Shown here one piece after another: positions 1-64,000 of a stretch of 64,000 nt of DNA. The stretch comes from Allobosea sp. (GTDB taxonomy: Bacteria; Pseudomonadota; Alphaproteobacteria; Rhizobiales; Beijerinckiaceae). Both the position numbers and the translations under genes were made by a program. How positions within the stretch are numbered: position 1 is the first letter of the stretch; each line of letters opens with the position of its first letter. The DNA lies in NCBI RefSeq assembly GCF_017308015.1, contig NZ_JAFKFW010000002.1, forward strand, positions 124,001 to 188,000, given 5' to 3'. The notes below the pieces were generated by a model that was not told the origin of the DNA, searched no databases, and worked only from the letters and a program-made list of their open reading frames with translations.

Positions 1-1
1 T

Positions 2-358
2 GCCTGCGAGGCGATCATCGGCGCGGTCTTCATCGATGGCGGCTACGAGGCCGCCCGCGCGCTGGTCGAGCGCGCCTTCGGCGAGCGTATGCTGAAGCCC
101 GCCCGCCCCTTACGCGACGCCAAGACCGCATTGCAGGAATGGGCGCAGGGCAAGGGCTACCCGACGCCGACCTATAGCGAACGCGGGCGCTCCGGCCCCG
201 ATCATGCGCCGGTCTTCGTCGTTGCGGCCAAGATCACAGGGCTCGCCGACGCCGAGGCGCGCGGCCCCTCCAAGCGGCTGGCCGAGCAGGCCGCAGCCGA
301 AGCCTTTCTCAGGCGAGAGGGCCTGTGGAACGACAACCCGGAAAGTGAGAATGTCTGA
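2..358 (+). CDS. rnc: Ribonuclease III, C-terminal part (5' truncated by window edge)
   Basis: Endoribonuclease that cuts double-stranded RNA (rRNA precursors, structured mRNAs). Only the last 118 codons are present. The first visible residues (ACEAIIGAVFIDGGY) are the end of the catalytic RNase III domain, with the conserved E-A-I-I-G-A-V-F-D/I-G-G-Y signature. They are followed by a double-stranded-RNA-binding domain from about codon 37: DAKTALQEWAQ, a central G-P-x-H-x-P-V-F strand and the C-terminal SKRLAEQAAAEAFL helix. The stop overlaps the start of era by 8 nt, the usual alphaproteobacterial rnc-era arrangement, so the two are translationally coupled. The upstream part lies outside the window. 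Confidence 0.95.
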   Translation, partial: ACEAIIGAVFIDGGYEAARALVERAFGERMLKPARPLRDAKTALQEWAQGKGYPTPTYSERGRSGPDHAPVFVVAAKITGLADAEARGPSKRLAEQAAAEAFLRREGLWNDNPESENV

Positions 359-1268
359 ATCCGATCAAGCCACGCGCTGCGGCTTCGTCGCGCTGATCGG
401 CGCGCCGAATGCCGGCAAGTCGACGCTGCTCAACCAGCTCGTCGGCGCCAAGATCTCGATCGTCTCGCGCAAAGTGCAGACGACGCGCACGCAGGTGCGC
501 GGTATCGCGCTCTCCGGCACGGCGCAGATCATCTTCGTCGACACGCCCGGCATCTTCGCGCCCAAGCGCCGGCTCGACCGCGCGATGGTGACGAGCGCCT
601 GGGGCGGCGCCACCGATGCCGACCTGATCGGCGTGCTGGTCGATGTCGCGCGCTTCGACCATGAGGAGAACACGGCGCTGTTCGAGAAGCTCGCCGAGCT
701 GAAGCAGCCGAAGTTCCTGATCCTCAACAAGATCGATACGGTGCCGAAGGAGAAGCTCCTCGCCATCACCGCGGCGGTGAACGAGCGCGGCAGCTTCGAA
801 GCGACCTTCATGGTCGCGGCGCTGACCGGCTACGGCGTCAAGGATATCCTGACCTGGCTGGAGAAGCGCCTGCCGCTCGGTCCCTGGCTCTATCCGGAGG
901 ACCAGATCTCGGATGCGCCCTTGCGCTTCCTCGCCGCCGAGATCACCCGCGAGAAGATGTTCGAGCGGCTGCATGACGAGCTGCCCTATCGCTCGACGGT
1001 CGAGACCGAGAGCTGGCAGCAGAAGCCGGACGGCTCCGTCCGTATCGAGCAGACGATCTATGTCGAGCGCGAGGGCCAGCGGAAGATCGTGCTCGGCGAA
1101 GGCGGCCAGACGATCAAGGCGATCGGCCAGAAGGCACGCGTCGAGATCGCGGAAGCCGCCGAAGCCAAGGTCCACCTCTTCCTGTTCGTGAAGGTGCGCG
1201 AGAACTGGAGCGACGACCCGGAGCGCTATCGCGAGATGGGGCTGGAATTCCCCAAGGGCAAAGCCTGA
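351..1268 (+). CDS. era: GTPase Era, ribosome assembly factor
   Basis: Essential GTPase that binds the 3' end of 16S rNA and helps mature the 30S subunit. The 305-aa product has all expected parts: P-loop GAPNAGKST at residues 17-25, the T-R-T-Q-V-R-G switch I region, DTPG in G3, NKID in G4, and a C-terminal KH domain with the GEGGQTIKAIGQKAR loop. The chosen start (MSESDQATRCGF) gives the normal family length and overlaps the rnc stop. The reading frame stays open further upstream to 204, but that part lies inside rnc and is not Era-like. Confidence 0.97.
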   Translation: MSESDQATRCGFVALIGAPNAGKSTLLNQLVGAKISIVSRKVQTTRTQVRGIALSGTAQIIFVDTPGIFAPKRRLDRAMVTSAWGGATDADLIGVLVDVARFDHEENTALFEKLAELKQPKFLILNKIDTVPKEKLLAITAAVNERGSFEATFMVAALTGYGVKDILTWLEKRLPLGPWLYPEDQISDAPLRFLAAEITREKMFERLHDELPYRSTVETESWQQKPDGSVRIEQTIYVEREGQRKIVLGEGGQTIKAIGQKARVEIAEAAEAKVHLFLFVKVRENWSDDPERYREMGLEFPKGKA

Positions 1269-1285
1269 GCGACACGGCCCCCGCG

Positions 1286-1831
1286 ATGCGCAGCGAAAAG
1301 GACAAGATGCTGGCCGGCGAGTTCTATCGCGCCGACAGCCCCGAGCTCATCGCCGACAACCGCCGCATCAGCGCCTGGATGGAGCGTTTCAACGCGACCG
1401 GCGCGGCAGCCGAAGCGCACATGCCGCTCATGCGGGAAGCCTTCGGCCATGTCGGGCGCAGCGTCGTCATCCGTCCGCCCTTCCATTGCGATTACGGCTA
1501 CAACATCAGTCTGGGCGACCGCGTCTTCCTCAATTTCAACTGCATCATCCTCGATGTCGTCGCGGTCACGATCGGCGACGGCACGCAGATCGGCCCCGGC
1601 GTGCAGATCCTGACCGCCGACCATCCGCGCGACCCAGAACAGCGCCGGCAGATGCTGGAGTTCGGACGCCCGGTCTCGATCGGCCGCAATGTCTGGATCG
1701 GCGGCGGCGCGATCATTCTGCCGGGCGTCACGATCGGTGACGATGCCATCATCGGCGCGGGCAGCGTGGTCACGCGCGACGTGCCGACCGGCGCCACGGC
1801 CGTCGGCAATCCGGCACGCCTACGGCCCTGA
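1286..1831 (+). CDS. Sugar O-acetyltransferase, NodL/Maa type
   Basis: A 181-aa acetyl-CoA-dependent O-acetyltransferase of the left-handed beta-helix family (maltose/galactoside acetyltransferase, NodL). The N-terminal helical cap (M-L-A-G-E-F-Y, D-x-E-L) is the Maa domain. It is followed by hexapeptide repeats (VVAVTIGDGTQIGPGVQI, IGRNVWIGGGAIILPGVTIGDDAIIGAGSVVTRDVP) and the TADHP motif, which carries the catalytic His. It starts 17 nt after era on the same strand and is probably co-transcribed with it. The physiological acceptor sugar cannot be told from sequence. Confidence 0.88.
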   Translation: MRSEKDKMLAGEFYRADSPELIADNRRISAWMERFNATGAAAEAHMPLMREAFGHVGRSVVIRPPFHCDYGYNISLGDRVFLNFNCIILDVVAVTIGDGTQIGPGVQILTADHPRDPEQRRQMLEFGRPVSIGRNVWIGGGAIILPGVTIGDDAIIGAGSVVTRDVPTGATAVGNPARLRP

Positions 1832-1968
1832 CGTAACGTGGAATTGAGCTGCGTCAGTGTGCCACGGCCGCCCTTGCAACTTGTCAAAGTTCAGTCATGA
1901 AACGACATTGTTAGAACGCGTTTTGCGTCCATTTTTTGCCCAAAGATATTTCAGCAGGAGTAATTGCC

Positions 1969-2607
1969 ATGAGCGCCGCACCGCGCATCGCGCTGTTCAT
2001 CGATGGCGCCAATCTCTACGCCACATCGAAGCAGCTCGGCTTCGACATGGACTACCGGCGCCTGCTGCGGGAGTTTCAGGGCCGCGGTAACCTGATCCGC
2101 GCCTTCTATTTCACCACATTGGTGGAAAGCGAAGAGTACTCCTCGATCAGACCGCTGGTCGACTGGCTCGACTATAACGGCTACCGGGTCATCACCAAGG
2201 CGGCCAAAGAATTCACCGATGCCACCGGCCGGCGCCGGATCAAAGGCAACATGGATATCGAGCTGGCGATCGAGATGCTGGAACTCGCACCGCATCTCGA
2301 CCAGATCTACCTGTTCTCCGGCGACGGCGATTTCCGCCCGCTGGTCGAGGCGGTGCAGCGCAAGGGCGTCAAGGTTTCGGTGGTCTCGACGATCTCGACC
2401 AATCCGCCGATGGTCTCGGACGAGTTGCGCCGGCAATGCGACGAATTCGTCGATCTCGCCCAGCTCATGCAGAAGATCGGGCGCGACCCGGGCGAACGTG
2501 CGGGCCGCAGCGCCGGCCCGGCGGGCGGAGCGCCGGTCACGCCTGGTAACCCGTCACTGGAGCGCCGCTACGGTATTCGCCAGGGCGACGAGCCGGCCGA
2601 GGGGTAG
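1969..2607 (+). CDS. NYN-domain protein (LabA/DUF88 family), predicted RNase
   Basis: A 212-aa protein of the LabA/PF01936 NYN family, which has a PIN-like fold and is generally thought to act on RNA. The acidic residues expected for metal binding are present: FIDGANLY near the N-terminus, GNMDIELAIEML in the middle and FSGDGDF after it. The C-terminal about 40 residues are Gly/Ala/Pro-rich and probably disordered. The start at 1969 is chosen because CAGGAG lies 8 nt upstream; an in-frame TTG at 1936 has no such site. It converges on smpB with only 9 nt between the stops. Its target in this organism is unknown. Confidence 0.85.
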   Translation: MSAAPRIALFIDGANLYATSKQLGFDMDYRRLLREFQGRGNLIRAFYFTTLVESEEYSSIRPLVDWLDYNGYRVITKAAKEFTDATGRRRIKGNMDIELAIEMLELAPHLDQIYLFSGDGDFRPLVEAVQRKGVKVSVVSTISTNPPMVSDELRRQCDEFVDLAQLMQKIGRDPGERAGRSAGPAGGAPVTPGNPSLERRYGIRQGDEPAEG

Positions 2608-2616
2608 CCGTCAGCC

Positions 2617-3090
2617 CTACCCGCCCGTCTTCAAGAGCCGCTGCTTGTCGCGGTTCCAGTCACGGGTCTTCTCGGTCTCGCGCTTGTCGTGGAGCTTCTT
2701 GCCGCGACCGAGGCCGAGTTCGATCTTCGCCCGGCCCTTCTCGTTGAAATAGACCTTCAGCGGGATCACGGTGTAGCCCTCGCGCTGGATCGCGCCCATC
2801 AGCTTGTGAATCTGGCGGCGGTGCAGCAGCAGCTTCCGCGGCCGGCGGACCTCGTGGTTGAAGCGGTTCGCCTCGAGATATTCGGGAATGTAGGAGTTGA
2901 AGAGCCAGAGTTCGTCCCCCATCGGGCCGGCATAGCTCTCGCCGATCGTCGCGCGGCCACCGCGCAAAGACTTGACCTCCGTGCCCTGCAGGGCAAGGCC
3001 GGCCTCGATCGTCTCCTTGATCTCGTAATTGAAGCGCGCCTTGCGGTTATCCGCCGCCAGACGATAGCGCTCCGGATCGGGTTTCTTCAT
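2617..3090 (-). CDS. smpB: SsrA-binding protein SmpB
   Basis: Partner of tmRNA in trans-translation; it brings tmRNA to stalled ribosomes. The 157-aa product matches the family along its whole length: [10 protein letters not shown] near the N-terminus, [10 protein letters not shown], the GxxxIxxSYA segment, [17 protein letters not shown] (here [13 protein letters not shown]), the [29 protein letters not shown] block and a basic C-terminal tail. It lies downstream of dapA on the same strand with 164 nt between; the same order is seen in many Rhizobiales. No tmRNA gene was seen in the window. Confidence 0.96.
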
Positions 3091-3254
3091 GCCGTTCCGC
3101 TGAATCCATCTTGTCTGACCGGCACTGCCAGCACCTGAGAATCCGATTCGGGATCGGCCCCCAAGCCTCTGAAAAGGCCGGTCTTGTCATTCTCCCGCTC
3201 GCCACGATCGGCCAAGCGAATGACCGCGCCTGCCGGCGCGGCCACCTACCCTAT

Positions 3255-4148
3255 CTAGGCATTCAACAGCCCGGCGAAAACCATCGCCTCCCGGATCACC
3301 TTGCCCGTCGCCGGGGTTACCGGCATGAGCGGCAGGCGAACCTCCTCCTCGATGCGGCCGAGCAACGCAAGGCCGTGCTTGGCGCCGGCGAGGCCGGGTT
3401 CCTTGAAGATCGCATCATGAAGCGGCACCAGCCGGTCCTGCACCTTGAGCGCGCCGGCATAGTCGCCCTTCTGGACAGCCTCCATCAGGTCGGCGCAAAG
3501 GCGCGGCGCGACATTGGCGACGACCGAGATGCAGCCATGGCCGCCGGCCGCCATATAGGAGAGCGCGGTCATGTCCTCGCCGGAGAGCTGGATGAAATCC
3601 GGCCCCATGGCGTGGCGCTGCTGCGAGACCCGCGCAAGGTTGGCGGTGGCGTCCTTGACGCCGGCGATGTTCTTCAGCTCATAGAGCCGCGTCATCGTCT
3701 CGACCGACATGTCCACGACCGAGCGCGGCGGGATGTTGTAGATGATGATCGGAATGCCGATCGCATCGTTCACCGCCTTGAAGTGCTGGTACATGCCCTC
3801 CTGGGTCGGCTTGTTGTAATAGGGAGTGACCACGAGCACGGCGTCGGCGCCAGCCTTCTCGGCATGGACGGCGAGGTCGATCGCCTCGATCGTGCTGTTC
3901 GAGCCGGCACCGGCGATGACCGGGACGCGGCCGTTGTTCTGGTCGATGACGATCTCGACGACGCGCTTGTGCTCGTCATGCGACAGGGTCGGGCTCTCGC
4001 CGGTGGTGCCGACGGGCACGAGCCCGGTCGAGCCATTCTCGATCTGCCATTCGATCAGCGCGCGTAGTGCCTCCTCGTCGACCTCGCCGGATTTGAACGG
4101 CGTGACCAGAGCGGGCATCGAGCCGGTAAAGGCAATGTGCTTGGTCAT
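3255..4148 (-). CDS. dapA: 4-hydroxy-tetrahydrodipicolinate synthase
   Basis: Condenses pyruvate with aspartate semialdehyde, the first committed step of lysine and meso-diaminopimelate synthesis. The 297-aa TIM-barrel protein has the Schiff-base lysine K165 in GVKDAT, the catalytic tyrosine Y137 in IIIYNIPP, the two threonines of GTTGES (48-49) and the VTPYYNKP motif. The start MTKHIAF gives the family length; the open frame upstream (to 4229) is not conserved-looking. Aspartokinase, which feeds the same pathway, is encoded at 42518-43756 but is not linked. Confidence 0.96.
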
Positions 4149-4319
4149 GAGCGGCGATCCTGAAGGCGAAAACGCAGGTTGCAAGGCCGCCACACATAAA
4201 CCGTCGTTCCGCCAAGGCAAAGCCGGCAAGCCATGAAAATCCGTGGCCGCATAGTTAAGCGTTCATAAACCGCCTTACCCGACCATCGACAGACATCCGC
4301 ACCAGCCCGGAGCCGTGCC

Positions 4320-6395
4320 ATGGCCTCGCCTGCCGCCGCGAGGAGACTGATCTGCCTGCTGCTGCCCGCCCTGCTCTCGACGTCCTCGACGCGAGCGGGC
4401 GATGACGGCATGCTCGCGACCCAACGCAAGCTCGCGATGCTTGGCGATATCGAAGCCACCGGCGCATTGCCCTATCCGGCCCAGGGGTTGCGGGGCGACG
4501 ACGCCGTCAATGTCGAGGCAGTGAAGACTGCCGTCGCCGCCTATCGTCGCGGCGCGCTCGCCGAAGGCGACGATCTCGCGGCGCGGATCGACGATCGTTC
4601 GACACGCTCGCTGCTCGAATGGGTGGCTATCCATGCCAATGCCGGCGCGGTGCCGTTCCTGCGGATCGACGCCTTCCTGCGCGAGCATCCGAACTATCCG
4701 GCCACAACCCGCTTTCGACGCCGTGCCGAGGAAATGCTGATCGCCGAAAAGAAGAACCCGGCCATCGTGCGCGCCTTCTTTCATGGTCAGCAGCCGCTCT
4801 CGGCGGCCGGGCGGATCGCGCTGGCCATCGCGCTGAAGGATGAAGGCAAGGCCGAAGAGGCCGATGCCCTCATCCGCCGGAGCTGGCGCAAGGACGCTTT
4901 CGGGCAGGCGCTGGAAAAGATCGCCCTCAAGACGTTCGAGACAACGCTCACCAAGGATGATCATCGCCTGCGCACCGAGCGCCTCCTGTTCCGCGCGAAT
5001 GGCGAGGCGGCCCTGCGTAACGCGGCCCGCGTCTCTGCGGATTACGTCGCGCTGGCCAAGGCGCGGCTCGCAAGCGCCAAAGCGCGCCGGCCGATCTCCG
5101 AAAAGCTGATTGCCGCGGTGCCGGCTTCTCTGCGTGGCGATATCTCCTTCGCCTTCCTGCAGGCTCAGCAGGCGCGCCGCGGCGACAAGCTCGACGATGC
5201 CGTGAAGGCGCTGACGGCGATCCCGCGCGATCCGGCTCTGCTCGGCGACGGCGACGGCTGGTGGGAGGAGCGGCGCATCATCGCGCGCAAGCTGCTCGAC
5301 GCCGGCCAGCCGCAGAAAGCCTATGAGGTCTCGTCCGGCCATGGCGCAGAGGATGCGGCCGAGCGGATCGAAGCAGAGTGGCATGCCGGCTTCCTCGCGC
5401 TGCGCTTCCTCAAGAAGCCGGATGTGGCGCTCAAGCATTTCGATGCGGCCGCCGGCATCGCCGAGACGCCGATCTCGGTGGCGCGCGCGGCCTACTGGCA
5501 GGGCCGTGCCTATGAGGAACTCGGCAAGGCCGAAGAAGCCAAAGCCGCCTTCGGCAAGGCATCGGAACAGCCGATCGCCTATTATGGGCAACTGGCGCGG
5601 GCCAGACTCGGCCTCCCCGATCTGCCGCTGCGGCGCACGGTGGCGGCGGGACTCGAGACCTTGCCGGGTCACCAGGCCGTGCGCCTGCTCTACCGCATCG
5701 GCCAGCGCGATCTCGCGACACTGATGCTGAACGACCTGGCGCAGCGCCTGCACACCACTGAGGCGCTGGAGGCAATCGCGGCCATCGCCCGGCGCGAGAC
5801 CGATGCGCGCGCGCAGGTCGGCATCGGCAAGGCGGCGCTGCAACGCGGCTTCCCGCTCGACATGGCGGCCTATCCGGTCAACGGCATTCCGGAATTCGAC
5901 GTGCTCGGCGACCCGATGGAGCGGGCCATCGTCCACGCCATCGCCCGGCAGGAGAGCGCCTTCGACCCGACCGCGATGTCCCATGCCGGCGCGCGTGGCC
6001 TGATGCAGATGATGCCGGCGACGGCCCGCGAGACGGCAAGGCGCGCGAGCCTGCCCTTCGACTGGGAGAAGCTCGGAAAAGACCCGCTCTATGCGGCTCG
6101 GATGGGCGCGGCGCATCTCAACGACCTGCTCAAGGAATGGCGCGGCTCCTATATCCTGACCTTCGCCGCCTATAATGCCGGCTCGCCCAATGTGAAAAAA
6201 TGGACCGTCGCCTATGGCGATCCGCGCGATCCCGAAGTCGATGCGATCGACTGGGTCGAGCGCATCCCCTTCTCCGAAACGCGCAACTACGTCCAGCGTG
6301 TGATGGAGAACCTGCAGGTCTATCGCGAGCGCCTGAACCAGCGCACCGCCTATCTGATCGACTACGACCTGAAGCGCGGCGGCAAGCGGGACTGA
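4320..6395 (+). CDS. slt: Soluble lytic murein transglycosylase
   Basis: Periplasmic enzyme that cleaves the MurNAc-GlcNAc bond of peptidoglycan and forms 1,6-anhydro ends. The 691-aa product begins with a signal peptide (about residues 1-26, hydrophobic CLLLPALLS). A long alpha-helical superhelical region (about 30-520) rich in Ala/Lys/Glu follows, and then a C-terminal SLT domain. The catalytic glutamate is E545 in ARQESAFDP, followed by the S-H-A-G-A-R-G-L-M-Q-M-M-P signature, AYNAG and the FSETRNYVQRV motif. The gene is divergent from dapA and followed by an alpha/beta hydrolase. Confidence 0.93.
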   Translation: MASPAAARRLICLLLPALLSTSSTRAGDDGMLATQRKLAMLGDIEATGALPYPAQGLRGDDAVNVEAVKTAVAAYRRGALAEGDDLAARIDDRSTRSLLEWVAIHANAGAVPFLRIDAFLREHPNYPATTRFRRRAEEMLIAEKKNPAIVRAFFHGQQPLSAAGRIALAIALKDEGKAEEADALIRRSWRKDAFGQALEKIALKTFETTLTKDDHRLRTERLLFRANGEAALRNAARVSADYVALAKARLASAKARRPISEKLIAAVPASLRGDISFAFLQAQQARRGDKLDDAVKALTAIPRDPALLGDGDGWWEERRIIARKLLDAGQPQKAYEVSSGHGAEDAAERIEAEWHAGFLALRFLKKPDVALKHFDAAAGIAETPISVARAAYWQGRAYEELGKAEEAKAAFGKASEQPIAYYGQLARARLGLPDLPLRRTVAAGLETLPGHQAVRLLYRIGQRDLATLMLNDLAQRLHTTEALEAIAAIARRETDARAQVGIGKAALQRGFPLDMAAYPVNGIPEFDVLGDPMERAIVHAIARQESAFDPTAMSHAGARGLMQMMPATARETARRASLPFDWEKLGKDPLYAARMGAAHLNDLLKEWRGSYILTFAAYNAGSPNVKKWTVAYGDPRDPEVDAIDWVERIPFSETRNYVQRVMENLQVYRERLNQRTAYLIDYDLKRGGKRD

Positions 6396-6495
6396 AAAGC
6401 CGCCGGCTGGGCACCGTTCGACAGCGCCGGCTTCCGCACGCACCGTCGCCATGGTTAGGTTCGCTCCCGCCGTTTCCGCCTTTCCCGAGTCCGCC

Positions 6496-7389
6496 ATGAC
6501 GTCCGAAACCGGTTTCACTTCCCGCTTCATCAGCGCCAGCGACGGACTCAAGCTGCACGTTCGCGATTACGGACCACCAGCCGCAACCACGCTGCCGGTC
6601 ATCTGTCTGCCCGGTTTCGCCCGCACCGCCGCCGATTTCCACGAACTGGCACTCGCCCTCGCCGAGGACGAGGCCAGGCCGCGCCGCGTGCTGGCACTGG
6701 ACTATCGCGGGCGCGGACTCTCCGAATACGACAAGAACTGGAAGAACTACGACATCCGCATCGAGCTCGACGACCTCGTCCAGGTGCTGATCGCCGGCGG
6801 CATCGAGCAGGCCGTGTTCGTCGGCACCTCGCGTGGCGGGCTGTTGACGATGGCGCTGGCGGCGGCACGGCCCGCCACGATCCGGGGCGTCATCTTCAAC
6901 GATGTCGGTCCGGTGATCGATGCGCGCGGCCTGCTGCGCATTCGCGGCTATGTCGGCAAGCTGCCGGCCCCGCGCAGCTTTCAGGAAGGAGCGGAAATCC
7001 TGAAGCGGCTTTCCGACCAGCAATTCCCGCTTCTCCGCGAAGAAGAATGGGAGATGATGGCGCGCCGCACCTGGACGGATCGCGACGGCACCCTGAAGCC
7101 CGACTACGACGTCCGGCTGATGAAGGTGCTGGAGGAGCTTGACCTGGAAGCGCCACTGCCGGTGCTCTGGGCCTATTTCGACGCGCTCAAAACCGTGCCG
7201 ATGCTGGCGATCCGCGGGGCCAATTCCGACCTTCTGGCGGAGAAGACCCTGGAGGATATGGCCGAGCGCCATCCCGACTGCGAAATTTACACCGCCCCGG
7301 GCCAGGGCCATGCCCCGCTGCTCGGCAGCAAGGACATGATCCGGCGAATCGCCAAGCTGGTCACCCGGGCCGAGCGCCGCACCGGCTGA
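6496..7389 (+). CDS. Alpha/beta hydrolase
   Basis: A 297-aa alpha/beta-hydrolase-fold protein. The nucleophile elbow is GTSRGG (S112), the oxyanion region is C-L-P-G-F-A-R, and a late histidine sits in GQGHAPLL near residue 275. The LDYRGRGLSEYD stretch is typical of the haloalkane-dehalogenase/esterase-like branch. The substrate cannot be assigned. Starting at MTSETG is preferred because the 15 residues before it look like leader sequence; an ATG at 6451 is also in frame. It lies 100 nt downstream of slt on the same strand and meets the next gene tail to tail with a 6-nt gap. Confidence 0.8.
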   Translation: MTSETGFTSRFISASDGLKLHVRDYGPPAATTLPVICLPGFARTAADFHELALALAEDEARPRRVLALDYRGRGLSEYDKNWKNYDIRIELDDLVQVLIAGGIEQAVFVGTSRGGLLTMALAAARPATIRGVIFNDVGPVIDARGLLRIRGYVGKLPAPRSFQEGAEILKRLSDQQFPLLREEEWEMMARRTWTDRDGTLKPDYDVRLMKVLEELDLEAPLPVLWAYFDALKTVPMLAIRGANSDLLAEKTLEDMAERHPDCEIYTAPGQGHAPLLGSKDMIRRIAKLVTRAERRTG

Positions 7390-7395
7390 TCCGGT

Positions 7396-8151
7396 TCAGG
7401 GCTTCGGGTTCTTGGCCTCGGCGATCTCGGCGACATTACCCTGTCCAGCCGTGCCGTCGTCACGCGAGCTTTCAACCTCCCCCGCCTTGGCCCGTTTGGC
7501 GAACTCCGTCTCGGTTCCCGCCGCCAGCAGCCTGGCTTGGCCGACCCAGTCCTCGCGCTCGATGCGGCCGGGAAAGGCGAGATAGCCGCCGATCCACTCG
7601 ACATTCTCTGGCATCCAGCTCGCGATCTGCTCGAAATGCCAGATGCCGAGACCATGCAGGCGGCCCTCGTTCTGGCGGCCGATCCCCTTGATCAGCTTGA
7701 GATCGTCGGGTGTGCCGCCACGGGCAGAGGCGAGTCCAGCGGGACGCTGGCCGGGCAGCTCCGCTTCATTTTCGACGGGCTGCAATCGGGGCGGCTGTCC
7801 CGCGATCGGTGCTGTCGGCACAGGGCTAGCCGCAGCAACCGGTTGCGGAGCTGTGGCGGGTACGACACGCGGCTGCGCCGCAGCCGGCTTCCGGACTAGG
7901 CCGGCACAGACGCACCCCACCCAATAGGCGGCTGTGAACAGCAATGCAGTCTCGACCCAGGTTGCCGGCATGCCGTTCAGCAGCTGGAGCCAGGATGCGG
8001 CGGCGCCGGCAATCCACAGCACGGCCAGAATGCTCCAGGCACCGCTCCAGAAGCGGGCCTTGCCGCCGTCATGGCTGATCCAGCCCATGGCAAAGCCAAG
8101 GCCGAAGGCGGCGAGCAGGAACCAGACGAACTGGCTGGCGAGATAGAGCAT
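7396..8151 (-). CDS. Membrane protein with helix-hairpin-helix-like C-terminal domain
   Basis: A 251-aa protein of unknown role. Two or three hydrophobic segments occupy roughly residues 1-85 (LYLASQFVWFLLAAFGLGFA; a second around WSILAVLWIAG; a third around ALLFTAAYWVGCV). A Pro/Ala-rich linker follows to about 150. The C-terminal domain contains DDLKLIKGIGRQNEGRLHGLGIWHFEQIA, the pattern of the DUF4332/HhH domain found in many alphaproteobacterial membrane proteins. A typical W-I-G-G-Y-L-A-F-P-G-R-I segment comes after it. The gene lies 9 nt downstream of the OmpA-family gene and is almost surely co-transcribed with it. The HhH fold can bind DNA, but in this family it may be a protein-interaction module. 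Confidence 0.75.
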   Translation of the reverse strand: MLYLASQFVWFLLAAFGLGFAMGWISHDGGKARFWSGAWSILAVLWIAGAAASWLQLLNGMPATWVETALLFTAAYWVGCVCAGLVRKPAAAQPRVVPATAPQPVAAASPVPTAPIAGQPPRLQPVENEAELPGQRPAGLASARGGTPDDLKLIKGIGRQNEGRLHGLGIWHFEQIASWMPENVEWIGGYLAFPGRIEREDWVGQARLLAAGTETEFAKRAKAGEVESSRDDGTAGQGNVAEIAEAKNPKP

Positions 8152-8160
8152 GACAGCCTC

Positions 8161-10512
8161 CTACTTCGCCACGGTGAACTGCACGCGGCGGTTCATCGCA
8201 CGTGCTTCCGGGGCCTCGTGCGGCACGAGCGGACGGGTGCTGCCATAGCCTTTCACCGCGAGCTGCCCCGCTTCGATGCCGCGCCGCGCCAACTCCTCCC
8301 GTACGCGCAAGGCCCGGCGCAGCGACAGGTCCATGTTGTCGAAACCACGCCGCTCGCCATCGCGATTGGCATGGCCTTCGATCACGACCGGGGAGCCCGG
8401 GCATTTCTTCAGGATGGCGGCAGCCTCGCTGATGACACGCTCGGTCGTGGCATCGAGTTCGACGACCGAAGTTCCCTGGCCGAACAGGACGGTATTGCGC
8501 TTGGTCAACCCATCGAGATCATTCTGGCAGCTCACGGGCGGATCCACCACACAGCCGGTCTGCCGCAGGCTGATCGCCGCATCCGCCTTGAAGCCCGGAG
8601 GCAGACCAGTCGCGGCACTGGTCTCGATCTCGCTCTTGATCAGGTCGCGGCAGGTCAGCCCGCGCAGCGTCACCCGATCGTCGACCACCGACGCCGAACC
8701 GAGATCGAGCCGCAGCAGATCGGCGAGCACGGCACGAGCTGCCTCGGCGAAGCCGGCGGGGCTGCCGGGCACCACGATCGTCTCGTCCTCGAACCGGTCC
8801 TTCAGCGGGGAATCGCCAGCCAGCGCCCGCAACGCCAGTTGGGTCGCCTGATCGGGCAGGTAACCGGTGAGCCGCAGGCCCGTCCGGTCCGCCGAAAGCG
8901 CCAGCCCGTAGGGCCGCACGACGATGCCATCCGCAAGGGTGGCCACAGCCAGGCCGGCAGGAGCGTTGCGCGCGAGGAGATCGCGCAACGCGGCCAGGCT
9001 CGCAGCGTCCGCAACTTCGCCCGCAATCGCGAAAACCTTGCCGCGGATCGTCACGGAGCCGGATTTCAGCTTGGACAGCGCCTCCAGCGCGAAGGCGGTC
9101 GAAGCGCTCAGGTCGAGCTCAGATGTGAGTGCCGGTTCGATCGCGGTCTGATCATCGACGGCCATCGTATCGAAAAAGCCGCGGACAGCGCCGAGAACGC
9201 TCGCGCGAGCCGCCTCGTCCGGCAGCTTTCCGTTGAGGCGAAGGCCGCTTTCGCTGCGAACGGCGCCCCAGTCCAGCGGCACAGACACCACACGGCGGGG
9301 CGCGGCCATCGGCGCGTCTGCCGCCGGTGCGGGGACCGCGTTTTGCGGCGGCTGGGGCACCGGCGCAGGCTCCGGAGACATTGTGCTGCCTTCCGGCTTC
9401 GGAATAGCAGGCAGAACATCGTGCAGTATCAACCCCGGCACCTCGGGAAGCGGCACGACGACCGGCACCGGCGGAGGAGCGGGCGGACATTCGATCGCTG
9501 CCTGGGCCACCGAATCCGGACCATCCATCTGGGCAATCTGTAGACGCAAGGCCTGGCAGGCCTCGTAGGTCTCCGGTCCCTTCCCGGTCAGGCTGTAGGC
9601 GTCGCCGTTGATCTCGACCTTACCTTGCCGCAGGCGCGCCAGATCCCCGACCGCCCGCACAACCTTCGCAAGAAAGGCCGATGGAGCACCGAGCGCCGGC
9701 TTCAGCTCGTCGCGAAGATCAGTGCCAGGGCCGAACGCCTGCCGCGCCGCGGCAAGCATCTGCCGGTACATCTCCTGGTCAGGATAGAAGCCGCGCAACG
9801 CAATACCGCCACCGGCCTCATGCTCTGCGCTCCAGCGATAGGGTGTCACCGCGGGCGGATCGAGATCACATTTGACAGCGCGGAAACCCGGTCGCTCGGC
9901 CTGCGCCATCGCCGCTTCGAGGGCTAGGAATGAATCCGAACTGAACGCCTTGCCCTCGATGCAGAAGCGGCCGTCGTCGAGGGTGACACGTCCCGAGGCG
10001 AGTTTCGGCAGTTCGGCAAGCATCGCGACCGCCATCGCAGCGAAGCCCTCCGGTGCGCCGAATGCGACGGCCTGGCGGTCGTCGATCCGTAAACCGGGCA
10101 AGGCCGCCGATGCCACAGCCACATTGGCGGCTGCGGTGTCCAGATCCGGCACGAAGCCACCGAGGGTTACGCTGTCCGCCTGACGGGCAGCGAACCAGGA
10201 ATAGGGCTTCTGTGCAACGACCTGCGACAATCCGCCGAGCGTCCGGCGCACGCCGAATTCGCCATGCAGCCGGGCCATCGCCTTGCTTGCGCCATCGGAA
10301 GACAGAACCTCGCCGCCGATGGTGACATCGCGACCATCGACCTGGGCAACGACCGGGCGGGCACCCGGCGTCGTACCGGCCACGGCCGCCACGGCCTGCT
10401 CGGCGCGCAGGCCGACATCGCGCTCGATCGCGGAATCGAGGGCGAGATTTCCGGCTCCCCACAACAAGCCCAGTGGGATCAGCCCCCAGAGCCAACGCGC
10501 CGGTTGAGACAT
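8161..10512 (-). CDS. OmpA-family protein with four tandem BON-like repeats
   Basis: A 783-aa envelope protein. An N-terminal hydrophobic anchor or uncleaved signal (WLWGLIPLGLLWGAGNL) is followed by about 600 residues made of four related units of roughly 120-135 aa. Each unit opens with a [Y/L]xW/L segment followed by a strand of the form LxGx[L/V/Y]PD and ends with VTLxGxxFxIxG-like strands, resembling duplicated BON folds. A Pro/Ala-rich linker (about residues 350-410) separates repeats 2 and 3. The C-terminal about 115 residues are a standard OmpA peptidoglycan-binding domain (VIEGHANRDGER, LSLRRALRVREEL, GYGSTRPL, NRRVQF). Starting at MSQPARW rather than 21 nt upstream places the anchor at the N-terminus. 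Likely role: bridging inner membrane and cell wall, together with the HhH protein downstream (inference). Confidence 0.82.
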   Translation of the reverse strand: MSQPARWLWGLIPLGLLWGAGNLALDSAIERDVGLRAEQAVAAVAGTTPGARPVVAQVDGRDVTIGGEVLSSDGASKAMARLHGEFGVRRTLGGLSQVVAQKPYSWFAARQADSVTLGGFVPDLDTAAANVAVASAALPGLRIDDRQAVAFGAPEGFAAMAVAMLAELPKLASGRVTLDDGRFCIEGKAFSSDSFLALEAAMAQAERPGFRAVKCDLDPPAVTPYRWSAEHEAGGGIALRGFYPDQEMYRQMLAAARQAFGPGTDLRDELKPALGAPSAFLAKVVRAVGDLARLRQGKVEINGDAYSLTGKGPETYEACQALRLQIAQMDGPDSVAQAAIECPPAPPPVPVVVPLPEVPGLILHDVLPAIPKPEGSTMSPEPAPVPQPPQNAVPAPAADAPMAAPRRVVSVPLDWGAVRSESGLRLNGKLPDEAARASVLGAVRGFFDTMAVDDQTAIEPALTSELDLSASTAFALEALSKLKSGSVTIRGKVFAIAGEVADAASLAALRDLLARNAPAGLAVATLADGIVVRPYGLALSADRTGLRLTGYLPDQATQLALRALAGDSPLKDRFEDETIVVPGSPAGFAEAARAVLADLLRLDLGSASVVDDRVTLRGLTCRDLIKSEIETSAATGLPPGFKADAAISLRQTGCVVDPPVSCQNDLDGLTKRNTVLFGQGTSVVELDATTERVISEAAAILKKCPGSPVVIEGHANRDGERRGFDNMDLSLRRALRVREELARRGIEAGQLAVKGYGSTRPLVPHEAPEARAMNRRVQFTVAK

Positions 10513-10722
10513 GCACCGCCCCCTGCCCCGCACCGATATCGGTCCGGTACCCCTTTCGCGATCGCTCTCGTTTTCTCAAGGACTTGTCGAGCGATCCGCA
10601 GATATCGATTCAACGAGCGTTCGAAGCCGTCACCCCTCGGGATGGCGGCCGGAGCGCCCATGCCAGATCAGGCCGGGTGAGTGGGCTCCGTCAACAGCGA
10701 AGCCGGGCAACCCACATAAAAA

Positions 10723-10750
10723 AGAAGCCCCGGGTTTCCCCGGGGCTTCC
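10723..10750 (-). terminator. Rho-independent terminator of the porin gene
   Basis: On the reverse strand, 22 nt after the porin stop, there is a perfect 11-bp stem (GAAGCCCCGGG paired with CCCGGGGCTTC, 10724-10734 with 10739-10749). Its loop is 4 nt and it is followed directly by a T-rich tract (TTTTTTATG, reading minus strand). This is the clearest intrinsic terminator in the window and fits a strongly expressed porin. Confidence 0.88.
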
Positions 10751-10771
10751 AGACCAAAGATCGGAAACCGA

Positions 10772-12157
10772 TCAGAAGTCGCGCTGGACGCGGAGACGGC
10801 CGCTCCAGGAATCGTCCGACTTGATGTAGCGAGGCGTCATGCCAGCAACGGTCTTCGGGTCGATGACACGACCACCGAACTCGGTGCGGGCGTACAGGAC
10901 CTCGACACCGATGTCGAGGCCGGAGACCGGCGACCACACCAGGTTGGCGCTGGCAACCAGCTCCTTCGGGTCAAACGTCGTGACCGACTGCACACCGTTG
11001 ATGTTCGGGGTCAGGTTGGCAGTCTTGAGCGCCGAGTACGAGACCAGGAAGTCCGAACGGACCGACGGGGTCCAGTAGTGACGCATGGCGGCGAGCAGGG
11101 TGTAGCCGGTGGTCGACTTCACGCGGCCGAAGCCGTCGGTGGTGAAGTTGCCAACTGCATAGGCCGGAACGCGGCCGTGACCGGCGTTGGAGCCCCAACC
11201 GATGTACTCGAGAGCGCCGTCGGCGTAAGCAGCCTGCACGAACAGAGCGTCGCCAGCGGCGAGCATCGGCAGGTTGATCTTCACGCCACCCTGGATGGCC
11301 CAGCCCATCTCGTCCTTCTTGGCACCGGTGCCGAAGTTAGGAGCAAGCGCCGTACCGTAGTTGACATACGGCGAGCTGTAGGTGCTGCGGTCACCGAAGG
11401 CACCCGACAGCGAGGCCGAGCCCCAGCCCTGATCGACGCGGATCTGAGCGACGACGTCAGGATAGGTCATGCCAGCGTAGCCGCCGGTCGGACGCACGAC
11501 GCCGTTGAGATCGGTATAGTTGGCAGACGTGCCGAGACGGCCGGTCGTACGCGGATCTTCCAGCGAGACCGTGGCGGTGAAGCCACCACCGAAGGACGCG
11601 GTGTAAGCCAGCAGGTTGACCTGACGGTCAGAGGTGCGGGCGCCGTGGAAGGTATAGTCGTTGGCGTAGAACTGGAACATCGAAGCCGTACGACCAGCGG
11701 TCAACGGACCGAGCTGGACGACCGCGTCGGTCAGGCCCATCGAGTCGTCCTGGTTGACGCCGTTGATCGACGAGAACCGGTTGGCAGCCGAGTTGGAGCC
11801 GCTGTAACGATACACGCCCGTGGTGGTCGTGACGTCATAACGGATGAACGTGCGCAGCGTGCCGTAGGCGGTCTGGTTGCGAGCGTCCAAGAAGACACGG
11901 CCGCGAGCGCGGGTGCCGAACGCATCCTGGCCAGAGCTCCAACGCTCGCCGAACGAATACTCAGCGCGGACACGACCACCGATGCGGAGGCAGGTGTCGG
12001 TGCCGGGCAGATAGAAGAAGTTCGCACCGAAGGCGGAGCAAACGCGAACGTATTCGACCGGAGCGGCCTTCCGCGAGGGAAGGTCGGCGGCCTGAGCCCC
12101 GGCGACCGCGGCGATGCCGGCGGCGGAACCGAGGAGGAGGCTCTTGACGAGCTTCAT
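10772..12157 (-). CDS. Major outer-membrane porin, Porin_2 (Omp2) type
   Basis: A 461-aa trimeric porin for passive entry of small hydrophilic solutes. It has a signal peptide (MKLVKSLLLGSAAGIAAVAGAQA, cleaved before ADLPSRKAAPVEYVR). That mature start, with A-A-P-V-E-Y-V-[RK]-V-C, is the signature of rhizobial/Brucella Omp2 porins, and the CSAFGANFFYLPGTDTCLRIGGRVR stretch is also conserved. Alternating beta strands run to a C-terminal W-S-G-R-L-R-V-Q-R-D-F with a terminal phenylalanine, required for BAM recognition. A strong ribosome site GGAGG lies 7 nt before the ATG (12165-12169), and a strong terminator follows. Codon use is more biased than in its neighbours, as expected for an abundant protein. 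Confidence 0.95.
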   Translation of the reverse strand: MKLVKSLLLGSAAGIAAVAGAQAADLPSRKAAPVEYVRVCSAFGANFFYLPGTDTCLRIGGRVRAEYSFGERWSSGQDAFGTRARGRVFLDARNQTAYGTLRTFIRYDVTTTTGVYRYSGSNSAANRFSSINGVNQDDSMGLTDAVVQLGPLTAGRTASMFQFYANDYTFHGARTSDRQVNLLAYTASFGGGFTATVSLEDPRTTGRLGTSANYTDLNGVVRPTGGYAGMTYPDVVAQIRVDQGWGSASLSGAFGDRSTYSSPYVNYGTALAPNFGTGAKKDEMGWAIQGGVKINLPMLAAGDALFVQAAYADGALEYIGWGSNAGHGRVPAYAVGNFTTDGFGRVKSTTGYTLLAAMRHYWTPSVRSDFLVSYSALKTANLTPNINGVQSVTTFDPKELVASANLVWSPVSGLDIGVEVLYARTEFGGRVIDPKTVAGMTPRYIKSDDSWSGRLRVQRDF

Positions 12158-12565
12158 TTGGTAACCTCCAAAAGAGTTTCGAGACCCTCGGGCTTCAGCC
12201 TGCCCCCCGCCCCAAGCTTTCAGCCTGATCGCAGAACCTGCCTATTCCCGGTCTTTCGCCTGCGTCACCGACCTATTTCGGAGGCGAAGGCGAAAAACAG
12301 CGACCGGGAACGTCCCGACGCATGTCCACCATACGAAAGCCGCCTCGCCGATCAACCTCGATCCGCCTCGCGAGCCTGTGAACGGGGTGCTTTGGAAACT
12401 GGTGTTGCAGGCGAGCCACGCTTTGACCACCGAAATTCACGAAGCATTAACTACAACGGCACCGCACAAGAGTTTTTCGGCTCGCGGCAGCCGTGAATCG
12501 TTCCGTCGAAACCGGAATCGGGGCGAATCTCCTCGCGTTGCGTCTCGCAGGACGCCGAAGCCGAT
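12158..12565. promoter_or_regulatory. Porin 5' region / tamB 3' region, no gene seen
   Basis: A 408-nt gap between tamB (ending here on the minus strand) and the porin start. It holds the porin ribosome site (12165-12169) and a relatively A/T-rich stretch around 12430-12475 on the way to the porin, the best place for its promoter. Open frames through it are short or antisense and have no protein-like features. I did not find a convincing terminator for tamB. Confidence 0.4.
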
Positions 12566-15500
12566 TCAGTACTCCCACTCGGCCCCGATTCCGACAGCGG
12601 CGCTGCCATCCGCGCCGGTCTCCGCCTGGAGCTTCAGGCGCTTGGTCACGTCGATGCCGACCGAGACGCCGCTATCCTCCGGCTTGGAGCCGACCTTCAC
12701 GCCCACCGAGATATTGTCGCTGATATAGCGCGAGGCCCCGACGGTCGGCCCGCCCGCTCCCATCTGGATGTCGAGATTGTCGACGCCCAGCGATTTGCGC
12801 AGCCGTTCGAAGGTGTCGTCTCCACCGCCGCCGGCGAACTGCGCCGCCGCCTGAGCGAGTTGCAGGGCCTGGAATGGCGAGAGCGAGCCTGAGGCGCGGG
12901 CGAAGAGCAGTCGCGACAGCACCTCATCCGGCGGCAATTCGGGTTGCGAGGTGAAGGCGAAGACCGGCTGGTCGGCCGGGCCGCTGATGATGATCCGTGC
13001 GGTGACGTCGCCGGCGCTGGTCTGGGCGATGAAATCCAGATCAGGAATCAGCCCGCCCGCGAAAGTGAGCCGGCCGCGGCTGAAATCGAGCCGCTGGGTC
13101 AGGACGCTGAGCCGGCCGCGGCGCAATTCGAAGCCGCCGTCGAGCGCGGGCGCCGACGAGGTGCCGCCGACGCGAATCTCGCCGCCGAGTTCGGCATCGA
13201 TGCCGCGGCCGCGGATGAAGACCTTGCTGGGGGCGGAAACCGTCAACGCGAGCGTCGCATCGAAGGCCGGTGCCGGGCGGCCGCCGCGTCCCTTCGCCTT
13301 CTGTGCCTTACGGGCGGCAGCGAGCCGTGCGGCTGCCGCGCCCTTCGCATTCAGATGCTTGATGCCATCGACCGGTCGCAGCGTGGCGGGCAGGCGATCC
13401 GGCACGGAAACCTCGAGGGATGCGATATCGATCCGGCCGCCGAGGCGCGGACGCTGCGCCAGCGGGCCTGCGATTTCGAGGTCGAGCCCGGCGACGGCCG
13501 TGACCAGCCCACTGGAGACGATCTGCGCGCGATCGCCGCGAATGCGGATATTGCCGGGGAAGCCCGCGCCCGGGTCGACCCTGATCTCACCGCTCGCGGA
13601 AATCGTCCCGCCGTTCGGCGCACGGGCGGAGGCCCGCTCGATCGTCAGGTTTTCGCCATTTGCGGCGATCCGCGCCTCGATACCGTTGAAGCGGATGCCT
13701 TGCACGGCATCGGTGAAGCTCCCACCCGTCAGGGTCGCGTTACCGCTGAGGCGCGGGGCAGAAGCGGTTCCTCCGGCACGCATGTCGAGCGCGACCGCGC
13801 CGGTGACGCGCTGGCCGCTCGCGCCCAGCATGGTATTGGCGAGCGCTGCGTCGACCCTGCCCTGCGCGGTCAGGTCGAGCGGGCCGGTGGCGTTGAGCGG
13901 CGCGGTGCCGCGCAGGGTCAGGCTCGCGCCCTTCCCGGCATTGACGGTCGCGGAAATGCCGGCGGCATCGCCCTTGAGGGCGCCCTCGCCCTGGATCTCG
14001 ACCGGCGGCAGGCCGGCCTGGCGGGTTTCAGGGGTGACAAGCTGCGCGATCCGGAGCTTCCACGGCCCCGAGAGGTCACCGGGCTTGCCCTTGACCTGCG
14101 CCTCGGCATTCAGCGTACCGCCGAGCTTCAGGCTGGGGACCGCGATGTTCGCGGCGGAAAGCGGCACGTCGCGGGCCGCGAAGCGCAGATCGAGCGTCTC
14201 GCCGGCGCGGCCGTCCAGCGTCACCCGCCCCTTGTCGATCAGCAAGGCGAGATTGGCGATCTCGACGCCGGAGGCCGGGAAGCTGAACGCGGCGGGATTG
14301 GCGAGCGTGATCGCGCGGCCATCGCGGCGCGCGTCGAAGGAGGCGAGCTCCAGCTTCAAGGGCTCACCCGGAACGAGGCGGCCGGCGCCCTTCAATGCGA
14401 AGCCGCGGGCACTGGCGCTCAACGTGAAAGCGCTGGCATCGGGCGCGCCCTTCGAATCGAAGCGGATGCCGCTGATCGCCTCGCCGGCCGCGACGGCGCG
14501 GTCGATGGCGATCGCTGCATCGAGCATCGGCCGGCCGTAGATGTCGCGGGCACGGGCATGGGCATCGAGCTTGTCGATCGTCAGCGAGGGGCCGGCAAGC
14601 CGCGAGCCGCGGGCGGTCAGATCGATATCCTGCCGGCCTGCCGGTGCCGCGAACACGATATCGGCATCGAGCTGGCCGCCGAGCTTGGTCAACGCCAAGG
14701 CCGAGAGATCGTCGAGATTGCGCGCGGCCAGCGTCAGGCGGCCGGCGGCCCTACTCGCGGTGTCGAGGGTGAGGCCGCCATTCAGGCGGACGGAGCCGAG
14801 CGCGAAGTCGAGCGTCGAGAGGTTCCAGCTGTCGTCCGGCTGGCGAGCGAGGCGCAGCGAACCGGTTGCCGGCTTGGAATCGACGTCGCCGGCGAGCGTG
14901 ACGCTGGCGTCGAGGGCACCCTGTAGATCCTTGGCCACGGCATCGATCGTCAGGCGCGGAATCGGCCGGGCGAGCGCGGTTGCGTTGGCGACGGCGATAC
15001 GGGCCGTGGCGTCGAGCTTGTTCTGCGGGCCGGTGATCCGGGCGGTTATGTCACCGCGGCCGGACAAGCGCGGATCGGCCCGCTTGAGATCGGGCAGGTT
15101 CAGCGCGAGCTTCAGATCGGATTGCTGCTGACCGATCGAGCCGTCCGCCGTGAAGGCGGCGTGCTGGCCGGCGACGCGCAGGCCGGTCATCGTGTAGTCG
15201 CCGGCGAGAGCATTGACGCGGCCGGCAAGAGTCAGGTTGCCAGCGAGCAGGCGATCGAGCGCGGCTTCGCCCGTGGCAAGACGCTCGGCCTTGCCCGAGA
15301 GCACCGCCGTATAATTGTTGAGGCGCGGGGTCGCGTCGAGATCGGCGGTGATATCCGCCCTGCCCCCGAGCGGGCGGCCCGCCAGACCGCTCAAACGGGC
15401 GAGATCGGGCAGTACGGCCTTGAGCTGACCGAGCATGCGTGCCTGGCCGAGCTTGCCCTTGTAATCGAGCTCGACGCCGGAGAGCGCGAGCTTCAGCGCC

Positions 15501-16885
15501 TCGAAATCGGCGGTGGCGTCGTCATTGCCGGTGCCGCGCAAGGTGAAGGTGACCTTGTCGCCGACCGCGCGCATCAGCGCCTTGTCTGCCAGGACGATTC
15601 CGCTGGCCTCGCCATCGGAGGTCAGCGCGATGCGGGTGCCGGGTTCGCCGATGGCTCCGGTCGGCGTCGCGTTGAAGGTGAGCGCGACCTTGCCGAACTG
15701 GCCGGCTGGCAATTTGGCGTCGTTGGCGTCCAGCTTCGCGACGACGGTCGGTCCGGCCACCGGCCCGCGGATCGTCGCATCGAAGGCGAGCTTGCCGATC
15801 TCGGTGCCGGAGGCGACCGTGCGCCCGCCCTCGTTGGGGCGTGAGGCCGCGGTGACGCGCAGATCGAGCGTCTTGTCGGCATTGTAGCGGCCGAGCACGT
15901 CGAGACGGGCCAGCGCCGAAACAAGCGCGAGATTGCGGATATCGACGCCGCTATCGTCCCGGAAGCCGATCGAGCCATCGAGCCGGGTCGAGCCGGCGAA
16001 AACCGGCGCGACCGGGGCCGGCATCAGGCCTTCGATGCGGGCATCGAGGGCGAGCGCGAGCGCGCGCTCGGTTCCGGCGCGGGTCAACGTGGCCGAGCCT
16101 TCGGCGCCAATCGTGGGGCCTGCAGTGAAAACGAGGCTGGAACGGAAGGAATCGAGCGGACCATCTCCGTTGAGATCGAGCTTCACCGGCGGCTCGCCCG
16201 GCAGGCCGGCGACCTTCGAGATCAGGCCTCCGGCCGGCTCCTCGAGCTTGGCCGCGAACTGCAGGCGCGTGCTTTCCGGCACGAAGGACAGGGTGACGCC
16301 GAAGAGGCCGCCCATGTCGAGCCGCTTCGCCTCGAGCTTGAGGTCGAGCCCTTCATTGGGCGGCCCCAGCCGCGCGGCACCGCTGGCGCTCAACCGGGCA
16401 GCGACGCCGAGCACGGGCTCGCCCAGCACCAGTTCGTTGAGCTGAAGTGCACGGATAATGACCTTGAGCGGCAACTCGGGCAGGATCGGCTCGTTGCCCG
16501 GCGGCGCCGTACCGGCCGGCTGCGGCGCGGGCTTGCGCAGGATTTCGAGCCTGCCGATCTCCAGCCGGTCGACATCGAGCCTTCGCAGCAGCAAGGCACT
16601 GCGCGTCCAGATCAGGCGAACGCGGTCGAGCCTGAGCCAGGCGCCATCGCGATCCGACAGTACGATGTCGCGAATCTCGACATCGGAGGAAAGCGCACCG
16701 TTGACCTCACCGATCGAGACCTGGCTGGTATCGCTCGACAGAGCCTTGGAGATCAGGTCGGCGACGACGCCGCGATCGGTCTGGGCGTTCTGGGCGAAAC
16801 CGCCGAAATGGGCCGAGAACAGGAAGCCCGCCGTCAGCAGCAGCGCGAACAGGGCGAGGCGCGGAAGGGTGAGGAGCCGCCGCAT
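12566..16885 (-). CDS. tamB: Translocation and assembly module protein TamB
   Basis: Very large (1439 aa) inner-membrane-anchored protein that spans the periplasm. It works with TamA in outer-membrane protein insertion and, in current models, in phospholipid transport. A single N-terminal membrane anchor (LPRLALFALLLTAGFLFSA) is followed by some 1100 residues of repetitive beta-structure with Asp/Gly-rich turns and LDLRV/LTLRG strands. The C-terminal DUF490 domain follows (about 1100-1439; RGRLSVLTQRLDFSRGRLTFAGG, PPDEVLSRLLFAR) and ends in a W-E-Y strand. Its ATG overlaps the tamA stop (TGATG), so the two are translationally coupled in a tamA-tamB operon. Confidence 0.93.
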   Translation of the reverse strand: MRRLLTLPRLALFALLLTAGFLFSAHFGGFAQNAQTDRGVVADLISKALSSDTSQVSIGEVNGALSSDVEIRDIVLSDRDGAWLRLDRVRLIWTRSALLLRRLDVDRLEIGRLEILRKPAPQPAGTAPPGNEPILPELPLKVIIRALQLNELVLGEPVLGVAARLSASGAARLGPPNEGLDLKLEAKRLDMGGLFGVTLSFVPESTRLQFAAKLEEPAGGLISKVAGLPGEPPVKLDLNGDGPLDSFRSSLVFTAGPTIGAEGSATLTRAGTERALALALDARIEGLMPAPVAPVFAGSTRLDGSIGFRDDSGVDIRNLALVSALARLDVLGRYNADKTLDLRVTAASRPNEGGRTVASGTEIGKLAFDATIRGPVAGPTVVAKLDANDAKLPAGQFGKVALTFNATPTGAIGEPGTRIALTSDGEASGIVLADKALMRAVGDKVTFTLRGTGNDDATADFEALKLALSGVELDYKGKLGQARMLGQLKAVLPDLARLSGLAGRPLGGRADITADLDATPRLNNYTAVLSGKAERLATGEAALDRLLAGNLTLAGRVNALAGDYTMTGLRVAGQHAAFTADGSIGQQQSDLKLALNLPDLKRADPRLSGRGDITARITGPQNKLDATARIAVANATALARPIPRLTIDAVAKDLQGALDASVTLAGDVDSKPATGSLRLARQPDDSWNLSTLDFALGSVRLNGGLTLDTASRAAGRLTLAARNLDDLSALALTKLGGQLDADIVFAAPAGRQDIDLTARGSRLAGPSLTIDKLDAHARARDIYGRPMLDAAIAIDRAVAAGEAISGIRFDSKGAPDASAFTLSASARGFALKGAGRLVPGEPLKLELASFDARRDGRAITLANPAAFSFPASGVEIANLALLIDKGRVTLDGRAGETLDLRFAARDVPLSAANIAVPSLKLGGTLNAEAQVKGKPGDLSGPWKLRIAQLVTPETRQAGLPPVEIQGEGALKGDAAGISATVNAGKGASLTLRGTAPLNATGPLDLTAQGRVDAALANTMLGASGQRVTGAVALDMRAGGTASAPRLSGNATLTGGSFTDAVQGIRFNGIEARIAANGENLTIERASARAPNGGTISASGEIRVDPGAGFPGNIRIRGDRAQIVSSGLVTAVAGLDLEIAGPLAQRPRLGGRIDIASLEVSVPDRLPATLRPVDGIKHLNAKGAAAARLAAARKAQKAKGRGGRPAPAFDATLALTVSAPSKVFIRGRGIDAELGGEIRVGGTSSAPALDGGFELRRGRLSVLTQRLDFSRGRLTFAGGLIPDLDFIAQTSAGDVTARIIISGPADQPVFAFTSQPELPPDEVLSRLLFARASGSLSPFQALQLAQAAAQFAGGGGDDTFERLRKSLGVDNLDIQMGAGGPTVGASRYISDNISVGVKVGSKPEDSGVSVGIDVTKRLKLQAETGADGSAAVGIGAEWEY

Positions 16886-18897
16886 CAGAAGGCCTGCCCG
16901 ATGCTGACATAGAGCGCGACGGGCTTGTCACCCTTGCGCGGATTGAGCGGCGCGGCGACGTCGACCCGGATCGGCCCGATACCGGTGTAGTAACGGAAGC
17001 CGAGGCCAGCGGCCATCTGCAGCTTCTGCTTGCTGTCCGGCAGGCTCGATTCGAAGGCGGTGCCAGCGTCGAAAAAGGGCACGATGCCGATGGTGTCCGT
17101 GATCTTGATCCGGGCTTCGACCGAGGCTTCGAGCAAGCTGCGGCCCCCGATGATGCGGTTGTAGGGCCCGAGCGGCGACAGGCTGCGATAGGCATAGCCT
17201 CGCACGGAGCCGCCGCCGCCGGCATAGAAACGCCGGGTCGCCGGGATGTCCTCGAGGCTGGCGCCGGAGATCGAGCCGAATCCGATGCGCCCTGCAAGGA
17301 TGTAACGGGCGTCCTCGTCCAGCGCGTAATAGGCGGAGACGGCCGCCTTGGTCTGGTAGATTCCGACCGTAGAGCCAAGGAAGGTCGGATAGGGCGTGAA
17401 GGACGCCGTCGCGCGGTAGCCACGCGTCGGGTCGAGCAGGCTGTCGGTGGAATCGTATTTTACCGAGAGGGGAATGCCGACCAGCGTGTAGTCGACCTGC
17501 CCCAGCACGTCGCTGGTCTGGCCGCGCTCGACCTCGATGCCGCCCTGGATCGAGAAGGTATCGCTGAAGCGATGGCGGATCGCGGTGGTGACGTTGCCGT
17601 AGCGGGCGGTGTAGCCGCCATAGCGGTTGAGGCCGACGCGCTCGCGCGTCGCGACGCCGTCGAGCAGCCAGTCGTTGCGGCTGCCGCCGAGGGCCGGCTT
17701 CATGAAGCTGAAGGCGAAGCGGCCGCCGAGATCGGATTCCTTGAAGTCACCGAAGCGCTGGAGCTTGGTGCCGTCAATGCGTGGGGCGAAGAAGACGCTG
17801 GCTTCCAGCCGCAGGCGCTCGGCGCCGCCGAACAGATTGCGGTGCTCCCAATAGGTCTTCACCGCCGGGCCATCGATCGTCGAATAGCGCGCCGAGAAGC
17901 CGAGCAGGCGCTTGGGCCGCTCGGTCACCTCGACGAAGATCGGCAGGTTGCCCGCGCCGTCCAGCTTGTCGCTCTCGCGGATGCGGACGGAACCCACGGC
18001 GGGGATCGTCGCGATCGAGCGGCGCGTGTCGGCCAGCGCCTTCGGCGAATAGGGATTACCGGGCTCCAGATAAATGAAGGAGCGAACCACCTCCGGCGGG
18101 ATCTCGTCGGTCTGGCCAACCGTGATGTCACCGAAACCGGCGAGCGGGCCGGGCGCGAGGACATAGGTCACGTCCATGATGCCGGTGGCATGGTCGACGA
18201 CGGGACGCAGTTCGACGACTTTGGCGAGCGGACGCGACTGCGCCCGCATATGGTCGACCAGCGCTGCCTGCGCCGCCCGCAGGGCCGCCGCCGTGGCGGG
18301 ATCGCCGGCCTTCAGCCTGGAAACCTTCAGGGGATCGGCGATCGCCGGCGAGCCGGCTTCGTCGCGCTCGACAATATCGATCCTGCGCAGGCCGAATACC
18401 TTGCCGGGCCTTGCCCTGACCGTGATCGGCACAGCATCGCGGTTGCGGTGGGCTTCCAGCGCCCGCACCAGCGTCGCATCGGGCTCCGCCCCGACCTTGA
18501 GTGGAACGCCATCGACGATCAGCGTGACATCGGCGTTGAAATAGCCCTGCGACCAGAGCGCATCGAGCATCGGATTGAGATCGGTCGCCATCCGGCGCGA
18601 CAGGCTCTCGCCGTCAGGCGGTGCATCCTGGCGCAGACGATAGAGAAGCGAAGCGTCCTGCAGCGAGCGCGTCAGGGCCTTGGCATCGTCGGCCTCGCCG
18701 AGATCGAATTCGAGCTTGTAGGGCAAGGCAGACGGGCTCGGCGCCGGCGGCTCATCCTTCTTGGTGAAGAGGCCGAACACGTCGAGCGACGAAAGATCAA
18801 AAGCCCGGGCAGGTTCAGCCTGCAGGCTCAGCAGTGTGGCAAACGCACAGCCGCCGCTCAGCGCGACCGCATGCCTTGCCCTACGCCAGAACCGCAT
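16885..18897 (-). CDS. tamA: Outer-membrane assembly factor TamA (BamA superfamily)
   Basis: A 670-aa Omp85-family outer-membrane protein. It has a signal peptide (VALSGGCAFATLLSLQAEPARA), then a periplasmic part of roughly 300 residues with POTRA domains (for instance GKVFGLRRIDIV and ALADTRRSIATIPAVGSVRI), then a 16-strand barrel. The barrel carries the family motifs FYAGGGGSVRGYAYRSLSP and GIGPIRVDVAAPL, with GQAF at the C-terminus. The start at 18897 is chosen because GGAGG lies 5 nt upstream. An in-frame TTG 15 nt earlier overlaps that site and is unlikely. It is first gene of the tamAB pair. Confidence 0.93.
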   Translation of the reverse strand: MRFWRRARHAVALSGGCAFATLLSLQAEPARAFDLSSLDVFGLFTKKDEPPAPSPSALPYKLEFDLGEADDAKALTRSLQDASLLYRLRQDAPPDGESLSRRMATDLNPMLDALWSQGYFNADVTLIVDGVPLKVGAEPDATLVRALEAHRNRDAVPITVRARPGKVFGLRRIDIVERDEAGSPAIADPLKVSRLKAGDPATAAALRAAQAALVDHMRAQSRPLAKVVELRPVVDHATGIMDVTYVLAPGPLAGFGDITVGQTDEIPPEVVRSFIYLEPGNPYSPKALADTRRSIATIPAVGSVRIRESDKLDGAGNLPIFVEVTERPKRLLGFSARYSTIDGPAVKTYWEHRNLFGGAERLRLEASVFFAPRIDGTKLQRFGDFKESDLGGRFAFSFMKPALGGSRNDWLLDGVATRERVGLNRYGGYTARYGNVTTAIRHRFSDTFSIQGGIEVERGQTSDVLGQVDYTLVGIPLSVKYDSTDSLLDPTRGYRATASFTPYPTFLGSTVGIYQTKAAVSAYYALDEDARYILAGRIGFGSISGASLEDIPATRRFYAGGGGSVRGYAYRSLSPLGPYNRIIGGRSLLEASVEARIKITDTIGIVPFFDAGTAFESSLPDSKQKLQMAAGLGFRYYTGIGPIRVDVAAPLNPRKGDKPVALYVSIGQAF

Positions 18898-19003
18898 CCA
18901 CCCTCCAAGCAACCCCCCGCCACACGCAAAATCATGCCCATGCCCGCCGCCATCATAGGGAGCCGACGGGCATGCGCAATGCTCAAGGACTCGAACGTTC
19001 CTG

Positions 19004-19759
19004 CTAACGAAGGGTTAAGGTCACAGTGCCGAGCGGCGAAAGCCGCGTCACGACCTCGCCCTTTCCGGGCGAGAGCACGCCGCCGCAGAGACTGCCCGTG
19101 GTCACGATCTGCCCCGCCTTCAAGCCGCCGAGATCGTCGCTCCTCCGGTTGGCCCATGCGACGAACGGCACCATCGGATCGCCGTTTCCATGCACGGCCG
19201 GCTGATCATAGATCGTCACGCCATTGAGCGAGATGAAGCAGCCGAGACCGGCGAGATTGTCGAGCGTGGCGATGTCGAGTTCAGGACCGATCACATAGCC
19301 GCCATGGCCCATCGCATCGGCGAGCCAGAGCGGGAAGGCGACATTGCCCGACCAGTTGGCGAGGCGGCTCTCAACGATCTCGATGCCGAGATAGGCCTTG
19401 TCGCAGCAGGCGAGCAATTCGGAGCGCGACCAGGGCTGGCCCGGACGGAACGGCACGTCGCGGGCGAGCCGGAGCGCGATCTCGATCTCGATGCGCAGTT
19501 CGGCGCCGATCGCACCGTCATACACATCACCAGGTGCCAGAAACGGTCCGGGCATCAGGCCGGCGACAGCCGTGCCGTCTTCGGCGACGCCGACCTTCCA
19601 GCCGGCGTCGGCCAGACCAAGCGCCTCGCCGACCGCAGCCTGCGCCTGAAGTCCGTCGGACACAGTTGCCGGGACCGGCAGGCCGGCAATCGTGGCCAGC
19701 GAACGCTCGCGGCGGGCCTTCACCAGCGCATCGCGCACGGTCTCGACGGTGGTCGGCAT
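19004..19759 (-). CDS. 2-keto-4-pentenoate hydratase-type enzyme (FAH superfamily)
   Basis: A 251-aa member of the MhpD/HpaH branch of the fumarylacetoacetate-hydrolase superfamily. These are metal-dependent enzymes that hydrate or decarboxylate 2-oxo-pent-4-enoates in aromatic meta-cleavage pathways. Visible features are GWKVG, the metal-binding ELRIEIEIAL with the E-x-E pair, LGIEIVESR and the C-terminal TTGSLCGGVLSPGKGE. The start MPTTVETV gives the family length. No other meta-cleavage genes are next to it, so the real substrate is open. Confidence 0.83.
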   Translation of the reverse strand: MPTTVETVRDALVKARRERSLATIAGLPVPATVSDGLQAQAAVGEALGLADAGWKVGVAEDGTAVAGLMPGPFLAPGDVYDGAIGAELRIEIEIALRLARDVPFRPGQPWSRSELLACCDKAYLGIEIVESRLANWSGNVAFPLWLADAMGHGGYVIGPELDIATLDNLAGLGCFISLNGVTIYDQPAVHGNGDPMVPFVAWANRRSDDLGGLKAGQIVTTGSLCGGVLSPGKGEVVTRLSPLGTVTLTLR

Positions 19760-19898
19760 GGGATTTCCTCTGCATCCGGACGGCAAGAACGCCCTGACCC
19801 AGCTATCGCAGCCAACCGGGTGCGACAAGGCGAGGCGGCGCGCCGGTGCCCGGCATCGGGCACATGGAACCTCCCGGTGGCTTGCCGGTTCCCCGACC

Positions 19899-20420
19899 AT
19901 GACCCTGATATTTCATCGCACCCGGCGGACGCTCCTGCATGGGATCGTCGGCATCACCCTGCTGGGTTCTGCCGCTATGGCGCAATCACCCGTGCCAGCC
20001 GCCGAATTCGTGCGCCAGATCGCCATCGCCCAGATGTTCGGCATGGAATCCGCGACCTTGGCGCTGCACAAGAGCGGCTCGCCCGCCATCAAGGATTTTG
20101 CGCATGAACTCGCCAGCGAACAGGGTGCCGTGACCGGCGGCCTACGCCGCATCGTCGCGAAGCGCTCGGACATCGCCCTGCCGGATCGGCCGGATAGGCG
20201 CCATCTGGACCTCCTGCGCGACCTTACTGACAAACAGGGCGCCGCTTTCGACAAGGCCTATATCGAAGCCCAGCGCAGCACTCATCATGAGGCCGCCCTG
20301 TTGCTGGAGCGCTATGCCGGCGAGGGCGACGATGCCGAACTGAAGAGCTTCGCCGCGCAGACACTGCCGGTATTCCGCGAGCTTGATCGGAAATCGCGGG
20401 AATTGGTGGTCGGACCGTGA
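19899..20420 (+). CDS. DUF4142 protein, predicted secreted ferritin-like helical bundle
   Basis: A 173-aa protein starting with a twin-arginine-like or Sec signal (RRTLLHGIVGITLLGSAAMA, cleavage before QSPVP). The mature part is the DUF4142 four-helix bundle: A-A-E-F-V-R-Q-I-A-I-A-Q-M-F-G-M-E-S, SPAIKDFAHELASEQ, FDKAYIEAQRSTHHEAALLLERYA, and a closing helix. Family members are periplasmic and poorly understood. It is divergent from the hydratase-type gene and is followed by an intergenic repeat. Confidence 0.8.
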   Translation: MTLIFHRTRRTLLHGIVGITLLGSAAMAQSPVPAAEFVRQIAIAQMFGMESATLALHKSGSPAIKDFAHELASEQGAVTGGLRRIVAKRSDIALPDRPDRRHLDLLRDLTDKQGAAFDKAYIEAQRSTHHEAALLLERYAGEGDDAELKSFAAQTLPVFRELDRKSRELVVGP

Positions 20421-20440
20421 GGTCGATGCTGGCATCTCGC

Positions 20441-20591
20441 CCGTCATTCCGGGGCAGACCATAGTCCTGAGCCCGGACTTCAGAAACGATGCCTTCTTCG
20501 TTTTACGACCACCCCCATCACGCTCCTTTGGAGGAGCGTATCGGTTCCGGGTTCCGGGCTCTGCGCTGGCGCGAAGCCCCCGGAATGGCGG
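20441..20591. repeat. Intergenic inverted-repeat element, copy 1
   Basis: Between two convergent genes lies a 151-nt element bounded by CCGTCATTCCGGGG (20441-20454) and CCCCGGAATGGCGG (20578-20591), which are inverted copies with one mismatch in 14. Inside are a small hairpin (CGCTCC/GGAGCG, 20521-20538) and a G/C-rich segment reading GGGTTCCGGGCTCTGCGCTGG. The same design recurs at 52955-53067. This is the pattern of the REP/BIME-like palindromic repeats scattered between genes in many Hyphomicrobiales. The ends could also act as a bidirectional terminator. Confidence 0.65.
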
Positions 20592-20612
20592 CAGTGGTTC
20601 CCGCGGTCATCG

Positions 20613-21878
20613 TCAGCCCTTCGCCTGCCCTTCCGCCTCACGCTCGTAGACGGCGAGGAAAGCCTTGCCCATCAGCGAGGATTCGCCGTCGATCAGCTTG
20701 CGAAGCGTCGCAGCGCGGATCGCCTGAAGCTGCGGATCGTGAGGCATGGCGGCGGCCGCGAGCTCGGCCAGCGCCACGGCTAGACGCCCCTGGCCCTGGC
20801 TCGCCAGAGCCTCCGCGCGCTCCGCCAGTTTGCGGGCGCCGCCGGCAAGCGCGGCGAGTTCAGCGGCCAGTTCGGCAGTTCGCGCGGGCTTCAGATGGGC
20901 CGGATTGCCGTCGAACCAGCCGGCATAGAAATGATAGGTGCTGCGGACGAGGAATTCCGGATCGTCGTATTTCGGCAGCAGATAGGGCTTGGCGAGATAG
21001 CTCGCCGGCACCCTGACCTTGTTCAGGACGTCTTCGAGCGTCGCCCCCGCGTTCATCAGCGCGAGCGTGTCGCGGACGAGGTGCTCCAGCGCCTCTGCGC
21101 CGTCGCGCAGCATCCGGGACACCCGCTCCGTCCCGAAGACGACAGGGCCGTGGCCAGGGATCAGGATATCCGGACTGAACCCCTCCATCCGCCGGAGCGC
21201 CAGCGCCCATTCCGCCGCGTAGCGCTGAACCTTGCGGGGATTGCCGGCATTGGGGAATACCCAGATCACGAAATCGCCGCTCGCCAGCACGCGCCGCTCC
21301 GGCAACCAGATGAAGGTCGCATCATCCGTCTCGCCGCGGCCATGGAAGAGCTCGAACCGCTCCCCGCCGACCGCGAGCGACAGGGTATCGTCGTAAACCT
21401 CGTCGGGGTGGCGTTGGCCGACCGGATAGACATAGCCGGGCATGTTGAACTGCTGGCTTTGGACGAGGCTGTTGAAACCCTGCGAGTCGACATAGCGCTG
21501 CATGCGTCGCGCAACATTGCGATGGGCGACGATCCGCGGACGCGGAATGCCTCGGCTGTCGGCCTCATCGTCGATCACCTTGATGCCGCTGGTATGGTCG
21601 ATATGGCCATGCGTGAAGATCACCGTATGGATCGGGCCATCGTCCCAGGAGCGGATGACGTCGAGCGTCTGCCGGGCCGTGTCGGGCTTTGCGGTGTCGA
21701 TCAGGACGAGGCCTTCCGCCGTGCGAATCGCCGTGACGCTGCCGCAGAAATAGGTGGTGTGGACGGTGATGATATTGTCGTGCACCTGGGTGATCGCGCC
21801 ATGCGAGACCGAAGCGGTCCATTCCTCCATCGCGGCGGAACCGTCCCAGAGACGCTCGAACAACGGGTCCTGTTTCAT
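20613..21878 (-). CDS. Metallo-beta-lactamase-fold hydrolase, alkylsulfatase-like
   Basis: A 421-aa enzyme of the MBL superfamily. The dinuclear zinc motif is THGHIDHTSG. Further ligands are in HGRGETDD (His), ASGDF (Asp) and PGHGP (His). After the catalytic domain comes a helical segment (about residues 255-420) like the dimerisation domain of SdsA/BDS1-type alkylsulfatases. The segment I-T-Q-V-H-D-N-I-I-T-V-H-T-T-Y near the N-terminus is typical. Start: ATG at 21878 with GGAGGAA 7-8 nt upstream. Family knowledge suggests hydrolysis of sulfate esters or related substrates, but the substrate is not shown by the sequence. Confidence 0.82.
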   Translation of the reverse strand: MKQDPLFERLWDGSAAMEEWTASVSHGAITQVHDNIITVHTTYFCGSVTAIRTAEGLVLIDTAKPDTARQTLDVIRSWDDGPIHTVIFTHGHIDHTSGIKVIDDEADSRGIPRPRIVAHRNVARRMQRYVDSQGFNSLVQSQQFNMPGYVYPVGQRHPDEVYDDTLSLAVGGERFELFHGRGETDDATFIWLPERRVLASGDFVIWVFPNAGNPRKVQRYAAEWALALRRMEGFSPDILIPGHGPVVFGTERVSRMLRDGAEALEHLVRDTLALMNAGATLEDVLNKVRVPASYLAKPYLLPKYDDPEFLVRSTYHFYAGWFDGNPAHLKPARTAELAAELAALAGGARKLAERAEALASQGQGRLAVALAELAAAAMPHDPQLQAIRAATLRKLIDGESSLMGKAFLAVYEREAEGQAKG

Positions 21879-22052
21879 GCGGGTTCCTCCGGCAAAGCCC
21901 ATGCCTGTTTAGCATCATCGATCGGCAGCGACAGATCGATCCGTCCCCATGCTGACATCCGGCGTCAGCGCCGGATTTCGCCGCTCCGCTTTGACAGCAG
22001 CGCCCTCTGCTGTCGGGATGGAAATCTGATTGTATGACCGGAGCATGCGTCC

Positions 22053-23177
22053 ATGAAGATTCGCGCCGCAGTCCTGAACGCAAGCCCGGTCGCCGCCCCC
22101 TATGCGCGGAGCCGTCCGCTGCGGATCGAGAGACTCGACCTTGCCCCGCCCGGCCGCGACGAGGTGCTGGTGCGCATCCGCGCGGCGGGCCTGTGCCATT
22201 CCGATCTCTCGGTGATCGACGGCAACCGTCCGCGGCCAGTGCCGATGGTGCTCGGCCATGAAGCCGCCGGCGAGGTCGTCGAGACCGGCGAAGGCGTCGA
22301 CGATCTCAGGCCCGGCGACCGGGTGGTGATGGTGTTCGTGCCGTCGTGCGGGCATTGCGCGCCCTGCGCCGAGGGGCGCCCTGCCCTGTGCGAACCCGGC
22401 AACGCCGCCAATGGGCGCGGCGAGATGCTGGGCGGCGGGCGCAGGCTCTCCGTCGAGGGTCAGCCGGTGCATCACCATATCGGCGTCTCCGCCTTTGCCG
22501 AGCATGCGGTGATCTCGCGCCGCTCGCTGGTCAGGATCGAGGCGGATATTCCGCACGAGATCGCGGCCCTGTTCGGCTGCGCGGTGCTCACCGGCGTCGG
22601 CGCGGCCGTGAACACCGCGCGAATCAAGGCCGGCGAGACGGTCGCGGTCGTCGGCCTCGGCGGCGTCGGGCTTTCGGCGCTGCTCGGCGCCCTCGCCTGC
22701 GGCGCCTCGCGGATCATTGCCGTCGATCTCGCGCAGGACAAGCTCGATCTGGCGCTGGCGCTCGGAGCGACCGACGCCTTCAAGGCCGATACACCGGATG
22801 CGGTCGAAGCGATCAGGCAGGCGACCAAGGGCGGTGTCGATCACGGGCTGGAAATGGCCGGCTCGGTCAAGGCGCTCGACCTCGCCTACCAGATCACAAG
22901 ACGCGGCGGCACGACGACGACCGCCGGTCTTGCCAACCCCGCCCATACGCTGTCGCTCTCGCCAGTGCGGCTTGTCGCGGAAGAGCGGACGCTCAAGGGG
23001 TCCTACGTGGGCTCCTGCGTGCCCTCCCGTGACATCCCGCGCTTCGTCGAACTCTACCAGCGCGGCCGGCTGGCCGTCGACAAGCTCTGGACCAGCTCCG
23101 GCAGCCTCGACGAGATCAACGAGGGCTTCGACGCCCTCAACGAGGGCCGCACGATCCGGCACATCGTCAGAATGTGA
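22053..23177 (+). CDS. Zinc-dependent alcohol dehydrogenase (MDR family)
   Basis: A 374-aa class III-like medium-chain dehydrogenase. The catalytic zinc ligands are in AAGLCHSD (Cys) and LGHEAAGE (His-Glu). The structural zinc site is the four-cysteine cluster CGHCAPCAEGRPALC. The NAD-binding Rossmann motif is VVGLGGVGLSALLGA, followed by IIAVDLAQDKL, where the Asp favours NAD(H). It is divergent from the MBL gene across a 174-nt gap. Downstream lies the remnant of a CoA-transferase. The alcohol/aldehyde substrate is not assignable. Confidence 0.88.
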   Translation: MKIRAAVLNASPVAAPYARSRPLRIERLDLAPPGRDEVLVRIRAAGLCHSDLSVIDGNRPRPVPMVLGHEAAGEVVETGEGVDDLRPGDRVVMVFVPSCGHCAPCAEGRPALCEPGNAANGRGEMLGGGRRLSVEGQPVHHHIGVSAFAEHAVISRRSLVRIEADIPHEIAALFGCAVLTGVGAAVNTARIKAGETVAVVGLGGVGLSALLGALACGASRIIAVDLAQDKLDLALALGATDAFKADTPDAVEAIRQATKGGVDHGLEMAGSVKALDLAYQITRRGGTTTTAGLANPAHTLSLSPVRLVAEERTLKGSYVGSCVPSRDIPRFVELYQRGRLAVDKLWTSSGSLDEINEGFDALNEGRTIRHIVRM

Positions 23178-23399
23178 GTCCAGGCCGACGATGGTTTCAC
23201 CCATCCGGCCAATTACATCGCGACGATCGATGACATCCTGAATCAGGCTGTTCGCATATCCCGGGCGCGATATCCCGTCCCGTCCCGAGGCGATCTGGAG
23301 TTGCCCGGCGAGCCGGCATGCGTGCATTGCCGGGGCTGGATTTGACCAGGCCGAGGCGGGCCGCTCTTGCTCGCCCGACTGCTGTGGAGAATACCGATG

Positions 23400-23686
23400 T
23401 CGAAAGCGCTGGAGGGTACCGTCGAGGGCGCGCTGGAGCAGGCGGTGGCCGCGCTCGATCGTCAGGCGAGCGCCTACGGCACGACCTCGACCGTCGGCGC
23501 CCTGACGGACCATCCGGCGGCGACCGCTCTGCCAGTCTCCACCCCGAGCGGTCCGGTCGAGGTACTGGCCCCCGCGTCGTCGGCGATGGACAATGCGTCG
23601 CGACGCGGCCCGTGCCGGCGCCCGGCCAGCACGAGGCGGCGCTCCGTGCTGAATTTACCCGCCAGACCGAGGAAAACCCCTCATGA
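23400..23686 (+). pseudogene. Remnant of a CaiB/BaiF family CoA-transferase (C-terminal end, frameshifted)
   Basis: This stretch reads like only the last about 95 residues of a family III CoA-transferase. One frame gives LEQAVAALDRQASAYGTTSTV, then LTDHPAATALPVSTPSGPVEV, close to the family's 'A-x-I-A-Y-G-x-V-x-x-v...HP...v-x-T-P-S-G-P' pattern. Near 23610 the match moves by one base into another frame (RPVPAPGQHEAALRAEF), corresponding to the usual GPVPALGEHTxxLRxEF ending. The roughly 300 N-terminal residues are missing; the space back to the alcohol dehydrogenase (23178-23399) shows nothing recognisable. The stop still overlaps the hydratase start by ATGA, so the two genes were probably once an operon. 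The assignment rests on motif recall, not a search. Confidence 0.6.
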
Positions 23687-24537
23687 GCATCGACATCGCC
23701 CGGCTCACACGCTGGACCGGCAGGACCGAAGAAGCACAAGATGTGATCACCCCGCGGCTCATGCATAGTTTCGCCGCCACGTTCGGCCGCCATCTGGCGC
23801 CTCACGGGGCAGACGAAGCGCCCTTGGCACTGCATTGGTGCCTGGCACCGCCGATCTCGAATATCGACGCCTGCGGACCCGATGGCCATGCCGCCAAGGG
23901 CGAGTTCCTGCCGCCAGTGCCGCTGCCGCGGCGGATGTGGGCCGGCGGGCGAATCGAGACGCTGGCGCCGCTACGCGAGGGCGACCTTGTCACGCGGCGC
24001 TCGCGGATCGGGGACATCGCCTATAAGGAGGGACGCAGCGGCCCGCTCTGCTTCGTCGCCGTCCACCACGACTATCTGACCGAGCGCGGGGTGGCGCTGC
24101 GCGAGCGGCACGACATCGTCTATCGCGAGGCGGCGCAACCGGGAACGGCTGCGGCGGGAGCGCCCGTTACGGCAACCGATGGCGAGCCCGCCGATCTCAC
24201 CTGGGAGATGGAAGGCAGCCCGCTGCTGCTGTTCCGCTACTCGGCTCTGACCTTCAACGGGCACCGCATCCATTACGACTTCCCCTATGCGACGGGGACG
24301 GAAGGCTATGCCGGGCTCGTCGTGCACGGTCCGATCCAGGCGACGCTGATCGCCAACATCATCGCGACATTGACGGAGGGCGCGCCGATCCGGCTGGACT
24401 ATCGGGGCCTGAGCCCACTCATCGCCGGCGACATCTTCCGCGTGAAGGCGAAGCGGCTGGCCGATGGCGGCGTGCGTGGCTGGACCGAGGGCGTGGACGG
24501 ACAGGTGCGTATGGAAGGGTTTCACCGTCCGGCGTAA
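23683..24537 (+). CDS. MaoC-like / FAS1-like hydratase (mesaconyl-C4-CoA hydratase-like)
   Basis: A 284-aa double-hotdog acyl-CoA dehydratase/hydratase. The N-terminal hotdog carries LHWCLAPPISNID, GHAAKGEFLPPVPLPRRMWAGG and the L-R-E-G-D-L-V strand. The C-terminal hotdog has FRYSALTFNGHRIHYD, with the catalytic Asn/His-type loop, and GLVVHGPIQATL. This architecture and length match the HTD2 / mesaconyl-C4-CoA hydratase group rather than the longer Mch of the ethylmalonyl-CoA pathway. Such genes usually sit beside a CaiB CoA-transferase, and here the degraded remnant of one is directly upstream. Substrate assignment is inference. Confidence 0.78.
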   Translation: MSIDIARLTRWTGRTEEAQDVITPRLMHSFAATFGRHLAPHGADEAPLALHWCLAPPISNIDACGPDGHAAKGEFLPPVPLPRRMWAGGRIETLAPLREGDLVTRRSRIGDIAYKEGRSGPLCFVAVHHDYLTERGVALRERHDIVYREAAQPGTAAAGAPVTATDGEPADLTWEMEGSPLLLFRYSALTFNGHRIHYDFPYATGTEGYAGLVVHGPIQATLIANIIATLTEGAPIRLDYRGLSPLIAGDIFRVKAKRLADGGVRGWTEGVDGQVRMEGFHRPA

Positions 24538-24543
24538 CGACGT

Positions 24544-25170
24544 TCAGGCAGGCGCGACAAAGGGCTGGGATATCTCGCTGAAGACGGGAAGTGCTTCCAA
24601 CCCCGCTGCATGGCTGGCTAGCGCCGGGATTGCGGCAAGGTCGACCAACCCCGGATGCGCCTCGGTGATGAAGCGCAGCGCCACGGCCAGGGCAATATCG
24701 GCATGGCCCGGCCTCTCCCCGAACCAATAGGGTCCGGCGCGGCCGGCGCGATCGCGGTCGAGCGCAGCGAGCGCCGAGAATATCTGGCCGTGGCAGCGCT
24801 CTGCCCAGACCGCCGAGACCTGCTCGTGCAGCCGCAGCTCATAGAACAGACTCACCGCCTTCTCGGCCGCCCCCATGGCAAGCGCTACGGCGGAAAGCGC
24901 CCGCCGCCGCAACGGGCCGTTGCGTGGGCAGAGCGCGCGCTCCGGCCCGACAAGATCGTCGAGCGCGTCGATCATGCAGGCGCTGTCGAACAGCACCTCG
25001 CCATCGTCGAACACCAGGGTCGGCACCCGCATCAGTGGATTGAAGGCGCGCACCTTCTCGCCATCGGCGAAGACGGACCAGGGACGGTGCTCGAATGGCA
25101 AGTCATAAAGCGCAAGCGTGATGCCGACGCGGCAGACGAAGGGCGAATCGTACTGGCCGATCAGGATCAC
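24544..25170 (-). CDS. Glutathione S-transferase family protein
   Basis: A 208-aa GST. The N-terminal thioredoxin-fold domain shows Y-D-S-P-F-V-C-R-V (catalytic Ser/Cys region), RVPTLVFDDGEVLFDSACMIDALDD with the cis-Pro and Glu/Asp-Ser glutathione contacts. The C-terminal helical domain ends in GERPGHADIALAVALRF. The start is a GTG at 25170, chosen because GGAGAG lies 4-9 nt upstream and the fold starts immediately. The longer open frame upstream has no GST features. It meets the MaoC-like gene tail to tail with a 6-nt gap. Confidence 0.85.
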   Translation of the reverse strand: MILIGQYDSPFVCRVGITLALYDLPFEHRPWSVFADGEKVRAFNPLMRVPTLVFDDGEVLFDSACMIDALDDLVGPERALCPRNGPLRRRALSAVALAMGAAEKAVSLFYELRLHEQVSAVWAERCHGQIFSALAALDRDRAGRAGPYWFGERPGHADIALAVALRFITEAHPGLVDLAAIPALASHAAGLEALPVFSEISQPFVAPA

Positions 25171-25285
25171 CGCACTCTCCCCGTTCACCGCCTTCCGAAT
25201 GGGCGGCCAGCCAGGCATCTTCCCGATGTCACGGCCGCGCCGGAATGCTAACGTCCTGCCCCGGCAAGGATAGTGGGAGCCGGGC

Positions 25286-27241
25286 ATGGCACAGGATCGT
25301 CGTCTCAATCGCCGCGAGACGCTCAAGGCCGGAGCCGCGATCGCCGCCTGCGCCGCGCTGCCGCGGACAGCCGCCGCGCAAGCTCCCGCGAGGCTCAGGC
25401 TGCGCGTGCTGGAGACCACCGATCTCCACGTCAATGTCGTGCCCTACGACTATTTCCGAGACGCTCCCGACGACACGGTCGGCCTCGCCAAGACGGCGAA
25501 CCTGATCAAGGCGGCACAGGCCGACGTGAAGAACAGCCTGCTCTTCGACAATGGTGATTTCCTGCAGGGCTCCTCGCTCGGCGACTACATCGCCTACAAG
25601 AAGGGGCTGAAGGCCGGCGAAACCCACCCGATGTTCGCGGCGATGAACGCCCTGCCCTATCTCTGCGGTACGCTCGGCAACCACGAGTTCAACTACGGGC
25701 TGGACTTCCTCGATCATGGCCTCGCCAAGGCGGAATTCCCGATGGTCTGCGCCAATGTCGAGCGCGTCGGCGGAGGTTCCCTCGTCGATGCCTGGCGGCT
25801 GTTCGAGCAGAGCTTCGAGGACGAGGCCGGCAACCGGCATGTGCTGCAGATCGGCGTGATCGGCTTCGTGCCGCCGCAGATCATGCAGTGGGACAAGGGC
25901 AATCTCGACGGCAAGATCGTCGCGACCGACATCGTCGATGCGGCCGAGAAACACATGCCGGAGCTGCGCGATGCCCAACCCGATCTCGTCATCGCGCTCT
26001 GCCATTCCGGCATCGCCGGGGGCACGCGGCGCGGCATGGAGGAGAACGCGGCGCTGCATCTCTCGAAGATCGAGGGCATCGACGTCATCCTGACCGGGCA
26101 TCAGCATCTGGTCTTTCCCGGCGGAAAATCCTTCGACGGCATAGATGGCGTCGACAACGTCAAGGGCTCGCTCAACGGCAAGCCGGCCTGCCAGCCCGGC
26201 TTCTGGGGCTCGCATCTCGGCATCGTCGACCTCGAGCTGGAAAAGCGCGGCGAGCGCTGGGCGATTGCCGATTTCAAGGTCGAGGCGAAGCCGATCTACG
26301 AGCGCACGCCCGATCGCAAGATCGTGCCCAAGGCCACGGCCGAGCCGGCGATCCTGGCCGCGGTCAAGGCCGACCACGAGGCGACGCTGGCCTATATGCG
26401 CGAGCCGGTGGGCAACACGGCCGCGCCGATCAATTCCTATTTCGCGCTGGTGGCGGACGATCCTTCCATCCAGATCGTCGCCGAGGCGCAGATCGCCTAT
26501 GCCAAACCCCTGATGGCGCAGACCCGCTGGAAGAACCTGCCGATCCTCTCGGCAGCGGCACCGTTCAAGTCGGGCGGGCGCTCCGGACCGTCCTTCTACA
26601 CCGAGATCCCCGCCGGGCCGCTGGCCCTGAAGAACATCGCCGACATCTATCTCTACCCGAATACAGTCCAGATCGTAAAAATCAGCGGATCTGACGTAAG
26701 GGAATGGCTGGAGCGCGCGGCCGGCATCTTCAACCGCATCGACCCCGCCAAGAGCGGCGAGCAGCCGTTGATCAACCCCGCTTTCCCCGCCTTCAATTTC
26801 GACATTATCGACGGCGTAACCTACCGGATCGACGTCACGCAGGCCTCGCGCTACGACAGTGACGGCAAGCTCGTCGCAGCCGAAGCGCACCGTATCCTCG
26901 ACCTCGCCTTCGCCGGAGCGCCGATCGACGAGAAGGCTGAATTCCTTATCGTCACCAACAACTACCGTGCTGGCGGCGGCGGCAATTTTCCCGGTACGAA
27001 GACGACCGTTGTGCTGGAAGCGCCCGATCTGAACCGCGACGTCGTCGTACGTTATATCCTGAACAGGAAGACCATCGACCCGAAGGCCGACGGCAACTGG
27101 TCGCTCACCCCGCTGCCGGCCACCGTCAATGCCACATTTCTGACCTCGCCCGCGGCGGCGGGCAAAGTGCCGGCGGGGCTGAAGGCAGAGCCTGTCGGAG
27201 ACGGACCGGAAGGTTTCGTCAAGTACCGATTGCGGAGCTGA
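25286..27241 (+). CDS. cpdB: 2',3'-cyclic-nucleotide 2'-phosphodiesterase / 3'-nucleotidase
   Basis: Periplasmic enzyme that turns 2',3'-cyclic nucleotides and 3'-nucleotides into nucleosides and phosphate. The 651-aa product starts with a twin-arginine-type leader (LNRRETLKAGAAIAACAAL, cleavage after AAAQ). The metallophosphatase domain has ETTDLHVN, FDNGDFLQGS, GTLGNHEFNYG, CHSG and LTGHQH metal-binding motifs. The 5'-nucleotidase C-terminal domain (about 400-600) has ISGSDVREWLERAA, PAFNFDIIDGVTYRID and NNYRAGGGG, which stacks the base. A GGGAG ribosome site lies 7 nt before the ATG. Confidence 0.92.
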   Translation: MAQDRRLNRRETLKAGAAIAACAALPRTAAAQAPARLRLRVLETTDLHVNVVPYDYFRDAPDDTVGLAKTANLIKAAQADVKNSLLFDNGDFLQGSSLGDYIAYKKGLKAGETHPMFAAMNALPYLCGTLGNHEFNYGLDFLDHGLAKAEFPMVCANVERVGGGSLVDAWRLFEQSFEDEAGNRHVLQIGVIGFVPPQIMQWDKGNLDGKIVATDIVDAAEKHMPELRDAQPDLVIALCHSGIAGGTRRGMEENAALHLSKIEGIDVILTGHQHLVFPGGKSFDGIDGVDNVKGSLNGKPACQPGFWGSHLGIVDLELEKRGERWAIADFKVEAKPIYERTPDRKIVPKATAEPAILAAVKADHEATLAYMREPVGNTAAPINSYFALVADDPSIQIVAEAQIAYAKPLMAQTRWKNLPILSAAAPFKSGGRSGPSFYTEIPAGPLALKNIADIYLYPNTVQIVKISGSDVREWLERAAGIFNRIDPAKSGEQPLINPAFPAFNFDIIDGVTYRIDVTQASRYDSDGKLVAAEAHRILDLAFAGAPIDEKAEFLIVTNNYRAGGGGNFPGTKTTVVLEAPDLNRDVVVRYILNRKTIDPKADGNWSLTPLPATVNATFLTSPAAAGKVPAGLKAEPVGDGPEGFVKYRLRS

Positions 27242-27371
27242 CCACACGACATAAGCTGCGATTTATAATTTGTCGGCGAAACCTCCGAAGCGACATACAG
27301 TTCTTTAATAGATTTTTAGCGAGAATAGCGGCTACGCCGGACAGAAAGCAGATATAGCGACGGGACGCCTG

Positions 27372-29318
27372 ATGATCGTCGACGTTCACGAGAGCGACAT
27401 CGCGATGAAGTCGGAGCTGGTGGCAGCGCTCTATGCCACGCCCGGAACGATCTTCATCGGCACCGTCACCGTCGCGGCGGTGATGGCGGCGAGCGCGCTG
27501 CTGACGGGCGGCGACATCGCCTTCCACGCCATGGCGGCGATCATGGTCGCGATCGGCGTCTTTCGCTATCTGTCGCACCGCTACTACAAGGGTATCCAGC
27601 TCGCCACAGCCACGGAAGGCCAGATCGCCAGGCTGGAGAACCTCGCGATGGCCGGCGCCTGGTCGACCGCCGCGCTGATCTCGAGCTTCGGCACCTATTC
27701 AATCCTGCGCTATACTCACGAACCTGTCGCTGTGCTGGCGATCGCCCAGACGATCGGCTATCTCGCCGGCATTTCAGGGCGCAACAGCTCGCGGCCGGTA
27801 ATCACCCGCGTTCAGGTTCTGGCTGCGGCAATGCCGTTTACGTTCGCGCTGCTCTGGACGGGCGACCTCGCCTATCTGGTGATCGGCCTTTCGGTCCTGC
27901 TCACCACCATTCTCACCTTCTCCAGTGCCCAGGTCATCCACCAGATCTTCCTCGCCCGGCTGCGCACGATGCGGGAACTCGAGCATCTTGCCGTCAACGA
28001 CACGATCACCAGCCTCTACAATCGACGCGGCTTCATGCGCGAGATCCGGCAGATGGCGGCCTCCGGCCGTCCGGTCACCCTGATCTCGATCGACATCGAC
28101 CGCTTCAAGAGCATCAATGACAGCCTCGGCCACGATATCGGCGATGCACTACTGCAAGGCTTCAGCGAGACGCTGATCGCGGAACTCGGCGTTGGGGACA
28201 TTGCCGCGCGCACCGGCGGCGACGAATTCATGGTCGCGACATCGCGCAATGCCGAGGCCGCGAACGCGCTTGCAGCCCGTCTGGTGATGATGCTCGCCAG
28301 CCAGCGCGTCATCGGCGGACGCCATATCACCGCGACCGCCAGCATGGGCATCGCACCGGCCGGCTGCGCCAGCTCGATCGACGAAGCCCTGAAATGCGTC
28401 GACATCGCGCTCTATCGGGCCAAACTCGATGGACGGAACCGCGTCGTGATGTACACCGACGCTATCCGAAACGAGCATGAAGACGGGCTTGCGCTCGAGA
28501 CCGAGCTGCGTGACGCCATTCGTCGCGGCGAATTCGAGCTGCATTTCCAGCCCATCTACAACCCGCGCTCCGGCACCGCGACCATGGCGGAGGCGCTGCT
28601 GCGCTGGCGGCACCCGCGCCGCGGCATGATTAGCCCCGAGATTTTCATCCCGCTCGCCGAACGGACCGGGCTCATCACCGTGCTCGGCTCATGGGTGCTC
28701 GGCGAGGCCATCCGAACGGCGCTGTCCTGGCCGCGCAGCGTCGGCGTCAGCGTCAACGTCTCCGCCCGGCAGTTCGACCATGGCCATGACATCGTCGGCG
28801 TCGTCGAGGCGCTGCTCAGGATGAGCGGCATCGAGCCCCAGCGCCTGACGATCGAGATCACCGAGAGCTCGCTGATCGACGACCCCGATCATGTCGTCTC
28901 CCGTCTCGTGGCCCTGCGCGCGCTCGGGGTGCGGATCGCGCTCGACGATTTCGGCACCGGCTATTCCTCGCTTAGCTATCTCGCGCATCTGCCGATCGAC
29001 ACGATCAAGATCGATCAGGCCTTCACCCAGGAGATCGGCACTTCACGCAAGGCGGGTTCGCTGATGAACGCGATCGCCCAGCTCGCCCATGATCTCAAGC
29101 TGCGTCTGATCATCGAAGGCGTGGAGACGCAGGAGCAGCTCACCGTCATCGAAAAGCACGCCGTCCACGGCATTCAAGGCTATATTTTCGCCCGCCCGAT
29201 GACAGCGGCCGAATTGCTGCCCATGATCGGCAACCGCGTTCCCACCGAGCGGACGGGGTCGGCGCGGTCGCGCTCCTCCGGCTCGCGCAAGCCGGGACGC
29301 TTCAGTCAGGTTGCCTGA
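27372..29318 (+). CDS. GGDEF-EAL membrane protein (cyclic-di-GMP turnover)
   Basis: A 648-aa protein with five or so membrane helices in residues 15-200 (for example IFIGTVTVAAVMAASALL and PFTFALLWTGDLAYLVIGLSV). A diguanylate-cyclase domain follows (about 205-370) with an intact RTGGDEF active site and LYNRRG/IDIDRFKSIND motifs. The EAL phosphodiesterase domain (about 385-630) has AEALLRWRHP, VNVSARQF, ITESSL, DDFGTGYSS and a KIDQAF motif. Both catalytic signatures look intact, so the protein could make or break c-di-GMP. No N-terminal signal-sensing PAS or HAMP domain is visible. ATG at 27405 is an alternative start. Confidence 0.93.
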   Translation: MIVDVHESDIAMKSELVAALYATPGTIFIGTVTVAAVMAASALLTGGDIAFHAMAAIMVAIGVFRYLSHRYYKGIQLATATEGQIARLENLAMAGAWSTAALISSFGTYSILRYTHEPVAVLAIAQTIGYLAGISGRNSSRPVITRVQVLAAAMPFTFALLWTGDLAYLVIGLSVLLTTILTFSSAQVIHQIFLARLRTMRELEHLAVNDTITSLYNRRGFMREIRQMAASGRPVTLISIDIDRFKSINDSLGHDIGDALLQGFSETLIAELGVGDIAARTGGDEFMVATSRNAEAANALAARLVMMLASQRVIGGRHITATASMGIAPAGCASSIDEALKCVDIALYRAKLDGRNRVVMYTDAIRNEHEDGLALETELRDAIRRGEFELHFQPIYNPRSGTATMAEALLRWRHPRRGMISPEIFIPLAERTGLITVLGSWVLGEAIRTALSWPRSVGVSVNVSARQFDHGHDIVGVVEALLRMSGIEPQRLTIEITESSLIDDPDHVVSRLVALRALGVRIALDDFGTGYSSLSYLAHLPIDTIKIDQAFTQEIGTSRKAGSLMNAIAQLAHDLKLRLIIEGVETQEQLTVIEKHAVHGIQGYIFARPMTAAELLPMIGNRVPTERTGSARSRSSGSRKPGRFSQVA

Positions 29319-29389
29319 CACGCTCCTGATGCAGACGAGCGCACCAGCCGGAGGCCCAGAGGCTGCGAAGAACCGTGGGGGGCGATGTG

Positions 29390-29623
29390 ATGAGGTCAAA
29401 ACCGCAGGGATGGGATGCGCATCGCGCCGCCGATACCCCTGTATCGGCAAGCGGCACGACGCTGCAGCTCCAGCGCTTTCGCCTCTACCGCAAGGCGCGG
29501 CGCTTTTGCAGGGCTGCCGTCTCGTTCTTCGCAGCGGGGCGGAAGGCCTGCGTCCGCGAGTTCCTCGCGGTCGCGCAAAATCGCCGGCGTCGAATCCCGT
29601 CCACGGTTCTTCACAGCCTCTAG
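29390..29623 (+). CDS. Possible small ORF before the carbamoyltransferase-like gene
   Basis: A 77-codon open frame begins at ATG 29390 after a G-rich stretch (GGGGGG at about -10). It ends one nucleotide before the next gene's ATG (TAG then G then ATG). The product would be strongly basic and Arg/Ala-rich (RFRLYRKARRFCRAA) with no family I recognise. The tight spacing hints at a coupled leader peptide. High-GC sequence makes such frames by chance, however, and the region 29319-29624 otherwise shows nothing. Low confidence. Confidence 0.25.
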   Translation: MRSKPQGWDAHRAADTPVSASGTTLQLQRFRLYRKARRFCRAAVSFFAAGRKACVREFLAVAQNRRRRIPSTVLHSL

Positions 29624-29624
29624 G

Positions 29625-30665
29625 ATGCAGCGCCCGAACTATCCGAGCGGGAAGGATCTGCTGAGCGCCGATGCGGTCTCGCGTTTCGACCTCGATGACA
29701 TCATCGAGCGCGCCGAGCGGCATCTGCGCGAGGAGGAGCTGGAAAAGGCGGGCCTGCCCCTGCCCGAGCAGCCGCCGGCTCCGCGCCGCCGGCCGAAGGT
29801 GGTCGCCACCCTGTTCGACCAGCGCAGCACGCGGACCCGCCTGGGCTTCCAGACTGCTGCCGCGCGGCTCGGTCATCAGTCGATCGATGCCTATGACACC
29901 GACCGCAGTCGCATGGGCACCGCGACGGGCGAGTCGATCGAGGACCATATCCATACGGTTGAACTCTACAGCGACCTGCTCATCGTACGCTCGCATATGG
30001 AGGATATGCCCTATCGCGTTGGCCGCCTGAGCTACCTGCCGGTGATCAATGCCGGCAACGGCGCGGACGAGCATCCGACCCAGGCCCTCGTCGACATCTT
30101 CGCGATCCGGCAGATGCGCGGCGCGATCGAGAATCTCAGCATCGCGCTGTCGAGCGATTCGCGGGCGCGCTTCGCGATCTCCTTCGTGAAGATGCTGCGC
30201 CTCTCCCCGCCGAAACGCTTCACGCTGTGCTGCCTGCCGGATACGCCGATCAACCCGGCGATGCGCGAGGCGATGACCGTGCTCGCCGATCTCGGCACCC
30301 AGGTCGGCCTCGTCCACGACATCCGCCACACGCTCGATCACGACGTGCTCAGCATCCAGATGCAGGACATGAGCAAATTCGCCCATGCCTCCCTCGGCAA
30401 CGAGGCCGTGGACAAGGAAAAAGAGAGCGAACCCTTCACCCTGACTGCCCGCAAGGTCCTCGACGCCCGTTCAGACACGTTGATCCTCAACCCTCTTCCG
30501 CGCTTCTCGGAGCTCGACACCTCATGCGACAGCCTCCCGAACGCAGGCTATTTCCGCCAGGTCCAGCTGTCCGTGCCGATGCGGATGGCCATCCTGGAGC
30601 GCATGTTGCTGGGAATCCCCTGGACGGGGCAGGTCGAGGGTTTCCGGTCTTCCTCGGGTGGATGA
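29625..30665 (+). CDS. Aspartate/ornithine carbamoyltransferase-like protein
   Basis: A 346-aa member of the carbamoyltransferase family. The carbamoyl-phosphate motif STRTR is at residues 68-72. DEHPTQALVD (the H-P-T-Q motif of aspartate transcarbamoylases) and ILNPLPRFSEL (the usual H/N-P-L-P-R) are also present. In aspartate carbamoyltransferase an adjacent-subunit loop S-S-S-x-x-K-G-E supplies a catalytic lysine; the matching loop here (RMGTATGES) has no lysine. There is also a Pro/Arg-rich insertion near residues 40-57. The true pyrB is probably elsewhere. The substrate is unknown. Its stop overlaps the next gene by ATGA. Confidence 0.75.
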   Translation: MQRPNYPSGKDLLSADAVSRFDLDDIIERAERHLREEELEKAGLPLPEQPPAPRRRPKVVATLFDQRSTRTRLGFQTAAARLGHQSIDAYDTDRSRMGTATGESIEDHIHTVELYSDLLIVRSHMEDMPYRVGRLSYLPVINAGNGADEHPTQALVDIFAIRQMRGAIENLSIALSSDSRARFAISFVKMLRLSPPKRFTLCCLPDTPINPAMREAMTVLADLGTQVGLVHDIRHTLDHDVLSIQMQDMSKFAHASLGNEAVDKEKESEPFTLTARKVLDARSDTLILNPLPRFSELDTSCDSLPNAGYFRQVQLSVPMRMAILERMLLGIPWTGQVEGFRSSSGG

Positions 30666-31567
30666 GCGCCTATCTCGCCTCCTATCTCGCGATCGCCCTC
30701 TCCATTCGCCTTCTGGCCGGCTATCTCACGGTCATCGAGATCGGGCTTCTGCGCTCGGTCGGCAGCTTCGCCATCGCCGGCGCCGCCGTCTGGGCGGGCG
30801 AGGCCGAACAGCGCCGCAACGTCCTGCCACCGAAGCTGGGCGAGGATGTCGCCCGCAGCGTCCTGCATCTCGGCGGCTCGCTCGCCCTGATCTGGAGCGT
30901 GGCGCATCTGCCGCTCGTACTCGTCACCACCATCGAATTCACCGGCCCGCTCTTTGCGGCCGTGCTGCTCTTCCTGGCCCTGCGTCGCCGGCCGGGCATC
31001 GGTGCGATGGTCGGCCTCGCAGTGCTCGCGACCGGCATCGGGCTGCTGGGTTTCAGACTGGACGCCGTCCCCAATCGTGATCTCGCGATTGCCATCGGCG
31101 CCGTCGCTATCCTGACCACCACCAATCTCATGCTGGCGCGGCTCGCGGCTCAGCGCAGCACGTTGTCCATCGTACTGCTGATGCATGCAATCCAGTTGCC
31201 GCTCTATCTGCTGCTCTGGTTTTTCGTACCGGAGCAGTGGTCGCCTCCGCCGCAACCCTACCGGCTGGCTTTCACGCTACCCGAATTTGCCGTCATCGGT
31301 GGCGCCGTGCTTGCACTGATCGTCGGCGGCTTCGTCTCGCAGGCTGCGCTCGCCAATGCCTCGCGCCACGGCACCGCCCTGCAGCTCTGCAGCGCCGATA
31401 CGCTGCGCGTGCCGCTGATCACACTCGCGGCCTATCTGCTGCTGGCGGAAGTGCCGCCGGCAGAGCTTCTGCTGCCGGGGTTCTGGGTGCTGTGCGGCGT
31501 CATCATCACCAGCCTGCCGGTTTCGGCGGCTGCCAAGCTGCGCCCGGAGCAGGCCGGGCGCGCTTGA
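30662..31567 (+). CDS. EamA/DMT family transporter
   Basis: A 301-aa inner-membrane protein with about ten hydrophobic helices in two EamA repeats, typical of drug/metabolite exporters (LGGSLALIWSVAHLPLVLVTTIEFTGPLFAAVLLF; VLCGVIITSLPVS near the end). It starts within the stop of the carbamoyltransferase-like gene (ATGA), so the two are translationally coupled. This suggests export of a related metabolite, though that is only an inference. The frame is open upstream inside the previous gene, but that part is not membrane-like. Confidence 0.85.
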   Translation: MSAYLASYLAIALSIRLLAGYLTVIEIGLLRSVGSFAIAGAAVWAGEAEQRRNVLPPKLGEDVARSVLHLGGSLALIWSVAHLPLVLVTTIEFTGPLFAAVLLFLALRRRPGIGAMVGLAVLATGIGLLGFRLDAVPNRDLAIAIGAVAILTTTNLMLARLAAQRSTLSIVLLMHAIQLPLYLLLWFFVPEQWSPPPQPYRLAFTLPEFAVIGGAVLALIVGGFVSQAALANASRHGTALQLCSADTLRVPLITLAAYLLLAEVPPAELLLPGFWVLCGVIITSLPVSAAAKLRPEQAGRA

Positions 31568-31576
31568 ATTCGGCCC

Positions 31577-32317
31577 TCAGCGTGCGATCTCGAAGATCAC
31601 ATTGACCTGCGTCCGGTAGGTGTTCTCGCCAGCGGCCAGGGGCACGGCAGCGTCGCTGGCAGCCATGCGCAGGCCCCCGCCATAGGGCACCGGCCGCGGC
31701 ATGATCGACTGCTCCTCGATCGAGAGGATCTTGCCGAGCTTGACCTCGGCTGCCTCGGCCAGGGTTCTGGCGCGCGCCATCGCATCGGCGACCGCGCGCT
31801 TGCGAGCTTCGGTCAGCGTCGGCTTCATGTCGTCCTTGATGAAGGCGATGCCGCCGCCCTGATTGACGCCGAGCCCGACCGCCTTGTCGAGAATGCCGCC
31901 GGCGTCGGCGAGGTTGCGGACCCGGACGGTCAGCGCATTGCTCACGCTGTAGCCGGCGATCTTCGGCTCGCCGCTGCGGTCCTTGCCCGGCTGGGCGTAA
32001 CGAGGCTGGATGCTGAGGCCGGAGGTCTGGAGATCGCGCTCGGCGACGCCGGCTTCCTTCAGCGCGGCCAGCACCTGCTTCATCGCATCATTATTGGCGC
32101 TGAGCGCCGCGCGCGCCGTCTCGGCCTCGCGCAGCACGGTGAGGTTGAGGATCGCCATGTCCGGAGCGACGTTCACCTCGCCCTCCCCGACCACGCTGAT
32201 GCGCGGCGTGGGTTGCCGGGCGGCATCCTCCTGGGCCGTGGCGGAGGCGATCGGCAGCATCGCGGCGGCGATCAGAGCGGCTCCGGCCAGGGCGGGGGCG
32301 AAACGGTGGGACATCAT
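31577..32317 (-). CDS. SIMPL-domain (DUF541) periplasmic protein
   Basis: A 246-aa protein with a signal peptide (RFAPALAGAALIAAAMLPIASATAQ) and a DUF541/SIMPL domain: ISVVGEGEVNVAPDMAILNLTV, then L-Q-T-S-G-L-S-I-Q-P-R-Y, and RKRAVADAMARARTLAEAAEVKLGKI. It ends with NTYRTQVNVIFEI. Members include BP26/OMP28 of Brucella, a periplasmic immunogenic protein that forms channel-like rings. The start follows an AGGAG site; two tandem ATGs (32317 and 32314) are possible. Confidence 0.87.
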   Translation of the reverse strand: MMSHRFAPALAGAALIAAAMLPIASATAQEDAARQPTPRISVVGEGEVNVAPDMAILNLTVLREAETARAALSANNDAMKQVLAALKEAGVAERDLQTSGLSIQPRYAQPGKDRSGEPKIAGYSVSNALTVRVRNLADAGGILDKAVGLGVNQGGGIAFIKDDMKPTLTEARKRAVADAMARARTLAEAAEVKLGKILSIEEQSIMPRPVPYGGGLRMAASDAAVPLAAGENTYRTQVNVIFEIAR

Positions 32318-32462
32318 GACTCCTGCAGATTCGGCGGCAAACGGCCGCCACGATGCCAAAGCGCCTGATGATGTCGAAATTGTCACGACCGCGCAGCGAC
32401 AGAGCGGCGTATGGCTTGCTCCTCGCATGCCGGCAGACCATCATCGCTGCCAAGAGGGGGCC

Positions 32463-33095
32463 ATGTCGAAGATCGCATCTGCCGTCGCGGCGCTTCTTAT
32501 CGGACTGGCCGGGCCGGCATCTGCACTGGCGGCAGGGTCCGAATTGCTCGGCTGCCACGGCCCTTTCGCGAAGGACGCCAGCGAGGCGACGCTCATCGCG
32601 GCCTTCGGGGCTGCCAATATCGCGAACGAGGCCCTCGATGTCGGCGAAGGTTTCACCGAGCCGGGCACGGTGATCTTCAAGAACGACGACAAGAGGCGCA
32701 TCGAGGTGTTCTGGTACGATGGCGAGAAGCGTCGCCGGCCGAGCAGCATCATCGTGCGCGCGCCCTCGCGCTGGCGGATTGCCGTACCCGGCGACAGCGC
32801 CGCGACACTGGGGAACGGCACGGAGTTGGCGACCGCCGAGGCCGTCAACCGCAAGCCTTTCACGCTCAACGGCTTCGGCTGGGACGGGGCCGGCTATGTC
32901 GGCGAGTGGAACGGCGGCCGGCTCGCAAAGCTGGCGGGCGGGTGCAGCCTCTCGCTGCGCTTCGGCCCCTCCCCGCAAGCGAAGCCCGCCGCCGTGTCGA
33001 AGGTCTCAGGCGACAAGCCCTTCGCTTCGAACGCCGCCGGGATGCGGGCGGTGAAGCCGCGCATCGAGCAAATATCGCTCGGTTGGCCGCAATAG
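32463..33095 (+). CDS. Hypothetical secreted protein
   Basis: A 210-aa protein with a clear Sec signal peptide (ASAVAALLIGLAGPASALA, cleaved before AGSEL). The mature part has two cysteines (LLGCHGPF, AGGCSLSL) that could form a disulfide and several W/G-rich strands (NGFGWDGAGYVGEWNGGRLAKL). I do not recognise the family. The region FGAANIANEALDVGEGFTE resembles small rhizobial periplasmic proteins of unknown role. It is divergent from the SIMPL gene and meets mcd tail to tail with a 7-nt gap. Confidence 0.65.
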   Translation: MSKIASAVAALLIGLAGPASALAAGSELLGCHGPFAKDASEATLIAAFGAANIANEALDVGEGFTEPGTVIFKNDDKRRIEVFWYDGEKRRRPSSIIVRAPSRWRIAVPGDSAATLGNGTELATAEAVNRKPFTLNGFGWDGAGYVGEWNGGRLAKLAGGCSLSLRFGPSPQAKPAAVSKVSGDKPFASNAAGMRAVKPRIEQISLGWPQ

Positions 33096-33102
33096 CGGCG
33101 CG

Positions 33103-34791
33103 CTATTCCTCGACCAGCCGCCGCGCGATGACCTGCGCCTGAATCTCGGCCGCACCTTCGAAGATGTTGAGGATGCGGGCGTCGCAGAGCACGCGGCTCA
33201 CCGGATATTCCAGCGCGAAGCCGTTGCCGCCGTGGACCTGCAGGGCGTTGTCGGCCGCAGCCCAGGCGACGCGGGCGCCGAGCAGCTTGGCCATGCCGGC
33301 CTCGAGGTCGCAGCGCCGGTCGGCATCCTTCTCGCGGGCAGCGAAATAGGTGAGCTGGCGGGCGATCAGGATTTCGGCCGCCATCATCGCGAGCTTGTCG
33401 GCGACGCGCGGGAAGGCAATCAGCGGCTTGCCGAACTGGATGCGCTCCTGCGCATAGCGCAGCCCGAGATCGAAGGCCGATTGCGCCACGCCGATGGCGC
33501 GGGCCGCCGTCTGGATACGCGCCGCCTCGAAAGTCTGCATGAGCTGCTTGAAGCCCTGACCGGGCACACCGCCGAGCAGGTTCTCAGCTTTAACCTCGAA
33601 ACCGTCGAAGGCGAGCTCGTATTCCTTCATGCCGCGATAGCCGAGCACCTCGATCTCGCCGCCGGTCAGGCCCTCGACCGGGAATGGATCGGCATCGCTG
33701 CCGCGCGGCTTCTCAGCGATCAGCATCGAGAGGCCCTTGTAGCCGGGCTCCGTGGGATCGGTACGCACCAGCAGCGTCATGATGTCGGCGCGGACGGGGT
33801 GAGTGATCCAGGTCTTGTTGCCGCTGACCTTCCAGACTGCTTCAGCCCCCTCGCCTTCCTTCACCGCCTTGGTGCGCAGCGAGGCGAGGTCGGAGCCGAT
33901 ATTGGGCTCGGTGAAGACCGCCGTCGGCAGAACCTCGCCGGAAGCGATCTTCGGCAGCCACTTCTCCTTCTGCTCGGCCGTGCCGCCGCAAAGAATGAGC
34001 TCGGCCGCGATCTCGGAACGGGTGCCGAGCGAACCGACGCCGATATAGCCGCGCGACAGCTCCTCCGAGACGACGCACATCGAGACCTTCGACAAACCCA
34101 TGCCGCCGAATTCCTCGGGAATGGTCAGACCGAAGACGCCGAGCTCGGCCATCTTCTCGACGACCGGCATCGGGATGTATTCGTTCTCCAGATGCCATTC
34201 ATGGGCGTGCGGCGTCACCTCGGCGGCGCAGAAGCGGCGCATCTCCGAGCGGATCGCTTCAAGTGTCTCATCGAGGCCGGTATCGCCGATGCTGGCCGCC
34301 CCCTGGTCCTGGCTGAAGAGCGCGACGAAGCGGGCGCGGTTCTGCGGGGTATTGCCGTCGGCGATCAGGGCATCAACAGCATCCGAGCAGGCGGCCGCAA
34401 CCGCCTTCTGCGACAAGCCGAGCGCAGGAAGGCGAAGAATCTCGCCTTGGCTCATCGGGATGCCACCGAATATCTGGGCGGCATATTCGCCGGCGCCGAT
34501 GCGCAGCGCGTAGTCCTCGATGGCACCGTAGCGGCCTTCGGCCTCGAGGCGCTCGCCATAGGCCTTCAGCTCGCGCAGGGCCGTGACATAGGTCGCAAGC
34601 CAGGACAGGCCATGGGCGGCATGCTGCTCGGCCTCCAGCCGGGCAGACGAGATACGACCGTCGACCAGAACCTTCTGCCGCACTGCGGCAACAGCCTGCT
34701 TGAACAGCGTCTCGAAGCCCGGCAGCGCCGCCGCGATCAATTCGATCGCATTGGCGCGTTTCTCAGCCTTCGCGGCCGTATTGGCGTTCAT
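33103..34791 (-). CDS. mcd: (2S)-methylsuccinyl-CoA dehydrogenase
   Basis: FAD enzyme that oxidises methylsuccinyl-CoA to mesaconyl-CoA in the ethylmalonyl-CoA pathway, which replaces the glyoxylate shunt for acetyl-CoA assimilation. The 562-aa product is longer than an ordinary acyl-CoA dehydrogenase. It has an about 150-residue N-terminal helical extension (EQHAAHGLSWLATYVTALREL) that is characteristic of Mcd. The dehydrogenase core shows LTIPEEFGGMG, FTEPNIGSDLASLRT, NKTWITHPVRADIMTLLVRT and a C-terminal QVHGGNGFALEYPVSRVLCDARILNIFEGAAEIQ with the catalytic glutamate. GGGAGG lies upstream of the ATG. The partner enzyme Ccr is 3.5 kb away on the same strand. Confidence 0.88.
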   Translation of the reverse strand: MNANTAAKAEKRANAIELIAAALPGFETLFKQAVAAVRQKVLVDGRISSARLEAEQHAAHGLSWLATYVTALRELKAYGERLEAEGRYGAIEDYALRIGAGEYAAQIFGGIPMSQGEILRLPALGLSQKAVAAACSDAVDALIADGNTPQNRARFVALFSQDQGAASIGDTGLDETLEAIRSEMRRFCAAEVTPHAHEWHLENEYIPMPVVEKMAELGVFGLTIPEEFGGMGLSKVSMCVVSEELSRGYIGVGSLGTRSEIAAELILCGGTAEQKEKWLPKIASGEVLPTAVFTEPNIGSDLASLRTKAVKEGEGAEAVWKVSGNKTWITHPVRADIMTLLVRTDPTEPGYKGLSMLIAEKPRGSDADPFPVEGLTGGEIEVLGYRGMKEYELAFDGFEVKAENLLGGVPGQGFKQLMQTFEAARIQTAARAIGVAQSAFDLGLRYAQERIQFGKPLIAFPRVADKLAMMAAEILIARQLTYFAAREKDADRRCDLEAGMAKLLGARVAWAAADNALQVHGGNGFALEYPVSRVLCDARILNIFEGAAEIQAQVIARRLVEE

Positions 34792-34871
34792 GGTCTTCGA
34801 TCCTCCCTTTGTTGCGACGCAGCATAAGGGGAGATCGCGCGAAACCGAAACCCTCCTTTTTGGGGAGAGAC

Positions 34872-35753
34872 CTACTTCCGGCTGGCGAGGACGACGCCGA
34901 GGATCGTCACGACCATGCCGCCGATCTGGAGCGGCGCCAGCGTCTCGCCGAAGAGTAGCCAGGCCTCGACCGCAACGAGGGCCGGCACGAGATAGAGGAA
35001 GGCGGCGATGCGCGAGACCTCGCCCCGCCGGAGCATGAACAGATAAAGCCAGATGCTGCCGATCGAGAGCACGATCACCGACCAGGCCAGCACCAGCAGC
35101 ATGGTCAGGTTCCACTCGATCCGCATCGGCTCGAAAGCCACGGCGAAAGGCAGCACAACGAGTCCGGCGGCGACATACTGGATCGCGGTGATCGTGCGCA
35201 GGTCGCCGGAGACGACGCGGGCCTTCTGGTAGAAGGAGCCTGCAGTCACCGCGAACATGCCGCCGATATTGATCAGCATCGGCACGGCGATGCCCCAGAG
35301 TGCCGCCGGTTCGACGCCGGCCAGTTGCGGCTCCAGCACCAGCGCGATGCCGAGGAAACCGCAGATGATGCCGAGCCAGCGCCGGCCCGAAATCCGCTCG
35401 CCGACCAGGGCCGGCGCGAGGAGCGCGGTCAGGATCGGTTGCAGCCCTGCAATCAGCCCCGAAATGCCGGCGGGCAGGCCATGGCGCACCGCCCACCAGA
35501 CACCAGCGAGATAGATGCCGTGCAACAGGATGCCGGTGATGGCCACGTCGGCAATGGCCCGGCGGCTACGCGGCCAGGGTGCACCCGTCGCGAGCGCGAT
35601 CAGCGTCAGCAGTGCGGCGGCGATCGAAAAGCGCACGACGAGGAAGGTGAGCGCATCGGCATGGCGGGCGGAGTAGCCGGCAACCACCCAGCCCGTGGAC
35701 CAGAGAAAGGTGAAGAGCAGCGGGATCGCGCGCAGAACGAAAGACGAGGACAT
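34872..35753 (-). CDS. EamA/DMT family transporter (second copy)
   Basis: A 293-aa membrane protein with two five-helix EamA units (PLLFTFLWSTGWVVAGYSA; AGLQPILTALLAPALVGERISGRRWLGI; PALVAVEAWLLFGETLAPLQIGGMVV). It probably exports a small metabolite. ATG at 35753 is preferred; a GTG two codons upstream is also possible. It lies upstream of mcd on the same strand, 80 nt away, but nothing ties it to the pathway. It is not closely alike in sequence to the EamA gene at 30662. Confidence 0.85.
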   Translation of the reverse strand: MSSSFVLRAIPLLFTFLWSTGWVVAGYSARHADALTFLVVRFSIAAALLTLIALATGAPWPRSRRAIADVAITGILLHGIYLAGVWWAVRHGLPAGISGLIAGLQPILTALLAPALVGERISGRRWLGIICGFLGIALVLEPQLAGVEPAALWGIAVPMLINIGGMFAVTAGSFYQKARVVSGDLRTITAIQYVAAGLVVLPFAVAFEPMRIEWNLTMLLVLAWSVIVLSIGSIWLYLFMLRRGEVSRIAAFLYLVPALVAVEAWLLFGETLAPLQIGGMVVTILGVVLASRK

Positions 35754-35855
35754 TGGCACCTGAAACCGCCGGAACTCTCCGTGTCTAGCGCCGATCGGCA
35801 GCGCCTGACAGAGCGCCGACGCCCCTACCCCATGCTGTCATGGAGGCCGTGCGGG

Positions 35856-36524
35856 TCAATCGCGATCTGGCGCCCCCGGCGGGAAGAGCTTGCGGAAGGG
35901 CCTCGCCTCCTGGACGGCACGCGCGAAAGACGGCCGCGCCAGCAGGCGAGCGCGATAGGCGCGGAGATTACCCAGCGCAGCGTCGATCTCATGAACCCAG
36001 TCGGCATAGAAAAGCGACGGTGCCGCTGCGCAATCGGCCAGACTGAAGTCATCGCCACTGGACCAATGCCGCCCGGCGAGTGCGCCATCCAGCCAGCGAT
36101 AGGCGTCCTCCAGCTTGTCACGCGCCCTGGCGACGCCAGAGGGGTCGCGGTCATCGGCCGGTCGCAGGTGGTCGAAGACGATCGCCTGCATCGGCGTCAT
36201 CACGTAGTTGTCGAAGAAGCGATCCATCATGCGCACGCCGAGCGCCTGCTGCGCATCGGCAGGCAGAAACCGGACCGTACCAGGATGAAACAGGCCGAGA
36301 TGCTCGATGATGACGCTCGACTCGAAGACGGGCGTCTCGCCATCGACGAGCACCGGCATTTTCCTCATCGGCCATAGCCTGGCCCACTCGGCACCGGCCT
36401 CCGGGTCTTCCGGTCCGAGCTTGCGATAGGCGAACGGCGTCTCGTTCTCATAGAGCGCCACCAGCACCTTCTGGCAATACGACGAGAACGGATGAGCGTA
36501 AAGCGTGAGCGACACGGGCTGCAT
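35856..36524 (-). CDS. Glutathione S-transferase family protein
   Basis: A 222-aa GST. The N-terminal thioredoxin-like domain has LYAHPFSSYCQKVLVALYE with a Ser-Ser-Tyr-Cys active-site region, MRKMPVLVDGETPVFESSVIIEHL (cis-Pro and Glu-Ser glutathione contacts). The helical domain has FSLADCAAAPSLFYADWV. The start at 36524 (MQPVSLTLY) gives the family length. An A/T-rich inverted repeat just upstream (36564-36580) may be an operator. Confidence 0.85.
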   Translation of the reverse strand: MQPVSLTLYAHPFSSYCQKVLVALYENETPFAYRKLGPEDPEAGAEWARLWPMRKMPVLVDGETPVFESSVIIEHLGLFHPGTVRFLPADAQQALGVRMMDRFFDNYVMTPMQAIVFDHLRPADDRDPSGVARARDKLEDAYRWLDGALAGRHWSSGDDFSLADCAAAPSLFYADWVHEIDAALGNLRAYRARLLARPSFARAVQEARPFRKLFPPGAPDRD

Positions 36525-36563
36525 CCTGCAGGAGCCTGGACTGCTCGCCGGCATAAGATAACC

Positions 36564-36580
36564 GATTGCGATTTGCAATC
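36564..36580. promoter_or_regulatory. Inverted repeat upstream of the GST gene
   Basis: GATTGC-GATTT-GCAATC, a perfect 6-bp inverted repeat with a 5-nt spacer, lies 40 nt upstream of the GST start in the most A/T-rich part of the 205-nt divergent gap to the chemoreceptor gene. It is a candidate regulator-binding site only. Confidence 0.35.
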
Positions 36581-36729
36581 AGATATCGAGCCAACTGGCT
36601 GACCGTGGACAGACGACCGCGTGACGTGCCGCCACAATCCCTAACGAAAAATGACGCGCGCCTTTCCGCATCGTCAACCAATCCTCAACGCACGGCGCGC
36701 AATGTCAGGTTCGATCGAAAACCAGCCCG

Positions 36730-38277
36730 ATGCCGCATCCTCCTCATCCTTCCTCCGCCCCGAACGAAGAGCTGGTGAACAGCGAGCACGAAGGCTTCGT
36801 CACCTTCGCACGCAACGCACTGGCCTCAGCGATCCTGAACTTCGCCGCCGTGGTCGCCGTGGCGGCCATGCTGTGGCAGCCAGATCGCATGGCCGCGCTT
36901 GTCGGCTGGGTTGCGGCCACGCTGGCCTATTCGCTCTCGATGGGGCTCGATATCGCCGCCTGGCGCAGCCGCCTCCACGAGCGTTCTCCCTGGCCGATGC
37001 GCATCGTGCACCTGCGCGCGCCGGTGCTCGGACTGATCTGGGGGGCGCTGCCCTGGGTCGCGGGCGCGACCGTCGACCCACGTGAGAACATCGCGATCGG
37101 CTTCGTCATCGCGGGCATGATCGCGAGCGGCATGACGCGCTTCGTCGTGGTGCCGCGCGCTGCGCTGATCTACGGCGTCACGCTGGGCGCGACCGCGGTC
37201 CTGGCCTTTGCTCAGTTTTCCACCGGCACGGCCATCACTGTGGCGATGCTGCTCGCGCTCTATCTCGTATTCATGACCCGCCATGTCACGTCGTACGGCG
37301 CGACGCTGGCGGAAGCCGTGCGCGGTCGCAATGCCGCCATCGAAAGCAGCCGCGAGCGTGCCCAGCTCCAGCACAGCGCCCTCGCCGAGCGCGACGAGAC
37401 GAGCCGCCGACATCGCGAATTGATGGAGGTCGTCGCGGCTTTTCGTCAGTCGATGGCCGGCTTCCAGAATGTCGTCCGGCGCGAGACTTGCGGCATCGCC
37501 GCCAGCGCGGCATCGCTCTCCGGCACAGCGGAAACGACCGCCAATCAGGCCGGGGCCGCACGCAGTGCCGCAGCAAGCGCCACCGGTGAGATCGATGCCA
37601 TCGCCGCCAGCACCGGCCATCTCAACGATGCGATCGCCCGGATCGGGGAGCGAACCTACCGCGCTGGTGCGGTGATCAGCGACACCGTCTCGGTCAGCGC
37701 GACGGCGATGAACGACATCGCCCATCTGTCCACGCTGATGCAGGGCATCACCGGCATCGTCGAGATGATCCAGGCGATCGCCGGACGGACCAACCTGCTT
37801 GCCCTGAACGCCACCATCGAGGCTGCCCGTGCCGGCGAGGCCGGGCGCGGCTTCTCCGTGGTCGCCGCCGAGGTCAAGGGCCTGGCGGCGCAGACGACCG
37901 AGGCCGGCAACGAGATCATCACCAGGATCGGCGCGATCGGCGCCTCGGCCGCCCATGTGACGCGCTCGATCGAAGCTATTCGCCAGGCCGTACTCGACGT
38001 TCACGACGTCACGCATGCCATCGTCTCCGCCGTCGAGGAGCAGCGGGCAGCGACCGCCGCCATGTCGAGCAATATCGATTCCGCCGCGGACCACAGCCGA
38101 CAGGCGACCGAGCGCGTCGAACAGGCCTATAGCGCCGTCGGAGAGACGAAGGCCGAGATCGAGAAAGCGCGGCAGGCAGCCGAGGTCATGGCCGAGGTTG
38201 CGGGCTCCCTGACCACCTCGGTCGAGGCCTTCCTGCACCGTATGGAAGCCGTGAACGCCAGCGACCAGGCTGCCTGA
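36730..38277 (+). CDS. Methyl-accepting chemotaxis-like protein
   Basis: A 515-aa receptor. About six hydrophobic segments (residues 25-190: [49 protein letters not shown]) are followed by a coiled-coil signalling region. The conserved hairpin tip [37 protein letters not shown] is at about 350-385. There is no periplasmic ligand-binding loop, so it probably senses inside the membrane or cytoplasm. The hairpin tip is close to canonical. No che genes are nearby. Confidence 0.88.
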
Positions 38278-38283
38278 AGCGCC

Positions 38284-39555
38284 TCAGTCGGTCAGGGCCT
38301 CAGCCACGTCCTCATAGGTCCGCAGGCCGGTTCGCGGCGCATAGACGAGCACGGACATGTTGCCCGGCGCATGCTCGTTCTTCCACATCTTGTGATGGGC
38401 GAGCGGAATCTTGTCCCAGGGGAAGACCTCGGACATGCAGGGGTCGATGCGCCGGTCGATCACGAACTGGTTGGCTGCGCTCGCCTGCTTGAGATGGGCG
38501 AAATGCGAGCCCTGCACGCGCTTCTGCCGCATCCAGACATAGCGCGCGTCGAAGGTGATGTTGAAGCCGGAGGTGCCGGCGCAGAACACCACCATGCCGC
38601 CGCGCTTGGCGACGAGGCAGGAGACCGGGAAGGTCGCCTCGCCCGGATGCTCGAAGACGATGTCGACATCCTTCTTGCCGGTAATGTCCCAGATCGCCTT
38701 GCCGAACTTGCGGGCCTCCCTTGTCCACTCGGTATATTCGGGCGAGTTGACCTTGGGCATCTGGCCCCAGCAGTTGAAATCCTTGCGGTTGATCACGCCC
38801 TTGGCGCCGAGGCCGAGCACGTAGTCGCGCTTGGTCTCGTCCGAGATCACGCCGATCGCGTTGGCGCCGGACGCCGCGCAGAGCTGGACGCCGAAGACGC
38901 CGAGGCCGCCGGAAGCACCCCAGACTAGGACATTGTCGCCGGGCTTGATGGTGTGCGGGGCATGGCCGAAAAGCATGCGGTAGGCAGTGGCCAGCGTCAG
39001 CGTGTAGCAGGCGGCCTCCTCCCAGGCGAGGTGCTTCGGCTTGTGCATGAGCTGGCGCGACTGGACGCGGCAGAACTGAGCGAAGGAGCCGTCCGGCGTC
39101 TCGTAGCCCCAGATGCGCTGGGTCGACGAGAACATCGGATCGCCGCCATTGCACTCCTCGTCGTCGCCGTCGTCCTGGTTGCAATGGACGATGACCTCGT
39201 CACCGACCTTCCAGCGCTTCACCTTGGAGCCGACGGCCCAGACGATACCTGCGCAATCGGAGCCGGCGACATGGAACGGGGCCTTGTGGACGTCGAAGGG
39301 CGAGATCGGCTGGCCGAGGCCGGCCCAGATGCCGTTGTAGTTGACGCCCCCGGCCATCACGAGGAGCAGGACCTCTTCCTCGCCGATCGACCAGGTCGGC
39401 ACGACCTCGATCTGGAACGAATCCTGCGGCGCCCCATGGCGCTCGCGCCGGATCGCCCAGGCGTACATCTTCTCGGGGACATGGCCGAGCGGGGGCAGTT
39501 CATCGAGCTCGTAGAGATCCTTGAGCGGCTTCACGGCGGCCTGCGACTTCGACAT
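38284..39555 (-). CDS. ccr: Crotonyl-CoA carboxylase/reductase
   Basis: Key enzyme of the ethylmalonyl-CoA pathway: NADPH-dependent reductive carboxylation of crotonyl-CoA to (2S)-ethylmalonyl-CoA. The 423-aa MDR protein has PPLGHVPEKMYAWAIRRERHG, VNYNGIWAGLG, HKAPFHVAGSDCAGIVW, WGASGGLGVFGVQLC (Rossmann) and IVFEHPGEATFPVSC. From family knowledge, the Asn of VNYN and the His of FEHPG are among the CO2-pocket residues described for Ccr, and both are present. The start is the ATG at 39555, with GGGAGAC upstream. Together with mcd at 33103 this argues that the cell assimilates C2 units by the ethylmalonyl-CoA route. Confidence 0.95.
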   Translation of the reverse strand: MSKSQAAVKPLKDLYELDELPPLGHVPEKMYAWAIRRERHGAPQDSFQIEVVPTWSIGEEEVLLLVMAGGVNYNGIWAGLGQPISPFDVHKAPFHVAGSDCAGIVWAVGSKVKRWKVGDEVIVHCNQDDGDDEECNGGDPMFSSTQRIWGYETPDGSFAQFCRVQSRQLMHKPKHLAWEEAACYTLTLATAYRMLFGHAPHTIKPGDNVLVWGASGGLGVFGVQLCAASGANAIGVISDETKRDYVLGLGAKGVINRKDFNCWGQMPKVNSPEYTEWTREARKFGKAIWDITGKKDVDIVFEHPGEATFPVSCLVAKRGGMVVFCAGTSGFNITFDARYVWMRQKRVQGSHFAHLKQASAANQFVIDRRIDPCMSEVFPWDKIPLAHHKMWKNEHAPGNMSVLVYAPRTGLRTYEDVAEALTD

Positions 39556-39857
39556 GCTCGTCTCCCTGCTCTCTTCCGTCGTTGCCCAGCCCGGAGCGTG
39601 TCGGCGGTATGGGATGCCGATCATGCATCATATGCTGCGCTGCGCCATTACTCTAAGGAATCACATTGCAGCGCAAAACCCTTTCTTTCGGGCGCTTGCG
39701 CTTTCTTCATCGTTTGCGACGATGCTGACGGCCTGCGCGGCACAGGCGCATCGGACCGAATGCCGTATCCGGTCCGAGGCGCCAGGCTTCTGATCTTGCA
39801 TCGGCTTTTTCCGAGAACCGCTCCCCGGTTTTCGGGCCGATGCTCTAGGGAGACACG
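39556..39857. promoter_or_regulatory. Divergent region between ccr and a small membrane protein
   Basis: A 302-nt gap. The stretch at about 39620-39700 is clearly A/T-richer than its surroundings and contains a short symmetry (TTGC-AGC-GCAA near 39666), so the ccr promoter is probably here. I see no convincing gene; the open frame across 39521-39793 starts inside ccr antisense and looks like chance. Confidence 0.35.
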
Positions 39858-40160
39858 ATGCGCGGTCTGCTGATGATGGTCGGCCTGCCCGACCTGCCGT
39901 TGCTGTCCTTGATCCTCGTCGTCACGATGATCGTGCTCGGCGCCATGCTCCTCGGCTGGTTCGCCGACCTGCTGCTCGACAACAGCGCGTTCGGCGTAAT
40001 GATCAATACCGGCATCATGCTGGTCGGCGCCTTTGCCGGTGCCTGGCTATGGCACCGGTATGGCGTTCCGACGCGCTTCCCGGCCGAGGCCCTGCGTGCC
40101 GCAATCGCGACGGGGTCCGGGTTGCTGCTGCTGATAACCTTGGCGGTATTCCGGCCGTGA
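39858..40160 (+). CDS. Small hypothetical membrane protein
   Basis: A 100-aa protein with three hydrophobic helices (LPLLSLILVVTMIVLGAMLLG, INTGIMLVGAFAGAWLW, GSGLLLLITLAVF) separated by short loops, one with DLLLDNSAFG. Size and topology resemble GlsB/YeaQ/YmgE-type or similar small transmembrane proteins, but I do not recognise the exact family. GGGAG lies 7 nt before the ATG. It meets the next gene tail to tail with a 9-nt gap. Confidence 0.6.
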   Translation: MRGLLMMVGLPDLPLLSLILVVTMIVLGAMLLGWFADLLLDNSAFGVMINTGIMLVGAFAGAWLWHRYGVPTRFPAEALRAAIATGSGLLLLITLAVFRP

Positions 40161-40169
40161 GCGTCAGCC

Positions 40170-41096
40170 TCAGAGCTTTGCTGCGAAACTGTTCAGGTAT
40201 TTCATCCCGGTATCGCACATCAGCGTGACGATGGTCGCGCCGGCGCCGAGCCGCTCCGCGAGGCGCATGGCGGCCGCGACATTGCCGCCGGTCGAGGTCC
40301 CCGCGAAAAGCCCCTCCTCGCGCGCAAGCCGCAAGGCCGTCGCCGTCGCCTCGGCCGTCGAGACGGGCTCGATCGCATCGACGAGATCGGCCCGCCAGAG
40401 AGGCACGATATAGCCTGCGCCGACCCCATCGATCTTGTGCGCGCCGGTTGGACCACCCGACAGCACGGCGGATTCAGCCGGCTCGACCGCGATCAGCGCG
40501 ATCCTCGGATCGCGCCGTAGCAGCGCCTCGCCGGTTCCGCGCAGGGAGGCGGCCGTACCGACGCTCTGGACAAAGGCGTCGATGCGCCCGCCGGTCTGCT
40601 CCCAGATCTCGTCCGCGAGCCGATCATAGGCCGCGAGCTGGTCGGTGTTGCGCATCTGATCGGTCCAGAACGCACCCGTCTCGGCCGCGATGACGCGGGC
40701 GGCCTCGATCATGTCCTTCGTCAATTTCTCGGTCATGCGGCCCGATTCGCTGGGAATCACCGTCAATTCGGCCCCGAGCAAGCGCATATGGGTGAGCTTC
40801 TCGCGCGCGAAGGCATCGGACGTGACGATATGCAGGCGGTAGCCCTTCACTGCGCAGACCTGCGCGAGCGAAACGCCAGTGCTGCCGCCGGTGTATTCGA
40901 CGACGCTGCCGCCCTGCTTCAGCCGCCCGTCCCGCTCAGCCGCCTCGATCATCGCCAGCGCCATCCGGTCCTTCATGCTGCCGGTCGGATTCTCGCTCTC
41001 GATCTTGAGGAGGATGCGCGTACCGTTGGCCGGCACGATCCGGCGCAGCGGCAGAAGCGAGGTGCCGCCGACGCGGCTCAGGATGTCGATGGGCAT
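40170..41096 (-). CDS. PLP-dependent cysteine-synthase-family enzyme
   Basis: A 308-aa fold-type II PLP enzyme. The PLP lysine is in N-P-T-G-S-M-K-D-R. The phosphate-binding loop is GTSTGGN near the C-terminus. The substrate loop reads EYTGGSTGVSLA, where O-acetylserine sulfhydrylases have T-S-G-N-T-G. The asparagine of that loop is therefore a serine, which argues for a different substrate from plain CysK. The start MPIDILSRVGGTSLLPL leaves the regulatory palindrome outside the gene. It is divergent from a MarR-type regulator that probably controls it. Confidence 0.83.
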   Translation of the reverse strand: MPIDILSRVGGTSLLPLRRIVPANGTRILLKIESENPTGSMKDRMALAMIEAAERDGRLKQGGSVVEYTGGSTGVSLAQVCAVKGYRLHIVTSDAFAREKLTHMRLLGAELTVIPSESGRMTEKLTKDMIEAARVIAAETGAFWTDQMRNTDQLAAYDRLADEIWEQTGGRIDAFVQSVGTAASLRGTGEALLRRDPRIALIAVEPAESAVLSGGPTGAHKIDGVGAGYIVPLWRADLVDAIEPVSTAEATATALRLAREEGLFAGTSTGGNVAAAMRLAERLGAGATIVTLMCDTGMKYLNSFAAKL

Positions 41097-41120
41097 GACG
41101 GATCCTCGGCGGAAATTTAG

Positions 41121-41147
41121 ATGTATATGCAATTATTGCATCTACAT
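41121..41147. promoter_or_regulatory. 27-bp palindromic operator between cysteine-synthase-like gene and marR
   Basis: ATGTATATGCAAT, one central T, then ATTGCATCTACAT form a near-perfect palindrome: 13-bp arms with a single mismatch, in a short 68-nt divergent gap. It lies 24 nt upstream of the enzyme's ATG and 17 nt upstream of the regulator's. Size and symmetry fit a MarR dimer site controlling both directions. Confidence 0.75.
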
Positions 41148-41164
41148 GTAAACTCGGATTCGCC

Positions 41165-41626
41165 ATGATGAAAACAAGCGGATTGCGGGACGACGTGCGC
41201 AGGCTCGCAACCAGTTGCGTGGGCTTGACCGTCCGGCAAGCGGCGCGACGGGTGACGCAGATCTATGACGAGGCGTTGCAGGAGAGCAGGCTGAGTGTCG
41301 CGCAACTCGGCCTTCTGGCGGTGATCGCGACGAACGAGGACGACCGCATGGCCGCGATTGCCGGGCGGGCCGGACTAGACCCCTCGACGCTTTCCCGGAA
41401 TTTGCGGGCGCTCGAACGCGACGGGCTGATCGAGATCGCCACCGTCGAGAAGGACCTGCGCCGTCGCACCGTCTGGCTCACCGAGAGCGGGATCAGACGG
41501 TTGCAGGCGGCTCTGCCTGCCTGGCAGGAGGCGCAAAACAGGGTGGCGAAGGTATTGCCCGCCGACCTTCTGCAACAACTTCTTGCGGCGAGTTCATCGC
41601 TGAACGCGCAGAAAAGCGGGAGCTAG
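41165..41626 (+). CDS. MarR family transcriptional regulator
   Basis: A 153-aa winged-helix repressor. The helix-turn-helix is MAAIAGRAGLDPSTLSRNLRALERDGLIEI, followed by the wing VEKDLRRRTVWLTESG; helical ends form the dimer interface. Two tandem ATG codons are available (41165, 41168). It is divergent from the cysteine-synthase-like gene with a palindromic site between them. Its 3' end overlaps ubiG by 4 nt, tail to tail. Confidence 0.88.
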   Translation: MMKTSGLRDDVRRLATSCVGLTVRQAARRVTQIYDEALQESRLSVAQLGLLAVIATNEDDRMAAIAGRAGLDPSTLSRNLRALERDGLIEIATVEKDLRRRTVWLTESGIRRLQAALPAWQEAQNRVAKVLPADLLQQLLAASSSLNAQKSGS

Positions 41627-42384
41627 GACCGGCCACCCCGGCTGGCGGCGAGCATGTAATTCACGTCCATGTCGCGCGATGCGCTCCAGCGGCCTGTCAG
41701 CGGGTTGAAGACCACGCCCGTCTGCGTCCCTATCGTAAATCCATTGCCTTCGATCGCACCGCGCAGTTCGTCCGGCGTCACGAATTTCTCCCAGTCATGC
41801 GTGCCCTTGGGCAGCCAGCGCAGGACATATTCGGCGCCGACAACGGCAAGAGCGTAGGATTTCAGCGTGCGGTTGAGCGTCGCCATCACCAGCAGGCCGT
41901 CCGGCTTCACCGCCGCGCAGCAGGCCGCGACGAAGGCCTCGACATCGGCGACATGCTCGACCACTTCCATCGCGAGCACGATGTCGAAGCGCTTGCCGGC
42001 TTCTACCACCGCCTCGATCGTCTCCTCGCGATAGTCGATCGAAAGCCCGTTCTTTTCGGCGTGGGCGCGCGCGACGGCAATGTTGGTCGGTGCCGGATCA
42101 AGGCCTGCGACCTGCGCACCCAGCCTTGCGAGCGGCTCCGAGAGCACGCCGCCGCCACAGCCGATATCGACCAGACTGAGGCCATCCAGCGCCCTCATCC
42201 GCTTCGGATCGCGGGCGAAATGGGCGCAAGCCTCGTCGCGGACGAAGGCGAGCCTGACCGGATTGAACTTGTGCAGGACCGCCATGGGGCCCTTGGGGTC
42301 CCACCAGTCACGAGCGATCGCATCGAAGCGGGCGACCTCGGCCGGGTCGATCGTCGAGCCTGTGCGCTGGGTCGCAGCCGCCAT
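41623..42384 (-). CDS. ubiG: Ubiquinone biosynthesis O-methyltransferase
   Basis: Carries out both O-methylations of ubiquinone synthesis using S-adenosylmethionine. The 253-aa product shows FDAIARDWWDPKGPMAVLHKFNPVRL, the SAM motif VDIGCGGGVLSEPLARLGAQVAGLDP, EVVEHVADVEAFV, and the C-terminal LPKGTHDWEKFVTPDEL and DVNYMLAA. The start at 42384 has AGGAAGGA upstream. It is divergent from lysC. Confidence 0.95.
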   Translation of the reverse strand: MAAATQRTGSTIDPAEVARFDAIARDWWDPKGPMAVLHKFNPVRLAFVRDEACAHFARDPKRMRALDGLSLVDIGCGGGVLSEPLARLGAQVAGLDPAPTNIAVARAHAEKNGLSIDYREETIEAVVEAGKRFDIVLAMEVVEHVADVEAFVAACCAAVKPDGLLVMATLNRTLKSYALAVVGAEYVLRWLPKGTHDWEKFVTPDELRGAIEGNGFTIGTQTGVVFNPLTGRWSASRDMDVNYMLAASRGGRS

Positions 42385-42517
42385 GAACCGGTCCTTCCTG
42401 GATGCGATGCCGCATTGACACGGCGCCTGACGCCCGTCATCTACACCCGCCTCGCTGCAAGTGCGAGGGCGACCTTTCGACCCGGCCTTGGCTGGGTCAC
42501 CTTTCGAAAAGACCGTC

Positions 42518-43756
42518 ATGGCCCGTCTGGTGATGAAATTCGGCGGCACCTCAGTCGCCACTGTCGAGCGCATCAAGAACGCAGCGCGGCACGTCAAACG
42601 CGAGTTCGACGCCGGCAACGAAGTCGCGATCGTGGTTTCGGCGATGTCCGGCAAGACCAACGAACTCGTCGGCTGGTGCAAGGAAGCGGCGTCGGCCTTC
42701 GACCAGGCCGAGTACGACACCGTCGTCGCCTCGGGCGAGCAGGTCACCTCCGGGCTGATGGCGATCGTCCTGCAGGAAATGGGCCTGCCCGCACGCTCCT
42801 GGCAGGGCTGGCAAATTCCGCTCTACGGCTCGGACCAACATGGCGCGGCCCGGATCGAAAGCGTGGACGGCGCCGGGATTCTCGCGGGCTTCGACCGCAA
42901 CCGCGAGATCGCGGTCTGCTCCGGCTTCCAGGGCGTGAACCCGCGCACGCACCGCATCGTCACGCTCGGCCGCGGCGGCTCCGACACCAGCGCGGTCGCG
43001 CTCGCCGCCGGCCTCAAGGCCGATCGCTGCGACATCTATACCGATGTCGATGGCGTCTACACCACCGACCCGCGCGTGGTGCCGAAGGCCCGGCGCATGG
43101 ACAAGGTCTCCTTCGAGGAAATGCTCGAGATGGCCTCACTCGGCTCCAAGGTGCTGCAGGTACGCTCGGTCGAGATCGCCATGACGCAGCGCGTGCCGAC
43201 CTATGTGCGCTCCTCCTTCGACGACCCCGAAAACCCCAATCCTGGCACCCTCATCTGCGACGAGGACGACATCGTGGAACAGCAGATCGTCACCGGCATC
43301 GCCTTCTCCCGGGACGAAGCCCAGATCACCCTTCGCCGCGTGGCCGACAAGCCCGGCGTCGCTGCGGCGATCTTCGGCCCGCTCGCCGACGCCAACATCA
43401 ATGTCGACATGATCATCCAGGTCGTCTCCGACGATCAGGCGACGACAGACATCACCTTCACCGTGCCGACCGCCGATTACGAGCGCGCCAAGAAGCTGCT
43501 CGAGAGCAAGCATGACGCGATCTCCTATCAGGAGATCCAGGGTGCAACGGACGTGGTGAAGATCTCGGCGATCGGCGTCGGCATGCGCTCGCATGCAGGC
43601 GTCGCGGCGCGCGCCTTCCGGGCGCTGGCCGAGAAGGGCATCAACATCCGTGCGATCACGACCTCCGAGATCAAGTTCTCGGTGCTGATCGACGCCGCCT
43701 ATACCGAGCTCGCGGTGCGCACGCTGCACTCGCTCTACGGACTCGACGCGGCCTGA
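42518..43756 (+). CDS. lysC: Aspartate kinase
   Basis: Phosphorylates aspartate, the entry to lysine, threonine and methionine synthesis; usually feedback-inhibited by lysine and/or threonine. The 412-aa product has KFGGTSVATVERIKN at the N-terminus, GRGGSDTSAVALAAGLKADRCDIYTDVDGVYTTDPR, and two C-terminal ACT domains (DEAQITLRRVADKPGVAAAIFGPLADANINVDMIIQ; KISAIGVGMRSHAGVAARAFRALAEKGINIRAITTSEIK). The start at MARLVMKF is family-typical. The frame's upstream extension is not conserved-looking. Confidence 0.96.
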   Translation: MARLVMKFGGTSVATVERIKNAARHVKREFDAGNEVAIVVSAMSGKTNELVGWCKEAASAFDQAEYDTVVASGEQVTSGLMAIVLQEMGLPARSWQGWQIPLYGSDQHGAARIESVDGAGILAGFDRNREIAVCSGFQGVNPRTHRIVTLGRGGSDTSAVALAAGLKADRCDIYTDVDGVYTTDPRVVPKARRMDKVSFEEMLEMASLGSKVLQVRSVEIAMTQRVPTYVRSSFDDPENPNPGTLICDEDDIVEQQIVTGIAFSRDEAQITLRRVADKPGVAAAIFGPLADANINVDMIIQVVSDDQATTDITFTVPTADYERAKKLLESKHDAISYQEIQGATDVVKISAIGVGMRSHAGVAARAFRALAEKGINIRAITTSEIKFSVLIDAAYTELAVRTLHSLYGLDAA

Positions 43757-43844
43757 GGCGCGAGCCTCGGCGTCATCCAGAAGCGTCAATGCTCGCCCTG
43801 GTGGCGAGACTCCACGTCTCAAACACGCATTTGCATCGATGAGG

Positions 43845-43879
43845 ACCGTCATGGTCGGGCCTGTCCCGACTATGACGGT
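43845..43879. terminator. Long hairpin between convergent lysC and efflux operon
   Basis: ACCGTCATGGTCGGG and CCCGACTATGACGGT form a 15-bp stem with one mismatch and a 5-nt loop (CCTGT). It sits 89 nt after lysC and 23 nt after the efflux permease stop (reading the minus strand). Only short T-tracts flank it. It may act as a bidirectional terminator, or it may be a copy of a palindromic repeat. Confidence 0.55.
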
Positions 43880-43901
43880 TTCCTGGCGCGCTCGCGGCCG
43901 C

Positions 43902-46900
43902 TCACTCCGCCGGATGCGTGACAGCCGGAGGCGCATGCTTCGTGCCGCGCACGTAGCCGCCGAACTTCACGAGCCCTTCCGAAAGCCTGTCCATGTAGAG
44001 GAACAGGACGGGCGTGATGAACAGCGTCAGCACCTGAGAAATCATCAGGCCGCCAACCACTGCGATGCCGAGGGGCTGACGCAGCTCGGCGCTCGCACCG
44101 GCACCAAGGGCGATCGGCAAGGTGCCCATCAGCGCCGCCAGCGTCGTCATCAGGATCGGCCGGAACCGCATGAGGCAGGCCTGGTGGATCGCCTCCTGTG
44201 CGCTCCGGCCTTCGCGCCTGAGCACCAGCGCCACGTCGATCATCATGATCGCGTTCTTCTTGACGATGCCGATCAGCATCAGAAGCCCGATGATGGCGAT
44301 GACCGAGAGCTCGAGGTCGAAAAGCCTGAGCGCACCCAGCGCACCGACCGCCGCCGACGGCAGGCCGGTCAGGATGGTCAGCGGATGGATGAAGCTCTCG
44401 TAGAGGATGCCGAGCACGATATAGATCGTCAGGATCGCACCGGCGATCAGCAGGCCCTGATTGGCGAGCGAATCCTGGAAGGTCTTGGCCGTTCCGGCGA
44501 GCGTGGTCGAAATCGACTTCGGCAGGCCCAACTGCTCCTTGATCGCCTCGATGCGGTTGACGCTGTCCCCGAGCGCGACGCCGGACGGCAGATTATAGGA
44601 GATCGTCACCGCCGGAAGCTGGCCGAGCTGGTTGACCGTGAGCTGGCCGGCCGTGCGTTCGATCCGCGCGATGGCGCCAAGCGGCACCAGCGTGCCGGAC
44701 TTGGTGCGCACGCGGATCGCGTTCAGCCGCTCGGGCGTCCAATGCTCATTCGGATTGAACTCGACGACGACATTGTAGCTGTCACCAGCCGTATAGATCG
44801 TCGAGACCTGGCGGACGCCGAAGCCGGAATAGAGCGTGGAGCGCAGGATGTCCGAGCCGACGCCCAGCGCATTCGCCTTGTCGCGATCGACCACGACCGT
44901 CGCCTGCAGGGCGTTGTTCTGGAGATCGGTCGTGACGTCGGCAAAGACGGCGCGGTCCCGGCTCATCGCATCGGCCAGACGCAGCGACCAGTCGTTCATC
45001 GACGCCTGGTCAAGCCCCTGTACGACGAGCTGGTACTGGCTCTTCGAGGAACGCGCGCCGATATTCAGGTTCTGGACGGGAACCATATAGGTGTTGATGC
45101 CCGCCACCTGGCCGAGGTCGCGACGCAGCGAACCGAGGACCTGCTGCAGCTTGGGGCGCTCGTCCAGCGGCTTCAGCTCGACGAAGAGGCGCCCCGAATT
45201 GAGCGCGCTGCCGCCTCCGCCATTGCCGCCAACCGACGAGGCGACATGTGCGACATAGGGAGACTTCCGGAAGATGCCGGCGACCTCGGCCTGCAGCTTC
45301 TGCATTGCCTCGAAGGAGATATCCTGCCGCGCCTCCGTCGAGACCTGAAGCTGGCCGATATCCTCCTGCGGGAAAAAGCCCTTCGGTGTCGTCTGCAGCA
45401 GCCATACGGTGCCGGCCATGGTGAGGAAGAAGGCGAGCAGCATCAGGGGCTGGAAGCGCAGGCAGAACTTCAGGCCGGCATCGTAGCCCGCGAGCAGCGT
45501 GTCGAAGCCCTTCTCCAGCCAGCGGCCGAGCGCGTTCTCCTGATGATACTCGGAATAACCCGAGAGCAGCCGCGAGCAGAGCATCGGCGTCAGTGTCAGC
45601 GAGACGAAGGCGGAAGCCAGGATCGAAACCGTGACCACCACCGCGAACTCGTTGAAGATGCGGCCGATGACACCGCCCATCAGCAGCACCGGGATGAAAA
45701 CCGCGACCAGCGAAAGCGAGATCGAGATGATGGTAAAGCCAATCTCGCCAGCACCCTTCAGCGAGGCCTCGTAGGCGGAGAGGCCGTCCTCCTCCATGTG
45801 GCGGACGATGTTCTCGAGCATGACGATGGCGTCGTCGACGACGAGGCCGACCGAGAGCGTGAGTCCCAGCAGCGAGATGTTGTCGATGGAGAAATTGAGC
45901 AGATACATCGCGGCGAGAGTGGCGATGATCGAAATCGGTACCGCGACGGCCGGTATGAAGGTCGCCGCGATGCGACGCAGGAACACGAAGATCACCATGA
46001 CGACCAGCACGATGGTGAGCAGCAGCGTGAACTGCACATCGTCCACCGCGTGGCGGATCGAGGTCGAGCGGTCGTTGAGCAGCGACAGGGAGGCCGCAGC
46101 CGGCAACTGGGCCTCGAAGGCGGGAATCATCGCCTTGACGCGATCGACGACCTCGACGGTGTTGGCATCCGGCTGGCGCTGCACCGCGAGCACGATCGCC
46201 GGAGTGCCGTCATAGGTGCTGCGGGTCTGGGTGTTCTCGACGGAATCGATCACTTTGGCGACATCGCCCAGTCTCACCGGCTTTCCCGAGCGCGTGGTGA
46301 TGATGACATTGGCGAACTGCGCGGCGTCGGCGAGCTGTGTCTTCGCCTGGATGGTGAGTTGTTGGGCGGTGTTCTGGAGGGTACCGACCGGCGTGTTGGC
46401 ATTGGTCGCGGTGATCGCCGCCTGCAACTCGTCGAGGCCGATGCCGCGCGCGGCGAGCGCCGTCGGGTCGATCTGAATGCGCACCGCATATTTCTGGCTG
46501 CCCCAGATCAACACCTGCGCGACGCCGTCGACGGTGGAAAGGGCCGGCGAAATCACCTGCTGGGCGAAGGCGTCGAGCTGCGAGAGCGGCACCACATCGC
46601 TCTTCAGCGCCATCAGGATGATCGGCGCATCGGCCGGGTTCACCTTGCGATAGCTCGGCGGGGTCGTCATCTCGATCGGCAATTGCCGCTGGGTGCGGGT
46701 GATCGCGGCCTGAACGTCGGCGGCGGCCGCATCGATATTGCGGTTGAGGACGAACTGGATCGCAATCGAGGTCGAGCCCTGCGAATTCGTGGTCGAGATC
46801 GAATCGATCCCGGCGATGGTGCCGAACTGCTTGATCAGCGGCGTCGCGACCGACGTCGCCATCGTGTCAGGCGAGGCGCCGGGTAATTGCGCGGAGACGT

Positions 46901-47036
46901 TGACCACCGGGAACTCCGCGCGTGGCAGGGCCGCAACCGGCAGGAAGCGCCAGGCGAAAAGCCCCGCCAGAACCAGCGAGACCGACATCAGGATGGTCGC
47001 AACCGGGTGTCGAATGCAGAAAGAGGAGACGTTCAT
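43902..47036 (-). CDS. RND multidrug efflux permease, MdtB/MdtC-like
   Basis: A 1044-aa inner-membrane proton-driven pump with the 12-helix, two-large-loop RND plan. Visible features are FCIRHPVATILMSVSLVLAGLFAWRFLPVAALPRAEFP at the start, GASPDTMATSVATPL, ALTLSVGLVVDDAIVMLENI in helix 4 with the proton-relay Asp pair, and G-V-I-G-R-I-F-N-E-F. The second half has PLTILTGLPSAAVGALGALRLF and the C-terminal QPLGIAVVGGLMISQVLTLFITPVLFLYMD. The LPRAEFPVVNVSAQLPGAS stretch is closest to the MdtB/MdtC branch. It overlaps the adaptor stop by ATGA. An outer-membrane TolC partner is not in the window. Confidence 0.94.
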   Translation of the reverse strand: MNVSSFCIRHPVATILMSVSLVLAGLFAWRFLPVAALPRAEFPVVNVSAQLPGASPDTMATSVATPLIKQFGTIAGIDSISTTNSQGSTSIAIQFVLNRNIDAAAADVQAAITRTQRQLPIEMTTPPSYRKVNPADAPIILMALKSDVVPLSQLDAFAQQVISPALSTVDGVAQVLIWGSQKYAVRIQIDPTALAARGIGLDELQAAITATNANTPVGTLQNTAQQLTIQAKTQLADAAQFANVIITTRSGKPVRLGDVAKVIDSVENTQTRSTYDGTPAIVLAVQRQPDANTVEVVDRVKAMIPAFEAQLPAAASLSLLNDRSTSIRHAVDDVQFTLLLTIVLVVMVIFVFLRRIAATFIPAVAVPISIIATLAAMYLLNFSIDNISLLGLTLSVGLVVDDAIVMLENIVRHMEEDGLSAYEASLKGAGEIGFTIISISLSLVAVFIPVLLMGGVIGRIFNEFAVVVTVSILASAFVSLTLTPMLCSRLLSGYSEYHQENALGRWLEKGFDTLLAGYDAGLKFCLRFQPLMLLAFFLTMAGTVWLLQTTPKGFFPQEDIGQLQVSTEARQDISFEAMQKLQAEVAGIFRKSPYVAHVASSVGGNGGGGSALNSGRLFVELKPLDERPKLQQVLGSLRRDLGQVAGINTYMVPVQNLNIGARSSKSQYQLVVQGLDQASMNDWSLRLADAMSRDRAVFADVTTDLQNNALQATVVVDRDKANALGVGSDILRSTLYSGFGVRQVSTIYTAGDSYNVVVEFNPNEHWTPERLNAIRVRTKSGTLVPLGAIARIERTAGQLTVNQLGQLPAVTISYNLPSGVALGDSVNRIEAIKEQLGLPKSISTTLAGTAKTFQDSLANQGLLIAGAILTIYIVLGILYESFIHPLTILTGLPSAAVGALGALRLFDLELSVIAIIGLLMLIGIVKKNAIMMIDVALVLRREGRSAQEAIHQACLMRFRPILMTTLAALMGTLPIALGAGASAELRQPLGIAVVGGLMISQVLTLFITPVLFLYMDRLSEGLVKFGGYVRGTKHAPPAVTHPAE

Positions 47037-48226
47037 GAGCGTGCCCCCTCAGCAACCGGCGTGGCCTGCGGCGGCTTCTCGCCCGTCGCCGCACGCTCGC
47101 GCACCTGCGCGCCTTGCTTGAGGCGCATCTGGCCGTCGATGACGACGCGCTCACCGGGCATGATGCCCTCCGTCACTGCCGTACGGTCGCCTTCGCTGAG
47201 CGCCACCTTGATCTGTCGGATATCGACGGTCGAATCAGGCTTGATGACGAAGGCATAGGGCCCCTTCTGGCCCGTCTGCACAGCAACGGTCGGGATCACC
47301 GTGACGCCCGTGAGCGTCTCGGGGATGATCTCGACATCGACATACTGCCCGGGCCACAGGCTCAGATCGTCATTGGCGAAGGCGGCCTTGGCCGTGATCG
47401 TGCCAGAGGTGATGTCAACGGTGGAATCGACGAAATTGAGCTTGCCTTCGGTCCCCGGACGACCGGAATTCGGCACGCGGGCGGTGACGGGCACCGGTTT
47501 CGCCGCGGCGAGCGCGCCCTGCAAGGTCGGCAGTTCGCTCTCCGGCATGGCGAAGGAGACGCGCAGCGGCTTCATCTGGGTGATGGTCAGGAGGCCGGTG
47601 CCGCTGCTGTTGCCGCTGGCATTGACGAGATTGCCCGGCGTGACCTGAACCGTGCCGATGCGCCCGTCGATCGGCGCGGTGATGCGGGTATAGCTCAGCT
47701 TGAGCCGGTCTGCGTCGAGCGTCGCGTGGTCGGCCTGGATGCTGGCGGCGGAACTCTTCTCGTCGGCCGTCGCCTGGTCGACCTGGGCCTGCGTGCCGGC
47801 ATTTCGGGCAAAGAGTTGCTTGTAGCGATCGAGATCGGCGAGGTTGCGGGTATGGGTGGCCTCGTCGCGCGCCAGCATCGCCTCGTCCTTGGCGATCTGG
47901 GCCCTGATGTCGCGATCGTCGAGGGTGAAGAGCAGGTCGCCGGCCTTGACGAACTGTCCGTCCGTGACGTGCTGGGCCATGATCTGGCTGTCGATGCGGG
48001 AGCGAACGAGCACGCTCGCCGGCGTCTCGACGAAGCCGATGGCGTGCTTGCGCACCGGGAAATCGGCCTGAATCGCGGCGGCGGACACCACGGCAACCGG
48101 AGCGCCCTCGCCCCGCCCGCCGCGGGCCGTGCGCGCCGCCTCGGTTGAGCGCGAATGCAGATACCAGGCTCCGCCGGCCGCAAGGCCGACAGCGACGACA
48201 CCGATGATCAATCCCGAACGCTTCAT
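47033..48226 (-). CDS. RND efflux periplasmic adaptor (membrane fusion protein)
   Basis: A 397-aa MdtA-like adaptor. An N-terminal anchor or signal (SGLIIGVVAVGLAAGGAWYL) is followed by lipoyl half-motifs (VLVRSRIDSQIMAQHVTDGQFVKAGDLLFTLDDRDIRAQIAKDEA), a coiled-coil hairpin (RYKQLFARNAGTQAQVDQATADEKSSAASIQADHATL), and RITAPIDGRIGTVQVTPGNLV. Beta-barrel and membrane-proximal domains lead to PGERVVIDGQMRLKQGAQV. It lies between the MarR gene (14 nt) and the permease (4-nt overlap), forming a three-gene operon. Confidence 0.93.
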   Translation of the reverse strand: MKRSGLIIGVVAVGLAAGGAWYLHSRSTEAARTARGGRGEGAPVAVVSAAAIQADFPVRKHAIGFVETPASVLVRSRIDSQIMAQHVTDGQFVKAGDLLFTLDDRDIRAQIAKDEAMLARDEATHTRNLADLDRYKQLFARNAGTQAQVDQATADEKSSAASIQADHATLDADRLKLSYTRITAPIDGRIGTVQVTPGNLVNASGNSSGTGLLTITQMKPLRVSFAMPESELPTLQGALAAAKPVPVTARVPNSGRPGTEGKLNFVDSTVDITSGTITAKAAFANDDLSLWPGQYVDVEIIPETLTGVTVIPTVAVQTGQKGPYAFVIKPDSTVDIRQIKVALSEGDRTAVTEGIMPGERVVIDGQMRLKQGAQVRERAATGEKPPQATPVAEGARS

Positions 48227-48240
48227 ATTCTGTCACTCGC

Positions 48241-48711
48241 TCAGGCTGCGTTGCCGGCAGAAGCCGACGCCTTGTCTTCGGATCGGTTGCGGGTCTGCTC
48301 GCGGATTGCCGACAGGGTTTCGAGCGCCGAAAAGATCGCAGCCTCATCGACTCCACCGAGCACCTCGTGGGCGATCTCGGTTCGTACCGCGTCGAGATCG
48401 TCGACCAGCTCCCGTCCCTCCGGAGTGAGGAAGAGACGATAGGCGCGCCGGTCGGCAGGATCCTCGCGGCGCTCGATCAGGTCCTGGCTCTGCAAGCGAT
48501 CGAGCAGGCGGGCGAGCGAGATCGGCTGCAAATCCATCTGCTCGGCGAGAGCGGCCTGGTTCAACCCCTCCTGTCGCCGCAAACGCGACATCACTCCCCA
48601 TTGCGCCCGGGTCGTACCGTGTTGGCGGGCGCGCTGCTCGACATAGGTCCTGAGCAAGCGCGAGGTTTCGACGAGCTGGAACATCAGTTCCCGCCGCAGG
48701 GGTCGTTTCAT
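48241..48711 (-). CDS. MarR family regulator of the efflux operon
   Basis: A 156-aa winged-helix regulator. The HTH is LNQAALAEQMDLQPISLARLLDRLQSQDLIER and the wing is REDPADRRAYRLFLTPEGREL, the classic D-x-R-D/A-x-R form. The start at 48711 (MKRPLRRELMFQL) is favoured because the 5 codons upstream include the ribosome site (GGGAGG). First gene of the MarR-adaptor-permease operon; autoregulation is likely given the palindrome upstream. Confidence 0.88.
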   Translation of the reverse strand: MKRPLRRELMFQLVETSRLLRTYVEQRARQHGTTRAQWGVMSRLRRQEGLNQAALAEQMDLQPISLARLLDRLQSQDLIERREDPADRRAYRLFLTPEGRELVDDLDAVRTEIAHEVLGGVDEAAIFSALETLSAIREQTRNRSEDKASASAGNAA

Positions 48712-48728
48712 CCACAGGCCTCCCAACC

Positions 48729-48742
48729 ATAAGCCTGCTTAT
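48729..48742. promoter_or_regulatory. Candidate MarR operator before the efflux operon
   Basis: ATAAGC-CT-GCTTAT, a perfect 6-bp inverted repeat with 2-nt spacer, sits 18 nt upstream of the regulator's ATG inside an A/T-rich stretch (TTATCATATG). It is well placed to overlap the promoter and block the operon. Short, so only moderate support. Confidence 0.5.
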
Positions 48743-48821
48743 CATATGTGAGATTACGGCATTTTCAGGTGCGATTTCCGGCAAGCTTCGGCTGAGCAGC
48801 CCCGTTCGCCCTCATCCGACG

Positions 48822-49613
48822 TCACAGTCCCGTGAAGACAGCCGGGCGCTTCTCCAGGAATGCCGTCACCCCCTCGCGGAAATCGGCGGAGACGGTCGTC
48901 GCACGGAAGGCGTCCCGCTCCGCATCGAGATGCGTCGCGAGATCGGCGTCCGGAGCTTGCGCCAGCAAGGTGCGGATGCGGCCAAAGGCGCCGGTCGGCC
49001 CCGCCGCGAGCTTGCGGGCGGTTGCCAAAGCTGCGTCGCGCGCCTCAGCGACCGGCACGACGCGATTGACGAGGCCGAGGTTCAGCGCCTCCCCGGCTCC
49101 GAAGGTCTCCGCCAGCAACGCAATCTCGCGCGCTCTGCGCTGGCCGCCGAGCCGGGCGAGGCGGTAGGTGCCGCCGAGATCGGGCGTCGCGCCGATCCGG
49201 GCATAGGCCATGGTGAAGCGGGCATCGTCGGCCGCGATGGCGAGATCGCAAGCGAGCGCGAGGCTGAAGCCGCCACCCGCAACGGCCCCTTGCAGGCACG
49301 CGACCGAGGGCTGCGGCAGGGCATCGAGCAGACGCAGCGCCGCGTGCAGCGGCGCCATGATCGCCTCGATGCCGGCCGCGATGTCGCTGCCGGAAAGGAA
49401 TTGCGAGACGTCGCCGCCGGCGCAGAAGGCCCGGCCATTGCCTTGCAGCAAGATGGCGCGCACGTCTCTGCTGGCCGCGATCGCCTTGATCTGCGCGAGG
49501 AAGCGTTCGGCCATCGGCGCGTCGATGGCGTTCAGCACCGCCGGCCGGTTGAGCGTCAGGATGGCGACGCCGCCGTCACGGGTAAGCTGAACGGAATCGG
49601 AAGCATCGGACAT
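48822..49613 (-). CDS. Enoyl-CoA hydratase/isomerase family protein
   Basis: A 263-aa crotonase-fold protein. The first oxyanion-hole segment is AILLQGNGRAFCAGGDVSQF and the second is QGAVAGGGFSLALACDLAIAADDARFTMAYARIGATPDLGG. The catalytic-glutamate region reads Y-A-R-I-G-A-T-P-D-L-G-G-T-Y, so the usual first Glu position is not plainly kept; function could be isomerase-like (compare PaaG). The start is ATG 49613. It is divergent from the flavin oxidoreductase. Confidence 0.85.
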   Translation of the reverse strand: MSDASDSVQLTRDGGVAILTLNRPAVLNAIDAPMAERFLAQIKAIAASRDVRAILLQGNGRAFCAGGDVSQFLSGSDIAAGIEAIMAPLHAALRLLDALPQPSVACLQGAVAGGGFSLALACDLAIAADDARFTMAYARIGATPDLGGTYRLARLGGQRRAREIALLAETFGAGEALNLGLVNRVVPVAEARDAALATARKLAAGPTGAFGRIRTLLAQAPDADLATHLDAERDAFRATTVSADFREGVTAFLEKRPAVFTGL

Positions 49614-49787
49614 GGCAGTCTCCGAGGGCGCGGATGGTCGCAGCAAGGCTAGCACCGGGATCGCCAGCCTCGCGAGACGCATCTGCACGCATCGGGCATC
49701 GCGTTTGCGCGAGAGCCTCTGGCCTTGATTGCAGGGCGGCTTCTAGACTGCCGGGGAAACCTACCCCTTTCGAGATACCGCATCGCC

Positions 49788-50879
49788 ATGAGCCAGCTCT
49801 TCAGCCCCTATCAGCTCGGCAGCCTAATGCTCGCCAACCGCATCGTCATCGCCCCGATGTGCCAGTACTCGGCGGATTCAGGCTGCGCCACGGACTGGCA
49901 CACCATCCATCTCGGGCATCTCGCGTTATCCGGCGCCGGCCTCCTCATCATCGAGGCGACGGCGGTCGAGCCGGACGGGCGCATCAGCCCGTTCGATCTC
50001 GGCCTCTGGTCCGACGAAACCGAAGCGGCGCTAGGCAAGGCGCTCGATTCGGCCCGGCGCTGGTCTGACATGCCGATCGCGATCCAGCTCGCCCATGCCG
50101 GCCGCAAGGCTTCGGTCGCGCAGCCCTGGAAGGGCGGCGGCCAGCTCGGCCTCGACCAGGGCGGCTGGACGGTCGAGGGCCCGTCGGAGCTCGGCTTCGA
50201 GACCTATCCGCGGCCACCTCGCGCCCTCACCCGCGACGATATCGGCCGCTTGATCGAGGCCTTCGCGGAATCGGCGCGCCGGGCCGTGCGGCTCGGCTTC
50301 GCCGCGATCGAGCTCCATGGCGCGCATGGCTATCTCATGCACCAGTTCCTCTCGCCGTTTTCGAACAGGCGCGAGGACGAATATGGCGGCTCGCTGGAAA
50401 ACCGCATGCGCTTCCCGCTGGCAGTTCTCGATGCAGTGCGGGCGGTGGTGCCCGCGGGCTATCCGGTCGGCTTCCGCATTTCGGGCACGGATTGGGTCGA
50501 GGGCGGCTGGGATATCGCGCAGAGCATCGCCTTCTCCGCCGCCGCCAAGGCACGCGGCGCCGATTTCATCGACATGTCCGGCGGCGGCCTGTCGGCGACG
50601 CAGAAGATCCCGCTCGGCCCGAGCTATCAGGTGCCATTGGCCCGCGCCGTCAAGCAGGCGACCGGCATCACCACCATGGCGGTCGGCCTGATCACCGAGG
50701 CCGAGCAGGCCGAAGCGATCATCGGCACGGGCGAAGCCGATCTCGTCGCATTGGCGCGCGGCATCCTCTACAACCCGCGCTGGCCCTGGCACGCGGCGGC
50801 GCAGCTCGGTGCCACCGTCAAGGCACCCAACCAGTATCTTCGCTCGCAGCCGAGGCAGTATTCCAAGCTGTTCGCCTGA
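49788..50879 (+). CDS. Old-yellow-enzyme NADPH:flavin oxidoreductase, YqjM-like
   Basis: A 363-aa FMN TIM-barrel ene-reductase that reduces activated C=C bonds. Landmarks: NRIVIAPMCQYSADSG, with the redox-tuning Cys of the YqjM class; IQLAHAGRKAS (substrate His); IELHGAHGYLMHQFLSPFSNRREDEYGGSLENRMRFPL; GLITEAEQAEAII; DLVALARGILYNPRWPWHAA with the phosphate-binding Arg. Start ATG at 49788; the 21 codons upstream in frame are not conserved-looking. The physiological role is typically detoxification, but the substrate is unknown. Confidence 0.92.
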   Translation: MSQLFSPYQLGSLMLANRIVIAPMCQYSADSGCATDWHTIHLGHLALSGAGLLIIEATAVEPDGRISPFDLGLWSDETEAALGKALDSARRWSDMPIAIQLAHAGRKASVAQPWKGGGQLGLDQGGWTVEGPSELGFETYPRPPRALTRDDIGRLIEAFAESARRAVRLGFAAIELHGAHGYLMHQFLSPFSNRREDEYGGSLENRMRFPLAVLDAVRAVVPAGYPVGFRISGTDWVEGGWDIAQSIAFSAAAKARGADFIDMSGGGLSATQKIPLGPSYQVPLARAVKQATGITTMAVGLITEAEQAEAIIGTGEADLVALARGILYNPRWPWHAAAQLGATVKAPNQYLRSQPRQYSKLFA

Positions 50880-50980
50880 ACCGCACCACCATCGCCGTTC
50901 CGGCTGGCGCTGCTGACGCAGCTTGTCCGGAGCGGCGAAAACACTTCAATTGCGCCGCCACTCCCACATCAGAGAGCTGC

Positions 50981-52474
50981 ATGACCGCTTATTCAGACCT
51001 CTCCACCCATTTCGGCCGCATCGCCGCGCTGTCGAACGCCGTCGGCATCCTGCAATGGGACAACGACGTGATGATGCCGAAGGGCGCGGCTGAGACGCGG
51101 GCCGAAAGCATGGCGCTGCTCCATGTCATGCGCCACGGGCTCTCGACCGATGCCCGTATCGGCGACTGGCTCGCCGAAGCCGAGAACGACGGCAACCTGG
51201 GCGCGTGGGAGAAGGCGAACCTGCGCGAGATCCGGCGCGTCTGGACCGTCGATACCGCCCTGCCCTCCGAATTGGTGGAAGCGTCGAGCAAGGCGATCTC
51301 GGCCTGCGAGATGCGCTGGCGGCAGGCGCGAGCCGATGCCGATTTCGCCGGGCTCCTGCCTTATCTCACCGAGGTTCTGAACCTGCAGCGCCAGATCGGC
51401 CGGGCCAAGGGCGAGAAGCTCGGCCTCTCGCCCTATGACGCCCTGCTCAACGATTACGAGCCGGGCGGCCGTTCGGCCAAAATCGACGCGCTGTTCGACG
51501 ACCTCGCCGCCTTCCTGCCCGATTTCACGCGGGAAGCGATGGCGGTGCAGGCGCGCCGGCCGGCGCAGCCCGCGCTGGAAGGCCCCTTCGCGACCGAAAC
51601 GCAGCGCGCACTGGGACTCAAGTTCATGGCGGCGCTCGGCTATGATTTCGAGCGCGGCCGGCTCGACATCTCGACCCATCCGTTCTGCGGTGGCGCCGAC
51701 AACGATGTCCGCATCACCACACGCTATGACGAGGCCGATTTCACCAAGGCGCTGATGGGCGTGCTGCACGAGACCGGCCATGCGCTCTATGAGCAGGGCC
51801 GGCCGCAAGCGCATCTCAACCAGCCGGTCGGCGCCGCGCGCGGCATGAGCCTGCACGAGAGCCAGTCGCTTCTGATGGAGATGCAGGCCTGCCGCTCGCG
51901 CCAGTTCCTGACCTATGCCGCGCCGCTGATGCGCGAGAGCTTCGGCGGGACCGGCCCGGCCTGGGAGAGCGAGGCGCTATGGCATCGCTATACCCGTGTC
52001 GAGCCCGGCTTCATCCGCGTCGATGCCGACGAGGTCACCTATCCCGCCCACGTCATCCTGCGCTACCGGTTAGAGAAGGCTCTGATCGCCGACGAGATGC
52101 CGCTCGCGGAACTGCCCGCAGCCTGGAACGCCGGGATGAAGTCCCTGCTCGGCGTCACCGTCCCGAACGACCGGCTCGGCTGCCTGCAGGACATCCACTG
52201 GCCGTCCGGTGGCTGGGGCTATTTCCCGACCTATACGCTGGGCGCGATGACAGCGGCCCAGATCTTCGATGCGGCCTGCAAGGCGGAAGCCGCGATCCTG
52301 CCCGGTATCGGTAAGGGCGATTTCAGCCCGCTGGTCGGCTGGCTGCGCGCCAATATCCACGGCAAGGGCTCGCTGCTGCCGACCGACGAGTTGCTCACCG
52401 AAGCGACCGGCGGGCCGCTCGACGCCGCCGTGTTCAAGGCGCACCTACGCCGCCGCTATATCGACGAGGCTTGA
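50981..52474 (+). CDS. Carboxypeptidase Taq (M32 family metallocarboxypeptidase)
   Basis: A 497-aa cytoplasmic zinc carboxypeptidase. The HExxH motif is HETGH at about residue 263 (MGVLHETGHALYEQGRP). The downstream HESQSLLMEM holds the third zinc ligand. Also present are LQWDNDVMMPKGAAETRAESMALL, the TRYDEADF segment preceding the active site and IHWPSGGWGYFPTYTLGAMTAAQ near the end. Start at ATG 50981 after AGAGAG. It is 101 nt downstream of the OYE gene on the same strand. Confidence 0.93.
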   Translation: MTAYSDLSTHFGRIAALSNAVGILQWDNDVMMPKGAAETRAESMALLHVMRHGLSTDARIGDWLAEAENDGNLGAWEKANLREIRRVWTVDTALPSELVEASSKAISACEMRWRQARADADFAGLLPYLTEVLNLQRQIGRAKGEKLGLSPYDALLNDYEPGGRSAKIDALFDDLAAFLPDFTREAMAVQARRPAQPALEGPFATETQRALGLKFMAALGYDFERGRLDISTHPFCGGADNDVRITTRYDEADFTKALMGVLHETGHALYEQGRPQAHLNQPVGAARGMSLHESQSLLMEMQACRSRQFLTYAAPLMRESFGGTGPAWESEALWHRYTRVEPGFIRVDADEVTYPAHVILRYRLEKALIADEMPLAELPAAWNAGMKSLLGVTVPNDRLGCLQDIHWPSGGWGYFPTYTLGAMTAAQIFDAACKAEAAILPGIGKGDFSPLVGWLRANIHGKGSLLPTDELLTEATGGPLDAAVFKAHLRRRYIDEA

Positions 52475-52609
52475 ACGATCTTCATTTTATTTAGTTAAAA
52501 CAAAAACTTAGTTCACATCCAATTGCCGGTCGGCCATGCAGCTATCGAGCTTGCATCGGAGCTCGCGAAGCAGGATGTCGGAGACGACCTCCTGCTTCGG
52601 TGACCGACC

Positions 52610-52924
52610 ATGACCCAGACCAAGTCCGCCCCCCGCATCGCGATCACCTATTGCTCGATGTGCAACTGGATGCTGCGCTCGGCCTGGCTCGGACAGGAAC
52701 TGCTCTCGACTTTCGGGCAGGACCTCGGCGAGATCGCGCTGATCCCGCGCACCGGCGGCATCTTCCAGATCCATTACGACGGCGAGCTGATCTGGGACCG
52801 CAAGGCCGATGGCGGCTTCCCGGATTCGAAGGTGCTGAAGCAGCGCGTGCGCGACCGGCTCGACCCCGAGCGCAGCCTCGGCCATGTCGACGGTCACACG
52901 ATGTCGGCCGACGCGGAGAGCTGA
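52610..52924 (+). CDS. SelT/SelW/SelH-family (Rdx) thioredoxin-like protein, Cys form
   Basis: A 104-aa protein of the selenoprotein W family. It starts with a strand and the CxxC redox motif Y-C-S-M-C (Cys15 and Cys18) where animal homologues have C-x-x-Sec. Then come a helix (LRSAWLGQELLSTF), GEIALIPRTGGIFQIHYDGELIWDRKADGGFPDSKVLKQRVRDRLDPERSLGH, the diagnostic E-L-I-W-D-R-K...F-P segment. There is no in-frame UGA, so no selenocysteine. Probable redox function, partner unknown. Confidence 0.85.
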   Translation: MTQTKSAPRIAITYCSMCNWMLRSAWLGQELLSTFGQDLGEIALIPRTGGIFQIHYDGELIWDRKADGGFPDSKVLKQRVRDRLDPERSLGHVDGHTMSADAES

Positions 52925-52954
52925 GGCTTTCCTTCCTCATCGAAACTATCCGCG

Positions 52955-53067
52955 GTCATCCCGGACAAGCGGCGTCAGCCGCGCCGATCCGGGTTCCATG
53001 CCTGAACCTCAATCGGAAGCGCTACGGAATGGATCCCGGGTCTGCGCTTTGCTACGCTTGGGATGAC
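52955..53067. repeat. Intergenic inverted-repeat element, copy 2
   Basis: The element begins GTCATCCCGG and ends CTTGGGATGAC, with inverted ends GTCATCCC/GGGATGAC. It has an internal GGATCCCGGGTCTGCGCTTTGC resembling the GGGTTCCGGGCTCTGCGCTGG inside copy 1 (20441-20591). It fills the gap between two convergent genes (SelW-like and thiE), the favoured location of such repeats, and could provide termination for both. Confidence 0.65.
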
Positions 53068-53072
53068 AGCCT

Positions 53073-53690
53073 TCAGGAAGTGGGCGCGAGATGCTTCCGC
53101 GTCGCCGCGACCCAGGCCTTGAGCCGACCCTCGGGATCGGCGTTCAGCGTGATGTCGGTGACCGCCGCGACGATGTCGGCCCCGGCTTCGAAAACGCCCG
53201 GCGCCCGCTCCAGCGAGATGCCGCCGATGCCGACCAGCGGCAGGTCACCGATGCGGCGCTTCCATTCGCCCAGCCGCTCCAGACCCTGCGGGCCGAAACG
53301 CATCTGCTTCAGGACCGTCGGGTAGACCGGGCCGAGCGCGACATAGTCGGGCTTGGCCGCCAGCGCACGCTCCAGCTCGGGCTCGTCATGGCTGCTGATG
53401 CCGAGCTTCAGACCCGCCTTGCGGATCGCGCCGAGATCGGCGTCGTCGAGATCCTCCTGGCCGAGATGGATGAAATCGCAGCCCTCGGCGATGGCGAGCT
53501 TCCAGTAGTCGTTGACGACAAGCACGCAGCCTGCCGCGGCGCAGAGCGTCTTCGCCCGCGCGATCTCACGCGCCACCTCGATCTCGGGGCTGTCCTTGAC
53601 GCGCAACTGCACCAGCTTGACGCCAAGCGGCAGCATCCGCTCCAGCCAGTCGGCGCTGTCGAAGATGGGGTAGAACGGGTCGAGCTTCAT
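53073..53690 (-). CDS. thiE: Thiamine-phosphate synthase
   Basis: Joins the pyrimidine diphosphate and thiazole phosphate to make thiamine monophosphate. The 205-aa TIM-barrel product shows VKLVQLRVKD, VLVVNDYWKLAIAEGCDFIHLGQEDL, ISSHDEPELERAL, YVALGPVYPTVLKQM, GIGGISLERAP and GADIVAAVTDI. These are the family landmarks, though the usual G-x-G-I/V-F-P-T-x-T-K loop is altered here. Last gene of the thiOSGE operon, 14 nt after thiG. Confidence 0.88.
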   Translation of the reverse strand: MKLDPFYPIFDSADWLERMLPLGVKLVQLRVKDSPEIEVAREIARAKTLCAAAGCVLVVNDYWKLAIAEGCDFIHLGQEDLDDADLGAIRKAGLKLGISSHDEPELERALAAKPDYVALGPVYPTVLKQMRFGPQGLERLGEWKRRIGDLPLVGIGGISLERAPGVFEAGADIVAAVTDITLNADPEGRLKAWVAATRKHLAPTS

Positions 53691-53704
53691 GCGGGAGCAA
53701 TCTT

Positions 53705-54475
53705 TCAGGCGAGGAAGGCTTTGCCCATGACGGGCGTGGAAGGAGCGGCCATGTCGCGCGCATTGATAGGCTGTGCGGCGAAGGCCTGGCGGCCGGCACG
53801 GATAGCGAGCGCGAAGGCTTCCGCCATCGCAGCGGGATCTCCGGCCTTGGCGACGGCGGTGTTGAGCAGGATGCCGTCATAGCCCATCTCCATCGCCTGG
53901 GCGGCATGGGAGGGCAGGCCGATGCCGGCATCGACCACGAGTGGCACATCCGGGAAATGCTGGCGTAGGCTGCGCAGCCCATAGGGGTTGTTGAGCCCCC
54001 TGCCCGATCCGATCGGCGCGCCCCAGGGCATCAGGACCTCGCAGCCGGCATCGAGCAGGCGCCCGCCGACGACGAGGTCCTCGGTTGTGTAGGGAAAGAC
54101 CTTGAAGCCGTCATCGGCGAGGATGCGGGCGGCCTCGACCAGCGCGATCACGTCCGGCTGGAGCGTGTCGTCCTCGCCGATCACCTCGAGCTTGATCCAG
54201 TCGGTCCCGAAGACCTCGCGCGCCATCTGCGCGGTGGTCACCGCCTCCTTGACGGTATGGCAGCCCGCCGTGTTCGGGAGCACCTTGACACCGAGCTCGC
54301 GGATCAGCGCCCAGAAGGCCTGGCCGGCGCCTCCCGACGATTCCCGGCGCAGCGAGACGGTGACGACCTCGGTGCCGGAGCGCTTCACTGCCTCGGCCAG
54401 GATCGCGGGCGACGGGTATTGCGCCGTGCCCAGGAAGAGCGGGTTCTGCGGTTCGAAGCCATAGAAGGATGCCAT
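53705..54475 (-). CDS. thiG: Thiazole synthase
   Basis: Forms the thiazole phosphate ring from DXP, ThiS thiocarboxylate and a glycine-derived imine (made here by ThiO). The 256-aa TIM-barrel has [11 protein letters not shown]-like [55 protein letters not shown] (the probable Schiff-base Lys), [33 protein letters not shown] and [30 protein letters not shown]. One nucleotide separates it from thiS. Confidence 0.96.
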
Positions 54476-54476
54476 C

Positions 54477-54674
54477 TCAGCCTCCCTGCATCGGCGCGAC
54501 GATCTCGATGCGATCGCCTTCGCTCAGGTGTGTCTCGGCGCGCTTGCGGGCGGGCACGAAATCGCCGTTCACCGCGGTCGCGACGATGCGGCCGGCAAAG
54601 CCCAGCTCGGCCAGCGCCTCGGCCAGCGTCTTCGCGGCGACCGTCTGAGGCGCGCCGTTAAGCAGCAAGGTCAT
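54477..54674 (-). CDS. thiS: Sulfur carrier protein ThiS
   Basis: A 65-aa ubiquitin-fold carrier. It ends in the required Gly-Gly (IVAPMQGG), which is adenylated and turned into a thiocarboxylate. The N-terminus [24 protein letters not shown] is typical. It starts 17 nt inside thiO, so the two are coupled. The adenylating partner ThiF is not in the window. Confidence 0.95.
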
Positions 54675-55680
54675 GCAGCATCTCCGGTGTTACTTGCGGG
54701 TTCAGCACGGCCTCAGTCGCCAACCGCGCCATGGCGGGGCTGAGCAGGAAGCCGTGGCGATAGAGCCCGTTGACATGGATCACCCGGCCGCGACGTGTCA
54801 GCCGCGGCAGGTTGTCGGGAAAGGCCGGGCGGGCATCGGTGCCGATCTCGACGACCTCCGCCTCGGCGAAAGCGGGATGCAGCGCATAAGCCGCGCCGAG
54901 CAGTTCCAGCATGGCGCGGGCGGAGATGCGGCGGCGCTCGCCGCTCTCGATCATGGTCGCGCCGACCATGAAGAGCCCATCCGCGCGCGGCACGATGTAG
55001 AGTGGGATGCGTGGATGCAGCAGCCGGACCGGGCGCGACAGACTGATATCGTCGCTCCGCAGCAGCAGCATCTCGCCCTTGACGCCGCGCAGGTCCGGCA
55101 TGACGTCGCGTGCCGCCAGCCCCCGGCAGTCGAGAACGATATCGGCATCGAGATCAGCCGGCTCAACGGCACTGTCGAAATGCAGCACGGCACCGCTCGC
55201 GACGAGGCGTTCGGCCAGAGCGGCAATCGCCTGGCGCGGATCGAGATGCGCCTCTCCCGCGAAAAACAGGCCCCGTGAAAAGCGTCCGGCGAGATCGGGC
55301 TCCAGCCCCGCGATGGCCTCGCCGTCGAGTTCCTCGAAATGGCTGGTGCGCTGGCCGAAGCGACGCAATTCCGAGCGATCCCGGCTGGGCGCGACGACGA
55401 GCGTGCCCTGGCGGGTAACCCCACCGGCTCGACGCTCCCACCAATCGGCAGCCTGCTGCCCCAGCCGGACCACCGGTTCCTCGGCGCTCTCGCCCTCGCA
55501 CCAGGGCGCCAGCATGCCGCCGGCATACCAGGAACAGGCCTCGGCGCCGACGCGCGGACCGCGTTCATGGATGGTCACCTGCGCGCCCTGTGCGACCAGT
55601 TCGGTCGCGCAGGCCAAACCGACGACGCCAGCGCCGACCACCGCGACGTTCAGGCCTGGCTGGAAGCGTTTCGCCGCCAT
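54658..55680 (-). CDS. thiO: Glycine oxidase ThiO
   Basis: FAD-dependent enzyme that oxidises glycine to the imine used by ThiG. The 340-aa product has the FAD dinucleotide motif VAVVGAGVVGLACATELVAQGAQVTIHERG, CSWYAGGMLAPWCEGES, GLFFAGEAHLDPRQAIAAL, DCRGLAARDVMPDLRGVKGEMLLLRS and a C-terminal VIHVNGLYRHGFLLSPAMARL. The start at 55680 has GGAGGGAAG 4-12 nt upstream; the frame's 15 extra upstream codons overlap the riboswitch expression platform. First gene of the operon, directly behind a TPP riboswitch. Confidence 0.93.
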   Translation of the reverse strand: MAAKRFQPGLNVAVVGAGVVGLACATELVAQGAQVTIHERGPRVGAEACSWYAGGMLAPWCEGESAEEPVVRLGQQAADWWERRAGGVTRQGTLVVAPSRDRSELRRFGQRTSHFEELDGEAIAGLEPDLAGRFSRGLFFAGEAHLDPRQAIAALAERLVASGAVLHFDSAVEPADLDADIVLDCRGLAARDVMPDLRGVKGEMLLLRSDDISLSRPVRLLHPRIPLYIVPRADGLFMVGATMIESGERRRISARAMLELLGAAYALHPAFAEAEVVEIGTDARPAFPDNLPRLTRRGRVIHVNGLYRHGFLLSPAMARLATEAVLNPQVTPEMLHDLAA

Positions 55681-55740
55681 GTTCTTCCCTCCTACCGGAA
55701 AGGCAGCGGCCTGGGGCACGAGCAAGATGTCTGCCGAAGA

Positions 55741-55822
55741 CCGTTCCCTTCGCCGGCATTACCCGGATCAGGTACGATGGGTTGGCGCGAACCTGCGCCT
55801 CTCAGCCTTTCGGCACCCCAAC
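55741..55822 (-). promoter_or_regulatory. TPP riboswitch (THI element) controlling thiOSGE
   Basis: Reading the minus strand: GGGGTGCCGAAAGGCTGAGA (5' conserved helix and the CUGAGA core), a variable stem, then ACCTGATCCGGGTAATGCC followed by GGCGAAGGGAACGG. These match the conserved parts of the thiamine pyrophosphate riboswitch (GGGGUGCC...CUGAGA...ACCUGAU...GGxUAAUxCCxGCGxAGGGA). It ends about 60 nt before the thiO ATG, leaving room for an expression platform that masks the ribosome site at 55684-55692. High TPP should shut the operon off. Confidence 0.95.
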
Positions 55823-56043
55823 GGACAGATCTAATCTAATCGCTGTCAGGTAGAGGGGCAAGACGAGCCGACACCGAGCTCGGCTGAGCAAGACGCCGGC
55901 ATGGCGTGAGCTTGCGACCGATGCTCCCTCCCTTTGCACGGGAGTGCGCGATGGCTTGCTCGGAGCCATGCACAGACGAAGCAAAGGAAGTTGCGGACAA
56001 GGCTTGTCAAACGGCTCCGCAATCGGGCATAGAGCCTCTCGCC

Positions 56044-56134
56044 GGAGACGTGGCCGAGAGGCTGAAGGCACTCGTTTGCTAAATGAGCATACCCCACAAG
56101 GGTATCGAGGGTTCGAATCCCTCCGTCTCCGCCA
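56044..56134 (+). tRNA. tRNA-Ser (GCT anticodon)
   Basis: A 91-nt class II tRNA. The acceptor stem is GGAGACG with CGTCTCC, discriminator G and encoded CCA (56132-56134). The anticodon arm is CTCGT-TTGCTAA-ATGAG with anticodon GCT at 56078-56080. A long variable arm and T-loop TTCGAAT follow. The phage integrase gene lies about 100 nt downstream on the same strand, so the 3' end of this tRNA is the likely attachment site. Confidence 0.97.
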
Positions 56135-56240
56135 CTTCCTTCTAAGCCCTTGATCGACCAGAAAAAGCGTTGTTCCCCAACGGCTTTTCACATACCTCTG
56201 CTACAAATCTTGCTACAAAATCGCTTTGGCAGAGGGCACG

Positions 56241-57953
56241 ATGGCTGGCAAAATCAGGAACCTGCTCCCCCGCAAAGGCCGCTACTATGCGCGGCTCACG
56301 GTGCCTGCTCCGCTTCGTCCGATTGTGGGTAAGCGGGAACTGACTGAGCCCTTGGGAGCCGACCGGACGGTTGCGATTCGGCTGCTGTCGTCGGCGATCC
56401 ATCGCATGCAGATGGAATTGGATCAGGCCCGCGACCGCGTTACTGCTCTGAACCCTGCCACACCCTCGCGGCGCCGCCCGATGAGCGCCCGGCAAATGGC
56501 CCTTGCCCATTTCGACCGTGAGCTTCAGCGGGATGACGCCGCCCGCAGCCTGCCGACCGGCTATGATCCGGCGCAAGCGGCGATGTTCCGCCCGACCTAC
56601 TTCTACGCGTTGAAGAGGGCTGCGAGCGGTGGCGCTGAAGATGACGAGCTCGCCGCCCTAATCCAATGGGCCGTTGACGAGTTCGCGAATGAAGGCGGCC
56701 CCGTTCCGGTCAAGGGCACCGAGGAATGGCGAACGCTCGCGCGGATGCTCGCCGGCGTGAAAGCCGAGACGATCGAAAACCAAAACCGACGCGACCGTGG
56801 CGAACCGGACGCCCCGCCGAAGCACCCCATGCTCATCCCGGCGACGGAACTGCCCTCGACCACCGCCGACCCTCTGCGCGTCCGCATCATCGGCCCGGAT
56901 AGCGCGAAGGCCCTCTCCGTCATCCTGTCGGCAATGATGACCGAGAAACAGGGCAAGCCCGGCACGGTCTACGAGTATGAAGTTGCCGTGCGGATGTTCG
57001 AGGAATTCATTGGCGAGGCGAAGCCAGCCTATCGGATCACCCGGCAGGACGTGCTCGCATACAAGAACGCTCTGCTCGAAACCCCTGCGAACTACACGAA
57101 GCGCTTCCCCGATAAGACGCTTCCGGAAGCCATTCGGCTCAACAAGGCCCGCAAGGAGCCCTTCCCCACGCTCAACGCCACGACCATCAATGACAAGTGG
57201 CTGTCGCGGCTCAGTGCCATGCTGACATGGTGCGTCAACAACAGCGTCATTCCCGACAACCCGGCGAAGGGCGTCCGCGTCGACCAAAGCAACCGCGACC
57301 CTGACGAGGACCGTGACTATTTCCGCGAGGCCGACCTTCAGAAGATATTCGCTGCGCCCTTGTTCGACCCATCGCCGAAGCTGACGGAGAAGCGGTGGGC
57401 GCTGCTGATTGCGCTCTACACCGGCATGCGAGCATCGGAGATCGCACAGATTCGCCTTGATAGCATCGCCGAGGTGCGGGGCGTGCTGGCGTTCGCCGTG
57501 GAGGAGAAGACCAAGAACAAGCAGTCGCGCCGGCTGGTGCCGGTGCACCGCGCGCTGGTCGCGCTCGGCTTGCAGGAGCGGATTGCGCATCTGCGGAAGC
57601 ACGGAGCCGAGCGCCTGTTTCCCGATTGGTTCCGGGATGGGCAGGCGATGATGCAGAGCGCGGAAGGGAAACAGCGCGCCGTCAACCAGCCGTATAGCCA
57701 GTTCATCCCGCGCTGGTTCAATCGCACCTATCTGCCCAAGGTCGGAATCCATGACCAGAACAAGGTGTTCCACTCATTCCGGCACACCGTGAAGACAGCG
57801 CTGAAGGTGGCGGGAGTGCCCAAATCGGTTCGCGATGAGATCGCCGGGCAGGATGATCGCTCGGCCGGCGCCGGCTACGAGCATGAAACCTCCCTCGACG
57901 TTCTGAAGGAGGCAATCGACCGCCTAGCCTACGACCTGCCGGCCCTGAAGTAA
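56241..57953 (+). CDS. Tyrosine-type site-specific integrase
   Basis: A 570-aa phage integrase. The N-terminal domain (ARLTVPAPLRPIVGKRELTEPLG) is the DUF6538 type seen in alphaproteobacterial prophages. There is a core-binding SAM-like region around 230-350. The catalytic domain has Arg in TGMRASEIAQIRLDS, Lys in the TKNKQSRRLVPVH beta-hairpin, HSFRHT (H-x-x-R), and the probable nucleophile Tyr in AGAGYEHE near the C-terminus. The usual G-H of the last box is G-Q here (AGQDDRS). The start ATG 56241 has AGAGGG upstream; an in-frame TTG 15 nt earlier is less likely. Confidence 0.92.
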   Translation: MAGKIRNLLPRKGRYYARLTVPAPLRPIVGKRELTEPLGADRTVAIRLLSSAIHRMQMELDQARDRVTALNPATPSRRRPMSARQMALAHFDRELQRDDAARSLPTGYDPAQAAMFRPTYFYALKRAASGGAEDDELAALIQWAVDEFANEGGPVPVKGTEEWRTLARMLAGVKAETIENQNRRDRGEPDAPPKHPMLIPATELPSTTADPLRVRIIGPDSAKALSVILSAMMTEKQGKPGTVYEYEVAVRMFEEFIGEAKPAYRITRQDVLAYKNALLETPANYTKRFPDKTLPEAIRLNKARKEPFPTLNATTINDKWLSRLSAMLTWCVNNSVIPDNPAKGVRVDQSNRDPDEDRDYFREADLQKIFAAPLFDPSPKLTEKRWALLIALYTGMRASEIAQIRLDSIAEVRGVLAFAVEEKTKNKQSRRLVPVHRALVALGLQERIAHLRKHGAERLFPDWFRDGQAMMQSAEGKQRAVNQPYSQFIPRWFNRTYLPKVGIHDQNKVFHSFRHTVKTALKVAGVPKSVRDEIAGQDDRSAGAGYEHETSLDVLKEAIDRLAYDLPALK

Positions 57954-57966
57954 GTTGGCGCTTACT

Positions 57967-58278
57967 TCAGCGAATTTTCTTGAAGCAGTCGAGTTCAACC
58001 GCGTTCTGAAAATCCTGCTTCGCTTTCTGCTGCATTTGAACGGTGCTGTAACGCGGCTCTTCGTATGCCGCGATGACAAGCTGACGCGATCCACCGGGAG
58101 CGTTGCCCATCGTTTGCAGGACTGAGCTGACTGGATGGCCATTCTGGCGGGCCTGCATGACGACTGCTGCCCATGTTCCCGCTAGCTCGCAAAGCTGTTC
58201 TGGCGTTGGCTTCTTCGTTTGTGCATGGGCCGTGACAGGCAACAGGGCGAGCAAAGCAACAGCGAGCAAGGGCTTCAT
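57967..58278 (-). CDS. Small secreted phage-encoded protein, unknown function
   Basis: A 103-aa protein with a Sec signal peptide (MKPLLAVALLALLPVTAHAQ). The mature part has two cysteines (PEQLCELAG and VELDCFKK), an R-Q-N-G-H-P-V-S-S segment and AYEEPRYSTVQMQQKAKQDF. I recall similar short secreted proteins from other proteobacterial phages, none with a known function. It is the only gene of the element read on the minus strand, convergent with the integrase (13-nt gap), which is typical of a 'moron' cargo gene expressed by the lysogen. Confidence 0.65.
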   Translation of the reverse strand: MKPLLAVALLALLPVTAHAQTKKPTPEQLCELAGTWAAVVMQARQNGHPVSSVLQTMGNAPGGSRQLVIAAYEEPRYSTVQMQQKAKQDFQNAVELDCFKKIR

Positions 58279-58354
58279 CAGGCGGTATCCATAGGCATAT
58301 TCGAGCGCGCATAGCAGCAGGTTGCACAACCTCTGTCCAGAGGTCGATAAAGGT

Positions 58355-58378
58355 ATTTGGTCCTATTTAGGATCAAAT
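58355..58378. promoter_or_regulatory. 24-bp palindrome before the capsid operon
   Basis: ATTTGGTCCTA-TT-TAGGATCAAAT, an inverted repeat with 11-bp arms and one mismatch, lies in the 172-nt divergent gap between the secreted-protein gene and the portal gene. It is far more A/T-rich than its surroundings, is not followed by a T-tract and is well placed as an operator for a phage repressor or activator acting on the structural operon and/or the minus-strand gene. Confidence 0.55.
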
Positions 58379-58419
58379 GCCATTTTCCGCTTGCCCGGCG
58401 ATTCCGCGTGTGGGAGAAT

Positions 58420-58442
58420 CTTCACCGTTGCGTAAGGTGAAG
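58420..58442 (+). promoter_or_regulatory. Hairpin overlapping the portal ribosome-binding site
   Basis: CTTCACC (58420-58426) and GGTGAAG (58436-58442) are perfect inverted repeats with a 9-nt loop. The only good Shine-Dalgarno-like sequence before the GTG start at 58451 is AAGG (58441-58444) or the AAGGTGAAGG run, so the stem would bury it. This suggests control of translation initiation for the first gene of the capsid operon. Confidence 0.4.
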
Positions 58443-58450
58443 GTTGAGTT

Positions 58451-59689
58451 GTGTTCCGCGAATTAGTCGGCAGCGTAAGGAAGTCACTCGGATTTCATCT
58501 CGATCAAAAGGCGATCCCCCTTTCTGATCCCGCTATCTCTGAGTTGTTCGGCGCGCTGCCGACTGCCTCCGGTATTCCCGTTACTGCGCACACCGCGCTT
58601 CGCGTTCCCGCCGTTCTTCAGGCCGTGCGCCTGATTGCCGAAACGGTCGGCTCCCTTCCTTGCAAGCTCTATCGCGACGCTGACGGCAGCAAGGAAGCTG
58701 CGAAGGATCACGCCGGCAACCGGCTGGCCCATAACCGCGTCAACGGCTGGACCAGCGCCGGCCATCTCCGCACGCTGCTCACGACCGACGCCCTGCTTCA
58801 TGGCGCCGGTTATGCCCATGTCGTCCGCACCAGCGACGGACGCCCCTACGAGATCAACCGCCTTCAGCCCGGCACGGTCCAGCGCCGTTTCCGTGACGAT
58901 GGCGAGCCGTTCTATGTCGTCACCTTCGCCAACAATGTCCGGCGCGAGCTGTCCTTCCGTGACTTGCTCTATGTGCCGGCGTTCGGCGACACGTCCCCGG
59001 TGCAGCTCGGCAAGGAAGCCATCGGCGTTTCCATGCTCTTGGAGCGCCACGCCGCCCAGTTCTTCGGCTCTGGCGCCCGCCCGGCTGCCGTTCTCTCGAA
59101 TGAGAAGCCACAGGGTGGTGAACAGGGCGCCACGACCATCAGCAATATCCGCAAGTCGTTCCGCAACTGGCTGGCCGCGAGCAGCAGCGATCCCCTGATT
59201 TTGGATGCCGGGTGGAAGTATGAGCAGCCGGCCATGACCTCGACCGATGCCCAGTTCCTTGAGCATCGTCTTGAGCAGGTCCGTGAGATCGCCCGCATCT
59301 TCGGCGTGCCGCCTTCCATGCTGTTCGAACTGAGCCGGGCGACGTGGAGCAATGCGGAGCAGATGGCTGCGAGCTTCCTTCAGCTCTGCCTCCGGCCTTG
59401 GCTGGACCGCTGGCAGGACGCCTATGCGACCGTGCTGCTCACCGAGGACGAGCAGGACAGCCTCTATTTCGAGTTCGTCATTGACGACCTTCAGCGCGCC
59501 GACGCGGCGGGCCGGGCGGAAATCTTCGGCAAGCTGGTCGCGATGCGCGCCATGACCCCGAACGAGGTTCGCGGCGCCATGAACCTGCCGAAGATCGAAG
59601 GCGGCGACGAGCTTGCCAATCCCTACACGACGACCGGCCCCACGTCCGGCGCGAACGACAACCCCAGCACCGACAAGGAAGCCGCGTGA
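58451..59689 (+). CDS. Phage portal protein, HK97 family
   Basis: A 412-aa dodecameric portal through which DNA enters the capsid. The sequence carries family landmarks: VTAHTALRVPAVLQAVRLIAETVGSLPCKLYRD, RVNGWTSAGHLRTLLTTDALLHGAGYAHVVR, EINRLQPGTVQRRF, PVQLGKEAIGVSMLLERHAAQFFGSGARPAAVLS, DAQFLEHRLEQVREIARIFGVPPSMLFELSRATWSNAEQMAASFLQLCLRPWLDRWQDA and MTPNEVRGAMNLPKIEGGDEL. The start is a GTG. The stop overlaps the next GTG start (GTGA). A terminase gene would normally precede it; none is present. Confidence 0.95.
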   Translation: MFRELVGSVRKSLGFHLDQKAIPLSDPAISELFGALPTASGIPVTAHTALRVPAVLQAVRLIAETVGSLPCKLYRDADGSKEAAKDHAGNRLAHNRVNGWTSAGHLRTLLTTDALLHGAGYAHVVRTSDGRPYEINRLQPGTVQRRFRDDGEPFYVVTFANNVRRELSFRDLLYVPAFGDTSPVQLGKEAIGVSMLLERHAAQFFGSGARPAAVLSNEKPQGGEQGATTISNIRKSFRNWLAASSSDPLILDAGWKYEQPAMTSTDAQFLEHRLEQVREIARIFGVPPSMLFELSRATWSNAEQMAASFLQLCLRPWLDRWQDAYATVLLTEDEQDSLYFEFVIDDLQRADAAGRAEIFGKLVAMRAMTPNEVRGAMNLPKIEGGDELANPYTTTGPTSGANDNPSTDKEAA

Positions 59690-60072
59690 AGCACGTCGCC
59701 TATTTCGGGGACGGCGAAAAGACTTTCGCCCTCACCATGCCCATGATTGCCGAGCTTGAGCGCAAGACCGGCGTCGGCATCGGCGCGCTCTATCAGCGTG
59801 TCGCGCTCACCCTCCAGTTCCATGTCGGCGACGTGGTGGAAATCATCCGGCTCGGCCTGATCGGCGGTGGCACGACCCCGGCCGAGGCCCAGAGCCTTAT
59901 CGACGCTTACACCCCGGAGCAGCCGCTTATCCCGCTGGCCATGCTCGCGGTGGACATCCTCAACGCCCGTTGGAACGAGCCCGTCACCGAGGGCCAGGAC
60001 GATGAGCCGGCCGCAACCGGCGACCTCGCCGCCGCGATCAAGGCCGCCTATGCGGACGTGCCCGATGTCTGA
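59686..60072 (+). CDS. Small GTA-gp10-like / tail-assembly-chaperone-like protein
   Basis: A 128-aa protein starting with a GTG. The pattern G-D-G-E-K-T-F-A-L-T-M-P-M-I-A-E-L-E-R-K-T-G-V-G-I-G-A-L-Y followed by an acidic helical tail (GGGTTPAEAQSLIDAYTP) matches the gene-transfer-agent gp10 / Phage_TAC_11 family. These act in tail assembly. Position is odd: it sits between portal and protease-capsid, whereas tail genes normally follow the head genes. It overlaps the portal stop by 4 nt and the next ORF by 8 nt. Confidence 0.7.
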   Translation: MKHVAYFGDGEKTFALTMPMIAELERKTGVGIGALYQRVALTLQFHVGDVVEIIRLGLIGGGTTPAEAQSLIDAYTPEQPLIPLAMLAVDILNARWNEPVTEGQDDEPAATGDLAAAIKAAYADVPDV

Positions 60073-61612
60073 GCGGCTTGAGATCAAGGCCCAGATCACG
60101 GTCGATGACGCCGGCACCATCACCGGCACGGCTTGGCCTTTCGGCACCCCGGATCGTGTCGGCGACGTGATCGAAAAGGGCGCCTTCGGCGCGCCGGCCA
60201 AGCTTCCCATGCTGTTCGCGCACGATCAGGCGCAGGCCATCGGCGTTTGGGATTCCATCAGCGAAACCGACGCCGGCCTCACCGTGAAGGGCCGGCTCCT
60301 GATCGATGATGTTGCCCGCGCCCGCGAGGTTCGCGCGCTGGTGCAGGCCGGTGCTGTGTCGGGCCTCTCCATTGGCTTCGTCAGTCAAAAGGCAGTCGCC
60401 CGCTCTCGCGGCGGCCGGACCATCAGCAAGCTCGACCTGCACGAAATCAGCATCGTCTCCGTTCCCTGCCATCCGGGAGCGCAAATCCAGTCAATCAAGG
60501 CCGTGTCGGATGGCTCGGCACCCCATCAGGAAAGTGAAATGAGCACCGCAGAGAATATCGAAACCAAGGATGCCCCGAACTTCGATCAGAAGGCGTTCGA
60601 CGCCTTTCAGGCCCGCCTCGACAAGCTGGAAGCCAAGGCCAATCGCCTCCCGGCTTCGAACGACAATCAGGCGAACGACAACATCATCCTGAAGGCTTTC
60701 GAGAGCCTGCTTCGCTTCGGCGAGCGCCGCATGCAGGCCGACGAGCAGAAGGCCCTCACCGTCGCGAATGACGGCAGCGCCGGTTATCTCGCCCCGACCG
60801 ACTACGGCAGCGAGATTCTGAAGAAGCTGGTGGAGTGGTCCCCGGTTCGCCAGTATGCCCGCGTCGTCACGGTCGGCGGCAAGGAGATCAAGTATCCGCG
60901 CAAGGTGTCCGGCGCGCAGGCCGTTTGGGTCGGCGAGACCGAGGACCGCACCGCCTCGACGATGGTCTTCGAGCAGGTCACGATTACCCCGCACGAGCTG
61001 GCGACCTTCACCGACATTTCCAACGCCCTGTTGGAAGACAACAGTTACGACCTGCGCGGCGAGCTGATCGCCGACTATTCCGAGGCGTTCGGCAAGGCCG
61101 AGGCCAGCGCTTTCGTGTCCGGCGATGGCGTCGGCAAGCCGAAGGGCATCATGGCCGCGTCCGGCCTCGCCGAGCTGAAGACTGGCGCCGCTGCCAATCT
61201 CGGCACCGACCCGGCCGCGACGCTGATCGCCATGTTCCACCAGCTTCCGCAGGTTCATGCGCAGAACGGCGTATGGATGATGAACCGCAAGACGCTGGCG
61301 GCTTTCCGCAGCCTCAAGGACGCCGATGGCCGGTTCATTCTGGTCGACCCGATCACGGCCGGCGCCGCGACCACGCTGCTCGGCCGCCCGATCGTGGAAG
61401 CAATCGACATGGACGATATCGGCGCCAACAAGTTCCCGGTGCTGTTCGGCGACCTTCAGGGCTACCGGATCATCAACCGGCTGGACCTGAACATCCTGCC
61501 CGATCCCTACACCCTCGCTTCGAAGGGCCAGGTTCGTTTCAACGCCCGCGCCCGCGTCGGTGCTGACGTGACGCATCCCGACCGCTTCGTGAAGCTGAAG
61601 GTCGCGGCGTAA
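60065..61612 (+). CDS. HK97-type prohead protease fused to major capsid protein
   Basis: A single 515-codon frame holds two phage proteins. Residues about 1-145 are the prohead protease. The expected triad is visible as His53 in LFAHDQ, Ser102 in VSGLSIGF and Glu127 in KLDLHEISIVSVPCHPG. Residues from 159 on are the major capsid protein: a short acidic coiled-coil scaffold-like delta domain (KAFDAFQARLDKLEAKANRLP), then the HK97 fold (LTVANDGSAGYLAPTDYGSEILKKL, FTDISNALLEDNSYDLRGELIADYSEAF, VFVSGDGVGKPKGIM-like FVSGDGVGKPKGIM, LDLNILPDPYTLASKGQVRFNARARVGADVTHPDRFVKL). A well-placed internal ATG at 60539 could also make free capsid. Confidence 0.9.
   Translation: MSERLEIKAQITVDDAGTITGTAWPFGTPDRVGDVIEKGAFGAPAKLPMLFAHDQAQAIGVWDSISETDAGLTVKGRLLIDDVARAREVRALVQAGAVSGLSIGFVSQKAVARSRGGRTISKLDLHEISIVSVPCHPGAQIQSIKAVSDGSAPHQESEMSTAENIETKDAPNFDQKAFDAFQARLDKLEAKANRLPASNDNQANDNIILKAFESLLRFGERRMQADEQKALTVANDGSAGYLAPTDYGSEILKKLVEWSPVRQYARVVTVGGKEIKYPRKVSGAQAVWVGETEDRTASTMVFEQVTITPHELATFTDISNALLEDNSYDLRGELIADYSEAFGKAEASAFVSGDGVGKPKGIMAASGLAELKTGAAANLGTDPAATLIAMFHQLPQVHAQNGVWMMNRKTLAAFRSLKDADGRFILVDPITAGAATTLLGRPIVEAIDMDDIGANKFPVLFGDLQGYRIINRLDLNILPDPYTLASKGQVRFNARARVGADVTHPDRFVKLKVAA
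60528..60541 (+). promoter_or_regulatory. Internal ribosome site and ATG for the capsid part
   Basis: AGGAAAG (60528-60534) lies a few nucleotides before an in-frame ATG at 60539, which corresponds to Met159 of the fusion, just where the protease ends and the capsid's MSTAENIE start resembles a normal capsid N-terminus. This would let the ribosome produce many capsid copies and few protease-capsid copies from one frame. Confidence 0.55.
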
Positions 61613-61615
61613 GCC

Positions 61616-62200
61616 ATGACCTTGCGGCCCGCCTATGACGAGATCGTTCTGGATCACGGCAGCCATGCCGTGATCCTCCGTCCGTCTTTGCGGGCCGCGA
61701 GCACCCTTGAGCGCAATATCGGCTTCGACCGCCTCTTTCAGCGCATCGGCGAGTTTCACACCGGCACGGTGCGAGAGATCATCCTGACGGCCGCGACAGA
61801 CCGCAAGGACGCCACCCGTTTCCTGCGCTCCCTCGAAAGTAAGTCGCTGCTTACTTTCCAGCGGATCGCCCAGATTCCAGCCGCCCAGCTTGTCGTCGGC
61901 TTCATGCCCCAGAGCGAGGGCAACTCCGCATCGCACAGCAAGGCCGTGCCGTGGCGCGAGGCCTATCGCAACCTGTTCCGCGCAGCGACCGGCATTCTCG
62001 GCTGGTCCCCGGAAGAGGCTTGGAATGCCACTCCGACCGAAATCAATGAAGCTTTCATCGGCCGTGTAGGCGAGCCTGACCAGCAAGCCCAGCACGACCC
62101 CGCACAGGCCGCTCGTAACGAATCCGCTGGCCTCGACCCCGAATTTGACCGCGCCGGCCTTCAGGCCCTCAAGGCCAAGTATGGACGGAAGTCCCGATGA
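61616..62200 (+). CDS. Tail-assembly-chaperone-like protein (two-part)
   Basis: A 194-aa protein. The N-terminal about 75 residues (AVILRPSLRAASTLERNIGFDRLFQRIGEFHTGTVREIIL) resemble the gp10/TAC_11 type. The middle has GWSPEEAWNATPTEINEAF, the signature of the short GTA-associated TAC_6 family (G-W-x-P-x-x-x-W-x-A-T-P-x-E). In gene transfer agents these two are separate neighbouring genes; here they look fused. It starts 3 nt after the capsid stop and overlaps the HNH gene by 4 nt. Assignment is by pattern recall. Confidence 0.65.
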   Translation: MTLRPAYDEIVLDHGSHAVILRPSLRAASTLERNIGFDRLFQRIGEFHTGTVREIILTAATDRKDATRFLRSLESKSLLTFQRIAQIPAAQLVVGFMPQSEGNSASHSKAVPWREAYRNLFRAATGILGWSPEEAWNATPTEINEAFIGRVGEPDQQAQHDPAQAARNESAGLDPEFDRAGLQALKAKYGRKSR

Positions 62201-62547
62201 GCCGCCGTCCGCCCCGCCTTTGCTCTTGTGGCAGCATCGTCGCCCATGGCGCCCGTTGCCAGTGCCAGCGCGAGCAGGATCGCGTTCGCGGCGCCCGCCA
62301 TGATCGTGCCCGTCCTAACGCCCGCCAGCGCGGCTATGATCGGCAGTGGGAAGAGACGGCCCGCGCTTATCTGCGCCAGCCCGGCAATCAGCGCTGCGAA
62401 TGCGGCGCACCCGCCACCCTTGTCCGGCACCGCATCAGCATCCGCCAGCATCCCGAGCTTCGCATGTCGCCCGCCAACTGGCGCCCCGGCTGTCGTCGCT
62501 GCAACGCCCTCGACTACATCCACGAACGCCAGAGAGAACCCCGATGA
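62197..62547 (+). CDS. Phage HNH endonuclease
   Basis: A 116-aa HNH nuclease of the type found next to phage packaging genes. It has an N-terminal zinc-ribbon-like cluster (CSCGSIVAHGARCQC), the family's R-x-x-x-R-G-Y-D-R-Q-W-E-E segment, a second cysteine pair (RCECGAP), and the HNH region LVRHRISIRQHPELRMSPANWRPGCRRCNALDYIHE. The usual first H is preceded by Arg rather than Asp (VRH not VDH). ATGA overlap with the preceding gene. Confidence 0.82.
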   Translation: MSRRPPRLCSCGSIVAHGARCQCQREQDRVRGARHDRARPNARQRGYDRQWEETARAYLRQPGNQRCECGAPATLVRHRISIRQHPELRMSPANWRPGCRRCNALDYIHERQREPR

Positions 62548-62831
62548 GCCTTGTAAAGAAGATCACCCTTCAGCCCGGAGAATGGACGCCGCTTGAGATC
62601 ACCATGACTTGGCAGGTCATTGGCCAGAAGGCAGTGCGTTACACCTTTGGATGGTTCCCGCCTGAAGGAAATAAGACCATTGATAACCTTGTCGCACCTG
62701 ATGCGGCCACTCCGTATTTCGTCACACAGGACTTCGACCGCAGCACATCGAAGCATCCTTATTACCTGTGGTCGCCGAACGCCTACTTCATGCCGGACGG
62801 CAATGAGCCGGTTGACGTGGTGTATCTCTGA
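62544..62831 (+). CDS. Hypothetical phage protein
   Basis: A 95-aa beta-rich protein (MSLVKKITLQPGEWTPLEITMTWQVIGQKAVRYTFGWFPPEG..., aromatic-rich C-terminus PYYLWSPNAYFMPDG). No family recognised. It may be a small head-decoration or tail component given its place between HNH and connector genes. Overlaps the HNH gene by 4 nt and the next gene by 1 nt (TGATG). Confidence 0.5.
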   Translation: MSLVKKITLQPGEWTPLEITMTWQVIGQKAVRYTFGWFPPEGNKTIDNLVAPDAATPYFVTQDFDRSTSKHPYYLWSPNAYFMPDGNEPVDVVYL

Positions 62832-63091
62832 TGCCGCGTCCTGCCCTGCATTCCTATCGTGGCCAGCAGTTCACGCTTGCCCAGCTTGCCAGCCTCACAG
62901 GCATCGCGGCTGACACGCTGCGCCATCGTCTGGCGCTCGGCTGGACCATTGAGCAGGCCGTGACCGTGCCGACCCCTGCCCAGCGGCGCCGGGGGGTGGT
63001 CGTCAATTTTCCGGGCGTTTTGGGGACCGACCCGGGGAGCACCGTGCAAGAGACGCCCGAAATAACTTTTTCCGAAGAGGCCAATTCCTGA
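62831..63091 (+). CDS. Small phage protein with HTH-like N-terminus
   Basis: An 86-aa protein. The segment FTLAQLASLTGIAADTLRHRLALGWTIEQAV looks like the short HTH module often found in phage regulators and homing-nuclease-associated proteins. The C-terminal half is Gly/Thr-rich and probably disordered. It shares one base with the genes on both sides (TGATG), so it belongs to the coupled structural operon rather than being an independent regulator. Confidence 0.5.
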   Translation: MPRPALHSYRGQQFTLAQLASLTGIAADTLRHRLALGWTIEQAVTVPTPAQRRRGVVVNFPGVLGTDPGSTVQETPEITFSEEANS

Positions 63092-63417
63092 TGAGTTGCG
63101 TAACGCTTTCCCTCGCGAAGGCGCAGGTAAATGTCGAGCATTCGGCCGACGATGAGCTGATTCAGCTCTATATTGATGCCGCTGAAGCTTGGTTTGAGAA
63201 CCACACCGGCCGAAAGCTCGCCAATCTTTCGCCGGTGCCCGCCGACATTCGACGCGCAATCCTGCTCCTTACCGGCTTCTATTACATGCACCGCGAGGCC
63301 GTTTCTTACGGCGATGCAGTGCGTATGGCGCCGTTCGGGGTGCAGGCAGTGGCCAATTTCTACCGGGAACGGTGGTTCGGCGAGCCGGCGCCCGAGGATG
63401 ACGACGATGAGTTCTGA
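63091..63417 (+). CDS. Head-tail connector protein (gp6-like)
   Basis: A 108-aa protein of the HK97 gp6 / phi-E125 gp8 connector family: MSCVTLSLAKAQVNVEHSADDELIQLYIDAAEAWFENHTGRKL, followed by PADIRRAILLLTGFYYMHREAV and an acidic C-terminus. These form the adaptor ring under the portal. The stop lies 11 nt inside the next gene. Confidence 0.85.
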   Translation: MSCVTLSLAKAQVNVEHSADDELIQLYIDAAEAWFENHTGRKLANLSPVPADIRRAILLLTGFYYMHREAVSYGDAVRMAPFGVQAVANFYRERWFGEPAPEDDDDEF

Positions 63418-63820
63418 CCTCGACCGGCTCAATCGTCGGTTTGACGCGGTGCTTAGGAATGTCCGTGAGGTGGTTCAGCCCGCTCTTTTGAAGGGCGCGA
63501 ACGAGATCGCAGACATGCAGCGCATGCTCGCGCCTGAAGATACGGGCGACTTGAAGGATTCGATCACGGTGACGCCGCCCGGTGGCACAACCCCGCCCTA
63601 TTCGCAGCCGGGTGGCAGCCGGACAGTCGGCGAAAATCAGGCAGTTGTGACAGTGGGCAACACCGATGTTCGCTATCCCCACTTTGTTGAATTCGGCACC
63701 AGCGTCACGCCCGCGCAGCCGTTCTTTTGGCCCGGCTATCGCCTCCGGCGAAAGCGCGCGCTCGACCGTATCAAGCGTTCGATCCGTAAGGCCGTCCGCA
63801 CCGGATGGGACTCGCCGTGA
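63407..63820 (+). CDS. HK97-gp10 family tail-completion protein
   Basis: A 137-aa protein matching the HK97 gp10 / GTA tail-attachment family: LKGANEIADMQRMLAPEDTGDLKDSITV, then VRYPHFVEFGTSVTPAQPFFWPGYRLRRKRALDRIKRSIRKAV. The PHFVEFGT...P-A-Q-P-F-x-x-P-x-x-R block is diagnostic. The ATG at 63407 starts inside the connector gene. Confidence 0.85.
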   Translation: MSSDLDRLNRRFDAVLRNVREVVQPALLKGANEIADMQRMLAPEDTGDLKDSITVTPPGGTTPPYSQPGGSRTVGENQAVVTVGNTDVRYPHFVEFGTSVTPAQPFFWPGYRLRRKRALDRIKRSIRKAVRTGWDSP

Positions 63821-64000
63821 TTGAACCCACCATTGCCTTCCGCGAGGCCCTTGGCTTCCATCTCGCCAGCGACCCGGCCGTCATCGCGCTTGTAGACCCC
63901 GAGAACATCCGGGCCGGTGACTTCGCGCCGGACGAGCTTCCCGCCATCCTTTTCGGCGCCGGTAATGTCATGATGCACGGCCGCGCGTCCGGTCCCCAGT
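63817..64000 (+). CDS. DUF3168-like tail terminator protein, 5' part (runs off the window)
   Basis: GTG start overlapping the previous stop (GTGA). The visible 61 codons (IEPTIAFREALGFHLASDPAVIALV, then IRAGDFAPDELPAILFG) resemble the DUF3168 / gp17 tail-completion family, which normally follows the gp10-like gene in head-tail junction clusters. The 3' end lies beyond position 64000. Confidence 0.7.
   Translation, partial: MIEPTIAFREALGFHLASDPAVIALVDPENIRAGDFAPDELPAILFGAGNVMMHGRASGPQ

Follow-up and report, generated by a model that had tools for sequence, protein, structure and literature searches.

The far end of the window (the whole 64,000-nucleotide stretch of Allobosea sp. DNA that was analysed) holds the first part of an integrative element of 17,562 bp, measured from attL to attR and delimited by a 19-bp repeat of the 3' end of a tRNA-Ser gene. 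Followed past position 64000, with the window numbering continued (extended coordinates), the gene order is integrase, antisense small gene, portal and head operon, TerS, TerL, tape measure, small genes, and methyltransferase:

56044..56134, + strand: tRNA-Ser(GCT), the integration target (ARAGORN); the left-side copy stays intact
56118..56136, + strand: attL, 19 bp, an exact match to attR 17,562 bp away, past the window end
56241..57953, + strand: tyrosine integrase, 570 aa (PF00589, E 6e-11; DUF6538)
57967..58329, - strand (antisense): small secreted-type protein (signal peptide judged by eye; homologue in relative L081, 38.6% identical)
58451..59689, + strand: portal (PF04860, E 2e-80)
59686..60072, + strand: tail assembly chaperone TAC_11, RcGTA gp10 type (PF11836, E 9e-24)
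60065..61612, + strand: prohead protease fused to major capsid protein (PF04586 and PF05065)
61616..62200, + strand: second tail assembly chaperone, TAC_6 (PF09550, E 3e-6; AlphaFold model)
62197..62547, + strand: HNH-type nuclease, assigned via its homologue in L035 (PF01844, E 2e-7)
62544..62831, + strand: 95-aa protein, no assignment (no Pfam or PHROG match)
62831..63091, + strand: 86-aa protein, perhaps DNA-binding, from weak UBA-like and HNH-associated matches
63091..63417, + strand: head-tail connector, gp6-like (Ad1) (PF05135, phrog_40)
63407..63820, + strand: HK97 gp10-like tail completion/Neck1 protein (PF04883, phrog_5)
63805..64230 (extended; the window ends inside the gene), + strand: tail terminator (DUF3168/gp17; PF11367, E 3e-14; phrog_176)
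64218-64550 (extended), + strand: head closure (PF05521)
64547-64948 (extended), + strand: TerS (PF05119)
64945-66579 (extended), + strand: TerL (PF03354/PF20441)
66589-68808 (extended), + strand: tape measure protein (TMP), 739 aa (PF20155)
69336-71644 (extended), + strand: five small genes
71836-73563 (extended), + strand: methyltransferase with restriction-like domain (PF01555 with PF04471/PF22722)
73680-73698 (extended): attR, the second att copy, beyond the window

The head and packaging set is complete (portal, protease-capsid, HNH-type protein, connector, neck, closure, TerS, and TerL), the tail-related genes comprise the tail terminator, two tail chaperones, and the TMP, and none of the 20 element reading frames checked contains an internal stop. 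The HNH-type protein itself gave no HNH match in its Pfam scan; L035, the locus of its homologue, lies on pSymB of Sinorhizobium meliloti Ak57. A preliminary description of the window had an integrase followed by a capsid operon with one small gene between them, which is the arrangement found. The same description reported no terminase, and here extension changes the picture, as the terminase pair lies in the same gene run as the head genes and begins 547 bp beyond the window end. The proposal of an unusual order with terminase and control genes at the far end holds in part: the portal comes first, terminase follows late and directly ahead of the tape measure, and no control genes were found in the sequence up to the second copy of the tRNA-Ser 3' end, which was sought and located at attR.

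Distribution and conservation of related elements

Loci of similar gene order occur in the Rhodobacterales, the Hyphomicrobiales, and IMG/VR, with related operons at several tRNAs and divergent integrases. Within the host's order, a matching terminase is present in 28/397 genomes, host included, or about one genome in 14. Att repeats at a tRNA were found in 16 of the 20 relatives tested, which were picked from 27 loci with an ARAGORN tRNA (leaving out L021, L079, L087, L090, L093, L098, and L099), and the four misses include L018, an incomplete contig, and L006, whose stretch lacks the integrase. The att-bounded elements (n = 17 with the window element) have a mean size of 17,571 bp (SD, 695; range, 15,887–18,874 bp) in a survey of fetched stretches that could accommodate 17.5–22 kb, so that elements much larger than 18–20 kb would escape it. 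Closed plasmid forms also exist among the relatives, including one of 17,494 bp from Paracoccus that bears the same operon.

The nearest relative, L004 from Bosea, has a TerL 93% identical to that of the element and an integrase only 26% identical, which points to integrase exchange between close head modules. Across 12 genes compared with L004 (excluding the protease-capsid, neck, and several small genes), dN/dS ranged from 0.03 to 0.37, indicative of purifying selection on all twelve. The element integrase shares 46% identity with those of L072 and L076, the latter with the same tRNA-Ser att core. The element plan is not uniform among relatives, as the integrase lies at the end opposite the intact tRNA in L071, L072, L075, L076, and L083, and at the tRNA end but on the strand opposite to the operon in L081.

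Gene content was tabulated for 58 loci, with matches, some of them weak, counted within 12.5 kb of TerL; the table includes incomplete contigs and three IMG/VR duplicates (L013, L014, and L016), leaves out L028, L029, L032, and L034, and undercounts L031, the element of which crosses the record start. HMMs for the HNH-type protein matched in 53/58 loci, the TMP in 52/58, gpM in 12/58, and a lambda-like tube in 7/58, with a further tube in pMPOP02. Since some relatives bear the tube or gpM, the degree of tail dependence varies among them. In a TerL tree labelled by gene content, from which the three duplicates and TerL rows ≤400 aa were dropped, the window element falls inside a supported 27-row group; the root is unsure, and the tree does not single out one origin of the head-only or tube-bearing forms. 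One 'head-only' row of this tree, L027, is just an incomplete contig. Bacteriophage sp. 103231 (18 kb), considered as a relative, was rejected: the record is partial and belongs to a tailed phage that encodes a tube and tip.

Functions not recognized in the element

Pfam and PHROG scans of the element out to attR matched no family for a repressor, replication, lysis, tail tube, distal tail, hub, or fibre, in agreement with the earlier statement that repressor and replication genes were missing; the antisense ORF was left out, the HNH-type protein was compared with Pfam alone, and an 84-aa protein (70541-70795) with PHROGs alone. As a positive control, the PHROG library detected the tube, distal tail, 'tail protein' (hub), tail fibre (megatron), lysin, and replication proteins of phage P1. 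Of 130 small ORFs listed, 112 otherwise unclassified ones from 16 att-bounded relatives were scanned for families (window ORFs were scanned apart), with zero matches to families named lysis, primase, CI/Cro, hub, baseplate, or fibre among ORFs called with a simple script and a codon-position G+C filter, which short or A+T-rich genes may escape. The relatives' ORFs did give two matches to phrog_9574, named just 'tail protein', along with single matches to the tube families PF08813, PF16460, phrog_158, and phrog_584, one match to the replication-associated PF23343, and several matches to PHROGs without function; a PADLOC scan of relatives' ORFs returned four single matches. Neither AlpA nor Pri-Rep was represented in the element proteins scanned or in the 112 ORFs. 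The distant head-only locus L079 has a Prim-Pol protein upstream of the portal.

HMMs for the RcGTA-type tube, distal, hub, peptidase, and megatron proteins matched 0/58 tabulated loci, so full-length phages of the same order were not seen in this set, and PF13550 and PF06199 matched 0/12 IMG/VR records and 0/4 plasmid records. Of the terminase, repressor, and replication genes that were to be looked for inside the att repeats, terminase alone is present. The element is without recognized tube, tip, lysis, replication, and repressor genes such as a complete temperate siphophage would have and corresponds to the general definition of a satellite, an att-bounded integrative element whose genes do not suffice for a whole particle and lysis. 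The missing genes suggest dependence on a helper.

TAC_11, named 'tail tube protein' by both Pfam and PHROG, was considered as the tube and rejected because the RcGTA tail tube is g9 (PMC7296036) and because AlphaFold models TAC_11 and TAC_6 as chiefly helical (pLDDT 85 and 83, respectively). As modelled, both chaperones are unlike the beta sandwich of the tube type, and the second chaperone combines an N-terminal part that has the strand/helix order of the TAC_11 model with TAC_6. A PDB fold search with the TAC_11 model returned no match below E 1, which speaks neither for nor against a tube fold. PDB sequence searches with TAC_11 and head closure returned nothing significant, and tblastn at 1e-5 found no phage counterpart of TAC_11 or the tail terminator.

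A tail tube could come from a gene that the scans failed to recognize, for example that of the 95-aa protein (62544-62831). Extended to the tip, this would make the element a self-sufficient small phage with tube and tip proteins too diverged for recognition, as might fit the several other small proteins without matches and the tube-like genes of pMPOP02 and the seven tabulated loci. Such a phage is very unlikely, however, given that the unassigned proteins of the element (≤183 aa) are small for a hub, tip, or fibres and that the 112 ORFs scanned from the 16 relatives matched no lysis family. Loss of tail and control genes from a now immobile, decayed prophage lineage would likewise account for unrecognized lysis, replication, and tip genes, and for gpM, which follows the tape measure in L004 and was not found in the Allobosea element. 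Decay seems quite unlikely in view of the uninterrupted reading frames, the purifying selection on 12 genes, the similar sizes at many tRNAs, the integrase exchange, the spread over orders, and the closed plasmid forms; the element is a member of a conserved family, not a wreck.

Kinship with phages and with the host gene transfer agent

Alignments of the TMP with its siphophage counterparts (35–36% identity) cover the greater part of the protein. The best four of the 982 phage records that match the TMP are alphaproteobacterial phages; by number, the 982 are mostly enterobacterial and pseudomonad, with 287 at 60–80% identity, none of these among the matches listed. For the neck protein, nine of the ten matching phage records have alphaproteobacterial host names and one is from Streptomyces. 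TerL (best 25 of 1559 phage matches) and portal (best 8 of 1695) are 30–34% identical to the matches listed, which include no alphaproteobacterial host name. The capsid matches listed include Rhizobium and Azospirillum phages, and the portal shares 31% identity with its counterpart in phage P1. Together with the make-up of the TMP matches, this leaves an imperfect contrast in kinship between the tail-facing proteins and those of the head. Because the neck and tape measure resemble theirs, alphaproteobacterial siphophages are likely helpers, most likely those of the Mesorhizobium P1, Rhizobium 16-3, or Labrenzia V1 kind. A second TMP of the element's type is present in 7/35 carriers and was not found in the host genome, and thus no resident helper is known for the Allobosea host.

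In the host genome, PF06199 (tube) and PF13550 (tip) match nowhere but in a separate RcGTA-like cluster (C16, about 312–326 kb), where the two lie 6 kb apart, raising the prospect of a satellite that takes these tail parts from the gene transfer agent of its host and not from a phage. In whole carrier genomes searched, PF13550 occurred in 8/8 and PF06199 in 7/8, and within the host's order GTA_TIM was present in 26/28 carriers versus 239/369 other genomes (Fisher P = 0.0015). When stratified by family, using tallies made by hand, 26 carriers were observed versus 22.5 expected (P = 0.039), or 22.3 expected with three unlisted genomes placed in their likely families (P = 0.027). The association is weak with or without these strata, PF13550 or PF06199 matches need not all be GTA, and PF13547 may occur in phages too. 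Further, carriers G201 and G389 lack GTA_TIM, carriage of the element itself requires no helper, and the TMP aligns only weakly with the 211-aa TMP of the host GTA, versus most of its length with those of siphophages. A GTA helper is therefore unlikely; if true, GTA tube protein and tip would be assembled onto the small head and tape measure made by the element, and a vertically inherited host particle would be the helper of a selfish element, linking two separate fields.

A gene transfer agent is a host locus without integrase or att sites and with complete tail genes, whereas the element has an integrase and att sites and gave no match to RcGTA-type tube and tip HMMs. The preliminary description had offered either a capsid-encoding satellite or a domesticated particle; the reduced capsid-encoding element stands, and the second branch is unsupported because of the integrase and att sites, the differing tRNAs, the patchy carriage (28/397), and the separate RcGTA-like cluster. 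The RcGTA-type chaperones and the identity of the element capsid (34%) and protease (43%) to those of the host GTA could suggest domestication, which is nonetheless extremely improbable for an element of such variable location.

Discussion

The element most resembles a capsid-forming phage satellite that brings its own tape measure, chaperones, and terminator and borrows the tube and tip of a helper, a reading to which we assign a probability of about 0.7. Like the cf-PICIs (PMC10803314, PMC10690885, PMC10448857, PMC11389934), it is integrative, has a small genome, encodes its own capsid, protease, portal, connectors, HNH (here via a homologue), TerS, and TerL, and has no complete tail. It differs in its size (17.6 kb, versus an average cf-PICI genome of 14 kb), in having the portal first and terminase late, in the lack of detected AlpA or Pri-Rep, and in bearing a tape measure, two chaperones, and a tail terminator where cf-PICIs have no tail genes of their own. 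The cf-PICIs are called widely distributed across Bacteria (PMC10690885), and the main hosts given in PMC10803314 do not include the Alphaproteobacteria.

The Streptomyces satellites MulchRoom and MiniFlayer, as presented in PMC10690885, share capsid and packaging genes, an HNH, and the lack of a primase, and MulchRoom also an integrase and a long tail inferred to be helper-derived; they differ in hosts and in their direct terminal repeats, and the term 'tape measure' is absent from that paper's text. The RepA_N-bearing putative satellites of E. coli, in the account of PMC10448857, mostly adjoin tRNAs and combine capsid genes with a putative tape measure in the absence of most tail genes, but bear RepA and a predicted baseplate component and are without the terminase, prohead protease, and head-tail adapters, all three of which the Allobosea element has. 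RcGTA and the RcGTA-tailed siphophages (sections of PMC7296036; Mesorhizobium phage vB_MseS-P1) share TAC_11, the capsid and protease types, and TMP and neck relatives, but vB_MseS-P1 has an annotated tube, distal tail, hub, and megatron, none of which was recognized in the element. Judged by title or abstract, the literature searches turned up no description of capsid-forming satellites of such a kind in the Alphaproteobacteria; passages of an S. meliloti integration study (PMC11476347) deal with phage-related sequences on pSymB without terming them satellites, and small satellite phage-plasmids without structural genes are known (from portions of PMC4490671).

In the proposed cycle, helper infection or induction would lead to excision of the element, which would be replicated by the helper or host, and about 17.5 kb of its DNA would be packaged into its own small head. 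Helper tube protein would polymerize on the element's tape measure, such that the element sets the tail length, and the tail would be closed with the element's terminator, tipped by the helper, and released through helper lysis. Given the plan shared with other Alphaproteobacteria, the element probably spreads via tail parts borrowed from phage. Borrowing of the cf-PICI type is described as involving a whole tail; here the ruler, chaperones, and terminator are kept and the tube and tip are not recognized, so that tail assembly seems to be split between two genomes. The family would make the mutual recognition of tape measure, chaperone, and tube proteins testable.

Element borders and gene order

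The end of the window falls inside the element. Extension past the window, proposed in the preliminary description, recovered the other repeat of the tRNA-Ser 3' end (TCCCTCCGTCTCCGCCACT), 17,562 bp away from the first. The integrase, small antisense secreted-type gene and portal are arranged as that description had them, but the terminase it reported missing is present past the window end, with TerS and TerL both following the head genes and preceding the tape measure protein (TMP).

Features of the element (window numbering, continued into the next stretches of the contig):
56241-57953, integrase
57967-58329, minus strand, gene for a small secreted-type protein lying between the integrase and portal genes; the related locus L081 has a homologue with 39% identity
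from 58451, portal, then tail assembly chaperone TAC_11, fused protease-capsid, second chaperone TAC_6, HNH-type protein and two small proteins
then connector, neck, tail terminator, head closure, TerS, TerL and TMP
then five small genes
71836-73563 (L002:16836-18563), right end, DNA methyltransferase with a restriction-like domain

None of the 20 element reading frames checked has an internal stop, and dN/dS for twelve genes compared with a Bosea relative (L004) ranges from 0.03 to 0.37. The methyltransferase gene has a G+C content of 54%, compared with 66% in the window. To the right of attR lies an ORF of 553 aa with RTX calcium-binding repeats (L003:31-1692).

A family of related elements

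Seven loci from GTDB genomes and 19 from IMG/VR were retrieved by means of TerL, and when 397 genomes from the host's order were searched, TerL matches at E <= 1e-80 occurred in 28, host included. In the TerL tree, the element falls inside a 27-row group (support 98/94) with elements from Roseovarius, Pseudorhodobacter, Paracoccus, Bosea, Ochrobactrum, Brucella grignonensis, Martelella and Sinorhizobium. Across 58 tabulated loci, portal (54), capsid (55), neck (47), TMP (52), TAC_6 (42) and TAC_11 (38) are common, gpM (12) and a lambda-like tube (7) are less frequent, and RcGTA-type tube, distal, hub, peptidase and megatron are found in none. Head-only forms occur among more distant loci; in one, L079, a Prim-Pol/DUF3987 protein encoded upstream of the portal gene (L079:15063-17609) suggests that a primase is supplied by some distant members themselves.

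Family integrases diverge widely. The nearest head module is that of L004 (TerL 93%), yet its integrase is 26% identical. The L004 protease-capsid gene is split over two overlapping frames (L004:4764-6471), a frameshift or assembly error. Of 20 relatives tested, 16 are flanked by exact repeats of a tRNA 3' end (Ser, Thr, Val, Pro, Gln, Leu); in five of these (L071, L072, L075, L076 and L083), unlike in the window element, the integrase and the intact tRNA are at opposite ends. These 16 and the window element measure 17,571 +/- 695 bp, a range whose top, though not its bottom, was partly set by fetched stretches with room for 17.5-22 kb. Related gene sets are also carried on closed circular plasmids: one of 17,494 bp in Paracoccus marcusii, which has a Rep3 initiator, one of 16,127 bp in Methylorubrum, an IS-bearing one of 16,883 bp in Roseomonas, and pMPOP02 of M. 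populi (23,392 bp), which contains a Tn3-type insertion. The Tn3-family transposon region of pMPOP02 spans L031:9356-14405; minus this region the plasmid, a carrier of the satellite head module, would measure an estimated ~18 kb. The similar lengths of integrated and plasmid forms suggest a limited head capacity.

Functions not recognised

Pfam and PHROG scans of the element proteins (Pfam only for the HNH-type protein, PHROG only for an 84-aa protein at 70541-70795, neither for the small antisense protein) recognised no tube, distal tail, hub, peptidase, fibre or lysis gene. Nor did they recognise a CI/Cro-type repressor, primase or replication initiator, in agreement with the preliminary description. 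As a positive control, the tube, distal tail, 'tail protein' (hub), tail fibre (megatron), endolysin and replication protein of Mesorhizobium phage vB_MseS-P1 were strongly matched by PHROG, while the only family hit by its peptidase has no assigned function. Among 112 unclassified ORFs from the 16 att-bounded relatives were five gpM-type minor tail proteins, single tube-type matches, two members of an unspecific 'tail protein' PHROG and one replication-associated protein; the remaining matches were to domains of unknown function and cargo-like families. The relatives' ORFs also gave four single defence-type matches.

Likely partners

Most of the TMP can be aligned with its counterparts in Mesorhizobium P1, Rhizobium TM3_3_14B and Labrenzia V1 (35-36%), and alphaproteobacterial phages hold the top four of 982 ranked records. 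Nine of the 10 phage records matching the neck protein, some near-duplicates, are from Rhizobium, Sinorhizobium, Mesorhizobium or Labrenzia, and one is from Streptomyces. In contrast, TerL (best 25 of 1559 matches) and portal (best 8 of 1695) have 30-34% identity to mainly gut Firmicutes, gammaproteobacterial or streptococcal phages. The capsid fits this contrast less well, with Rhizobium and Azospirillum phages among the matches listed. The tail-facing sequences therefore argue with moderate strength for alphaproteobacterial siphophages as partners. In Sinorhizobium meliloti pSymB, a TMP with a VanY-type peptidase domain (L035:13653-16370) is labelled a vanY glycopeptide resistance gene by PLSDB at 30.7% identity, likely a false resistance call.

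The tube and tip could instead be borrowed from the host's gene transfer agent. Outside the window, on the same contig (C16, ~312-326 kb), the host has an RcGTA-like cluster that includes tube and tip genes; it was recognised by its family matches and the layout of its ORFs, and its TMP is short, at 211 aa. This reading is retained because GTA_TIM is slightly commoner in carriers of a matching TerL than expected by family (26 observed versus 22.5 of 28, P 0.039), but GTA_TIM is absent from two carriers and such borrowing is improbable. No second TMP of the element's type was found in the host genome; 7 of 35 carriers have a second TMP elsewhere.

Relation to known systems

The best reading is that the element works like a capsid-forming satellite. 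Between head genes and tape measure, where the element has its terminase, phage P1 carries a tail terminator, tube and chaperone. The element is not classed as a cf-PICI, since it contains tail genes and neither AlpA nor Pri-Rep was detected. PMC10448857 already describes E. coli satellites that lack a terminase and most tail genes but have a putative tape measure. What is new is the division of labour, in which the satellite has its own tape measure, chaperones and terminator and presumably uses a foreign tube and tip.
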